Source: Paralichthys olivaceus (Eukaryota > Chordata > Actinopteri > Pleuronectiformes > Paralichthyidae). Taken from it: DNA of 64,000 nt. The translations under genes and the position numbers were made by a program. The number at the start of each line of letters is the position of its first letter. Within the stretch, counting starts at the first letter, position 1. The stretch spans positions 19,635,501 to 19,699,500 of the forward strand of contig NC_091099.1 in assembly GCF_024713975.1 (NCBI RefSeq), in the 5' to 3' direction. Below are positions 1 through 64,000 of this stretch, one piece after another. Under the pieces are notes generated by a model. That model did no database searches. It saw nothing but the letters and a program-made list of their open reading frames with translations, and was not told where the DNA came from.

Positions 1-112
1 GCATGGTGAAGTGTCCTGGGGAAAGATACTAAACGCTGCTCATAGAGAAAGTGCTGCACATAGATGCACTGTATGAATGTGTGTGTGAATGTGTGAATGT
101 AAAACTGTTCCA
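1..112 (+). repeat. tRNA-derived SINE, body/3' part, cut by window edge
   Basis: The stretch reads as the familiar fish repeat with 'tcctggggaaagatac' and a GTGTGTGAATGTGTGAATG block. The same family lies in the opposite orientation at 45592-45771, where its tRNA-like head can be seen. Here only the tail half is inside the window. Family assignment is from memory of teleost repeats, not a database search. Confidence 0.55.
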
Positions 113-335
113 TTCGACCTCTGCAGCTCGACTGGTCTTCAACCTACCTAAGTTCTCTTTCACTGCTCCGCTCCCTTCACTGGTTACCAGTGGCTGCCTG
201 TATCCATTTCAAAATACTAGTACTTGCGTACGGTGCAGTGAACGGGCCCAGTCTACATCCAGGACATGGTTAAACCTTACACCCCAGCCCATCCACTCCG
301 CTCTCTGCTTGCTGCTTCCACACTGCAAGGGTATT
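113..335 (+). mobile_element. L2-clade LINE fragment (end of reverse transcriptase ORF)
   Basis: Translation gives ARLVFNLPKFS followed, after a frame change, by pieces matching the L2 C-terminus (VLAY-AVNG, VYIQDMVKPYTP-like). This is the conserved last part of the L2 ORF2 protein downstream of the RT domain. The copy is 5'-truncated and frame-broken, so it is a dead LINE remnant directly abutting the SINE at the window start. Confidence 0.75.
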
Positions 336-3242
336 TTTATTACCAATATTATATATGTAATGAACTCGTCATATTCATGAAAGACATATCTGCACATTGC
401 TGCTTGTGAAGTTGAAACAAAACAGAAAAGAAGGGAGCGCCGCGCTCCCACTGGGTGGATTTGTGTTCTACCTTCTGTATGTGCCCAACATTTGCATGTC
501 CACTCAGCTGAGTGTGACACTTCATGTTGAGGTTAAACAGAAGCAGACACACACCTGACCCGCTCTGATCCCCTTCATCGACCTTATTTCACCTTTGTGT
601 TGCATGGCGGGTAGTTTATGCAAATGAGCCCTTCAACCAGGCAGCCTGATTGGTTCGCTGCACGCAGAAGAACAATATGCTGAGCTGATTTATGTCACTG
701 TCCTGTCGCTCCCTCAGAGTACGTCTATAGTAAACTGAAAAACATGCTTGTTTAAACAGTATCTGTATTGGTTATATTGTTTTTATTTGTTAAACTCTGT
801 GCTTGTTCTCTCAGTGTTTTATAGCATAACGGTGAGCGTGACATTGTGAAAAAAATATTAGACTGAAAAAAAGTTAATACAAGTTATTGATTGATCATCA
901 AAACGTTACAGTTTTATGTGTCAAGCCTGGATGTTGTGAGATATTGGTGCCGGCTTTTATTGTACCTTCTCAGAGTATCCCTTGATATTCCTCTGATATA
1001 GTATTTCATCATTTTTTTCAAAATGAAAACTACACTTTATATCAAATAAAAAAACATAATATTAAAGATAATGTTGTGCTCTTTATTGCACAGTGTGTTA
1101 TTTACACATAATAAGTCATTATTTGTTATATTATTTGAGCTGAGTCTTATTACTACAATGTTTCCATTTTCATTTCAGAGGACAGTTGATTGAATTTTAG
1201 AATAAACACAGAAATCTTCAGTCTTCAAAATGCATATTTTTCATCAGGTCCTGTAGTCTGTTAAAACATGATGCACAACAGTGTTTCATTTTTAAATGAC
1301 GTTTTTATGTAGAAAAACATAAATCAATCAAGTTTTACTCTCCAAAGATACATCACAGAGAGGATAAGCTACAAGATGGTTAACACATAAGCTAAGTACA
1401 TGAACCAGTCATAATAGATTCATTACTGTAAGCAAAACATGCTAGTTCCTCTCATCCTCCACAACACACATCTCATATCCTACTGCTACACTGACATGCT
1501 TGTTTCAGTAATGAGAAAATAAAATTAACTGATTCAAATTGATTTTATTTCTGATATTGTGAGGAGAATGTAGCACCACCTATAGGTCTATGGTTATATT
1601 GGATGTATGGAGGGTCAAAAGTGGCTACATAACTACATAACAAATACATTTTGTTTTGTTTCATGTCACTCTGTACTGGCCAGTTAATACTCATTTTCTA
1701 TATATAGTTCGCATAGATAATATATTTTTCTTCTACGTTTTGGGGTGTTTTGGATTCTTTCCAGGACTTCTTTGTTGTTGAAAGCAACACTGGATTAGAT
1801 CATTCTGATCCAGATAGACTTTTTAAGATAACCAAGTCTGGATAAGCATCAAGCTAAATGGGACTTCAAATCACAATATATGCTACTAGCTATGTGAAGA
1901 ATTACACATCGAGTAGCCAGTGTGGGGTCACTTTTGTGAGAGTTTTTATTTAAAAAGACAGGAATTGACAAAACAATACAAAAAAAACACTTTACCTCCT
2001 CTTTTAAACAGCCAGACCCCTCATCTGACCCACAACAAAAATAAACATATAGGCAAAAGAAATTTGCAGATAATTTGTACACATTAAATTATAAAATTTT
2101 GTTAAATGTCCAACAGAAAACAGAGAAAAAAACTATTCTTAATTCATGATGAGACCAGTTATAAAGAAGTATTAGATTCAAATATGTGTTTGAAACTGAA
2201 ATTTATTTAGGTCATTATTTTATGTGATCAGAAACCTTTACTATTTTCTTCACTTTAATTAACTGACAGGTTGATAGGGAGCCTAATATCTATTTCATCT
2301 CCCTCATAATTGTAATGGTTAAACAAATCAAATGCAAAATGTAAATAAATATGTATTCTCACTACATGATGCAAATGTTGTATAATTTGATTATTTTATT
2401 AGATTATTTGCATTTTCTTATATCCCAAAAAATCTTACTCAGTCAAAAATGATACAACAAATGACATAGCTCAAGAAATATGTGTTGTCAAAATCCCCTC
2501 TGAATCCACCCTTCTCCTGGGATCAGAATAATCCATCTTTTTAGGATCAAATGTATCCCTATCCTACCTAAACGTTTTGACCAGCCCAACCTGATCCAGA
2601 TTAAAACCAAAATTAGACTACATAATCTAATCAGATTTCAGAATCCCTTTTTTCTCTTTGGAACAATCTGTTTTCAGGATTTGATCCAATCTGGATTACT
2701 TTTATCCGGATAAAATCTATTGAACAATTGGCCCCAACAATTGTTGATTAACTCAACAACAACCTGATACTTAAAACACCTTAAAACTGTTTGTGTTGGA
2801 CCAAATGTAGTGCATTGATAGAGTTCAAACAGACAGTCCAGATTAAGTAGAGGAAAATAAAAAAGGCAGTTGCATGGACACTCACTGAGGTATGAATATA
2901 CTTGTAGCCTCTGGCTGCTGGTTCTGCAAAAGATTAAATGCTAAACTCTTGAAAAATGAAGAGGTTCAAGGCACTTTTTTGTTATTTCCTCTGCATATTC
3001 ATATGTGCTCGCTAAATTAGGGTTAAACATCAGTATTAAATACTAAAGTGAACTCACCTCACACGTCCATTTAATTCCTGTAATCAGTTCTCTTTTTTTG
3101 TAGGATTTCTGTAAAAAAATTACTGCACAATGGGAAAATGTGACTGCTCCATTGATCTGGCATTCTAAACAGACAGCTACTTGTTTAAAGGTCAACACTA
3201 AAAATTCATAAAAGGGATAAACTTCCTGACTTAATGCCCCTC
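336..3242. other. Gene-free flank downstream of swap70
   Basis: A+T-rich DNA with no open frame that looks coding. At 2505-2745 and around 1790-1850 there are GGATCAGAATAATCC-like and TTATCCGGAT-like segments that resemble a degenerate short inverted-repeat element, but its ends could not be fixed. The swap70 3' UTR must enter this stretch or the element above it. A possible ATTAAA poly(A) signal for the minus strand is at 3070-3075. Confidence 0.5.
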
Positions 3243-3615
3243 AAAGGTTCAGTGTGTGGACTTTTGTGACATCTAGTGGTGAAGTTGCATGTTGCAGCTG
3301 AATACCCCTCACCTCACCCTCACCTTCCAAACACGAAGGAGAAGCTGTGGAAGCCTTCAGTTGTCATAAAAACTCAAAAGGTGTTAAGTTTGTCCACTTT
3401 GGACTAATGTAAAAAACATGGCTGCCTCCGTAGGGAGGACCCGCTCCTGATGTAAATGTAAAGTACTGAGATATAAAGGGCCCATTCAAGGGTGAAGAAA
3501 ACAACAATTTGTACAATTTAGATGAAACACTAGATAAAACATCACTAGGATTATTTTACATTCAACTTCTGTCAATAGATCCATTTCACACCTCAATCTC
3601 ACACACTGAACCTTT
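3243..3615. mobile_element. Non-autonomous DNA transposon (MITE) with perfect 15-bp terminal repeats
   Basis: The left end reads AAAGGTTCAGTGTGT and the right end is its exact reverse complement, giving a 373-bp element. The interior (ACATCTAGTGGTGAAGTTGC, GACCCGCTCCTGATG, ATATAAAGGGC) matches a very common percomorph repeat as I remember it. No clear target-site duplication is visible. It begins 91 bp past the swap70 stop codon, so it probably lies within that gene's 3' UTR. Confidence 0.8.
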
Positions 3616-3705
3616 ACCATAAAATGTTTCTCTCATTAATGTCTATATATCCCAGCAGTCTCTCTTCATCTCCTCTGAGGTGTCAACATGTCTAAGGTTC
3701 AGCCT

Positions 3706-5485
3706 CTACTGAGCCTGTGTTGTCTGGTTCTTCGTGTCCTTCCACTTCTTCTCCCTCAGGTTGAGCTCCGCGTCAGAAAAGGCTGCTGGGCCCCAGTTAG
3801 TGATCAACCTCTGTCCCTTGGAACCTGGAGAACAAAACAGGACAGGAGATGATGGACCCGAGACGGATATATCCTTCAAGGTGGACTAGAACATTTTGTG
3901 AACTTTATTTCTATGACACTGTGAGGTTGAGTGAACTTTCAAACTTCAACTGGACAAATAGTTTGATGCTTTAATCTAATGTTTTAGTATTAAACAGTGG
4001 GTAATGGCAGTGAGCCTGATTTAAAGAACTTGGAGGTAAGGTTATTAATGTAATTACCACCTAAGACCTGAGCCTGGTTGTTCAGATCACTTGTGGTCAG
4101 AGGAAATAAGTAAGGACTTTAAAATAATATTAACTACGCTGACACTTAGCTGTAGCCTAAGGGACAAACCCAAAGAGAGATTACAAAGGTCTGAAGGGAG
4201 CTGAGGGACAGAGGACGCAGAATAACGTCATCTCTTTATTCAAAGATTAAAAAAGGATGTGAAAAAGAGGACAAAGGTAATGTCATATTGTACTCGTGTA
4301 TCCTGGAGTACATTTCAAAATCACGCAAGTTCATTAGTACATTTCAACAACAAGGGAATTCAAAGTGCTTTACACAGAATAATTAAACCAGAGATTAGTG
4401 GTTACACAACCAGATTTAAACACACAGAAGTGAATGTTATTACATTAAGTTTTGTTAGAATGTAAAGTTATTCAAGATTTAAGACTAAACATAACTGCAA
4501 GCAAAAACTTTACCTGAAGGAACTGTAGAAAATTTACCAAAGGACAAACAGGTATGTGTATTAAAGTCATCTTGTTACTTTGTAGGAAACAACCTTCTCT
4601 AAATGAGATCTCCAGCCAATTGAAAATCTAGCTGTTTTCAGACATGACCTGTGGATAAAGTCCGGAGAATAGGTCCGGCCTTAACCAGCAGTTTGCTTTT
4701 CACACATGCACAACACAGCAGGAGGTTCTCACACGTTCACAACAGCAACAAATCCTCTGCATTATTCAGGCGAGAGGTGGAGCAGGCGGTGCAGGAAGTA
4801 ACTTATCAACTCCGTTGTTGAGATCACAAGATTTTCTTGACAACACACACAATGTCGGCTCTCATCGCCACAAACTCTCTAGGCATCTTCATCTGTGTTT
4901 TCTACACGTGTGTCACTGCTTTTTGTTGCTGATATTTGTTTTCATTTTTGCGTCTGTCACATGTTAGAAGCTACTCGCTCCCTGTGAGTCCAGCGGTGGA
5001 TCACCTGCTGTGTTCACACATCAGATTCTCCACATCTTCTCGGTAGCGAAGCTATTTCAGAGCTATTGTTATGTATGAAACACAACTATTCTATCCAACA
5101 GAAGAACGAGGTTGGACGAGTGTTTGGTTTTATCAACACTTCTTGACACATAGCCATTTAGAGAAAGGTTTATCCCTTCAGTTTTACAAAGTACTACAAG
5201 CAGAAAGTGTGTGTTTGTTACCTGGTTGAATGAGCCGTAAAAAGCCCTCATGTTCAGCCACCTTGTGCTTCCAGGTCTTTGTGTTGTTGGCTGCGTCCTC
5301 CAGTTTCTTTATCACCGTCTGTCTCATGCACAGAACCATAGTCAAAACACTGCAGTTATTATCAAGTTATAAAATATAAACTGTTGTTTTCTTCCCTGAA
5401 AGCATGTAGTTGTAAGATTTAAGAACAGTACTTTGGGAACCTTGTTTCGATGTTCTGTTATGTCTCAATAGCTGCATCTTATAGT

Positions 5486-5520
<35 letters not shown>

Positions 5521-8500
5521 CACAGTATGTTTGTGTGTGAACCCAAATGTCAGAGTGAGTTTCTGTGGACTTTCTCCACCTGACCCCCTAGTATAGAGTC
5601 CCCAATCATTTGCAGATCCTCTGCAGGATTCACCACGAGCGAGTGTGGGAGTTGATGATGCTTCTAATATGCAACAAATGCAAAAATGCAAAAAAGACAA
5701 ACAAATATCTCAAGATGATAATGTGTCATCCAGATAGAAGACACTGATGGAGATATCAAAGTTTGTGATATATAACAAAAACACGTCATCTCCGCAGCAG
5801 AAATATTACATCCTGCCTCTGCCTGCTGCCCCACAGCACACCTGAATACTGCAGAGGATTCATTGCCAGTGTGAATGTGTCTGAGCGGAGAATCTTCCAC
5901 ACTCCCAATTCTCCAGAGATCCTAGGCAGGTCCCTAGTGATCTAATTAACTGTGATTTGATTTAGGACACAATTAGTCTCTTCGCTGACCTGGTACTGCT
6001 CCAGGGCACCCTGTCTCTCTTGCTCCAGTTGTTCCAGTTGTGTCATCGCAGCCTGCAGGGCGCTCTCTTTAGCCTGACGTTCCCTCTCCAGCTCCTGTTT
6101 CTCAGCCTCCGTCTCTGAGATGGCCAGCTGCTGCTGCAGATGGATCTGCTCCAGCTCTGCCCTCTTTGTAGCCTCTTCCTCCAGTAACCTGCTCCACACA
6201 GACATTAACATGGATGAGGGGAAAGTCACATGCTTTAAATATAAGACATTTAGTAGAGACATGCTTCTCATTTCCACAAACACTGATGCTGAGGGGTATA
6301 ATCATGTAAATGAGGATACATGCACACATGACCTGTATATATAACAAACCGTCAGGTATAAACACATTTAATATAACAATATCAAGGTGAGTACCAAATG
6401 TCACTAAATGTGTGACAGACATATTTCCTCTGTCCATTAAATACAATTCTCAACTATTTTAGACGTTATAGGTTGTTGTAGTTGGACAACATGTCAGCAG
6501 GTGGTGCTGGTGCAACTATTTACTATGGTTAAGTTCTTTAATCTAAAGAGTATGGGAATAAAGGTAAATATGTAGTCATCTTTAGCACAGAGTTTGTATT
6601 AGTTTTAATGAAAGAATCGACAACTGGCCTACATGAAGATAAAGGACTGTTTATTGTGAACGCTGGTCAACACAGTGCTGCGAACATGTTCTTTACAGCT
6701 TCATCAAACATGTGGTGGAAAGTAAATGTCAGCAAAGAGGAAGGAAGGACTAGGGAGGAAACATGGTGGAGAGAGGGAAGTAGAAGTTAAACGTCTGGCT
6801 GTGTGTGCATGTGTAATAAAACAGAGGAGCAGACAGTTTGGAGGTGGTCTTATGTTGTAACCCCATTAGAGACCGTTTACTGTGCAGTAAATGTCAAATT
6901 GAAATAATACACCATCAGATGAGGAAAGCCCTAATGATGAACTGCTGCAAAATGTGACATTAACCTCACCAAGTGTGTGTTTGTTCATGAACTAACAGAC
7001 TTCATAGAGTTCAGTGTTATTGGGTTGAATCACAGTGAACCATGCAGGTATGAAAACTGCTGCTGTGTTTCATTCATTAGAATCTGAAGGATCCAGGATT
7101 TTTAAATTACGATGATAATATATTTGATATTTGAGAGTTTAAACAGAAATTACAGAGTTTTTCTGTTGGTCTGACTGAATTACCACATTATAACCCTGAC
7201 TTCCTTTCTAGAAATGTTTTTTCTCTGTAGTTGCTAAATATATTTGCAAAGATATTTAATGCAACCTTTACTCCTCATTGACTGACCGTGCCTGTAGCCT
7301 ACGGACGGCCTCCTCGTCCTGTCTGGCCCGTCTCTCGTCCTCCAGAGCATCCTCCAGTTGACTGTACATGTCCTCCAGCTCTCTGACCCGCTGCAGGTAC
7401 TGCTCCAGCTCAGTGGACTTCTGGGCCACCTGCTCCTCCATCTGCTGTCGTACCTGTAGAAAAAAAAACACAGCAGTAATTAACCTGGAATTCATATAAA
7501 TATTAATTAATTTATATAAAATCCATCACCGATCAGGGAATTGATTAAAGCTGCTGCACTGAAACAGTCTCTTATTAGATAAGAAACAATCAGCAGTCAA
7601 AGGTCCAACCAAACTGAGACCAGCCCCATGACACTTCTTCCAACATGCCGGTGACATGGTTCAAAGACAATGATAGACGACCTGGCACATGTCTCAGTAA
7701 TCTTAGAACTGTTCATGTTCAGCCACAACCAGCTTCCAAACCGGTCTCACAACAGCTGAAGTTACCTTTTTCTTAATGTCAGATCTTTGGCCAACAAATC
7801 ATTCCTAGTCAACAGTCCATGATGAGACTGTATGCTCCTGGTTGAGACATGGCTGAGATCTGTCCTCCAAACTATGAGTTTTATCAGTCAGCAAGACAAA
7901 ACAAAAGAGGGGGAGGGGTCGCAGTGATCTATTCCACACAGTTGGTCTGCAGTGACATTAACCTGGCAGAATTCACATCATTTGAATATTTAGCTGTTGA
8001 GCTCTAAGCAAAATTATCTGTTTTAATGATCACAGTATATCAGCCACCAAAGTTTTTACTGTTATTTCTGAAGGAACTATAATTATGTTGATAACAAGAA
8101 TGATCCCAAAGCTACAGAGCTTATTCATTTACTTGAGGGCTTTGACCTGACCCATCATGTACAGGAAGCCATCCATCACCATGGTAACCGCCCTGGACTT
8201 TGTGATAACAAGAGGGTTGAACATGGAGAATGTTTCAGTGTGTGAATCACTTATCTCTAATCATCTTTGTGTATTTTATGATGTCACTATAACCATTGCA
8301 AAGACCAAATGAGAAATTCTGGTTGACAAGAGAATCCTTAATGAGCAGGCTGACGTCCTGTGATATAATAAGATCAACGGAACCATACAGTCATGGCCAC
8401 TCTTTAAATGACATCATTGAACATTTCAATAACACCCCGGTGTCCTTCAACTTTTCTTCAATCACAAAGTCATCTCAATCAGAGCAAAGAGAGAAATGCT

Positions 8501-11500
8501 GGAAGAATTATCTGGGTCAGCTAACTCCTTGGATTAAATTCTAGTCTAGGTGTTATCTTAGACTCAGATCTGAGTTTCGCGGCCCACATTAACAAGGAGG
8601 CCAATACGTCATATTTCCACTTCAGAAACAGAGCAACGGTTCAGCCATTTATAACTCACACAGATGCTGAAAAGCTGATTCATGCTTTAATTTCTCGCAC
8701 ACTGGATTACTGTAATGCACTTTTTCCAGCCTCTTAATGAAAACAATAGAGCGACCCCAGCTCATTCAGAACTCTGCTGCTCGGCTGTTAACCAGAACCA
8801 AGAGGACAGAACACATCAGTTCTAGCTGCTCTGCCCTGGTTGTCTGTTACACACAGGACGGACATTAAGGTTCTCCTCCTTACATACGAGGCTCTGAATG
8901 GATCACTGAGATCATCTGCAGAGAGTCTGTTTGAGAACAACGGCCAAAAGAACATCGGAGATACAGTTTTTGTAAATTACGCTCCAAAGTTGTGAAACGG
9001 GAGATAGATAGATATCGGAGAAGCTGGCTCGGTAAACATCTAAACTAAAAAATGTCTCTTTGCTTCAGCCTTTACCTGGATCTTACACTTGCCCGCACTC
9101 CTGTGATTTTATGATTTTTAATCACTTTTTCCTTTTTATGCATTTTTTTCAGTTTTTATTTCCTTTTCTTTTAAATGTCACATTTTACTGTTCTCATACA
9201 TTTATTAACATGTTATTTTTAACAATATTGTATGTAAAGCACTTTGAGCTGCAGTTCTTGTATGAAGTGTGCTATACAAATAACGTGTATTATTATTAAA
9301 TACATAATTTATATAAATACTCCTGGGGAACACTTTTATTGAACAAGTAACGGAATAAATCAGCTGCCTCGTTCCTCTGCTTACCCTTTTAATTTCACCC
9401 TTGTGTGATAGAGTGTGTAATTTATACAGTGTACACAAATGCAAATCCGCCTGTGATGATCAGGTACATTTTAATCAACAATTTTAATAATCAATTCAAA
9501 ATTCAAGCTTATGAAAATCAATTTTCTTTTTATTACACTGCCAAATGACAAATTAATGTTGCTCACCCAAACAAGTCCTCTGAGAAACTGTAACAGATAT
9601 TTTTACTATTTACTGATCTTGCATAGATCAAATAATGAATTACTGCATTAATGAATGATGATTAAAAGAAGCATGCTGCTTTTTTTAAAGAACAGTGGAT
9701 TATATTGTTAAAAGAAAAATTTAATCACAACCTACCTAAACATATTTAAAAACTAGTACAAAATCTTTTCAGAGCTTCTAAGGCCAATAATTGAGATAAC
9801 TGAATTTTAGACTTTTTTTAAGACATTTGAAGACTGTGCAGAAACTTTGTTTAATGACCCTCAACATGAGCTGTAGCGGTTCATCAGTTTAAATCTATTT
9901 CAAGTTGTTCTCTCGTCAATTCACTTACCCTGATACTTCTACATAAAAACTTGCCGTCAGGTTGCTCTTGCTACATTACTTGTTTCGACATAATGACTCA
10001 GCGGAGGATGACGGGCCCACTTACCATTTTCTCTCTCTCCAGGTCCATCCTGTAGCGGTCCTGGAGTTCAGTCTGGGTCTGAAGCCGTCTTCGTTCTTCT
10101 TCTGCTGCTTGAGCCGCTCCTTCTTCCAGAGCCTGGCCACCAGAAAAACAAATCAGTCGAAGAATGCAAGGTCAAATATTCTCAGTAGATAAAACCCCTT
10201 TAAAGTGTTTCTATTTTGGCTGTTTACAGGTACATTCTTTTTTTTTACTACTACTTTTACTTCTACTCTCTCATGGAGATCACCTGAACATCACCTGAAC
10301 CTCTGTGTGTATACAGTATATAGCTACAGGTCAATCTCTGCTCTCTTTTTTTGTCATGATTATATGTAATTATATATTTTATTGTTATTTCCCTATCTCA
10401 CTGTTTTGGGGATGTATCTATAGTTGCTGCTATAACACTGCAACCTTTATTTAGGATTCATTAAGTTGTCTGGTGATATCTGAAGAAACCTAAGGCCATT
10501 GCAGTAAGGGACATGACTAAAATATCTACAACTTACTGGCATTACAAACTCACAGATATGACGCTAAATTAGCTTTATGACGTGTTTACTCTTAGTCACT
10601 GAGATAGAAATGGCTTCAGAGTTGGCTCCTTTCCCCCACAAACAGTAAATGTAGCAACACAATGCATCATGATCTTTTCCTCACTTTGACCGTTACAAAT
10701 AGTGAAGCATGAACTCTGTCTTCCTGTGTGCCAGTCAGCTGCTGGTGTTTCCTTACGTGCTTTGTTAATTTCCCTTTTTGTCTGTGTGCTATTGCTCGTT
10801 TGTTGCTGAATTTCTATTTTCTTTGAATAGCAGAAATAATTAAAGGTAACAAGATTCAATGTGTGAGAATAAAGAGCAAACATGGACATTCAGTCTCTGG
10901 GTGCCTTTTGTTAAAAAACTTCCCTTTTTTTGCTATTGTAGATCGAGCATAAACTCAGAATATATGTTGATGGAGCAGCACATCAAACCCTCAATGTATT
11001 AGAGCAGGTATAATAATAACAATAATAATAATAATAATAATAATAGGTGAGTACCAAATTGTGGGTTGTTAAGCAGTAACCTGATGTTAAGTTATGTAAT
11101 CCAGCTGTGAACTGTATGTCGAATGCAGTACAGCAGTATAGTGTGAGAGGCAGGGTCACTATTGTATATTTGTGTGTGTGTGTGTGTAAGACAGAGAGTC
11201 CAATCATTTGTGCAGACCACCATGAGACTCTCTCTGTAACCATGCATGTGTGTCCATTGTGCATTGAGGCCATCAGCTCTGTGAGACTGAGATTTGCACC
11301 TCAATGGCAGATTGTTGTGCAGCGTTGTCCCCAACAAACACAAACTGTTCTCTACTGCTCTGTACACAACTCTTGCCATAATGATGCAACATGTCCTGTA
11401 TGTGCGGGAAACCTGTTGCAAATTGTGGAGTTTGTGTTTTTATTGAGTTGAACGATAACGTGAGTTAATACGATCATTCAAATGGATTTCCATGAACATT

Positions 11501-14500
11501 TTGTTTTGAGCTCAGAGAGCCATCAATTCTCTCTAACTATTACAATGCAGACATCCTAATTAAAAAAGAAACGTGCATATTTAGGGGACTGATATTTATG
11601 AGTGTGTGCAATTTGGTGGGGCTTGTTTGAATTTAAAGGGGCTGTTTGACTGAGTGACAGTCTAGCCATACTATGGGACATGGTCTTGTCTACACATGGG
11701 AAACAAATACCAGTGCAGTCACATATGGCCTCAATAATAAACACATTTCCTTTAACTGAACATTATGATCCTCCTTAACGTAGAATCTAATTGGATGAAA
11801 ATATAGTAGAGGTGAATCTGTTGAGTGTAAATATTACAATGATGTGAATAAACAAAACAAAAAACGTCTCTGAAAATAAACAGCTTTATTTTAAAGTTCT
11901 GACGTCTACAACCATAAATGAATAATTCAACTTTAACAGCTAAAGGTGTAAAACTACAGTCCGCTCGGACGACGTCAGCTCTCCACTGTGAAACTGACAC
12001 TTCCTGTTAAACCATTTACAGTGTTAACAGGAAGCAGCTATTCATCATCAGGTAAATCCACATCATGACTGAATGTCAACATGACCAGTCAGTCAGTGTG
12101 AACAGGCTGCAGTGTGACTCAGGTTTTGGGAGATTAACGGGAAAAACATGTCTGATGGAAACTTGTCCTACCCCCCTCAGTTCAATCCACATTCCTCTGT
12201 TTGCACCAAGTGACAGACTATTCATGAGGCTGCGGGTGGAGCTGAACACCATGAGTGTTTAGGTGACCTACTTTAGTTGTGTATAATGAAGCAGAGTGTG
12301 ATTGAAACAAATAGTTTCATAGACAAAAATATATTCACGGTGTCATTTATAAGAACACTAAACATGATAGACATGGTTTGATCTGAGGAATGTTGCTATC
12401 AGCCGCACTGACACTGCAGTGACGACACGTCTGATAGGAATCATTAGCTGCAGTATTTCCCTCTTCTGACAGAGCGAGCTCACCAAGAACTACAGAATTT
12501 GACACAAAATAAAACACCGTGACTTCTATCTGCAACAGTTGGTGTCATCAAATCAGACTGACACTATGCACAAAGCTTTGTAAGTTTTATAAGAAGAGAA
12601 GTAATCATGGCAGCAGTCATTTTATCTTTATATTGAGATAACTGGCAGAAATACAGGGAGTAATCTCACAGGAACATGCGTTTAGCATATTTCACTGATT
12701 AAAGTGGAAACTTTGCTGCTGCATGGTGTTTTGTCAAATGTTCAGACTTATTTTCTGAGTTCTCTGCTCAGGAAACTGTTGTGTTAACTCACTGCGGTTA
12801 TTTATATGAATGGAAGGGTTCCCTTTTCAACTCATATTCCTATAAAGACGATCAGGGGCCTGTACTACTGAGGTAACCTCAGGTTTTACTCTGAGTTTCA
12901 GTCCTATGAAGCTGTTTCACTTGTTACCGAGGTAAACCACCAATGTTTCACTTTGCTGAATGTCAAGAACTTTCCTCAATGTCACTCATTATCACAGACT
13001 CGGCCTCTGTCACAGGAATGTTCTCGTAGCTGGATAAGAAACTTCATAGTATATGTGATCAGGATGGGTGATGTCAGGTTAATTGAAGTAGGATAATGAA
13101 AACAGATCCTGGTCCTCCTTTTGGCACCATTACCTGTTTACACTGAGCCAAACAAGTGGACATGCTGCTATGTAACGCAACAGTGTCGTCCTCCTGTCCC
13201 ACTACACTGATACTGTGGATACCTGTGCCAGTGCAGTGTTATTAACAGATAACAATGCTACCTCTAATTATTGCTCTTACTGTATAAGTCCACCTCAAAG
13301 TCTTGTTTAAAAAGTAATAAAAAATATTTCTTATTAGGTTTGTGTTGTCTTGCTTCCCCACAACAACCATATAGGCTGCACATTTCCAAATATGGGGAAC
13401 ACTATAAAAGATTTACTTGTGACCTTTATTTTAAAGCACAATATTGACTTTTTAAATCACACTACAATCATTTTGCTTCTGTTTTGTTTTTTTATTATAT
13501 TTTTTCACTTTCTTTAACACTGAGAAAAAATATTGTTTATATATATAGTATAGTTTTTTGAGATTTCTACAGCATAATTCATGGATCTTGATGAAAAACA
13601 CTTAGGAACTGATGTAAGGAAATTTGGTGCAGTTTGATGGAATTTAAGGGAACTGGGGGGTCTTGGCAGAGGAATGTGCTCCACTGTGTCATTCTAGTTG
13701 ACTTCAGCTTATATCCATAGGAGAGATACTCTGTAAAATGATCACATGCCACAAACTAGTGGAACAAGAAAAGAAAAAGAACCTTTCATCGTTGGATGTT
13801 CTTCATTTTGTGACAGGTTCAGTATGATGAGAGTACAAAAGAACTCAGAGAACAGTGGATGAACAGAGATTTATCTGAGATTGTTTCCAAGTAAAGAGCT
13901 GACACTTCATATCCAAAGTGCTGAGTCAACTATGAAGATGTTTGTCTTAAGCAGCTACACAATGTCCTTGTCAAAGATATACAGCCAGTGCTGCTTCAGA
14001 TACTATTCGGGACAACATGTCCTCTTCCTTCAGGATCTGAAAACATCTCCTTCCAACTTTGTCTGAGTCGGCTGCTTTAACTTTATAGGTATATAATTCT
14101 CCTCTGGGGAAATCCCTCAGGTTTTTTTTACCAACTTATTCCAGTGAATGACTAACTTCTTCTTTGCTGAGCACATATTTAAACAGAAAACACATTCTGA
14201 TCTCTCTAATACTGACGTACAATCCTCCTGTTTTGCCACACATGTATTTTCATCACCAGTCCACTTCAGTGTTGTTGTTCTATATAAGCCTCTCATCTTT
14301 GTCAGTATCTCTTCCGGGTCTTTACAACATATTTTATTCTTTTATAGAAAAGTACATTTAGTAGCCACAGCTAATTGTGCAGTTTAACAGCTCTGCCATA
14401 AGTTCTGCCTTGTTTGCAAAGTTTAGTTTTTAGTTTGTCTTTATTGCTGAGGACATATTTGAACTAGTGTTGTGCTTTTGGCACATATATCTGAGGTTTT

Positions 14501-17500
14501 CTCCTCACCTTCCTCATGTTCTCCAGCTCCAGCTGTTTGGCCTCGTTGGCTGTCTGCAGCTCCCTCATCCTCAGCTCCAGCTCCTCCTGCTCTGCCTGCT
14601 GCTTCAATCGCAGCTCCCGCCGCTTCTGCCGAGCCTCACAATGCGGCGCCGGTCGTCCCTGACGCAGCAGACTCACACAGGTCTGAATGGCTGAGAGGAA
14701 AATAATAATGTCAGTGATTTTGATTTCTTTTTTTTTTTTTTCTGGTGGCAGCTTCTTTGCTACTCAAGCTGGATTCACCTGTAAATCCAATCTGCATCTT
14801 TGGGTTTGTGGCTTTTGCTCAGACAAAATACATCAATTTGAATGAGTCAATATGTTGTTTTTTGCAATTTTCTGACATTTTACGCATTGATCAATAACTC
14901 AAGTTTTAAAAAATATAATGATATTGATTTAAAAAATATATATATTTCAGGTTTATAAGGCTGTGATGGAGAATAATCCCTATTGCTAAATTATCTTGAT
15001 AATCATTTCATAAATCTTTCAAGGAACGATATCTGCTAATTTTTTTTCTTTTATTCTCTGAAGTTGCAAAATAAAACTATTTTCGGCCATTATACTGCAT
15101 ATAATAAATGATTATTGATTAATTGAGAAATAAATAAGCAGATAAAACATTTTGTTCTAAGTGTAATGAAGAACAACCTGGGCTTTAGTTTCAAATATTT
15201 CAACCCTGAGCACCCCAATCTGATATTTAATTTAATTTTATATTCACATATCAGTTTTCTATTGAGGTCAATGAAATATTATCAACTTTCACCATCAAAA
15301 AAATGCAACTTTGGTTAAAACTCTCTTTCAGCAGTGTGGAATGAATGAGTGAGAAATAATGAAGTGAGTCACCATGTCAGCAGAGTTAAAAGCCGATTAT
15401 CAGGTGAGTAGTGAAAATAATAATGTCTATGTTTTTCAGTTTAGTAATAAGTCTCATTTCTACTCACCATGCATCCACTCCTGCTTCTTCTTCTTGTCCG
15501 ACGCACTGATTTCAAAACTTTTTAATGACGACCTGATGATGAAGAGGCACTTCTTTCCCTCTTTGTCAGGTATAGGCTGAAGGGACAAATAATATATACA
15601 ATAAATACACTAATATTTGCAAACAGGAAGAGTATTAATCATTTCCACAGAGCTTTCAGCTGCGCTTTTAAAATGTAGAAGATTAAGAATAAATTCCATG
15701 AGAAACATTGGATTCTTGCCTCCACGTTGCAGTTTCCATCCAATAAGATGTTTCCTTTCTTATCAGCCAAGTCCTCGCCAACGTAGTAGGACATGGAGTT
15801 TGGCTTCAGCATGAACCAGCGCTCTGTCCAGTTCTTCCTCTTGTGACCTTTCTTCAACATGAATCCCTGCAGAAAGAAACAGGGCTCATTTACACCAACA
15901 AGAAGAGTTTCATCATCTACTGGTCATTTAATGACTGGATTCTCTGATGCTGCACATTAAACTTGTGAACATTAACAGGAGCAGAACAGTGGGATGAGTC
16001 AAAACAAACTGCAGGGTGTGTGATCATGTTATGGACAAACTAGTGCAGTCTAATACAACGATTCTACAGTAAATCCTCCTACAATCTTCAATGTTTCATG
16101 GAACATAAATAAATTCTAGTTCTGTGTGAAATCAACCCTTAAAGATGAACGATCAGAGCTCAGTCTGTGCAGGGCTGCAGCTCACCTGTTTGAGCACGTC
16201 CAGGATGAGCTCCTGGTAGACCTCGTTGATGCCCATGGAGAGCGTCTGGCGGTCCATGCCTTTACTGAAGTGACCCGAACCCACCAGGCTGATGAGCTCC
16301 CAGGCGCTCAAGCACTGCTGCTTTGAGTCCAGCTGCAGCTTGTAGTCCTCGAACCGCTCCTCCACCCAGCTGCCCCCCATCGCCTCCGTCAGCTTACGCA
16401 GGAAGTACTCGATCTGTGCACAGAGACAAATACAGATAGATAACACAATAATAATAATACACAAAAACAAGACCGTGAAATGTTATCATATCATCACATA
16501 AACAAAAACAATATGATCGATCTGATTTTTCTTTGAAGCGATATACAGCTATTTATATTCAAAGAGACCTGTCTTGTATTTTTCCCACAATTCATCTGGA
16601 CATTGGCTACTTGCAGCATACAACTTGCTTCTGCAAACAATCTTCCAGTGATTCATCTCTGATGTTTGTAGCACCCAACAATAAATCTTCCAGCATTTGT
16701 AACAGAACAGGAAGCTGGAAACTTCCTTTTCTGCTCTTCAGCGACAGACGTTTTTTAACTGTAGCAGTGAAAAAAACACATCTACACAAGTACAGCTCAA
16801 CTCCAGCTCTGAATTCATGTCTGGCCTGTGTGATGTTTTCATTTAAATGAGCAATGAGAGAAGTGGGAAGTTATCAGTCTAATACTGTTCAGTGTGACTT
16901 CCCCCATTGGGTCAAGCAAGGAACCATTTCTTTAAAACCATTAAAAACGTGTTTTTCCAACGTGGAGATCTAGGAGACTGATGAGAAGCGATTTTAAATA
17001 ACACGATTTTCTTTTTTTAATTCTACACTTTTGGAAGTTTATCTTCTCTCTTAATCTCTTCACTTGTTACAACAGAACTTTAAATGGGTTACTGAGTTAT
17101 ACCTAAAACAATTAGTCCATCCATTAATTAGTCAATCAGGAGAAAGTTTATTCTATTTGACCTGTTGTTCAGGCAAAACCACACATCTGATGAAGTCACT
17201 GTGGCCTTTGGAATTTGTCACAGAATTCGATTTTTGGGTGTGTTTGTTATGGAATTTTCATAGACACTGTCTCTTGTCCTCTCTGGGGCATAGTGCAACA
17301 GGCTGTTGTGTTTGGGAAGTACGAGAGCTTGGCGGGTCAAAGCCTTCACTCCCTAGACATCACAGATATGAGAATGCGTAAGCAGGCAATACTGTCTCCA
17401 TAACTAGAAAATACATTTGATTGTTTAGAAACAACCACACCCATATATCAAATGATCTGTTGGGGTTCATCATCCTGCACAAATGCTGTATGGATGAATT

Positions 17501-20500
17501 CTGATTTTTCCTTAGCCAAGCTTCAATAAATATTTCTGCTTAAGACGTCAAAGGGCTCCTGAACGTTTTCTTCATTGATGAGTTGACCATTGATCAGCAG
17601 ATTTTCCACAACAGTGTTGAACACTCACCTCTTCGGTGACGATGATCAGAGGATATCTGTCCTCAGATAGGAAGTTGAAGATGCACCAAATCTTGAAGGC
17701 GTCGTCGTTGGAGATGAGCAGTTGACTCTGTTGCAGGTTTTTCCTGGAGCACAGAGTCCAGCACATTTTGTTGAAGTCCTGACGGTCAAAGTTATCAGTC
17801 ACCTGCAGCAGAGCACAACAGCTGTGGTGAGCTGGGGATTCATGTTTGACACAACAGATGTAAAAAAAGGAAAGATGAGGGATTATTACACTGCTCAAAA
17901 ATATAAGGGACTAAATTATCACAGTATAAATTTAAGGGATATTAATCTGTCCATTTAGGAAGCACAAGTGATTATGAATGGAGAGACAAAAGCAAGACAA
18001 CCCCCAAAAAGGGAATGGTTTTACATGTGGTGGCCACAGACGATTGTTCTCTCCTTATCCTCCCTGATTGATTCTTCTCTAGTTTTGTGTTTTGATAGTG
18101 TCCGTGTCACTACAGGTAGCATGAGGTGGTACATGCAGCCCAATCAGCTTGCACAGGTAGTCCAGCTTCTCCAGTATGGCTCATTAAATATGTGCGATCG
18201 CAAGAAGGTTTGCTGTCCCAGCACAGTCTCAAGAGCATGGAGGAGATACCAGGAGACCGGCTGTTACAAGAGGAGAGCTGCACAGAGCAGTGGAAGGGCA
18301 TCAACCAAGCAGCAGCACAGGCGTGAAAGAGTCTGGAGACATTGTGGTGAATATTATGCTGCCTGTTACATCGTCCAGCAATAGGTTTATGATTTTGATT
18401 TTACATCAGTAAAGATTTTCAACTTCTGATGAGGGATTAAAGTGTTCCCTTAATTCTTTTGAGCAGTGTATAAATTCACCCAGGATTTAACCCCTCCTGT
18501 TATTTGTATGTATTTAAAGTACTTCTCATTCCCAGAGGGAAAACACAAACCCAGCAGAAAACTGCCAAACAAGTGAGAAAAGGGGTCTGTTAAAAAATAA
18601 ATAAAAAAAACTCTAAGGATCAGATTCCAGAGCAAATAGGAGGAAAGCTCTTGAAAAGGTACAACTGGTGCAGTGGAGTGGAAGTGTTTTCCTCGAGCTG
18701 GTGAACAGTAGCATCTCCATGGAGACTCTTGGCAGCTGCCCCTTTAAAAAAACAAGCCACCAACAAACCCCTGAGAAACAACCCGAAAAACATGGACTGA
18801 ACCCTGAAAAGTTTTTCTTTTCAAAAACCACTATTTGCATAGACTTTGTAACGTGGTGCAGACATTTCATTGTGGTCTGAGCAGCCATCAAATCAAAATC
18901 TGGTTTCCAAATCTCCAAACAGACAAGAACACAATATAGATAACAACAATTACAGCAGCGATAGCATGAACCCATATGTAAACATCACTCACATGTTAAT
19001 CTGACTGTGACACTCCAAACTTGTATTTGCTTTATCAGTTACAATAAGAGGAATGCATTGCAAACAGATTTAAACTAATATAACCACACAACAGACACGT
19101 GATGTAAAGACCTGTCAGTGTAAATGTCCTGCCTCTGTTAATGTATTTCTGATCATGTTATTAAAAATTGACCCGTTTTGGAGTGTGACACATTTACATA
19201 ATTCATAACACTTTGGTTGATGGCTTCACAATGGCTCATCATCGTTTGCCATTTCTTTAAAGATTAGTTGTAATCCAATAGAAAACACTCATACGTAACA
19301 ACATGATGATTCATTTATACATTTGTCATATTGTGATATGTAAGGAGAGCCAATGCTGGACTAGAGATTTATAGTTCTGTTCCAGAAGAAAATTATATAC
19401 ACTGCTGCATTGACATTTGTAATTTCCTGGTGTACTGATTCTCCAGTTCAGACCTCAATATCTGAGCTGTGCTTTGGTTCAAAACTTGCTTTATTTACAC
19501 AATATACAGTTAGCCTTAACTTATAACTATTATAATTTCATGATTTGCATGTGCTGTAGGGTTATTTGTAAGTTGAATGGACAAAACCAAGTTACAATGA
19601 CTCAAGTAACCTGAGTTGTAGCGGATACCACTTTGTTTTACAACATAGAGAGTAAACCAAGGGAACACTATTTATTCATATAAAAAGGTAGATGAATGTA
19701 ATAGTGAAGATATTGCACTGAGACTCTCAAGCTAGTGCAACTGAGGCTAGCTTTATTATCCCCATCGTCAGTGTACTGGTAGTAATAATTGAAAGGTTTA
19801 TTTTAATTTGGTCTATAACAGCTTCTGATCTTGCAATAAAATCCCTTTTGCTGATGAAGTCTTTAGGTTAAAGGTTTCAAAAAAGCCAATGAATGGATCT
19901 TGAGTAAGAATTATTTTTTCAAACTAAAATGCTGATGTTAATAAAGTGATTGTTGTGTATGTATCACACAAACTGAGCTCAAACTTTTTCCAATGATGTA
20001 TCTCAATCTTCTTCTGTGAATGTAATCCTAATTTCTTTCATGGCCATTTAATTATGTTCATTTTCTGTGCTGAGACAGACATTCAGTCCTCGTGAATGAC
20101 TGCAGTGAAGTGGTGTGGACTATTCCAAGGCTGCACAGGATCTGATGTAACTTTCTATTGTGCTAATTTAGGGCAAGTGCCTGTGTGGAAACCTGGGCTG
20201 GATGTTAAAGTGATACTCCACCCAGAATCCCCATAGCCCCCTCCCCTTTGAGCTCAAAGTGAAAAGTTAGTAGTCAAGGCAACATGTTACAGTGTTCTCT
20301 AATCAATCATTTCCTCCAACATAATATACAACTGTGCATCCACAGTCTCAGTATGTTCCTGATAGTCATCACTTTCCTCAGAGCTCACATGCTAAGAGAG
20401 AAACATCTCTCAGTAAATACAATACACTTTAACTGCAGCACAAACTACATCCCCCCAAATACTGATAGACTCCAAACCTCTATACATCAGCTTCAACAAA

Positions 20501-23500
20501 AACAAGACATTATAACGTCGGTGGAGATACGATTGATAGGAAGATTGTAGCTGTTGGACCAATAAACTGGGTTAGGGTTAAGCAAATCAGTTGAGAAGTA
20601 TTCTTTTTATGTTGTACTATGGTTGTTTAAACTTTCCATAAATGTCTATTTGTCTGTGTTTAATAATGATATTGTTACATATTCCCATCAACCTGTTACA
20701 TTAGAAAACAATTGTAAAAACATTTTCTATAGCCACCTCTAAAAGCAGCAGGATTTTGTTTCCTCCATGCTGAATCCGAAATTATCATTTTCCTGAAAAT
20801 CAGACTGAAAAAACGGTATCTCCTGTCATTACTCATGTGATGCTGAGACAGGTTGTGTTCAGGTGGTGACTCGTGTGTTTTAGACGTGTGGTTCTGAGTG
20901 AGTCAGAACAGCGTGATGCTGTGAAAGCAGAGTTTGTTATGAAAGAGCAGCTCTTTGTGTCATGCTCATCGTGTTTATCTTTGTCCTCATGGCTTGGTAA
21001 CTCTCGGCCTCTATCTTTTTCTATTCCTCCTCTCGCTCGGTCAATCACTGTCTCGGTCTCTACACTTCAACAATAAGAGCCTTGTCAGTGCTGCCTGCCC
21101 TCAGCTCCACCGCCACATGTCCATTAGGATTCAGGAGCCAAACTCCAGCTTAATGAGCAGAAGCATTTACAGCTCTCACAGAAAGTCCACAGGACTGAAG
21201 CAGGGACAATTACACAGTTTGTTACCAGTTAAACAAGACTTGCTGGTTTTTGATCAAGGGGTTTGTTGCAAATGAAATGTTCACCACAAGTGACAGGACA
21301 AGTATTCATGTGAGATATAAATCATTTAAGCTTTTTTTGCTCCAAAGGAGCATAAAATGATCAAACACACTGGGGTGTTAGCTGAGCAGTTAATCCATAC
21401 GAAAACTTTACAACTGTGTGGTCAATGTGTTGAGACTCTTTATTTCTAAATGTCCGGTAAGAACAAAGAAGCTAATTCACCCATTCTTGCACAATGTGAA
21501 GGTTGAATAGTGTTTGTTACCGGCAGAGCAGGTTTTACAAAACGGGATGCTGTAAATATGAAAGCTTCTTACAGTTAGGACTCTGGGTTTCTCTATTCCT
21601 TCAGTGTGATCAGGACAGTTTGCATGTGGTTGGTCCAACAGAGTTGCAACAACTGCAAAATGTCCTTCCCTGTATGTCATGACCGTGGACTGTATGTAAA
21701 CATGGACACCACATCTCCACTTCCTCTCACTATCCAGAAATTAGGCAAAAAATATAGTGGATATCTACACAGCATTTGGAGCCAGAGTTAGCTCAGTAGC
21801 AATCAGGAGATTGAAGCCATTGATAGCTCGACCAATCGTGAGTCCGTCTCAGCTTTCAATCATGGCAATTCAATCCGTTTTTACAGCATTAAATCATTAA
21901 TAGGGGAAAATCAATACTTAATCAAACATCAGTGTGATAAGAATAACCTAAAATGACAGAAAACATCTCTGAGAAAATATATTGGATGTGTACTTTAGGT
22001 TTGTTCCATGTCCAATCTACTAACATGGAGGGGTCAGGATTTAGGATGGATACTGCAACCAGCCACTAGGTGGTGAGACACTTTGGCTTCAGACACTAAT
22101 GCTTGGGAGAAGTCATTTTCAATCTTTTTATACAGTCTTATGGTTAAAATAATACACAATCAAGCAAAAATAGTTTTTGGTAGTGTAAAGAAAAATTCTT
22201 AAACTTATTCAAAAAGTATTAGTGTATTACTCATCTTACAATCCACATGTTCTGTGTACAGTTTATCTTTTGAGTTTTGTGTTTGTCCCATCATGTTAAT
22301 CTTCCAATTTAAGTGTCATAAATGGAAAATGTCCTCCCCAACAGCAGCTCAGTATGGAAACATTGTCCATGAAAACAAACGTGAGAACAAGTCATTAAAA
22401 CTCCTGAAGCCTCATATTAGCTTCAATACATGTCTGAATCAATTCTATCACTTGAATAGAATGGCAGAGGATTTCTGTTAGTCCGTGTGGACAGGAGGAA
22501 TAATTACAGCCAACAATGACACTTTCATCATATTTTTTTAAATATTACCCTGATAGAGACCTTTAGTAAAACCTAGTTTCAGATGTTCACTGTGACGGTC
22601 ACTCAAACACAGACACACTCTCGATACTTCAGGGTTTGGAGAACCACTTGTTTCTGAGGAATGTTTCACTTCAACACACCACAAAGTGCTGAGTCCTGAG
22701 CTTTAACTCTGTCTCTTCTTTCTTTGGCATCACGGTGTAAGGTTTCACCGCACTGACACAGTCCTCATTGTCTTTGTACTTCACCAAGAAGAAATGTCAG
22801 CGGTGTGCACTTCTGCGCTTGACTTACTGCTGCATTGTTACTGACTGGGTCAGAGACGACAAGGGTGACGCACACACACGTAGACAAATGAGGCAAAACA
22901 CCCCTGGACACAGACATGTAAAATGTCCTTTACGTCTCGAGAAGAAAGACCACCAGAACAGCACAATGACATTTTCCATTCAGCCAATGGAAATTGAAAA
23001 GCTTGGATTCTCTGCATTATTTCACATATAAATCAAAAGCACACTGCTTCAGGCTACTAGCAGTGGTCTATAGGCAACCCTGCCAGGATGATTTGTTATT
23101 AGAGGAGCAGTTAAGTTCAGTAACCTTGCTGCTATACGCTAGTTAAATTAAATACATTGTGTATCTTTAAAGGGGGGGGCGCAACATGATATTGCGTAAA
23201 AAATACAGGATTATCATATGTAACGTTAACATGCTAGCTGTATTATTATTATCTTAATTTTTAAATCCTTATCAATAGAGAAAATACTACATTTGTGGGT
23301 CTGTCTCTCATCTTGCCGGTGATTTGCAAGGCATTCTCGGAAATGTCCATAACCCTCAGTTTGAAACTGTGGGTTTAAAGAAATCTCACTTGCTCCTACC
23401 CCCCCATTCCAACAAGAATCATTGACTTTGTATATGTTTGGACTCACTTTGTGTATTTCAATGGTTTCCTTTGTTTTGCATCTGTGTGTGGTCATTTTGT

Positions 23501-23665
23501 GTCTTTTTCTAGCGATCTGATGACATTCGAGATTAAATATTACCAAACACATAAACACAGGTGTAACGGTTCCATTTTTCTTGACTGTCAACTTTACCAG
23601 TGTGTAAAATAGGATTCTTGTTGTCCTTGGCTTTTCAAGTTTCTGGTGACAACACAAACATGTTT

Positions 23666-23746
<81 letters not shown>

Positions 23747-26700
23747 ACACGCATGCATGCATACACAGTCTTCTACTGTGTGAGAGCGGGTGGAGTTTCC
23801 TCAGGAGTGAGAGCAGTTGAATGTACCGACCGACGCCCTTGCTCCCATAAGGCATGGTCACCACCACTCCAATGGGTGGGTGGGGTGGTCATGTTGGAGT
23901 GTGTATGGAAAACTACATGGATTTTTTTTTTTCTTTTGTGGGGGGGTCCTGCTCATGACATCACGTCTGTTTCCCAGAAACTAAATCCATTTTCTAAAAG
24001 AAAAATGAACCAGAGATGTTACCTCTCTCTGTCCAGTCAAATTTAAATCCTATTCACATGCATGCATTTTATAATCTTATGTGAATTCTAGTCAAATGGG
24101 CACAAAATAATGCACAAGATATCTGAAGTAACGTTTCATCAAAGGTGCAGCTGAGAAAACATGTTATGGATGCTACTTCTCTAATTACCATAAAGAGCTG
24201 GAACAGATACAAATTGTGTTCATGTTGCTGGCTGTTAAACATGTTACACAACTTTCTTTCAATCCAACTTGGGTTTCCAAATGCGGAACAAGGAACTGGA
24301 TGATGATGAAAAACAGTCTCAGTTGTTCATTCCTCTGAGTCTGTCCATCTTCACAGAAACAAGATTGAACACAACATGACACAGATCCTTTTTGTTGATT
24401 AAAAAAAATACAGACCATGAGAACCATCATCCTAACCCTTAAAAGCAGGCTGCCTCATTGACTGTGACAAGATCCCACAGGGGAAAGTTACACAATAGAC
24501 TGTTGATATCTCTGAGGGGAACACATTTTTGCAACAACAGCAGCACCAGCGCCGCCCATAACCTTGACATATGTGCCACAACTCCTTCAGAGTCCACATA
24601 AAACTTTACAGCAGCACAAAAACTAACACAACAGATGAGCTAAGTAGATTTATTGAAACAAAATAACTCTGATTTTAAGTCAAACTTTGTTTTTGCTTCT
24701 TTTTTTTTAAAACATAAAACTCGTGAATTCAATATTTTTAAATAAGGACACTAGCAAATTATTTCTCCATCATTTTAAGTTCTGGATCTATGTTGCAAGA
24801 GTTGAATATGAAATAAATCAATATATTTTAAATTTCATCACATGTATCCAATAATCATTGTAAAAGTATTTTTAATAACCCTGTGCAATATTCCAAGCAT
24901 CATTCAACTAATGATCTTAATAAACATGGAAATACTTCAAAAACTTTTATCAATATTAAACATATCATAGGTGTTTAGAAAATCATTTCAGACATTCCAG
25001 CGAGAGTGTTAGCAACACAATGTAAAGATGGGGCAGCATTTTTGGGACTGAACAAACAAAGCAAGAGAAGATATTCAACACTTTTTTAAATTGAATTCAA
25101 GACTTTTTCATGCCTAAAAGGCCTTTGTGCTGAGGGGAGTAAATCCACTTTAAGACTTGTCAAGACCTGGGCAGACACGCTGGTCCAACCAGAGGTCAAA
25201 GGTTCTGTGACCTTTAGGAGAGTTTTCTTATGACACAACAGAATTCCAAGCCTCTCACCACGGCAACACCCATAGACCATCATCATGACATCATACTGCA
25301 AGAATACCAGACAGCCAGCGAGAGTTCAGAGTTGCTTATGACATCACAAAATGAAAGGCCTTTTCTCTCCCAACGTTCCATTCATGCTGTGACCCGTTAT
25401 AACATCATCACTGAGGGACGGATGGACAGAGGGATGGACGGACAGCTGAATGAATCGACTTAGTGTTCAATGACTGGGGCTGTTTGAGCTGAGTACAACG
25501 ACTGACAGAAATAACACTGTGACACAGCACAATATATGAATGCTGTGTGGCAATCAATGGATTTTTACACTCTGCATTATTAAATGAGACATTAAAAAGA
25601 TCATCTTAACTGAATGAAAGAATCAATGAGACAACGATCACATACTCGCCACAATTAATACATACATGCTGAGACGGCACAAACTACTGAAGACCATCCA
25701 GAGGATTACAACAACAGCCTGTCTTATCTGGATTTGGCAGTGAGACAGTAAGAGGATTTTGTTTCAGATATATCTGAATGGATATTTAAAACAATTAAAA
25801 CCCTTGAATTTCGTGCCACATCTCTTTTCAGGTCTGCTTTCGAGTTTGTTTTAGTTCTCCTGATATTGTCTCATTTCCCACACAACGAGATGAAGAGTCA
25901 CTTACACTGTACTGGTGACTCACTTTGGTGACAAAATAAATTTAAAAAAATAAAATAAACATGATGAGGACAAATTCACAGAAAAGCCATAGTGCACTGA
26001 ACCACCATGTCCTTTATTGAACTTCAGCTGAAGTTTCACATCCTGATTTTCTGACTTGACGAGTTGACTGAATTGCGCTTAATATAATGTCTTCTTCCAT
26101 CAACAAGTGGTTATCTAGTGACAATCATTGTTGTTGACTGACCTTATCCAGGATGAACTTGTTCAGGTACGGCATGTACCCCTGGTTGGAAACAGGACCC
26201 TCATCGTCGTCTTTGAAATGCTCCTCCAGGGCCACAGGGTCGTGTGGGATCTTCATCATTGTACACAGATTGTGCGACAGAACCTGGAGCAAAAATTTGG
26301 TTTGATTACTTGATTGTGTTTATAGAATTTCTTAATTTATTAGGTCAATTGTGAAGTCTATAAAATAAAACAGGAAATGTCCATCACAGTGTCCTTGAGC
26401 ACAATGTGACATCTTCTAATGGATCAATCAGTGCGACTAAGAATACAAAACCCAATTATCGGAGCAATTCTAATAGTGTCCTGGCACTGTCAGTGCTTGG
26501 ACCCTAAAAAGATTTAGTTCACAATACAAAAACAGAGAAAATCAGCAACTCCTCATATTTGAGAAGCTGTAACATGAGGATATTTGCAGTTTTCTCACAA
26601 AAGCTCATTACAATTCTCTAAGGTCCAACATGATGTAGTTAGATGTCTGGTTTAGTCCAAAACTCAAAGATATTCAATCGACTACTTTTTTCATTCATTC

Positions 26701-28194
26701 ATTCATTCAACCTTTTAACTCAGGAATACAATATAGCAGTAACTTAATTTACAGAAATGTAGAGAAAATGAAACATTCAGAGATAGTCAAATTTCCCAAA
26801 TAGCCTAATCAAGAGCTAAAGTAATAGCCTAATGGCAAATATTCCCATTTAATAAAATGGAACTAGAGGTTTAGGGCATTTTGCCTAAAACAGTAACCAT
26901 AGTTACCAATTAATTTTCTGTTGATCGACTAGTTATTTCAGCTCTAATTATTACACAGCTTTCATGAACTGTGTGTATTGCTCCTCTTGGTTCATTACTG
27001 GACTTTGACATGTATTGGTATTGTGTTCGTAAAAAATCGGACTCCAGTTTATACTGTTGGCAACAGTCTGTGATGACGTACACATGTCTGGAGTAACTTT
27101 TGAAACGAGTACACTTATTGACAAATGTATAGTTTTTCTTAAGCTGGTGATTTCCTGTGTTTCACATGTCATCTTTTGCCAGGCTGCTGCATTCAGATGG
27201 TGCTCAAACATATACACACAGAGGAGAATATTTTAGAAAGAGGGTGTTGGGTCAGAAAAGAGAAGGGGTTCCACCTCTTTCAACAACAAGCTGCATTGCA
27301 TTCTGGTCTACAGAGGCAGAAATAAACTATTCTCTTGAGATTCAGACACAGCCGACCTGAAACCCTGACCTTTATTGTTAATGATGTTAGCTGATGAACA
27401 ATGTTTGGCTGGCACGCTGCAGTGTTAACAGACCTGGAAATATGTGGGCATGTCGTAATGTTGTAAACATTTCGAGTTATCTTCCGGGAAACTTAAAAAA
27501 GTTTTGATTTGCTGATCTGTGTTTTCATCTGGAGTTTTCCACTGACTGGCCCAGCTCTTGTCCAATGAACAAAACATTCAACCATGAAACATCGGACATG
27601 AATACAGATTAAGTTGTTTAGAGGCAGAAAACACTTAATATATTCTTCGTATAATGATGCTGAGCTCTGAGGGCGAGTTACTCATTGTTTCATGAACAAA
27701 TTACCATTTTAACACAGAGAACTTTGAATTTGAGCACTAGAATAATATTCCTAATCTAGTGTCAGACCTTTAGCTCTACTGCCATCCCTTTACATCACCT
27801 GCTCCTTCCCTCTGGGCCACAGACTGATGCAGGTGTCAGTCACAGTGACTTCTAAACCAATGGAACGTCTTTCATTTAACACCTTTTGACTCATGACTGA
27901 TTGATTGTGGTGGGTTTTGTCCCGGAAGTTGCTGAAGTTTCTGCTAATCGATGAGCAGGTGAGGAGCAGTCTGCTAACACTGTGCTAACACTGTGCTAAC
28001 AGAGGACACGGTGGATGAAGGGCGGAGGAGGAGTGTGCTCTCACTTCAGACTCTTACAAAAACACCTGGAACTATGGTTGAGTGTTGTTGTTTTTTACCT
28101 TCAGCTGAGATTTGGACACTTTCCCGCTCTTGTCCAGGTCCAGAGCAGTGAACGCGTGCCAGATGGACTTCAGCAGCTCGTCCCTCAGAGCCAT
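3706..28194 (-). CDS. swap70: Switch-associated protein 70 (12 coding exons, 588 aa)
   Basis: Swap70 binds PIP3 and F-actin, acts on Rac signalling and membrane ruffling, and was first found in B-cell class switching. Coding exons (minus): 28099-28194, 26143-26283, 17629-17802, 16186-16413, 15720-15866, 15468-15576, 14509-14690, 10025-10132, 7287-7453, 5990-6188, 5222-5318, 3706-3824. All phases close. An EF-hand-like region lies at about residues 1-80. A PH domain (residues 214-307; [18 protein letters not shown], then [14 protein letters not shown]) precedes a long Glu/Gln/Arg-rich coiled coil (about 315-535). The tail holds ITNWGPAAF, the conserved end near the actin-binding segment. Human SWAP70 is 585 aa. 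The start has a strong context (A at -3, G at +4) and matches family N-termini ([18 protein letters not shown]). The intron after exon 5 has a GC donor. Whether this is the swap70a or swap70b copy of teleosts cannot be decided here. Confidence 0.97.
4298..4410 (-). repeat. Retroposon tail fragment
   Basis: The phrase 'caattcaaagtgctttacac'-like (here 'gggaattcaaagtgctttac') is the reverse complement of the usual 3' end of teleost L2/RTE-type retroposons. It lies in the last intron of swap70 and is short and diverged. Confidence 0.4.
5489..5519. repeat. (AT)n microsatellite
   Basis: About 15 uninterrupted AT units in a swap70 intron. Confidence 0.9.
7690..9297 (+). mobile_element. L2-clade LINE, 5'-truncated, internally deleted
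   Basis: In order on the plus strand: an endonuclease segment ([23 protein letters not shown], then DFN-like and HHGNRPG-like pieces), a jump over most of the RT domain, the late ORF2 motif ([37 protein letters not shown]-like) and a 3' UTR. The end is the diagnostic L2 tail, GTAAAGCACTTTGAGCTGC followed by a GTGCTATACAAATAA-like stretch and TTATTATTA near 9297. Several stops and frame changes make it inactive. It sits in the swap70 intron between exons 9 and 8, antisense to the gene. Confidence 0.85.
11010..11046. repeat. (TAA)n microsatellite
   Basis: About twelve TAA/ATA units with one interruption, in the swap70 intron between exons 8 and 7. Confidence 0.9.
12853..12960. repeat. Short repeat remnant with a GGGGCCTGTACTAC head
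   Basis: The sequence begins CAGGGGCCTGTACTACTGAG. It resembles the terminal sequence of a widespread teleost non-autonomous DNA element. Only one end is recognisable, so the family is not assigned. Confidence 0.35.
17889..18468 (+). mobile_element. Tc1/mariner-like DNA transposon, internally deleted copy
   Basis: The ends are inverted repeats (CACTGCTCAAAA...AAGGGA against TCCCTTAATTCTTTTGAGCAGTG) and the element is flanked by a TA dinucleotide on both sides, the target-site signature of this superfamily. The 580-bp body carries the N-terminal helix-turn-helix of the transposase (from 18121: [18 protein letters not shown]..., [11 protein letters not shown]) joined to a short piece from further on ([17 protein letters not shown]). 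Most of the DDE catalytic region is missing, so it cannot encode a working enzyme. It lies in the 8.3-kb intron 2 of swap70, 86 bp upstream of exon 3 in gene sense. Confidence 0.9.
21682..22140. mobile_element. Non-autonomous DNA element with GACTGTAT-type ends
   Basis: The left end reads GTGGACTGTATGTAAACATG and the right end TCTTTTTATACAGTCTTA, which are imperfect inverted copies. The interior GCCAGCCACTAGGTGG-like segment and TTTGGCTTCA match a repeat common in fish genomes (ends usually CATAGACTGTATATAAA). The copy is diverged and lies in swap70 intron 2. Confidence 0.6.
23669..23750. repeat. (CA)n microsatellite
   Basis: About 36 pure AC units followed by an ATACACACAC block and GCATGCATGCAT. 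This produces spurious long Thr-His and Cys-Val reading frames on both strands. Confidence 0.95.
26555..26950. repeat. Degenerate interspersed repeat
   Basis: Pieces such as ATTTGAGAAGCTG, ACTCAAAGATATTCAAT and TTAATTTTCTGTTGATCGACTAG followed by TTTCAGCTCTAA recur in this order in a repeat I know from teleost genomes. A weaker relative is near 30490-30580. No terminal repeats could be fixed. Confidence 0.45.
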
Positions 28195-28217
28195 GATGGA
28201 GGATTCAACCAGGCAAC

Positions 28218-28516
28218 CTCTTCTTCTCCGGCTCTCCTCTGGAGATGTGTGTGTGTCCTCTCTCTCCGGCTCTCCTCTGGAGATGTGTGTGTGTCCTCTC
28301 TCTCCGGCTCTCCTCTGGAGATGTGTGTGTGTGTGTGTCCTCTCTCTCCGGCTCTCCTCTGGAGATGTGTGTGTGTCCTCTCTCTCCGGCTCTCCTCTGG
28401 AGATGTGTGTCCTCTCTCTCCGGCTCTCCTCTGGAGATGTGTGTGTGTGTGTGTCCTCTCTCTCCGGCTCTCCTCTGGATATGTGTGTGTGTCCTCTCTC
28501 TCCGGCTCTGATCTGG
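28218..28516. repeat. Minisatellite, 8 copies of a 34-44 bp unit, just upstream of the swap70 start
   Basis: The unit on the plus strand is TCCTCTCTCTCCGGCTCTCC, then TCTGGAGA and a TG run. The CCGG landmarks are at 28228, 28266, 28304, 28348, 28386, 28420, 28464 and 28502, giving spacings of 38, 38, 44, 38, 34, 44 and 38. The copies differ almost only in the number of TG dinucleotides; the last two have GGATAT for GGAGAT. It begins 24 bp upstream of the swap70 ATG, in the expected 5' UTR or promoter. Confidence 0.95.

Positions 28517-28584
<68 letters not shown>
28517..28584. repeat. (TG)n microsatellite
   Basis: A pure TG run of about 33 units that continues the TG tail of the last minisatellite copy. 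Confidence 0.95.
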
Positions 28585-28586
<2 letters not shown>

Positions 28587-28594
28587 TCTCTCTC

Positions 28595-28780
28595 TCCTGT
28601 GAACTTGTGAGTGAACTGTCCCCGCTGCGCACACACAGGCCACGTGACGCACGACAATGATGATGCTGCAGCACCGCTCAGCGAGAGAGAGAGAGACAAC
28701 ACACACATGCAGACACACACACACACAGTGTCTGTGTTGTGTGTTCAGGGGTTGTGTCTGTGGATACTTTTCATTATCTT
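28595..28780 (-). promoter_or_regulatory. Putative swap70 promoter segment with an E-box
   Basis: Unique sequence beyond the tandem repeat holds GGCCACGTGACGC, a palindromic CACGTG E-box at 28641-28646 in the extended GTCACGTG form used by USF/MITF/TFE-type factors. The transcription start is not visible, so the promoter call is inferred from position upstream of exon 1. Confidence 0.4.
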
Positions 28781-29243
28781 AGAGGGATAGTTCACCCAAA
28801 AATGAAAATCCACTCATCATCTACCCTCCACTAGGCCTGTGGAGAGTAGATGATGAGTGGGTGAAGTGTTTGAGTCCACAAAAAACTTCTCAGGGGTAAA
28901 CAGTGTTGGAGCCAAATCCAACTGAAGTGACTCATTCTTCAAACGTAAAAAGTTACAGAAGAAAAAAACATCAAATGCCTCCATACTGCTCCTGTGGTGT
29001 CATCCACAATTCAGATTCGACTCGATTCGTGTAATTCACAGCAGGTTTTTTAGCCAACACATCTGATGTGATCGGATGTTTCGGTGTAAATGACCTCGTA
29101 TCGAAGAACTGGTCACCAGTTACTTCAGTTGTATTAGATTTGGCTGCAATGCTGTCTACCCCAAAAGTGAGGTGTGGACTCAAACACTTCACCCACCTCT
29201 CCATCAGCACAGTGGTGAGTAGATGAGTGAACTATCCCTTTAA
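28781..29243. mobile_element. Non-autonomous DNA element with GGGATAGTTCAC ends
   Basis: GGGATAGTTCAC at 28784-28795 is exactly inverted at 29227-29238. The adjoining text (CCCAAAAATGAAAATCC) is the typical head of a very common fish MITE. A CTTA or TTAA-like edge suggests a TTAA target, but this is degraded. Near the left end the arms CACTCATCATCTAC and GTAGATGATGAGTG form an extra internal hairpin. It separates the swap70 promoter from the wee1 3' side. Confidence 0.75.
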
Positions 29244-29309
29244 GACGACCCCTTCACATTTACAAAAAATAGACTAACAACAACATCAATGGACAATAAT
29301 TATAATAAT

Positions 29310-29560
29310 GGGTCTCTCTCTCTCTTTGGAACAATCTCCCGGAGGAGATCCGTCTAACCCCTTCTCCTCTTTTTCTTCCAAAGACACCTTTTTACTGTTT
29401 TAGTTATTTTATAATTTTATCTTGTTACTCTCTTCTCACTTTTTATTTGTATTTTTGTTCTAATGCAATGTAATTTTCAAATTGTATGCCCGGAGAAGCC
29501 ACTGTTCAAGCCCCTACAGATTTTATACTACCTAAAAAATGTTAAATAAATATATTTATG
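29310..29560 (+). mobile_element. L2-clade LINE remnant
   Basis: The conceptual translation contains SLWNNLPEEIRLTPS-like residues and a following TPFYCF-type piece, the extreme C-terminus of L2 ORF2. An A+T-rich 3' UTR follows. It is old and frame-broken. Confidence 0.55.
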
Positions 29561-30806
29561 TACTTTTGTTGCATGTATGTGGAAATAAATACAACTAAAA
29601 CTCAATATTACTTATTTTAATTAGTGTAATTCAGCAGCACCACTAACTCCCTCCAAAATGATGACACGTCAATACAAAAGGCACTTGAATGGGCTGTTAT
29701 ATTGGACTGCAAACCAAACCAAATCATTCCAATCTTCAAAACATTCTTTTAGTATCACATTTTTAAACAAAGTGCATACTATGTGTACACATAGTAAAGT
29801 AGCTAACCCGAAGCCTCACCACCATCCCAGGCACATCATACACACAAACCTCAAAAGATTTCAAAGCTATGTGGCAGAGGTTTCGTAAGAGGGTTTCCAA
29901 CCACAGTGTCAGTTCCAGTCTCCTGTTCATGGCTGATAGTAGAATTTAAGAGAGCTGTCACATAATTGTTTCCTGCTTTGACTACACTACTGCAAGGCCC
30001 CCGTTCACATGCATGTTGACCTCGCACAGGAGCATGAGATCAACATCGTAAATTTCATGCTCAAGACAGGACGAGATAAATCAGTCTCACGTGATTCCAA
30101 GTGTTTGTGGTTTAATGCATAAAACAAAACACAAGCATCAATCACCTGAAACCACCTCCTGTGAAAATGATGTTTCGTTTTCAACAAAACATAATTATTG
30201 AAACTTTTAATCAAAAGAAAAACTCAAAAAAAATCTAATAAATATATATAATGATTATCTATGGACTGAACTGCTCTCATTCAATTGCTAACATTAATGT
30301 GATGTATTGGATGACTAACTATAAACTTTAACAAATAAAATCATCTTGACATTTTTCAAAAGCTTAACAAATCTGTAATATAGTTTTTAGATTCCCTAAT
30401 CACTTCCTGTAATGAATGGATCTTTCAGTCTATTGAACAACAGAATGGAGGCATAAACAGTCTCTGCAAATCCCCTTAACAATTGCTTGTTTTGTCCAAA
30501 CATCAAAACCCAAGACATTTGTCACTTTTGAGTAACTGGCAATTGTATTTGATATATTACTGAGAAAAGTACTGCAGATGTATTGGTTGTTCTTATTATT
30601 AATCAGCTATTTTGTTGTTTCAACTCTAAAACAAACTCGTATAAGTATTTCAAACAATGCAGATACAAATAATCTTTACCAAGTGATTGAAGTCACAACT
30701 GCTGAAAGTGATGTTCTGGATGTCTGCAGACAAACTGTATCATACAATCTGAATATTGCCTCTGCACCACAAATAATCACTAAACAGAGCAGAGTGTAGG
30801 AGAGAT
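29561..30806. other. Spacer between swap70 and wee1
   Basis: A+T-rich sequence without a supported gene. A weak relative of the 26555-26950 repeat lies near 30490-30580. Nothing else was recognised. Confidence 0.5.
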
Positions 30807-30812
30807 TTTATT
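30807..30812 (-). terminator. Candidate wee1 poly(A) signal (AATAAA)
   Basis: TTTATT on the plus strand reads AATAAA in the wee1 sense. It would give a 3' UTR of about 1.0 kb after the stop codon at 31825-31827. Cleavage-site evidence is lacking. Confidence 0.45.
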
Positions 30813-31824
30813 AAAAGAACATATGTACATGTTACAACAGAAAGCTTTTTGTGTTAGAGTTTAACAGAACGAAGAGATGAATACCTCTCTAAGTGAAGGT
30901 GAGCCTCATGGGAATGACGGCATGAGAAAAAAAGGGACAGAATATACGAGAACCCAAAAAAACAGAATGATGATTGTTGCAATGCTACAAGGCAGGGTTG
31001 GCAGCACCAATCAACAGGGAAATTCACAACATGGATCCATTCTAACCTCACAGATGATTTCACTCACTGGGTTTGGTACTTCAAGATTATTTTCCTAAGA
31101 TGCCATGAGTCCTTTTATTCATCTAAATAGAAAAAGAAGTGGTGTGATATGAGGGAAGGGCTGATGGACTCCTGCTACTTTAAAATAAGAGCCAATGGCC
31201 TCGAGAACAATCCAACCTGAAACTGGCCAAACCCTGATACATACAAAACATCAATAGCAGCAGGTTTTATCTTTTTTTTTCTTTAACAAACAAATGCAAC
31301 GTGGGAAGTTCCACGTTTTGCCTCCAAAGTGCTCCATTACAGACACAGACATCATCAGTTCTCAGACCCTCTGATACCCAGCATCAGGCTTTTGACAGGC
31401 AGTAAGGTGCACACGGCGACGGCAAGTACATTCACACTGAAGAGAGCTTCACTGCAGCTTTGTTGCGCTGCCAACGGACTTCGGCTTTGTCGAGGGAAGT
31501 GCAAGGACAGACACAGAGAGAGACCGACGTCTATGCAAACTTAAGGAATGACAGAGTGTAAAGGTAAAGTAACTACCTTTGAGGAATGAGTTTTTTTTCC
31601 AAAGAAAAGTTTGTTGGCAAAAAGGCTGAACTATGTTGGCAATGAGAGTTTATCGAGATGAGTTCCAGTTCGGTGTGGCAACAGTCTACAGCTTCAGTTG
31701 AGCCGTGGAGCCCAACACCTTGACCGACAGGACTTAGCCTCAGATAGTAAAAACCAGACCATTCCAACTGAACGGTCTGAGTAAAGGTCCATGAGCTACC
31801 TTCCTGTCAGGTTGGATTAAAGTC

Positions 31825-34800
31825 TCAGTAGATGGTGAGGCTGACCGACCGATTCATCTTCTTTCCGATAAGTCTGGAGGTTCTGGGGTTGGACTGGACT
31901 GTGGAGCGGGTCGTGACCCTGTCAGTGGAAAGAACCTTCTCCTCTGCTGCAGCCCTGGCCATCTGGGCCTTCTTCAGCTCCCTGAGGAAGACAAACATAC
32001 AGGTGAGCAATAATGACACCACAACTATTTCTTAAACTGAATGAGGGCTGCATATTTTACTGTGCTAATAATTGTTTTCACTATAGATTAATCCGTCTTT
32101 TAGTTCTGATTAATATCTTAATCATTTTTTGCTCCCTAACAAACTCCTACACAGACATTTAGAGGTGGATGGTTGATGCCTCATCAAAAACAGTAACAAT
32201 CTTTTCCTCAGCTAAATTGTTTCTCAGCTGCCCTTGTACTTACTTTTGTAGCAGTGCGTTCTTGAACTTTTCCGCGTTGAGTTCGACTCGGAGCTGATCA
32301 GCACTCATTCTGGCAGTGGTGAGAAGCACTGGGTGTTTGATGAGATCAGAAGTTGATGGTCTCCTTGTTGGATCAGGGTGTATCATCAGCTGAAGTACAG
32401 GAAACAAATACAAGATTAGGCCAGAAATAAAAACTACTGAACAGCAATGGAATAAGAAACAAAAGCACAAAGTCATCTCCCTACAGAAATTAAGAGTAAT
32501 AAATCATCAAGAGATTCTGTATAGGGCTGAAATTCATTTGTTTTCATAGTCGACAGTAGACTTCTTTCTAAATGTATTTGTTTGTTAATGACATGGCAGA
32601 ACAGCCATGACAGGAAAGGAAGTAATATAAACACAGACATTTTCTTTAAGGTGTAAATCTAAAACAATCTTATGGTTTAAGAAGACAAAATTTCTAATAT
32701 TCAGATCAAAGACTTGTTGGCTGTTACCTTGAGGAGGCTGAGAAACTCTGAAGAAAGCACTTGAGGGATGGCGGGGAGTTTTCCTTGTCGGATCTCGTGC
32801 CATTTGTCTCCATTGGTGGGAAGATGCTCAGCTCCAGATGCACTGAGAACAGTAAGAGCCAGCGCAAAGATGTCCGCCTTCATCAAGTTAGTGTAGTCCT
32901 ATGGAGAGAAACAAAACAGAAGTTAAAGACCTTGTTTGAAGCTGTACTGGTTCAAAAGTGGAAGCAGTTTTAGGCAGGACAACAAACCTCTTGTAAAACT
33001 TCATTGGCCAGGTATCTGCTGTCACCCTCCTCCACTTGTGGATTGTTCACTCTTGTCACATGACCAAGATCACCTGAAGAGCAAGCATGTACAATACAGA
33101 TTTTAGATGTGAGGATGACCTCATACTTAATTTGTATAAATAAATATACATATATAAGTAATCAGTGAAATAAAAAATGAAAAGTTTCAAGTGCAGGAAG
33201 TCATTATATAAGAACTGTGACAGCATCTTACCAATTTTGTAGACAGCGCTGGTGACCATACCATCCTCCTCATCACATTCATCGCAGCTCGCTACAGCTT
33301 TCCGAGAAATAAAGATGTTGCCTAGGAACAAGACATTAATTGTTTTGTTAGTTTCTGACCAGAAAATCTTCATGTTAAAGAGTTTGGTTTCTTCACAGAC
33401 TTGCATGAGAGGCAATATCAGTAAAAACCAGCAGGGATTATAGGACTTTGATATTTTCTTACACTTCTTGATTGCTACATCCTCTAACTATATATTAACA
33501 ATAATTCCTCATAACATCACTAATTAATCATCAGACAAGACCTGGGACTGGATATGAAGCAGAAAATGTTGAATTATTTATCGATTGCTAACATAACCTA
33601 TTTATTTTTGGTTTTGCACAATATTTAGATATTCATGTACTTGTATTCTCAACGTCAAGCTTAAATGCATTTCAGGGAACCATGGGAACCCTAGTTACAC
33701 CAGTCTCATCTCACAGACTTGATTTCAGCTGGCAATTTCTTATTTAGTACAAATCTATGTACGGTTACTTTTCTTCTTGTATACTCACTGGGCTTGATGT
33801 CCATGTGCACCAGAGATGTAGAGTGGATGTACTTGAGTCCTCGTGTGACTTGTAAAAGCAGATCTTTCAGCTCCAGCTCGGACAGGTAGCTGAGTCGCCT
33901 GTAGTTCTCTGCAATGACATCTGACAGCGTACCTCCGTTGCAGTACTCGTTCTGAATGAGCATATGGTCGTCCTCTGCCCAGGCTGAGTAGTACCGCACC
34001 ACGTGGGGATGCTGACCCAGCACAGCGTGGGCATACACCTCCCGTAAGGCGTTCTGTCTGTGGAGGAGGGGAACAGATTGTTTTGATCAATTTACCTCTA
34101 AAGCAGGTTGTGTAGTGAAAACAAAAAAGGATGCCTCAGACAAGGCAAACTGCTTTTATTGTCTGGTCTGTCCAGTTTTACAAAATAGCACATGAATGAT
34201 TTGGGGTGCATTATGTATTAGATATTACTGAGCAGTAAGAGGGGAAGTTACCCTAAAAAGTGGTAGTTTAAAGCATTACATGTAATTACAGTTTCACACA
34301 ATCCTACATTAGATTAAGAGAATTTTCCTTGTAAAATTCATGATTCTATTGACTCATTTAAATATAAATTTCAACATACTCATCTACTGATCCTGCCAGG
34401 GGTTTCTTTGATCGCTTGATGGCATAGATGCAGCCGTCGATTCTTTTCACACATTTGAACACAGCACCAAATTCCCCACAGCCAATCTTCTCCAGCTCGA
34501 GGAACTCTGAGGCGTACCGGGACATCATGTTGCTTTCCATCATGGTGATCCTCTGCAGACAGATGGAGTGCTTTATCAAAACATGTACATTTTGAAACAC
34601 TATTTTTCAAACTGGGCCTTTTCTGTCACATCATGAAGCTTGTACTCTAGTTGCTTCACAGTGGATACTTAGCATAACCACTGCTAATAAACAGGTTTCC
34701 CCAATGAACTGGTTTTAGTCAATTTACATATGAAAGGATTTAGAGTTGTGGCTGTTTCCACCATTTGTATCTGGAGCTACAGCAACTATCGCTCGATATA

Positions 34801-36859
34801 TCCAATGATTTTGCACAAAACTGTATTCATAGTAATTGCATGTATCTTTTAAATTGAATTGTCTTTTAGGGGTGTTTTTTTTAAAATACGTTCTTTGTAT
34901 AGACTATGAATAATCAATTTTAAAAAAACAAAAGTGTCTAATGAACAGAAATAAATTAACTATATACCTGAGTTCAAGCGTAAAAGTCTATATCAGTGTA
35001 TGTCATTAATGCATATAATCATAAAAACATTTTATTACCTTGGAAGGTGGGAGGGCTTCCTCTTCTGCTTCACCATCACTTGCCTCCATGTCTTCACCAC
35101 ATGAACTGTAAGATCAAACACGATAGTGGGTGATGGTTAACATTCTATACAGCAGGGGGCAGCACTAGGGGCTTCACAAGCACATGGCAGAGTTCACCAG
35201 TAACCATGAGGTCTTGGTTCCCAGCCAAAAAGTCTGGCCCCAGTCAACGGCTTTAACGTTTCTGGTTATTATAACAATAGGTTTGATCTGTGTACACGTT
35301 GGTGGTTAAAAGGTGCTCAACACTCCTCTCAGTATGTGTGGTTAACTACTGTCTCATTACTGATATAACAAATGTGTAAAGTTATAAAGTTAAATAACAG
35401 GACAGGATGAAAAATGTGCATCCAACATATTGACTGCAGCTGGTTTACTCATTAGGCCCCTTTGGAGAACCACCAGGTTTTTTCCAGTGCAACTGCTAGA
35501 CACCCGAGGGCAGAGGTATTTTTAACACTAGTATCTGTATGAGAACATCTGAGCAACATACTCATTCCAGTGTGCCCGTTTCCTGTTGTTCCTCTGTTGA
35601 GTGGCGGACTGGATGAGGAGGGAGTCTGGGGTGAATGGGTTAAAATTGACCAGAGGGGTTTGCTGTCTCCTGCCGCCGTCTGTGTTTGGCTTTCCTGAAG
35701 CCTCCACATTCTTGAACAGGGCAACTCTCCTGCTGGAGGACCCTGGGCCTGAGCCCCTGGCTCTGGACAGCAAACTCTGAAAAAAGACAGATTTATTGCT
35801 TTGTTAATTTGAGCCCAGTAACAGAGACACCCATAGGGCTAAGACTGTAAAAAGAGGACTACTTGACTATGTGATTGCATATAAACCCAGTTAACAAACA
35901 TTACTGGCTGGTGTTAGAAAAAAGTCTTTAGGAATATCTAGTTTAACATTTGGGGTTTTAAAGAAAGTGCTGTGTCAATGCACGACACGCCCAGGCATAG
36001 AACAAATCATCTGGTAGGCTGACTACAGTGAGTGTTATGCAATGATTACACATGTACAGTAAGTGGGTCACTTGGTCGTTAACCGACACAGTGATTTGTA
36101 TGTGCTTAGTGTTGCATATTTAAACTCCAAAACATTTCCTGACACGATCCAATCGTGCAAGCACATGGAAACACACAACCCCATCCATGTTTCAGATGTG
36201 CAAACTGGAATAAGTAACTTTTAAAACATTTGAGGAAATCTAACATGTGTTTTGTGTGTGCTCATGTGAGCAGCTCTCCAAAGCCTGATCTGCGGCCCTT
36301 GCAAAACATCAGTAAAATCTGTAGTAGTATATAGTAATAGTTAGTATTTCGGGATACATTAACTTATGCACAGACAAATACTAACCTTTGGTGTGTGTGG
36401 TGTGTCAAAAAGCCGGAGTTTTCTGAAGGTTTTGTGTGGAGGTGTGTCGGGACAGTCTGGGATCGGGGAGCTGGATCCTTCCCCGTCGTCCTGGACGTAG
36501 GACCGCTCCGGTGAGCCTCCGTACAGCCGAGAGCCTTTCCTCGGTGACGGCGAACAGTTGCTCGGGGACCGCAGATGAGACGGTGAACCGAAGCCCTCCT
36601 CATCCCACAGCTCCACGTCGTCGTCCCCGCCGGACTGGTTCAAGGGGCTGCTGCCGCCGTCCAGCCGTTTATCGACAGTCTCTCGTCGCACAGGCATCGG
36701 GGAATCCATCTCCGTGAAGCCGGACTCTCCTCCGGTACTGTTGTTAACATCCTCGATGGGCTCGTCCTCCCCGTCGCTGGATGTAAACTGTAGTTTTTGA
36801 CGAATGGGCCGACTCTTCGTGGAGGGGGATCCGTGCCGACGGCGACTGTAGCTCGACAT
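31825..36859 (-). CDS. wee1: Wee1 protein kinase (10 coding exons, 615 aa)
   Basis: Wee1 is the nuclear kinase that phosphorylates CDK1 on Tyr15 and blocks entry into mitosis. Exons (minus): 36386-36859, 35562-35776, 35039-35105, 34380-34552, 33789-34057, 33232-33321, 32988-33073, 32728-32898, 32244-32389, 31825-31981; all phases close. The N-terminal ~230 residues are Ser/Pro-rich regulatory sequence. The kinase domain starts near residue 269 with the glycine loop [10 protein letters not shown] and the catalytic Lys in [13 protein letters not shown] (K298). HMDIKPSN holds the catalytic Asp (D396), and GDLGHVTR (about 430-437) carries the Wee1-type DLG in place of [17 protein letters not shown] follows. 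The tail [12 protein letters not shown] is the conserved family terminus. Human WEE1 is 646 aa. Identity as wee1, not wee2, rests on sequence and on its place between swap70 and znf143. Confidence 0.98.
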
Positions 36860-37560
36860 TATCAGGATTTAAACCCCGGCTTCGTCGACGGGTGAAACAC
36901 GCGGTTGGACTTCCACTACCGTGGTAGTGGCGTTTACGACCGAAAAGACAAACCTGTTGAAACTTTGAACTACCTTAAAACAAAGGTATCGAACTCAAAA
37001 CTACAACAAACTACGATGAAGCGCTTAAATGTCCGTTAACATCACAGGGGGGGAAAAGTTAGCGTGGCTGCTATTTCCTTCACGCCCATCCAGCGCTGAG
37101 AAGTAGCTCCGGAGTTAGCTTGTTTTCCCCGTGAGAACAAAGTCCACAGTCGGAGTTAGACAGAAACCCTCCCGGTCCGGTCGAGTATCGGTGTCCGTCC
37201 CCTCCTCTCGGTGAGCTCCCCGACACGCAAACACGTCTTTCCGCAATAAAACCGAACCAATGTTTACACTGAAACTTTGAATGACCCGACAACTAGCTCT
37301 TCCTATCACGCGCGTGGCAAAGGGCTTCCCGCGACCGTTGGTCACGAGATCTCGGGCGGCCAATCACAGCGCGCTGCAGGAATTTGAAAGATGGGCGTAC
37401 CTGAGACTTTTCGGGAGGCGTTACGTCATCAGTGGCGCAGCAACAATGTGGCGCGAACCTCGGAGTCAACGCGTCCGCCGTGGAGACGGTGCGATCAGAG
37501 GCGGAGGTACACGAGACGATGTGATCAAAACACAAGGTGGTTCCTACTCCGATCAGTCTC
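36860..37560 (-). promoter_or_regulatory. CpG-rich wee1 promoter and 5' UTR
   Basis: CpG density rises sharply across exon 1 and this stretch (for example CGCGCGTGG, GCGCGCTGC, GGCGTTACGTCATC). A CCAAT box (GGCCAATCACAGCG) is at 37360-37364. TTTGAA hexamers, which resemble the CHR element of cell-cycle promoters, occur at 37275-37280 and 37383-37388. ACGTCA near 37423 is a CRE-like half site. The start site itself cannot be seen. Confidence 0.55.
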
Positions 37561-37699
37561 CGCAGGGTTCAGTACTAATAAAACTCTTCTACATGAATAA
37601 AAACGGTCTGAGGCGGTTTAATTCCCAACTACCACCACAAAGCCATCTTAAAAACTGCATGACGAGGGTCAATTCTGCTTTACGCAAGTAATTTAGACC

Positions 37700-38423
37700 C
37701 ATGTTCACTTTATATCATTTCCATCTGTTTAATTTAGTCAATTTAACATAAATTAGAGCTCTGGTAGATGAGCGAAAACTTTTTTAGTTTTAATTCTTGT
37801 ATTTATTTATTTTTATCTTTACTGGTTGCTCATTTGCTTTTAAGTTTAGTTTTTTTCATTTTATTAGTGTTTATTATATCAAGTGCTATTGTTTTATTAG
37901 TGTCCAGTAAAAATCGCAGAAAAACAACATCAAGCTAGATATGTTCGATTATATAAGACTACAATAATCTATTTATTTAATTCAGTCTCATAACTGTTTA
38001 ATTGTTGTGTATAAAGTATGAGAAAATAGCAAAAAATGCCCATCCTTGTTCCCTGATGCTCAAGAGAAGACGTTGAAAACATGAAAATATCAAGTTTACC
38101 CTTTTAGAAAACTTACATACTCACATTTCAAAAGCTGGTGAGAAAAGAGGTAAAAAAAAGTATCAGTTTTCAAATTTGTTGCAGATTAATTTTTAGTCAG
38201 ACCACTAATCTATTCTTTGTTTTTAACTGGTTTCTTGAAATAAAGTGCCACGTAATAGCAAGGACAGATTGGGGCCCAACAACAAACTTTTGCACAAGGG
38301 ACAATTGGAAAAATGTATGTGGTCATGATCATAACAGATGAACAGATCATAGTAAATTAACTTTACATCTGAGCAAACGTTAAGGCACTCAAAATCAAGT
38401 ACAGACCATTAATCACACTTTTT
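37700..38423. other. Spacer between the wee1 promoter and the znf143 3' end
   Basis: A+T-rich, no recognisable gene or repeat. wee1 and znf143 are head-to-tail on the minus strand here, with the znf143 transcript ending before the wee1 promoter. Confidence 0.5.
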
Positions 38424-38429
38424 TTTATT
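38424..38429 (-). terminator. Candidate znf143 poly(A) signal (AATAAA)
   Basis: TTTATT on the plus strand gives AATAAA about 240 bp beyond the znf143 stop codon, a plausible short 3' UTR. Confidence 0.5.
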
Positions 38430-38666
38430 AGAAATAGCATTAGCTGTACACTGCACTGTACACTGTGCACCATAAACATTAGAAAGCATTTTTCTCCTCC
38501 CATTTCTTTTGGCTGAGGAACAAAATAGCATAGCGGAACTCCAGTTATCAAAATACTATGTACACATAAAAGCTAAGTTCTTTTGTGGAACAAAAAAACA
38601 TGGAGGAAGACATATTTCTCTTTATGAGATGGTTTTGATCCTAAATCATAGTCCATAATGAGTCCA

Positions 38667-47145
<8,479 letters not shown>

Positions 47146-48729
47146 GCTTCAGCTGCTGGAATGACACATGCATAAGACACATTTGAAACGTTCATGTAAG
47201 AGACACACAATGGCATAATGTACTGCACAATATAATAGGGCTAGTGGTCATGCAATATATATGCACAAAAGGAAATGATAAAGGTCTTATAATTACTTCA
47301 GGTAGTCATCATGTTCAAATAAAGCCCTTCGGGTAAGACAATAAAGCATTAATTTATGACTTCTTTTTCTATATACTTTACTCCAGACCTTCTTAAGGAT
47401 GAATAATTGTCATGCCATCGCTACTATGTGTGACAATGTTCTAAATATAATTCAAGGAGGAGCTATTTAAGACATAGCTCCACAGGATCAACAGGGAGAC
47501 TGTAAAGTTCAAAACAGAGTGTCAGATTTGTGAATCCTAAATCGATTTATGGAAATACAAGAAACAGCAATTTGCTGGGTGCTACCTTAACATCTAGACA
47601 TCAGTCTAGATCCAGATCAAAAAGCACTGAACCTGGACTTGTCTAATCTGGACCACAACTTAAGCAGAAGCTAATAACAGTTTGAAATAAGGTTAAGGTG
47701 ATTCCACAACCTTGTTAGTGACGGCGAAAGTTGCAATTAAAAGTCAATTCATCTATCAAATTAAAATGAACAATGCATGATCATTTCGAGGGATGTAGTT
47801 TAGTCTCAGGTGCTGTTGACAGGTGTTCCTAATATTTTGTCCAACACGTTAAAATCAATGCGTGTAAACTAAACGACAGACAAACTTCATTTTATAATGC
47901 AATACAGTTCTACAGTAACCTCTGTTACTTTCATTAGAACAGGATTCATTGCAGGACTACATCAGATTTATATGTATGTTCTTGACAAGGAACATATAAA
48001 CATGAGCACATAAATGAAACAATATCTTTAAACTTGATACTGACAAAGGTGCACACTTCAAGTCAAAGCCTCAAGTTCAGGCAATAACACATAACTACCT
48101 TTAAGACGAGTGTCATGTCAGTGACTGTTTTAATGGAGCATGATCCCAGACATATTTCTATATAAGGACACATGTAATTGTGCTCAGGTAAAACACCAAG
48201 CCTGGTGATTTGGAGCAGTAGGGATTGTGATCGAGCTTTGTTTACGCCTTCATTTAACAAGTACGTTTAGCTTCATGTATCACTGATATCAAAGACCAGC
48301 ATTTACAGGACCTGCATGTTACTATAGACGATATTCGACTTGTCTTCACCTGGCTCTGATCTGATGTCAGTATCTGCTGTCGCCGGTGCTGTTTTTGGCG
48401 CTTGTTGATTTGAATGTAGTATCTGGTGCTAGCTAGTTAGCACGCTAGGCTATGCTATGATGTACACAAGCATGAGTTGCCACAAATGTCGCTATGATCG
48501 TAAACATAATGTGACAAGCGTGTGGAGCCAGCGGTGTTGTCAGGCTGTCGCTGGCACTGACGGCACGTATTTACGGTCAGATACGCTTATAACGCCCTGT
48601 CATAACGGAGCTAGCGTGTTAGCCACCGTGCTAACTCCTGTGGTAACAACGCAAAAAAAAAAAAAAAAAAACCCGCTGTCACGACTTTTTATTTCACGGC
48701 TGTCATGAAACAGTTTCTCGAATACCACC

Positions 48730-49450
48730 AGGCTAGAAGCACGCACTCGGTAGCGGCGAGCATCTGGAGTCTCTGCTGACTGTGTGTGCGGGCTGAAGGG
48801 GAAGCTAGCTGCCTCCGTGTAGCTTCAAGCCGTGAAATTAGCAACGCAGTTCGGAAACAAGACCGGGGAACCGCTGAGCTAAGAAACGATAACATAAGCA
48901 TTTTGACCCGCGGGGTGTCACTTTATTTCAGCTAAAACTGTCCTCTCTGTGCGTCCTGAGAGTCCGCGCCGCAGCGTGTCGCGCCCCGCTCCTAGTAGAG
49001 ATGGCTGTAGGAATAATGCACACTGGGTAAAAACCAATTTATAAACTAACCTCCGAAAAATTTCCAACAATTCCTCCTGTTCGACCACCATGCACCAGTG
49101 CAGGAAACGCTCCGTGGTGCCCGCACGCCGGGAACATGTACAGCAGCACTGTCCCCCGGCCCGCCCCCCTGCGCACCAGGCCCCGTGGTTGGCTGGAGGC
49201 GCACAAATCCCGCTGCTATTGGCCAATCGACATGTCCATCAGTGACGATTCGACGCTGGCGTTTGCAGCTATTCATCTTCCCGGGCCCCTGCCAGACGCC
49301 ATTCCGCGTCGGTTTTCATATTGTCTACGGGTTCGGACTGAAAAGGCGAAGCGCCCTCGTCGGAAATTAATATTTAAATTTGAACGCAAGACGCGGTCCG
49401 ACTGAGGCCGTGTGTTCCCGAGCCGCAGTGAGCCGCGGGATGCGGTTAAG
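48730..49450 (-). promoter_or_regulatory. CpG-rich znf143 promoter and probable first non-coding exon
   Basis: The stretch is GC- and CpG-dense (GTCCGCGCCGCAGCGTGTCGC, CCCGCACGCCGGGAAC). It contains a self-complementary ATTGGCCAAT at 49218-49227, which is two overlapping CCAAT boxes on opposite strands. It lies 1.6-2.3 kb upstream of the znf143 start codon, as expected for the family's untranslated first exon. No clear ZNF143/SBS motif (CCCAGCATGC type) was found here. Confidence 0.5.
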
Positions 49451-51180
49451 TTCGGTTTTTAAAGCGACGTAAACAGCGACGTGTGGGGAGGTTTTTCAGC
49501 CTCCATGTTGAAAACAAGGTGATGTGGGAAAAACAGAGGGAATGTGGGCAATGGAGTGAAGAGAGATCTGTCACAGTGGGGCTAGCATCACATCTGGAAT
49601 ACACAGGCGGCTGAAGAATCAATAAACGAATCATTGAAAAACACAACCAATGCAGATGTTTCCACACGTGTTCACTACATGGTGTACTTCGACAATCATG
49701 CTATAATTCATCATCACAAAGTTCATTTGAGTGATCAGATAAAGAAACATCTCCCTCTTGAAGGGAGGGGTCTCCTCTAAAGTTTAACGACTTGACCAGG
49801 GTCACTGGGTAAGATTATGAAAATGATGTGATTGATATTCTTATAGTATCTGTGGGATATTGGTCCATGTTAGATAGTGCTCCACATCACCATCATCAAA
49901 AGACCAAATGGAGGAATATTTTTAAAGTAATGTGCCCTTCCCTGATTCACAAATCTGTTTAAGGTCACATTAAAGCTGAGCTGTTGGCTCATGATGGTCC
50001 AACATTGTTAATGTTGGTTTCGACACTTTTGCATAAGGTCTGCATCGTTAAAATGCATAAAGTCTAAATATAAAGTGACCTATGTAAAGTGTTTTACAGT
50101 TTACTTACACAAAATATCATTTTGCACAGTAGTGTTTATAATATGTTCATATTTTCTGCATTTTTAAGTGAATTTCCCAACGTGGGATCAATAAATCTGA
50201 TCTTATTATAAAATAATCTATGTAGTATAGTACGTCATTATTTGTGCTGTTTGTTCAAATGCCCAGGCACAGAAAGGTGTACTTAATAACCTGTTCACCT
50301 CAAACAATCATACAGTTGAATCATTTAAATTATGTGGTTTGTGGTGCTGTTGAATTATACTGGATAATGCAGCCTCCAGAGAAGTTGTAGCAGCACGTAA
50401 CCTCAGATGTCCCAGTTGTCCTAAACTCAGAGGCAAAGAATTTCACAGTATGACTCCAGACCTGCCGAGCGCAGCTTTACCGAAGGTCTTTACTTATTGG
50501 TTTAGTGAGCAACAGAGTCTCAACCAGGATATACACTCAGCTCAGGTACACTGACATAATTTACAACCAAGCTGCCATGGAATCATTTTTTATGCTGCAC
50601 ATAATCAATTGTGTTAAAACTGATGTAAGATGTAATTCAGTGATATTTGATACTGACTGAGGTCATTGTAATTAGTGGTGTTGGAAACATGTTTTTGGTA
50701 TAAATCCAAAAAAAAAGAGATGATTCTTTTGTCATGTGTTCATGGTGAAAGTTCATACGTGTGTGAATTCATTTTACCAGCACATGTGATTACTGATGCC
50801 TTTCCATTGTTTCTCGTGTTTCTCTGGTTGAAAATGTTGCTCAGCATATTGTTGTCAATTTACAAAGCAATGCATTTTAGAAAAGAGCTGTGCTGGTACA
50901 CTTTTTAACTAAACTTTAAACATGGAGTTACATCCACATAAATAGATCACTCACAAAAAAGAAAAGTGCAATATAAAGAAAAAATATTTACATCAAAATA
51001 GGAAACAAATTGAAAAGTGCATTGTGGATTAACATTTATGGAATTTGAAGAGAAGCAAAATCCAAATGATGAGGGGAAAGCATAATCGTCCTTGTCACTA
51101 TACTCAAGACAAACAAGAGTAATATTCAACAAGTCAAAAGTAAAGTCAGAGACAATATTGTCAACAATAACAGAGTTAGT
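49451..51180. other. Spacer between znf143 and the Harbinger gene pair
   Basis: No gene supported. At about 50165-50215 (plus) there is a retroposon tail phrase, AGTGAATTTCCCAACGTGGG followed by ATCAATAAA and ATCTTATTA, the usual end of Rex-type LINEs. The first clear CpG-rich sequence of the next gene begins near 51185. Confidence 0.5.
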
Positions 51181-51251
51181 CACAGCGGAAGCAGCGTCAT
51201 CTGCGGCGCGTCGTCGAACGCGAGTTCAGGAGCGAGCATGAACCTGCTGCT

Positions 51252-52662
51252 ATGGATGAGCTGCGATCAAAGCCTCCAGCCGTGAAGCGGAAAAAAGAGG
51301 AAGAAGTGGACGGAGGACTCGGAGGAATCGAACTGGAAACCAGACTGAGCGAGCAGGTCCGTCTGCACAGACACCTGTACGACCACTCCATGAGGGAGCA
51401 CCGAGACCACCACATGGCTCAGAGGTCCTGGGGGAAGATCGCGCAGACTCTCGGGAAAGACGAGGTGTTCTGCAGGAAAGTGTGGAAGAACCTCCGCGAC
51501 CGATACGTACGGGCGAAGAAACGCGTGCACGCTCGCAGCGGCGAGGCTGAAGAAGAGAAGCCGTCACCGATTGTCATGGACATGGAGTGGCTGTGTGACT
51601 TCGTCAAACACCGGGAGAAGGACACGGAGGTATAGAAGATGGGTCTGATTTGACTTTGTTGTCGGTTTAATATTTGTCTTCTGCTTCGACTGTAGCACAG
51701 TAACATTCCCCTCTTGTTTTCATTGTGGAGGAAAATGTGTTTTTGTTTATTGTAGTTGTTGGATGACATTTGCTATGTTGCATGGTTCATAACTTTGGGG
51801 TTCTAATGCTGAATATAATATCAACGTCCCACCATGCTCCTTAACGGTGTTTAAAAAGTGGCAAGTTATATTTTAACCAGATTTGCAGCAGTATTTGTGG
51901 ACATGTTTTTGGGTTATCTCTAATGCGTTTCACAGAGACACAAAGACCACTGGAAGAAGTGGGACACCAATAATAACAAAAAGTAAACGTGCAAAACATT
52001 TTCAGTTTCTCAGGGAATAATTCATGGATCTTCATTACTGATATCTATGAGTGTGAAATTTTGTGCAGCTTGACTGAATTAAAGGCGACTGTAGGGCCTT
52101 GGCTGTGGTCTGAGCTCTACTGACTGCCAAATCAAGCATCACAATTCTTTCACAGTTTTCTAATATAACAGGAACTGATCAAAATGCTAACTTATTTTTG
52201 TTTTTGCATCAGGGAACTGCAACAAAACCGTGCAGTCCTGCAGAGGAGTCACCAGACATCTGCTCAACAGCGGAATACCTATCATCACCAATAATTCTCT
52301 CTGCCTATTCCACCGCATCATGCCTTCCACCATCTCCCTCACCTACAGAGTCCCCATCACCTTGCCTCGGTGCGCCCTCGCCTTCGCCGTCCGCATCTGG
52401 ACGAAAAAGGACGCACAACGACGAGTCCTTATCTTTGAGGTTGGAGAAGCTGCAGGTGGAGAGGATGAAGTTCATGCAACAGTTCAGAGAGAACCAGAAT
52501 AAGCAGGACCAGCAGCAACAAGACACACCACACACACGGTTTGCTCGGGTTTTAGTGGACATGCTGGCTACAGTTGATGAGGCATACCAGCAAGAGGCCA
52601 TGCACAAACTGTACCAAGTCATGTATGAGTACACTACAAAATACCCACGGCTGCCATCCTGA
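51252..52662 (+). CDS. MADF/Myb-like DNA-binding protein of a PIF/Harbinger pair (2 exons, 275 aa)
   Basis: In PIF/Harbinger elements a second protein with a Myb/SANT/MADF domain binds the element ends and carries the nuclease to the nucleus; this has that form. Exon 1 is 51252-51629 (126 codons) with donor GAG|GTATAG; exon 2 is 52213-52662 after GCATCAG, phase 0. The MADF-type domain lies at about residues 30-120 (WGKIAQTLGKDEVFCRKVWKNLRDRYVRAKK, then MEWLCDFVKH). A Ser/Pro-rich linker follows, then a C-terminal BESS-like helix pair (FARVLVDMLATVDEAYQQEA). An AATAAA lies at 52780-52785. The frame is fully open. It converges on the DDE gene at 53288-55265 with 625 bp between stops. Whether it is part of a mobile element or a domesticated host gene is not decided by this sequence. 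Confidence 0.85.
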
Positions 52663-52785
52663 CATTGTGTTCTGTGCTGTCCTCATTTACTGTTTTTTTC
52701 TCTTATCATTGTTGCATTGCATTTCATTGTTGAGTTGCTATTGTTAATTATTATTGTTTGACGTGGGGTTGCATTGTGTAATAAA

Positions 52786-53287
52786 ACCTCTGTTTGCTTA
52801 CCGTATGCTTTTGATTGCTTTAACCCTGCACAGGCAGGAGGATTGTAGTGGCTCAAAGATTGGTCTGTGATCGCTCAAGAGACATGGCACCCATTCTCCA
52901 GATGAGAACATTCAGTCCCTGCCACTACCCAATATGCTCCTGTACAGCTCATTATGCTCTCTACTTAGCATATTAAATGTAATAAATCTCTTCAGAGTAG
53001 TTCTATCCACTCTCCCAAGAACATTCTCACCAGTCCCTGAACAACCATGCTCCTAGACATGTGGGGGCACCAGCTATTTACTCCTCAATATTATTGAGAT
53101 TAGATTATGCAAATGTCTGTGTGTAAAAGAAATATCACCTTCAAACTGAGGAGATAATAAGGAGAACTTGATGCTTTTCTTATGTGAAGTAAGGAATAAT
53201 AATTTAAAAAAAACATAGGTACCACAATTTAGCTAAATATTTTAATGCACAATCAACAAGGCCACTTGAGTTCAGGGAACCTCTGAA
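52786..53287. other. Spacer between the two convergent Harbinger-type genes
   Basis: Both transcripts end into this 500-bp A+T-rich stretch. No repeat ends or further open frames were recognised. Confidence 0.5.
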
Positions 53288-55265
53288 TTACAGGGATAAG
53301 AGTCCTTGCGATGTTAGGAAAAATGATTTCAGGTTATTCCTCGCCGCAATTGCAGCATGGGATGCACGTGTGCAGCAGACTCTCCCTGGGTCTCTCAGGT
53401 TAGTGTGTCTTGTCACAAGGCTCCTCCACTCACCAGGTATGAGTTCACCCGATGCCGCTGTGTTGTCCGTGAAGTTGGGTGGGATGTAGCGGCGGCACAT
53501 TGGAGAATCTGCAACATCACTGTGTGCAAGCATGTTGTGGAGGGCAACACATGCCTTCACGACGTCCACAGCCTTTTCTGGGTTATATTCAATGGGCCTA
53601 CCCAGAATCTTCCAGCGTGCGACCAAGATGCCAAAAGTGTTTTCAATGACCCTCAGGGCCCGTGAGTGGCGGCAGTTGTAGGTCTTCTGAGCATCATCCA
53701 GATTGACACCTGCAACATTTACAAAAGATATTGTAATGAGATTAAACAAAAATACCAATATCAGAGCCACTCTTCATAAGATAAGATGTATTGATGATGA
53801 TGCTGTATTGATCCCGCCTAGAGGAAATTAACTTGTCATAGCAGCAGATGGTCAGAATGAGGTAGACCAGAGAGACTTTTACAGAGTATAAAATAGAACA
53901 ATATATGGCAATAAATTTAAAAATATAAAGTAAAACTTTTTATGCAGCAGTCTGCTGCTGAAGGAGCTGCTTAGGGCCCCCACAGTGTCATGTACAGCAG
54001 GGATACTGAGAGACAGTCTATATAATTCCATTAGATACGATCACAAAAACTACACTGAATATTCTGAAAATAAATAAGAAATAAATTAAATTGTCATGCA
54101 TAGTCAACTTTTTAGCCTTGTAGTAACAGTCCCTGGCCAGTGGGAGGGTACTGCAGAAGCCCCCTCAGCAGACTGTGGTCAAGTGACAACCTTTGTCAGA
54201 AATTATGGAATAAAGGGATTTTACAGTAGAGTAAAAGATTTGCTCGTCCCGTATCATGGACTACCTGCATTTGCCATACATTCTGTAATACGTGCGCACT
54301 TGAAATCAGGAAAAGAAGAAGTCTGCTCACTTGACCGCGGTCTCAGCATCCCTACCTCCAGTATCCTTGACGCAGGCCGGGCTGAGAGGTGTTCATGATG
54401 GATTTCACTCACAAAAAGTGTAGTGCTTAAATGCATTACCTGAGTATGGCCGCATTAAGTTCTCGTGCAGAGGGAAGGCAGCATCTCCCAGGAAGACATG
54501 GGGCAGCCTGGTGCTGGAGCCGGGCAGGGTCACAGGTTGTGGGAGCTCCAGAGTTTTCTGCACGAGTCTCGACCCAAAGCGACTGATGCGGAAAACCCTC
54601 CTCTCGTTCTCACAGTCATATGATGCAATGTCCACCACCGTGAACCGGTGGTGCGCGTCACAGGCGGCGAACAAGTCAATGGACTGTGCGCCGTTACAGT
54701 GGACAGAGTCAGTGCCTGTCCTGATGCTAACGCGTCTGTCGTCTATACAACCCACACAGTTAGGGAAGTCCCACAGTCTCCAGAAGTCCTGTGCGATATC
54801 CGTCCATTCAGTCCCTTTAGGCAGAGACACATAGTCCTCCTCCAGCGCCTGCCAGATGGCCGAGCACATCTCAGACACGATGCGGGACACGGTGGTCACC
54901 CCCAGCTTGTAGCTGTCAGCGACACATTTCTGGCTGCTTCCGGACGCCAGCAGCCTCAGAGTGACCGCCAGCCTCTCCTGCACACCCACCGGGCTGCTGT
55001 GGGTCCTGTCGTGGCGAATGAACGGCTCGACCCGGCGGAGCAGGTCGTCGAACCGATGCGCAGACATCCCAAAATAGCTGAAGTGCATCCCCTCGTCCAG
55101 CGTCCTCATGGGTTTCACCAGGACGCTGAATTCTCCCAGGACACTCCTGTCCTCGTTGGGAGGACGAACTGACCACCGTCTCTTCCGTCGCCTTTTAGCC
55201 AGCAAGCTGAGGATTAAGAGTTCCTCCTCCTCGAACATCTGCAAGATCATCTGAGCCGCCGCCAT
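53288..55265 (-). CDS. PIF/Harbinger DDE nuclease, HARBI1-like (2 exons, 415 aa)
   Basis: The product is a DDE_Tnp_4 family protein, the catalytic partner in PIF/Harbinger transposition and the family that gave the host gene HARBI1. Exon 1 is 54440-55265 (275 codons plus 1 nt), donor CAG|GTAATG. Exon 2 is 53288-53709, acceptor GTTGCAG. The frame is open throughout. The HTH-like region is near 95-130 (SSQKCVADSYKLGVTTVSRI). The candidate catalytic triad is D175 (VGCIDDRR), D261 (FLGDAAFPL) and E298 (RVIENTFGILVARW). The usual IDG after the first Asp is IDD here, and the NYKG-type block is altered to HCNGAQS. HARBI1 is about 350 aa. The 730-bp intron holds a LINE tail. Terminal inverted repeats were not found on either side of the pair, so domestication is possible. 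Confidence 0.87.
53775..54040 (-). mobile_element. LINE 3' end (Rex-like) inside the nuclease intron
   Basis: Read on the plus strand it begins with AAGATAAGATGTATTGATG, then TGATCCCGCCTAGAGGAAATT, the reverse complement of a Rex-type LINE tail. AATGAGGTAGACCAGAGAGAC with TTTTACAGAGTATAAAAT and a GCAGTCTGCTGCTGAAGGAGC-like block follow. It is a truncated copy, antisense on the plus strand and therefore in the same sense as the nuclease gene. Confidence 0.6.
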
Positions 55266-55275
55266 TCAGTTTGTT

Positions 55276-55312
55276 TTCTTCTTCTTCTTCTTCTTCTTCT
55301 TCTTCTTCTTCT
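55276..55312. repeat. (CTT)n microsatellite
   Basis: About twelve CTT units, 11 bp upstream of the nuclease start codon, so GAA repeats in that gene's 5' UTR. Confidence 0.95.
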
Positions 55313-56006
55313 CTGGATGAGGCTGCCGCATAATTTCTTAGCTTTACCGCCCCCCAGCTGGTGAAGTGTGGATCAGGCTGTCATATTTATATTATCTATT
55401 CAAGGCGCTTTAATGTCCTCTACCGTTTGTTATTAAAGTTCTTATTAACATTCTGATCACATTTTTTTTACATAGGCAAGGCAATTTCATTAACAGAGCA
55501 CATGTCATGCACGGAGGTAGATTCAAGATGCTGAACAGGAACATTCAAACCAACACAGAGACAGAATTATAAGACAAAAATGTAAATCTGAAAGCACAGT
55601 AATCAAAAATTAAAAAGTGTACAATAAAAGAGATAAAAGAAATAAAAATGATAAATCTGTATCAACATTTAAAAATAAGTTGAAAGGGAAAAATACAAAT
55701 TTAACAAAATATGATGATGACTTGTGAATAAAAACCTTTCTACCGGGTAGATATAGAGACTGTGGAATTAATATTCTACTTAAATGAAATTTATTGTGAG
55801 CCAGTTATGAATGCCATAATAAAAATTATGAATTCCTTTTAAGAACATTTCTGCATCCCCCCCCCCTCTCTCTCTCTCTGTTGACGGACGGTTTCTCAGT
55901 GGCGACACCTATCGTTCTGGAGAAAACTGCAGTGAGTCGCCATATCATCGCGGTGGGGGACAGGACAGACTCTCGCAGCCTCGGTCTGACTCATTTACCC
56001 GCCGTC
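55313..56006. other. Spacer and nrip3 upstream region
   Basis: Contains TTACCGCCCCCCAGCTGGTG at about 55345-55365, then A+T-rich DNA, then a C7 and (CT)n run at 55858-55880. From about 55890 CpGs appear (ATCATCGCGGTGGGGGAC, CTCTCGCAGCCTCGG), marking the nrip3 promoter or 5' UTR. An ATG at 55881 is in frame with nrip3 and would add 42 residues, but family members start at the inner ATG. Confidence 0.5.
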
Positions 56007-58843
56007 ATGTTCCCAGGGATGCGGGTGGAGGAGCAGGAGGACGCCGCGGCTCTGAGGCAGCAGAGGAGACTGAAACAGGCGATCAGGTTCCTGCATAAAG
56101 ACTCCGCTGATCTGCTGCCTCTGGATGGACTCAAGATGCTCGGCACTTCTAAACAAGGGGTGAGCCCCACCTGACAGGCCTTCTAACACACTTATCACAT
56201 CCATCATATTAGGACTTGTTCACCGTTTAAACTGGCTGAGCCTCTACCTTTATTTTAGATACCTCTTTTATCAATATTAAACAAATCCAATTTATTATTA
56301 GTCAGAATCATCACCCAGTATTTATTTCTAATTTCTAATTGTCATTCAGAATGTATTTACACCTATAATATGACACAGACATTGTTTTCTTGAAGCTTCT
56401 TCTGAATGCAAATGTTCTAATTCAACATTATTCGTTTCATTGTCATCATGAACATGTTTCACGTAACATTTTCCTTTCCAACCAAAATCCCCCCCTTTCA
56501 CAGTGACACAAAAGGTGCCTGTCTGGTGTGAAGCAGGTGAACATTGGACGCATGAAGAACATGGGATGTTTGAAGAACATGTTACACTTGCAGCATCTGC
56601 TCCTCACAAAGCCCTCACATCCTGACATTTCACAGCTCCCCTCCTCATTTGATTGCAAGGGGCAGTGGTATATTTCAACAGCCAAACAAACCTCAACGAC
56701 TGTGAAAATGTGATACTGCATGTGTCCATGTCTCTTAATCTGACATTTACATTTTACTGACACCCTTGAACTCAAACCTATAAGTAACTTGGTACAACTT
56801 CTTGTTGAAGTATGTAAGTAACATTTACTCTCATTTTAGTTTATCTGCATGTTCTCCGGACACTGAAGAAGCTCAGAAGTTCATCAGGCAGTGACCTTAT
56901 ACAGTATTGACTGCAGCTCCACAGAAATGAAATGAGAACTCGGCCCATTTTCTAACCAAGCTCCTATTGTTTTGTATTTTGACTGCAGCAGCCGCACCAT
57001 ATTCTGCAGAAGCGCATGCTGGAGGCCAAGCTTTCCCGGGAAAGGATTAACTTGTGCGAAGTGACGGTGAACAACGGGGGGGTCCTCCTGAGCTGCAGTC
57101 CTTTAAATTCACGTGAAGACGAGGAAGAAGAGAGGGAATATTTGATTTATGTGCAATGTAAGGTGAGTGGAAGATGGCCAGTTGGTAACGGTGCATATAA
57201 TTTGTAGATAAAAAAAAAGATACAGTATTACAGTTGCTTCATGAAGTTAAGTCATTTGCATCCTTCATACAACCATTTCCACCTTGACCTCCTTTGCGTG
57301 TCTGCAGTGCGTAGGACAGGAGGTGAATGTGCTGATCGACACGGGCTGCAAACTGAACCTGATGTCCTCTCTGACTGTGGAGACGTTAGGGTGAGAGGAT
57401 TCAGAGCAAGCACTCTCAGCATCTTACCGTTTGTCTGACATTAGTTCATTTTCAATATCCAGAGGGTAATGCTTTTGTTTCTCTCAAAGTTTGAAAGAGC
57501 TGGTGGAGGAGAACAAAGTGGAGATGGATGGGTTTCCATTTCAGAGTAAACTCTACATCGACGGCCACATCAAGGGGCTCAGTCTGACCATCGGACAACT
57601 CAGGATAATGTGCTCATTTGCCATACTTGGTAAGGAAGAGAAATACGAGTGATTCAAGAGTAGAAATGCCTCACTGAGACTGTAACCACTCTGATATTAT
57701 TGTCCAACAATATGTATTTGCAGAAAGTGACAGGCCCCTGATGTCGCTGGGAAACAAAACCCTTAAGTCACTGAAGGTAAATCATTTCCTTCACCTCGAC
57801 TTCATCTTCAGAAACATATAAACACTGTAGATATGATAATAACTAACTGACTTTGCTCATGCAATGTGTTATCTTTTAAAAGTGTGTTATTGACACTGAA
57901 AAGCAGATGTTGGTGTTTGGGACAGCTGTGAGGGAGCAAGTTCCATTTGCTAAAAAGCCATTCAGAGAAAGGTAACATGATCATTTCATCTCCTTTAATT
58001 CATTGTCACTGTCTGAGTACATGTCCTCTTTTACAAACACATTTCATTTAGAAAAATGAGAATCAAGTTACTGTGTCATTGCAAACAAACTGCATATTGT
58101 TGCAAAAAGCTCATCCTAAATGCAGTTTGGGAAACTGTTGCATGTTTCATGCTTTATTTTGTTCTTGGACATAACAGAGAAACAAGCAGAAATAAAATAA
58201 CAAAACATATTAAACTCAGCAGATTACAAACTAAGGCTCAAGTACTAAGGCTGAAGTAATTAAATATTTTAATTACTACTTAAGTATCTTTCTTATACCT
58301 GTAATTCTCTTTAAGCCGTAGTAGTACAAAATAGTTGTAATACACCATTTATTTGGTATCTGCAGATACTTGTACTTACTAGTTACTTTGCAAATGAAAA
58401 TTTTCAAAACCTATAATGAGCATTGAAATGTAAAGTAGTTACTGAAAAATTGGCTCATGTTAAAATAGCCATAATATTATAAAGCAGCTTGCATGCAACT
58501 GAATTAATAATAACCATAAACATATATTGTTTATTATTACTTATAATAATATCACAAAGACAGAGCCCATTTTGGCTGCATAGTGAGTCATTTTACTTGC
58601 TACATTTTTACTTAATGATAACTTGAACGTGTGTTGTTAACTTCACTTAAATTACAGATACTTATTCCTGCTCTGCTTAAAACTGAATGCATTGTTGGTA
58701 ATACAAGTCTTTTTAAAAGAAAACTGTGGTCTAATCAGCATGTGTAACATATAAAGACACAAATCTTAATTTAAACAGGTCGTTTCTGCTTCTTCTTCTC
58801 TTTGTGCAGCAGCTCCTCTGACTTCGGAGACCTGGGATACTGA
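56007..58843 (+). CDS. nrip3: Nuclear receptor-interacting protein 3 (7 coding exons, 241 aa)
   Basis: A vertebrate host protein with a retropepsin-like fold, in the NRIP2/NRIP3 group; its cellular role is poorly defined. Exons: 56007-56159, 56989-57162, 57308-57390, 57490-57629, 57724-57776, 57883-57971, 58810-58843; phases close. The total of 241 aa equals human NRIP3 as I recall it. The N-terminus has LRQQRRLKQAIRFLHKDSAD and LLPLDGLKMLG, the family hallmark. The protease-like domain holds VLIDTGCKLNLMS, with the DTG catalytic-type motif intact near residue 120. It continues through SLTIGQLRIMCSFAIL and LKSLKCVIDTEKQML. The C-terminus is Ser-rich (SSSDFGDLGY). The last intron (838 bp) carries a diverged DNA repeat. 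Next to it on human 11p15.4 lie TMEM9B, ASCL3 and C11orf16, which fits the neighbour seen here. Confidence 0.95.
58234..58690. repeat. Degenerate ACTTAAGTA-type MITE in nrip3 intron 6
   Basis: CTCAAGTACTAAGGCTGAAG, CTACTTAAGTATC, GATACTTGTACTTACTAGTT ACTTTGCA-like and ATTTTACTTGCTACATTTTT phrases identify the fish repeat rich in 'ACTTTTACTTAAGTA'. It is heavily diverged. A second copy is at 60007-60395. Confidence 0.5.
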
Positions 58844-59057
58844 TCTTCTCACCACCAACACACAAAGTGACCAAAAGCAATAGAAATATTATCTACTCTT
58901 CTAACTAGATGGATCATTGGGCAAAATTCTGATTTCTCACCTTGCACATTCTTACTTTCTCTCTGCCCTTTTCCTCAATGCACTCATGGGTCACTGGTGA
59001 CGTCACGTTAACATCAAGACATCGGTTAACACAGCAAGTTCCTCGTGTAGCACCGAC

Positions 59058-59063
59058 AATAAA
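59058..59063 (+). terminator. Candidate nrip3 poly(A) signal (AATAAA)
   Basis: AATAAA about 215 bp beyond the nrip3 stop codon, giving a short 3' UTR. Confidence 0.4.
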
Positions 59064-60006
59064 TAGCCTCCCTGTAGCATATTATATTATTTACTGTTGT
59101 CACTGCAGTAGAAGTTGTAGTGCTGTAAACATTATAGCTATAGGTTGTGATAGAAGTGTGATCTAAAACTCTTAATAATAATAGTAATACTACATTTTAT
59201 TTCATGGCATCTTTCTAATCACCCGATGAAACCAGACATTACATCATACATATTGTACTCTACATTATATTTATATCTGAAATCAATCTCGTTGCTGATA
59301 AGCTTTGCACAATGTACCACACAGACCTACTGTTTATCTACTGTATTTTATAATGTTGTTAATGTGTTTTCTAGTCTGAGACATGTATTTGCATCGAGGT
59401 CACTGCCTGAAAGTGACTCTTGTGACTTGTTTTAACACGTGACTGTAGCAAAGTACATAAAATGAAATCCCAAATGATGTGATGTGAATGTTTTTCCTTA
59501 TGTGCCTTTGCATACTTTGCCCCAAAGAAGATTCAGCAGCTAACACTACATAACACACAATATAATACATCTCTCTTTAATAACTTCTCCCTGTGCTGTT
59601 TTATCTGAGGAGCACTTATAAAACTGGGCCAGCTAAAAGTAGCGTGACATAATTAGAGCTGTTAATGAGAGGTAACACTGAAGAGGGTTACTGTTACATA
59701 ACAACTGCGTCGTGACAGTAGTGTTTGGTAACGCACCCTGGTTGGCTGGTTGGCAGGTGAACAGCCCCCCCAGTGGCCATGATTCTGAACACTTCTCCAT
59801 GGAAACCAGCATCAACAGTGAGGCCAAGTTGACGCCTGCAGCTGACTGTGCACACCACTTTAAAGTGTAGGTAAACTTAACTTAGATTAAATAACCAGGA
59901 AAGATTTGTGTATTTAGCTGCTTACTTTACTGTTGTGCTATTTGTGCTGACAGAACATTAACAGTTTCCTGTTTTAAACTTGTGTTTATGTCTGGACTTT
60001 GTTTCA
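59064..60006. other. Spacer between nrip3 and the VWA gene
   Basis: No supported gene. At 59801-59869 an ATG opens 23 codons ending at a TAG that abuts a GTAAAC donor-like sequence. It could be an untranslated or alternative first exon of the next gene, but the frame does not join it. Confidence 0.4.
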
Positions 60007-60395
60007 GTGATGGGATGAAACTGAGAGAATTTACTCAAGTACTATGCTAAAGTACAGTTCTGAGCTACATGTACCTCACTCAAGTATTTCAAATTTCAAT
60101 TACTTTATATTATTCCACTTTATTTCAGAGGTAAATATTGTAATTCTTTTTATTTCACGACATGTATCTTATAAACAGAGTAATGTTAGAAAACATAATG
60201 AGCGCATGAATAGGATGTATTATTATACACACGGATGTGTCACTCATTTTGCATTCATGCGGAAATTATGAGCATATCTAATTATGTTTTCAGTAAAATA
60301 TTTAAGTAAAACTTGGATCCAAGTCCTTTTTCTTGTGAGTATTTCTACACTGTAGCATTGCTATTTTACTTAAGTAAAATATCTGAGTACCACCC
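60007..60395. repeat. Degenerate ACTTAAGTA-type MITE
   Basis: Starts CAGTGATGGGATGAAACTGA and ACTCAAGTACTATGCTAAAG, holds TTTCAGAGGTAAATATTGTA, and ends TATTTTACTTAAGTAAAATA with TCTGAGTACCACC. The two ends are roughly inverted. This is the fuller of two copies in the window. Confidence 0.6.
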
Positions 60396-60750
60396 ACAAA
60401 ATACAAAAGAAATTGAAAAATTTACTTTAACCACAGAGAGATTAAGAAAAACAAATGTAATGTTTAATACAACTATAGGGAGTTACATATCTTTTTTTTA
60501 AGAATTTAGAAAATCTAGTCTTAATTTCACGTGTGTTCAAGGAAGTTAATCTGTAAAATTCCAGATCATGTTATAATTGTATGTGAATGCCAGATATCAC
60601 ATTCAGATTAACATATAAATTAATATGATGTTATCATTGCTCACATGATACAATCATCCACTGTATTTGTAGCACTCGATGTTATGACTTTATTTGAAAC
60701 CACTGAAAATCAAGTAAATGTCATTATCCTTCAGGTCTTTCAGTGTTAGA

Positions 60751-63476
60751 ATGACATCCAGGCAGATGGGGGCGTCTGAAGATGCATTGATCCCACTGTT
60801 TGTCGGCAAAGAAGGCTGCAACATCACTTTTGTCCTGGAGAGCTCAGAGAGCATGAGAGCTGTTCTGGGGTCAGTAAAACGACTGCTGATCCAGACCCTG
60901 CTGACTAAAGCTTCACTCAGAGACTCTCTCTTCAACATCATAACATTCTCAAACAAGGTGAGGGAGGCATCAATGTTCATTACAACGCATAATACAAAAG
61001 TATCAGAGGAAAGAAAAACATACTGACAAATAATTTATTGCTGCGGGCTGAAATCTCACTTGTTAGCAGAAAGGATGGTTATTAAATAAAAACAATGAAT
61101 TGCTTCTGTTTCATGAGTTTAAGGAAGTTTGTCATTGTGGCCTGAGGTTGTCATGAGACAAATGTAGATTTAGTCACATTTGTCAACCTAAAGCTTTGGA
61201 TTCATTCTCTCCCACAAAATGTTGGATATCCAACCCTTTACATGGACCAGAGCGGTCATTATTTTGTTAGAGGCAGGTAATCTCAAGTGTTCCGACAGGT
61301 ACGTTTTAGGTCCACGTCCTTAACAAGTTATCATGTGCTCATGATTGACACTAAATCTAGTATTTGAACATAGTAACAGTGTTTAAAATCATCAGGGATC
61401 GTCCTCTGGAAACCATGAATATTCTGAGTTCAGAGGCTGTGATGTGAAGGACTGACTGAATGATTTAATCCAAATAACATGATTTTAAAAAAACAACAAC
61501 TGTAATTCAAAGTTGGCAGTTTCCTACTTACTGAGAGGATATTTAATTTGTAAAATCTTTTAGAAGCCCCTTTACCTCAGGACTAATTTTCTCTTACCCA
61601 CTTTGCAGGTGAACTGCTGGTCCCGCCACATGCTCCCCTGTGCTCCTGACACAGTGTACACCGCTCTGTCCTGGATTCACTCCATCGTGTGCGGCCCCGG
61701 CAGAGATCTCCTGGCCGCCCTGAGTTTGGCCTTCTCTGACCCGACCTGTCACGCTGTCCACCTGCTCGCCACGGACCTCCCTGACCAGCCGGAGGCCGTG
61801 CTGAGAGCTCTACCCGCCCTGGCAGCTGAGAGGCCTGTGAACACTTTCTATCTGCAGGAGTCATACGGTCAGCTGGACGGCAACACAAGAGATTATCTAC
61901 AGTGTCTGACTCAGGCCGCAGGAGGAAGCTGTTATGTGTTAGTAGACGGTGCGAATGGGAATCTGGGGAAGGTATGACAGAATGGGTGCTGGCTGGTATG
62001 TGGTGGATTAAAGAAGAAACACAACTTCTTTTCACTTTAACTTGTCCCTCTCATGTACCTGAAGCTGCCGGGGGATCGATATCTTTGTGCTGTTACAGAG
62101 GATCATGACTAGATTTAACATCAGTTGGCCAGGGAGGGTGCTACACTTTTTTACATTACATGTCATTTAGCTGATGCTTTTATCCAAAGTGCATTCAACA
62201 ACTATGAGGGTCCATTTTTGGGGTTCAGCCTCTTGCCCAAGGAAGCCCCCCCAAATGTTTTTAGATGAATCCCTGCATGAGCTATTTTTAGGAGGATTTT
62301 CATGTGGTGGTTGTTTTGACTTCATTTAAAATAGCAGAGTTCAATCTACCTGAGGTCTTTTTGAAAATTGCACCAAGATCATTACGTCTACAAAGCATCT
62401 ACATGGCAAGCAAAAACTAGAAGCAGAAGAACTTAACTATTAAAGATGAAACTGAATCAATACTTGGATCAAGAGAGCTAACAGTAGTTACAGGTATAAC
62501 AACATGTATTTGAAAATCTTTTCTAAAAGGTGATGTTTGTTGCAATGATTGAGTTCAATTTACAGAACTGACTTTGCATCCGGTTGTAAAATGTCCCTAT
62601 GTCGTATTGGAGCAAGGAATAATGACCTGTACAGTGCATTGATTATTATAACATATGCCTTTATAATCTACTCAATTACTTTACTATTCAGACGGCTACA
62701 GTTAACAGTCTACACTGACAGTGACTGGATCCTAAAACACCATACCTCACAGTCATGGTGGAAACATTTATCAGCAAACACAAAATCAAAAACACACAAA
62801 CATAAAAACCACATGAAGCAAGTCACAGAAACAACAACAATAACAGCTACATTTAACCACGACACTTCACACTTTGCACGCATGCTGTCTCATCAGAGCG
62901 ATAAGCTCACCGATCACTCAATACGTTACACCTACAATCTAAACCAGTTTCAGTGTGAGATAAACAAAGTATAGATTATAAGACTCAGTGACAATGTTCA
63001 CATATAATGTGACTGTTTCTCTATGGCTGCCATCAGGTGATTCCTCTGTATGTTGCTGAGAGCAAATCGTCAGTGCCAATTGTCTCTCCAGTCAAGTGTT
63101 GCTGTCTGTCCGCTTCCGCAATGATCCCACAGCAGCAGCACATGTCTCCTCTGCTCAGGTCAGTTTCCATGGTTAACTACTTATTCATTTGAAAGGATGA
63201 TCTGTCAGATCATCAGGTGTCAGGTATCATACATATAGTTTGTGCTTTGGGTGCAATCATCAGCACAGTGACAGATCTGCAGTGGACACGTGTAACATTT
63301 CAGCTGTACCCTTGCCTCTCAGGTCCAGTCTGGATAATCCGACCCGCCTGGTCCCCTCCTGTGTGCTGTCTGACCGAACCCTGGCCCATTCAGAGTTTTT
63401 CCCTGGATCCTGTGTGCTGGCCAGGAGAGAGGTGGATGGCTTGTATTATCAGGGTACTGTCATACAACAAGTTCAG
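60751..63476 (+). CDS. VWA-domain protein with a DUF4537-like segment, candidate C11orf16 locus (partial)
   Basis: Function is unknown. Exons seen: 60751-60957 (acceptor at 60733-60734 if coding extends upstream), 61609-61971, 63037-63158, 63323-63476; phases close and the last ends at a GT donor, so the gene continues past the window. Residues about 20-190 look like a von Willebrand A domain: FVLESSESM sits where the metal-site DxSxS should be (first Asp replaced by Glu), NIITFSNK follows, and HLLATDLPDQP keeps the later Asp. The last exon has FFPGSCVLARREVDGLYYQG, the start of a DUF4537-like module found in VWA3A/VWA3B and in human C11orf16. Human C11orf16 as I recall it has the DUF4537 part without a VWA domain. 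The upstream start is uncertain. The C11orf16 assignment rests on this motif and on nrip3 next door. Confidence 0.75.
62153..62262 (+). repeat. Teleost interspersed repeat fragment
   Basis: TTACATTACATGTCATTTAG, then CTGATGCTTTTATCCAAAG and TTGCCCAAGGAAGCCCCCC, a phrase set seen in a common fish repeat (TTTAGCTGACGCTTTTATCC). It lies in the VWA-gene intron before the 63037 exon. The following 62263-63036 is A+T-rich intron with nothing else recognised. Confidence 0.6.
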
Positions 63477-63684
63477 GTGAGACAATGTTCTGATTGTGTG
63501 TCTTTCTGTTTGTGTGTGTGTGGAGGTATGGAATGTGATAAAGGCTCCTGAATATCAATGAGTTTGCACAGTGATCGTTAAAAAGAACATGGGTGTCTTT
63601 CTGTGTGTGTGGAAACATTTGTTTTTAACACAGACTGTAAAGGTTGGAAATCAAAGCACTTAAAGCGCTGTTAAGGAATTTTGA

Positions 63685-63863
63685 TCTTCTTCTTCTTTGT
63701 ACGGTTTATTGGCGGTTGGCATCAAGGTCTATTACTGCGATAGACTGGATCTACTGACCATTGATATACTGGATTCTTGAGCAATGAAAAATAGGGTAGG
63801 GCGGTAATGCACCTTGGTGTTGGTTGCCACCCACCAATAAACCAAACAAGGAAGAAGAAGAAA
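63685..63863. mobile_element. MITE with CTTCTTCTT-type ends
   Basis: The left end TCTTCTTCTTCTTTG with CGGTTTATTGGCGGTTGGCA is mirrored on the right by GGTTGCCACCCACCAATAAA CC-like sequence and CAAGGAAGAAGAAGAA. These are imperfect inverted repeats of about 35 bp around an interior of about 110 bp containing GGGCGGTAATGCACCTTGG. The family is not named with confidence. Confidence 0.65.
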
Positions 63864-64000
63864 GCGAAATATTTATTATCAAGTATTAAGAGTTGAAAAA
63901 TAAGAGTAGAAAGGTCCCGAATGAGCTGAACATGTGGATGCTTGAATGGATGAAGCATGTTAAAGAAACTGAAAAAACAACAGTGTGACTGCTGTATGGA

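What the first reader, a model, noticed from the sequence alone, without database searches (positions are those of the whole stretch)
51252..55265. Intact two-gene PIF/Harbinger unit between znf143 and nrip3
A MADF-type DNA-binding gene and a HARBI1-like DDE gene lie tail-to-tail, both with open frames, introns that splice in phase, and all three candidate catalytic acids. This is the standard gene content of an autonomous Harbinger transposon, yet no matching terminal inverted repeats were found near 51.1 or 55.4 kb. A complete, end-less pair can mean a jointly domesticated nuclease and DNA-binding partner, comparable to HARBI1/NAIF1.
Basis: partly seen in the sequence, partly recalled or inferred. 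Interest (0 to 1): 0.72.

Follow-up and report, generated by a model that had tools for sequence, protein, structure and literature searches.

The report
Likely domesticated Harbinger gene pair, fish
Two neighbouring genes in a fish genome, left over from an old jumping gene, look as if they can no longer jump but have stayed intact, so the fish has probably put them to use as a DNA-binding protein and its partner.

Summary
A MADF gene (51252-52662, +, 2 exons, 275 aa) and a HARBI1/DDE_Tnp_4 gene (55265-53288, -, 2 exons, 415 aa) lie tail to tail between znf143 and nrip3, open and spliceable. One detail is wrong: not all three catalytic acids are present. Aligned to intact Harbinger transposases of the same genome (LDGKH / RESDGG / IENTFG), the focal protein reads IDDRR / CENERR / IENTFG: the second Asp is Glu, and the motifs around the first two acids are rewritten. 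The MADF domain keeps its three tryptophans.

In the 588-Mb genome the best-scoring relatives are only 55% (transposase exon 1) and 40% (MADF exon 1) identical. They belong to a true mobile family with the same tail-to-tail layout, TIRs of up to 37 bp, TAA/TTA duplications, and 386 TIR hits. That TIR is absent at the focal site. Both introns carry other interspersed repeats; both start codons lie in CpG islands.

Best reading: a Harbinger insertion immobilised and kept as a DNA-binding protein plus a probably nuclease-dead partner, working like HDP1/HDP2 of Arabidopsis; not HARBI1/NAIF1. Conserved synteny, selection on the pair and expression could not be tested. A new member of a known kind.

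The parts
51252..51629 (+). MADF gene, exon 1 (MADF domain; Trp 60, 78, 113 all kept)
   Evidence: (PF10545, 1.7e-14)
51630..52212 (+). MADF gene intron (GT-AG), carrying an old interspersed repeat at about 52001-52129
   Evidence: repeat: (40 of 41 matches fall in query 2-130); 13 of 120 core positions differ from the consensus of 7 other copies
52213..52662 (+). MADF gene, exon 2 with stop; C-terminal region weakly similar to that of the mobile relatives' MADF protein
   Evidence: score 80 against a maximum of 76 in 200 shuffles
52780..52785 (+). AATAAA polyadenylation-signal-like site after the MADF gene
54440..55265 (-). HARBI1/ALP1-like gene, exon 1: D175 kept; the second catalytic Asp column is E221
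53710..54439 (-). HARBI1-like gene intron, same position and phase as the second intron of the mobile relatives; carries another interspersed repeat (about 54173-54349)
53288..53709 (-). HARBI1-like gene, exon 2 with stop; contains the third catalytic acid E298
51101..51700 (.). CpG island over the start of the MADF gene
54751..55350 (.). CpG island over the start of the HARBI1-like gene (a second called stretch, 54401-54950, overlaps it)

Best explanation
An old PIF/Harbinger element landed between znf143 and nrip3, lost its ends and its ability to move, and both of its genes were kept by the host. The MADF protein still binds DNA (three tryptophans kept; basic runs that could act as nuclear signals). 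The transposase-like protein keeps the Harbinger fold and, by analogy, still binds the C-terminal part of its partner and enters the nucleus with it. Its nuclease centre has been rewritten (second Asp is Glu, GKH to DRR, SDGG to NERR, four-residue loop deletion), so it most likely no longer cuts DNA and serves as a bridging or chromatin-recruiting subunit. Shown: gene structures, no close copy in this genome, absence of recognisable ends, active-site changes, repeats in both introns. Inferred: loss of cutting, protein interaction, DNA binding, host function, selection.
For: No close copy in the 588-Mb genome: the best-scoring other match is 55% over residues 13-205 for transposase exon 1 (67 of 67 candidates scored; highest identity anywhere 60%, over 35 residues) and 40% over residues 27-124 for MADF exon 1 (81 of 81 scored; highest 62%, over 26 residues). 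Local mobile relatives keep both genes tail to tail (8 of 12 fetched loci), TIRs with TAA/TTA duplications (4 of 5 family-1 loci; in L043 the left end was not found), uninterrupted 440-aa DDE frames in L040 and L042, and 386 TIR hits against 0 for the reversed control. Their TIR is absent at the focal site. From D1 to D2, 23 of 36 family-invariant residues are changed against 32 of 142 elsewhere (p 4.6e-6; block chosen after inspection, invariants lean on one recalled composite). Both introns hold other repeats. At 10% neutral divergence both frames would stay stop-free with P 0.002. CpG islands at both starts.
Against: No orthologue from another species, no selection test on the pair itself and no transcript data were available. 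dS to the mobile relatives is saturated (about 2.5; 37 of 107 four-fold sites identical), so dN/dS (0.40/2.5) says only that the lineages were constrained over their whole history, part of it as a transposon. The intron repeat may have been in the element before it stopped moving; at 5% divergence the stop-free P is 0.04, not negligible. Asp-to-Glu is a mild change. With L040/L042 alone as reference the active-site concentration is weaker (37 of 56 against 182 of 378, p 0.015). Ends too diverged for the scans would have been missed.
Confidence: 0.68

Rival explanations
1. A decaying relic: the last copy of an extinct Harbinger family that by chance still has open frames and has no host function.
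For: No expression or cross-species evidence excludes it. Active-site changes and loss of ends are what decay would also give.
Against: Two genes, four exons and four splice sites are all intact. The intron repeat differs from its consensus at 13 of 120 core positions; neutral decay of 10% would leave both frames stop-free with P 0.002, indels not counted (0.04 at 5%). Residues outside the active site, including much of the C-terminal part, are conserved.
Confidence: 0.22
2. A live or recently mobile element of a low-copy family whose diverged ends were not recognised.
For: Complete gene content in the standard arrangement; a distant relative is clearly recent in this genome (L040 and L042, dS 0.02).
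Against: No close second copy; no TIR with duplication in the scans; altered D2.
Confidence: 0.04
3. Only the MADF gene is used by the host as a transcription factor, as claimed for ADF-1L of the miiuy croaker, and the transposase-like gene is a passenger.
For: The MADF domain keeps all three tryptophans while the nuclease motifs are eroded. A Harbinger-derived MADF gene with a tested role is reported in a fish (PMC11893794; abstract, section 7 and passages seen).
Against: The transposase-like frame (415 aa) is just as intact. No RNA family, 7SL included, reaches Rfam's threshold in the window, so this does not look like the published ADF-1L neighbourhood.
Confidence: 0.06

Closest known systems
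HDP1/HDP2 of Arabidopsis (Harbinger-derived pair in the IDM histone acetyltransferase complex)
   Same: The nuclease-derived partner has lost the DDE triad while the DNA-binding partner keeps its tryptophans; both come from Harbinger (PMC7282668, passages).
   Different: Plant, so an independent origin (inference); there the nuclease-derived partner contacts IDM1. No partner is known here.
ALP1/ALP2 of Arabidopsis (PRC2 accessory pair)
   Same: Co-domesticated Harbinger pair; ALP1 reads DGA in place of DDE (PMC4671723, passages).
   Different: ALP2 has lost the DNA-binding tryptophans; the focal MADF protein has three in its domain.
DPLG7/DPM7 (Drosophila), APLG/APM (Anopheles), LPLG2/LPM2 (Lepidoptera)
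   Same: Transposase and MADF/Myb-like genes kept together after one PIF insertion (PMC9710019, passages).
   Different: Supported there by synteny and selection across species; not testable here.
HARBI1/NAIF1 of vertebrates
   Same: Harbinger nuclease and DNA-binding partner, both domesticated (PMC9710019, passages).
   Different: Not orthologous: 23% identity (74 of 327) to recalled HARBI1 against 53% (218 of 413) to local mobile Harbinger; the partner is MADF, not the NAIF1 Myb type (NAIF1 domain recalled).
ADF-1L of Miichthys miiuy
   Same: Harbinger-derived MADF gene in a fish (PMC11893794).
   Different: That gene lies about 800 bp upstream of a 7SL gene; no 7SL match in this window; no transposase partner is mentioned in the parts seen.
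Harbinger family of this genome (L040-L044)
   Same: Same two genes tail to tail; the second transposase intron is at the same position and phase.
   Different: TIRs, TAA/TTA duplications, uninterrupted DDE frames in L040 and L042, an extra intron of 122-123 bp, many further TIR hits.

Membership tests
Autonomous PIF/Harbinger transposon | Two genes: DDE transposase and Myb/SANT-like (MADF) DNA-binding protein | tested here: met
Autonomous PIF/Harbinger transposon | Terminal inverted repeats flanked by 3-bp target duplications | tested here: not met
   (strongly diverged ends could be missed); the local mobile family does show them
Autonomous PIF/Harbinger transposon | Complete DDE triad | tested here: not met
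   second Asp column is E221
Autonomous PIF/Harbinger transposon | Further close copies in the genome | tested here: not met
   best-scoring other matches 55% and 40% aa identity; no DNA-level copy of 52000-54000 other than a shared repeat (40 of 801 candidates scored); 54440-56000 not answered
Co-domesticated Harbinger pair | Single copy, no mobile ends, intact frames | tested here: met
Co-domesticated Harbinger pair | Same position in distant species | not testable with these tools
   says the genome has no relatives in the held set; other collections gave no relative (transposase; MADF exon 1: viral contigs only)
Co-domesticated Harbinger pair | Purifying selection after immobilisation | tested here: inconclusive
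   indirect only: stop-free frames despite an old intron repeat; pairwise dS saturated
Co-domesticated Harbinger pair | Expressed as spliced transcripts | not testable with these tools
   no RNA data; CpG islands and splice sites only
HARBI1/NAIF1 orthologues | Closer to HARBI1 and NAIF1 than to mobile Harbinger | tested here: not met

The most novel reading that the evidence does not exclude
A fish-lineage Harbinger pair has been domesticated as a nuclease-dead partner plus a DNA-binding MADF protein, in a genome where a related TIR-bearing Harbinger family with several hundred TIR hits has amplified recently. The pair could act as a host regulator or repressor that recognises Harbinger-type ends and so gained a ready-made network of binding sites. 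This would be a vertebrate counterpart of HDP1/HDP2, separate from HARBI1/NAIF1.
Probability: 0.12. Interest if true: 0.75.

Novelty: new member of a known kind. Interest (0 to 1): 0.47.

Why it matters
Co-domestication of both Harbinger proteins is documented in plants and insects; in vertebrates the passages seen name HARBI1/NAIF1. A second vertebrate pair, still side by side, with the nuclease centre lost and DNA binding apparently kept, would test whether Harbinger pairs repeatedly become chromatin or transcription factors. Because recent mobile relatives sit in the same genome, one could ask directly whether the retained DNA-binding protein still recognises Harbinger ends.

Tried and rejected
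Rejected: (1) tail-to-tail order as a sign of domestication, because mobile copies share it. (2) The 28-nt, 82% inverted pair at 50333-50360 / 56668-56695 as termini: its right arm lies beyond the first coding exon of nrip3; its flanking bases were not tested for a duplication. (3) HARBI1 orthology. (4) The published ADF-1L/7SL locus: no 7SL match in the window. (5) Relatives of the transposase in viral, plasmid, phage and prokaryote collections, and of MADF exon 1 in viral contigs: none at the sensitivity. (6) Solved structures: no relative by sequence (one hit at E 0.88, judged chance). (7) Pairwise dN/dS as proof of selection: dS is saturated. (9) The first repeat alignment mixed strands and was discarded; replace it (22 of 132 positions over the longer stretch, 13 of 120 in the core). 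Papers on this locus: (ZNF143, NRIP3, synteny) 0 papers; the listings showed none whose title points to this locus. PMC10027918 was also looked at (passages) and not used.
Full report
WHAT IS THERE. The MADF gene has exons 51252-51629 and 52213-52662, GT-AG, in phase, 275 aa, PF10545 E 1.7e-14. The transposase-like gene has exons 55265-54440 and 53709-53288, GT-AG, in phase, 415 aa, PF13359 E 1.9e-18. A second possible donor at 54413 also keeps the frame; 54440 is preferred because mobile relatives have an intron at the same position and phase. The transposase-like gene and nrip3 are head to head, their ATGs 742 bp apart. CpG islands cover both start codons.

THE GENOME. The window is G000:C7:19635501-19699500 of a 588-Mb assembly in 25 contigs. 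Transposase exon 1 as a protein query had 67 candidates, all scored, and 74 matches. One is the focal gene at 100%; the next by score is 55% identical over residues 13-205, and the highest identity of any other match is 60%, over 35 residues. MADF exon 1 had 81 candidates, all scored, and 37 matches; the next by score is 40% identical over residues 27-124, the highest 62%, over 26 residues. As DNA, 52000-54000 matched only itself, apart from a repeat in query 2-130 (40 of 41 matches; 40 of 801 candidates scored). The DNA search of 54440-56000 did not complete by the machine.

THE MOBILE RELATIVES. I fetched 12 loci with transposase relatives (plus one overlapping the window). In 8 of the 12 a MADF relative lies beside the transposase, in all 8 tail to tail; the other 4 are L045, L047, L050 and L051. 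For L047 the MADF match lies across the edge of the fetched stretch. Family 1 (L040-L044) is 90-99% identical between copies in the aligned stretches over 1 kb. Its inverted ends begin AGCCTAGTTTATGCTTCTGCG. Four of five loci show both ends with matching TAA or TTA duplications, element lengths 3022-4299 bp; for the fifth (L043) the left end was not found. The ends are identical over 37 bp in L042 and less alike in L041 and L044. L040 and L042 carry uninterrupted 440-aa transposases with LDGKH, RESDGG and IENTFG, when the second intron is read as GC-AG; L041 is also uninterrupted but has N at the second acid; the 5' part of L043 is not recognisable; L044 lacks a recognisable first splice donor; L046-L049 meet a stop at codon 91. 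The TIR pattern with up to 1 mismatch occurs 199 + 187 times, with 0 + 0 for the reversed control; among the first 100 places listed many pair about 400-500 bp apart in opposite orientation, as short non-autonomous copies would. So true Harbinger transposons exist in this genome and the focal pair is not one of that family.

THE ENDS ARE GONE. In 49800-51250 against 55266-56600 no TIR with a 3-bp duplication was found in 3 of 3 scans; shuffles gave means of 0.35, 0.3 and 0, so absence is informative only for well-preserved ends. The first 24 bases of the mobile family's TIR are not found in the window even with 7 mismatches. Local alignment of its first 40 or 200 bases to the focal flanks is within the range of 200 shuffles (smallest fraction reaching the observed score 0.05). 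One whole-window comparison (200 bases of the right end, + strand) exceeded all 10 of its shuffles; its place was not examined.

THE ACTIVE SITE. Alignment with L040, L041, L042, a recalled ALP1-like composite and recalled HARBI1 puts focal E221 in the second-Asp column and D217 in a Gly column. BLASTP of the focal protein against recalled HARBI1 alone instead placed D217 against that Asp, with a gap; the ungapped alignment to the much closer local copies is preferred. Independently, the Pfam DDE_Tnp_4 score does not fall when D217 (67.8 to 71.0) or E221 (67.7) becomes Ala, but falls for E298 (63.3); the composite falls from 121.1 to 116.7 at its second Asp. The Pfam match starts only at profile position 24, missing the first-Asp segment, though D175 aligns. 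Between residues 173 and 224, 23 of 36 residues invariant in L040, L042 and the composite are changed, against 32 of 142 elsewhere (p 4.6e-6); with HARBI1 added 9 of 16 against 8 of 38 (p 0.022); with L040/L042 alone 37 of 56 against 182 of 378 (p 0.015). The block was chosen after looking. Mutating one residue of the triad drastically reduces transposition by rice Ping (stated in PMC4671723, passages). The MADF protein has three tryptophans, 60, 78 and 113, all in the domain; three tryptophans are reported as needed for DNA binding in Harbinger Myb proteins (PMC7282668, passages), and that these are the equivalent ones is my inference.

TREE. In a small tree the focal protein sits on a long branch (0.56) next to the local mobile family, apart from the composite, L050, L051 and HARBI1; with eight sequences, two of them recalled, this is only a sketch.

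AGE AND PRESERVATION. The MADF intron holds a repeat copy differing from the consensus of 7 others at 13 of 120 core positions (22 of 132 over a longer stretch). The other intron holds a different repeat at about 54173-54349: all 77 matches other than the focal one fall in query 462-638, 78-96% identical (40 of 105 candidates scored). A neutral simulation with substitutions only gives P of no stop in either frame of 0.04 at 5% and 0.002 at 10% divergence. This argues for selection since the repeat arrived, provided the repeat came after immobilisation. Pairwise dN/dS to the mobile copies (0.40/2.5) is uninformative about the host phase because dS is saturated and only 37 of 107 four-fold sites match.

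HOW IT PROBABLY WORKS. In studied Harbinger systems the Myb-like protein interacts with the transposase, allows nuclear import and binds the TIRs (PMC9179366, part 1 of 6; parts 2 and 3 also read), with contact between the transposase N-terminus and the Myb C-terminus (PMC7282668, passages). The focal pair keeps both proteins; both have basic runs, and the C-terminal part of the MADF protein aligns weakly to that of the mobile family (score 80, maximum of 200 shuffles 76). The likeliest product is a DNA-binding complex without cutting activity, used for transcription or chromatin control, like HDP1/HDP2. Interaction, DNA binding and target genes are inference.

KNOWN OR NEW. Harbinger co-domestication is established in insects (PMC9710019, passages) and plants, and HARBI1/NAIF1 in vertebrates. 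This pair is not HARBI1/NAIF1 and does not look like the croaker ADF-1L neighbourhood. If synteny and selection confirm it, it is a new member of a known kind, with the interesting setting of recent mobile relatives in the same genome.

Noticed in passing
L051 (G000:C10:6350538-6351185, - strand): A 432-aa stop-to-stop frame related to HARBI1 in which all three catalytic columns are substituted (A, E, Q in place of D, D, E). Another candidate nuclease-dead domesticate; its own copy number was not tested.
   Followed up: partly
L050 (G000:C23:14719314-14719700, - strand): An ALP1-like transposase relative with all three acids, in a 272-aa open frame plus an upstream exon-like match; no match to the focal MADF protein in the fetched 9.9 kb.
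   Followed up: partly
L046-L049 and other places: A second, broken Harbinger subfamily; the four fetched copies (contigs C3, C17, C15, C13) share long stretches at 93-99% identity well beyond the transposase gene.
   Followed up: partly
window 54173-54349 and 52001-52129: Two different interspersed repeats common in this genome sit in the introns of the pair.
   Followed up: partly
G000:C5, 25.0-26.7 Mb: Eight distant Harbinger transposase matches (27-33% identity, each with one TGA inside) spread over about 1.7 Mb of one contig.
   Followed up: no
window 48501-49600: Strong CpG island without a recognised coding exon, perhaps the znf143 promoter.
   Followed up: no
L040-L044: A recent Harbinger family with TAA/TTA duplications and 386 TIR hits, apparently including many short non-autonomous copies.
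   Followed up: partly
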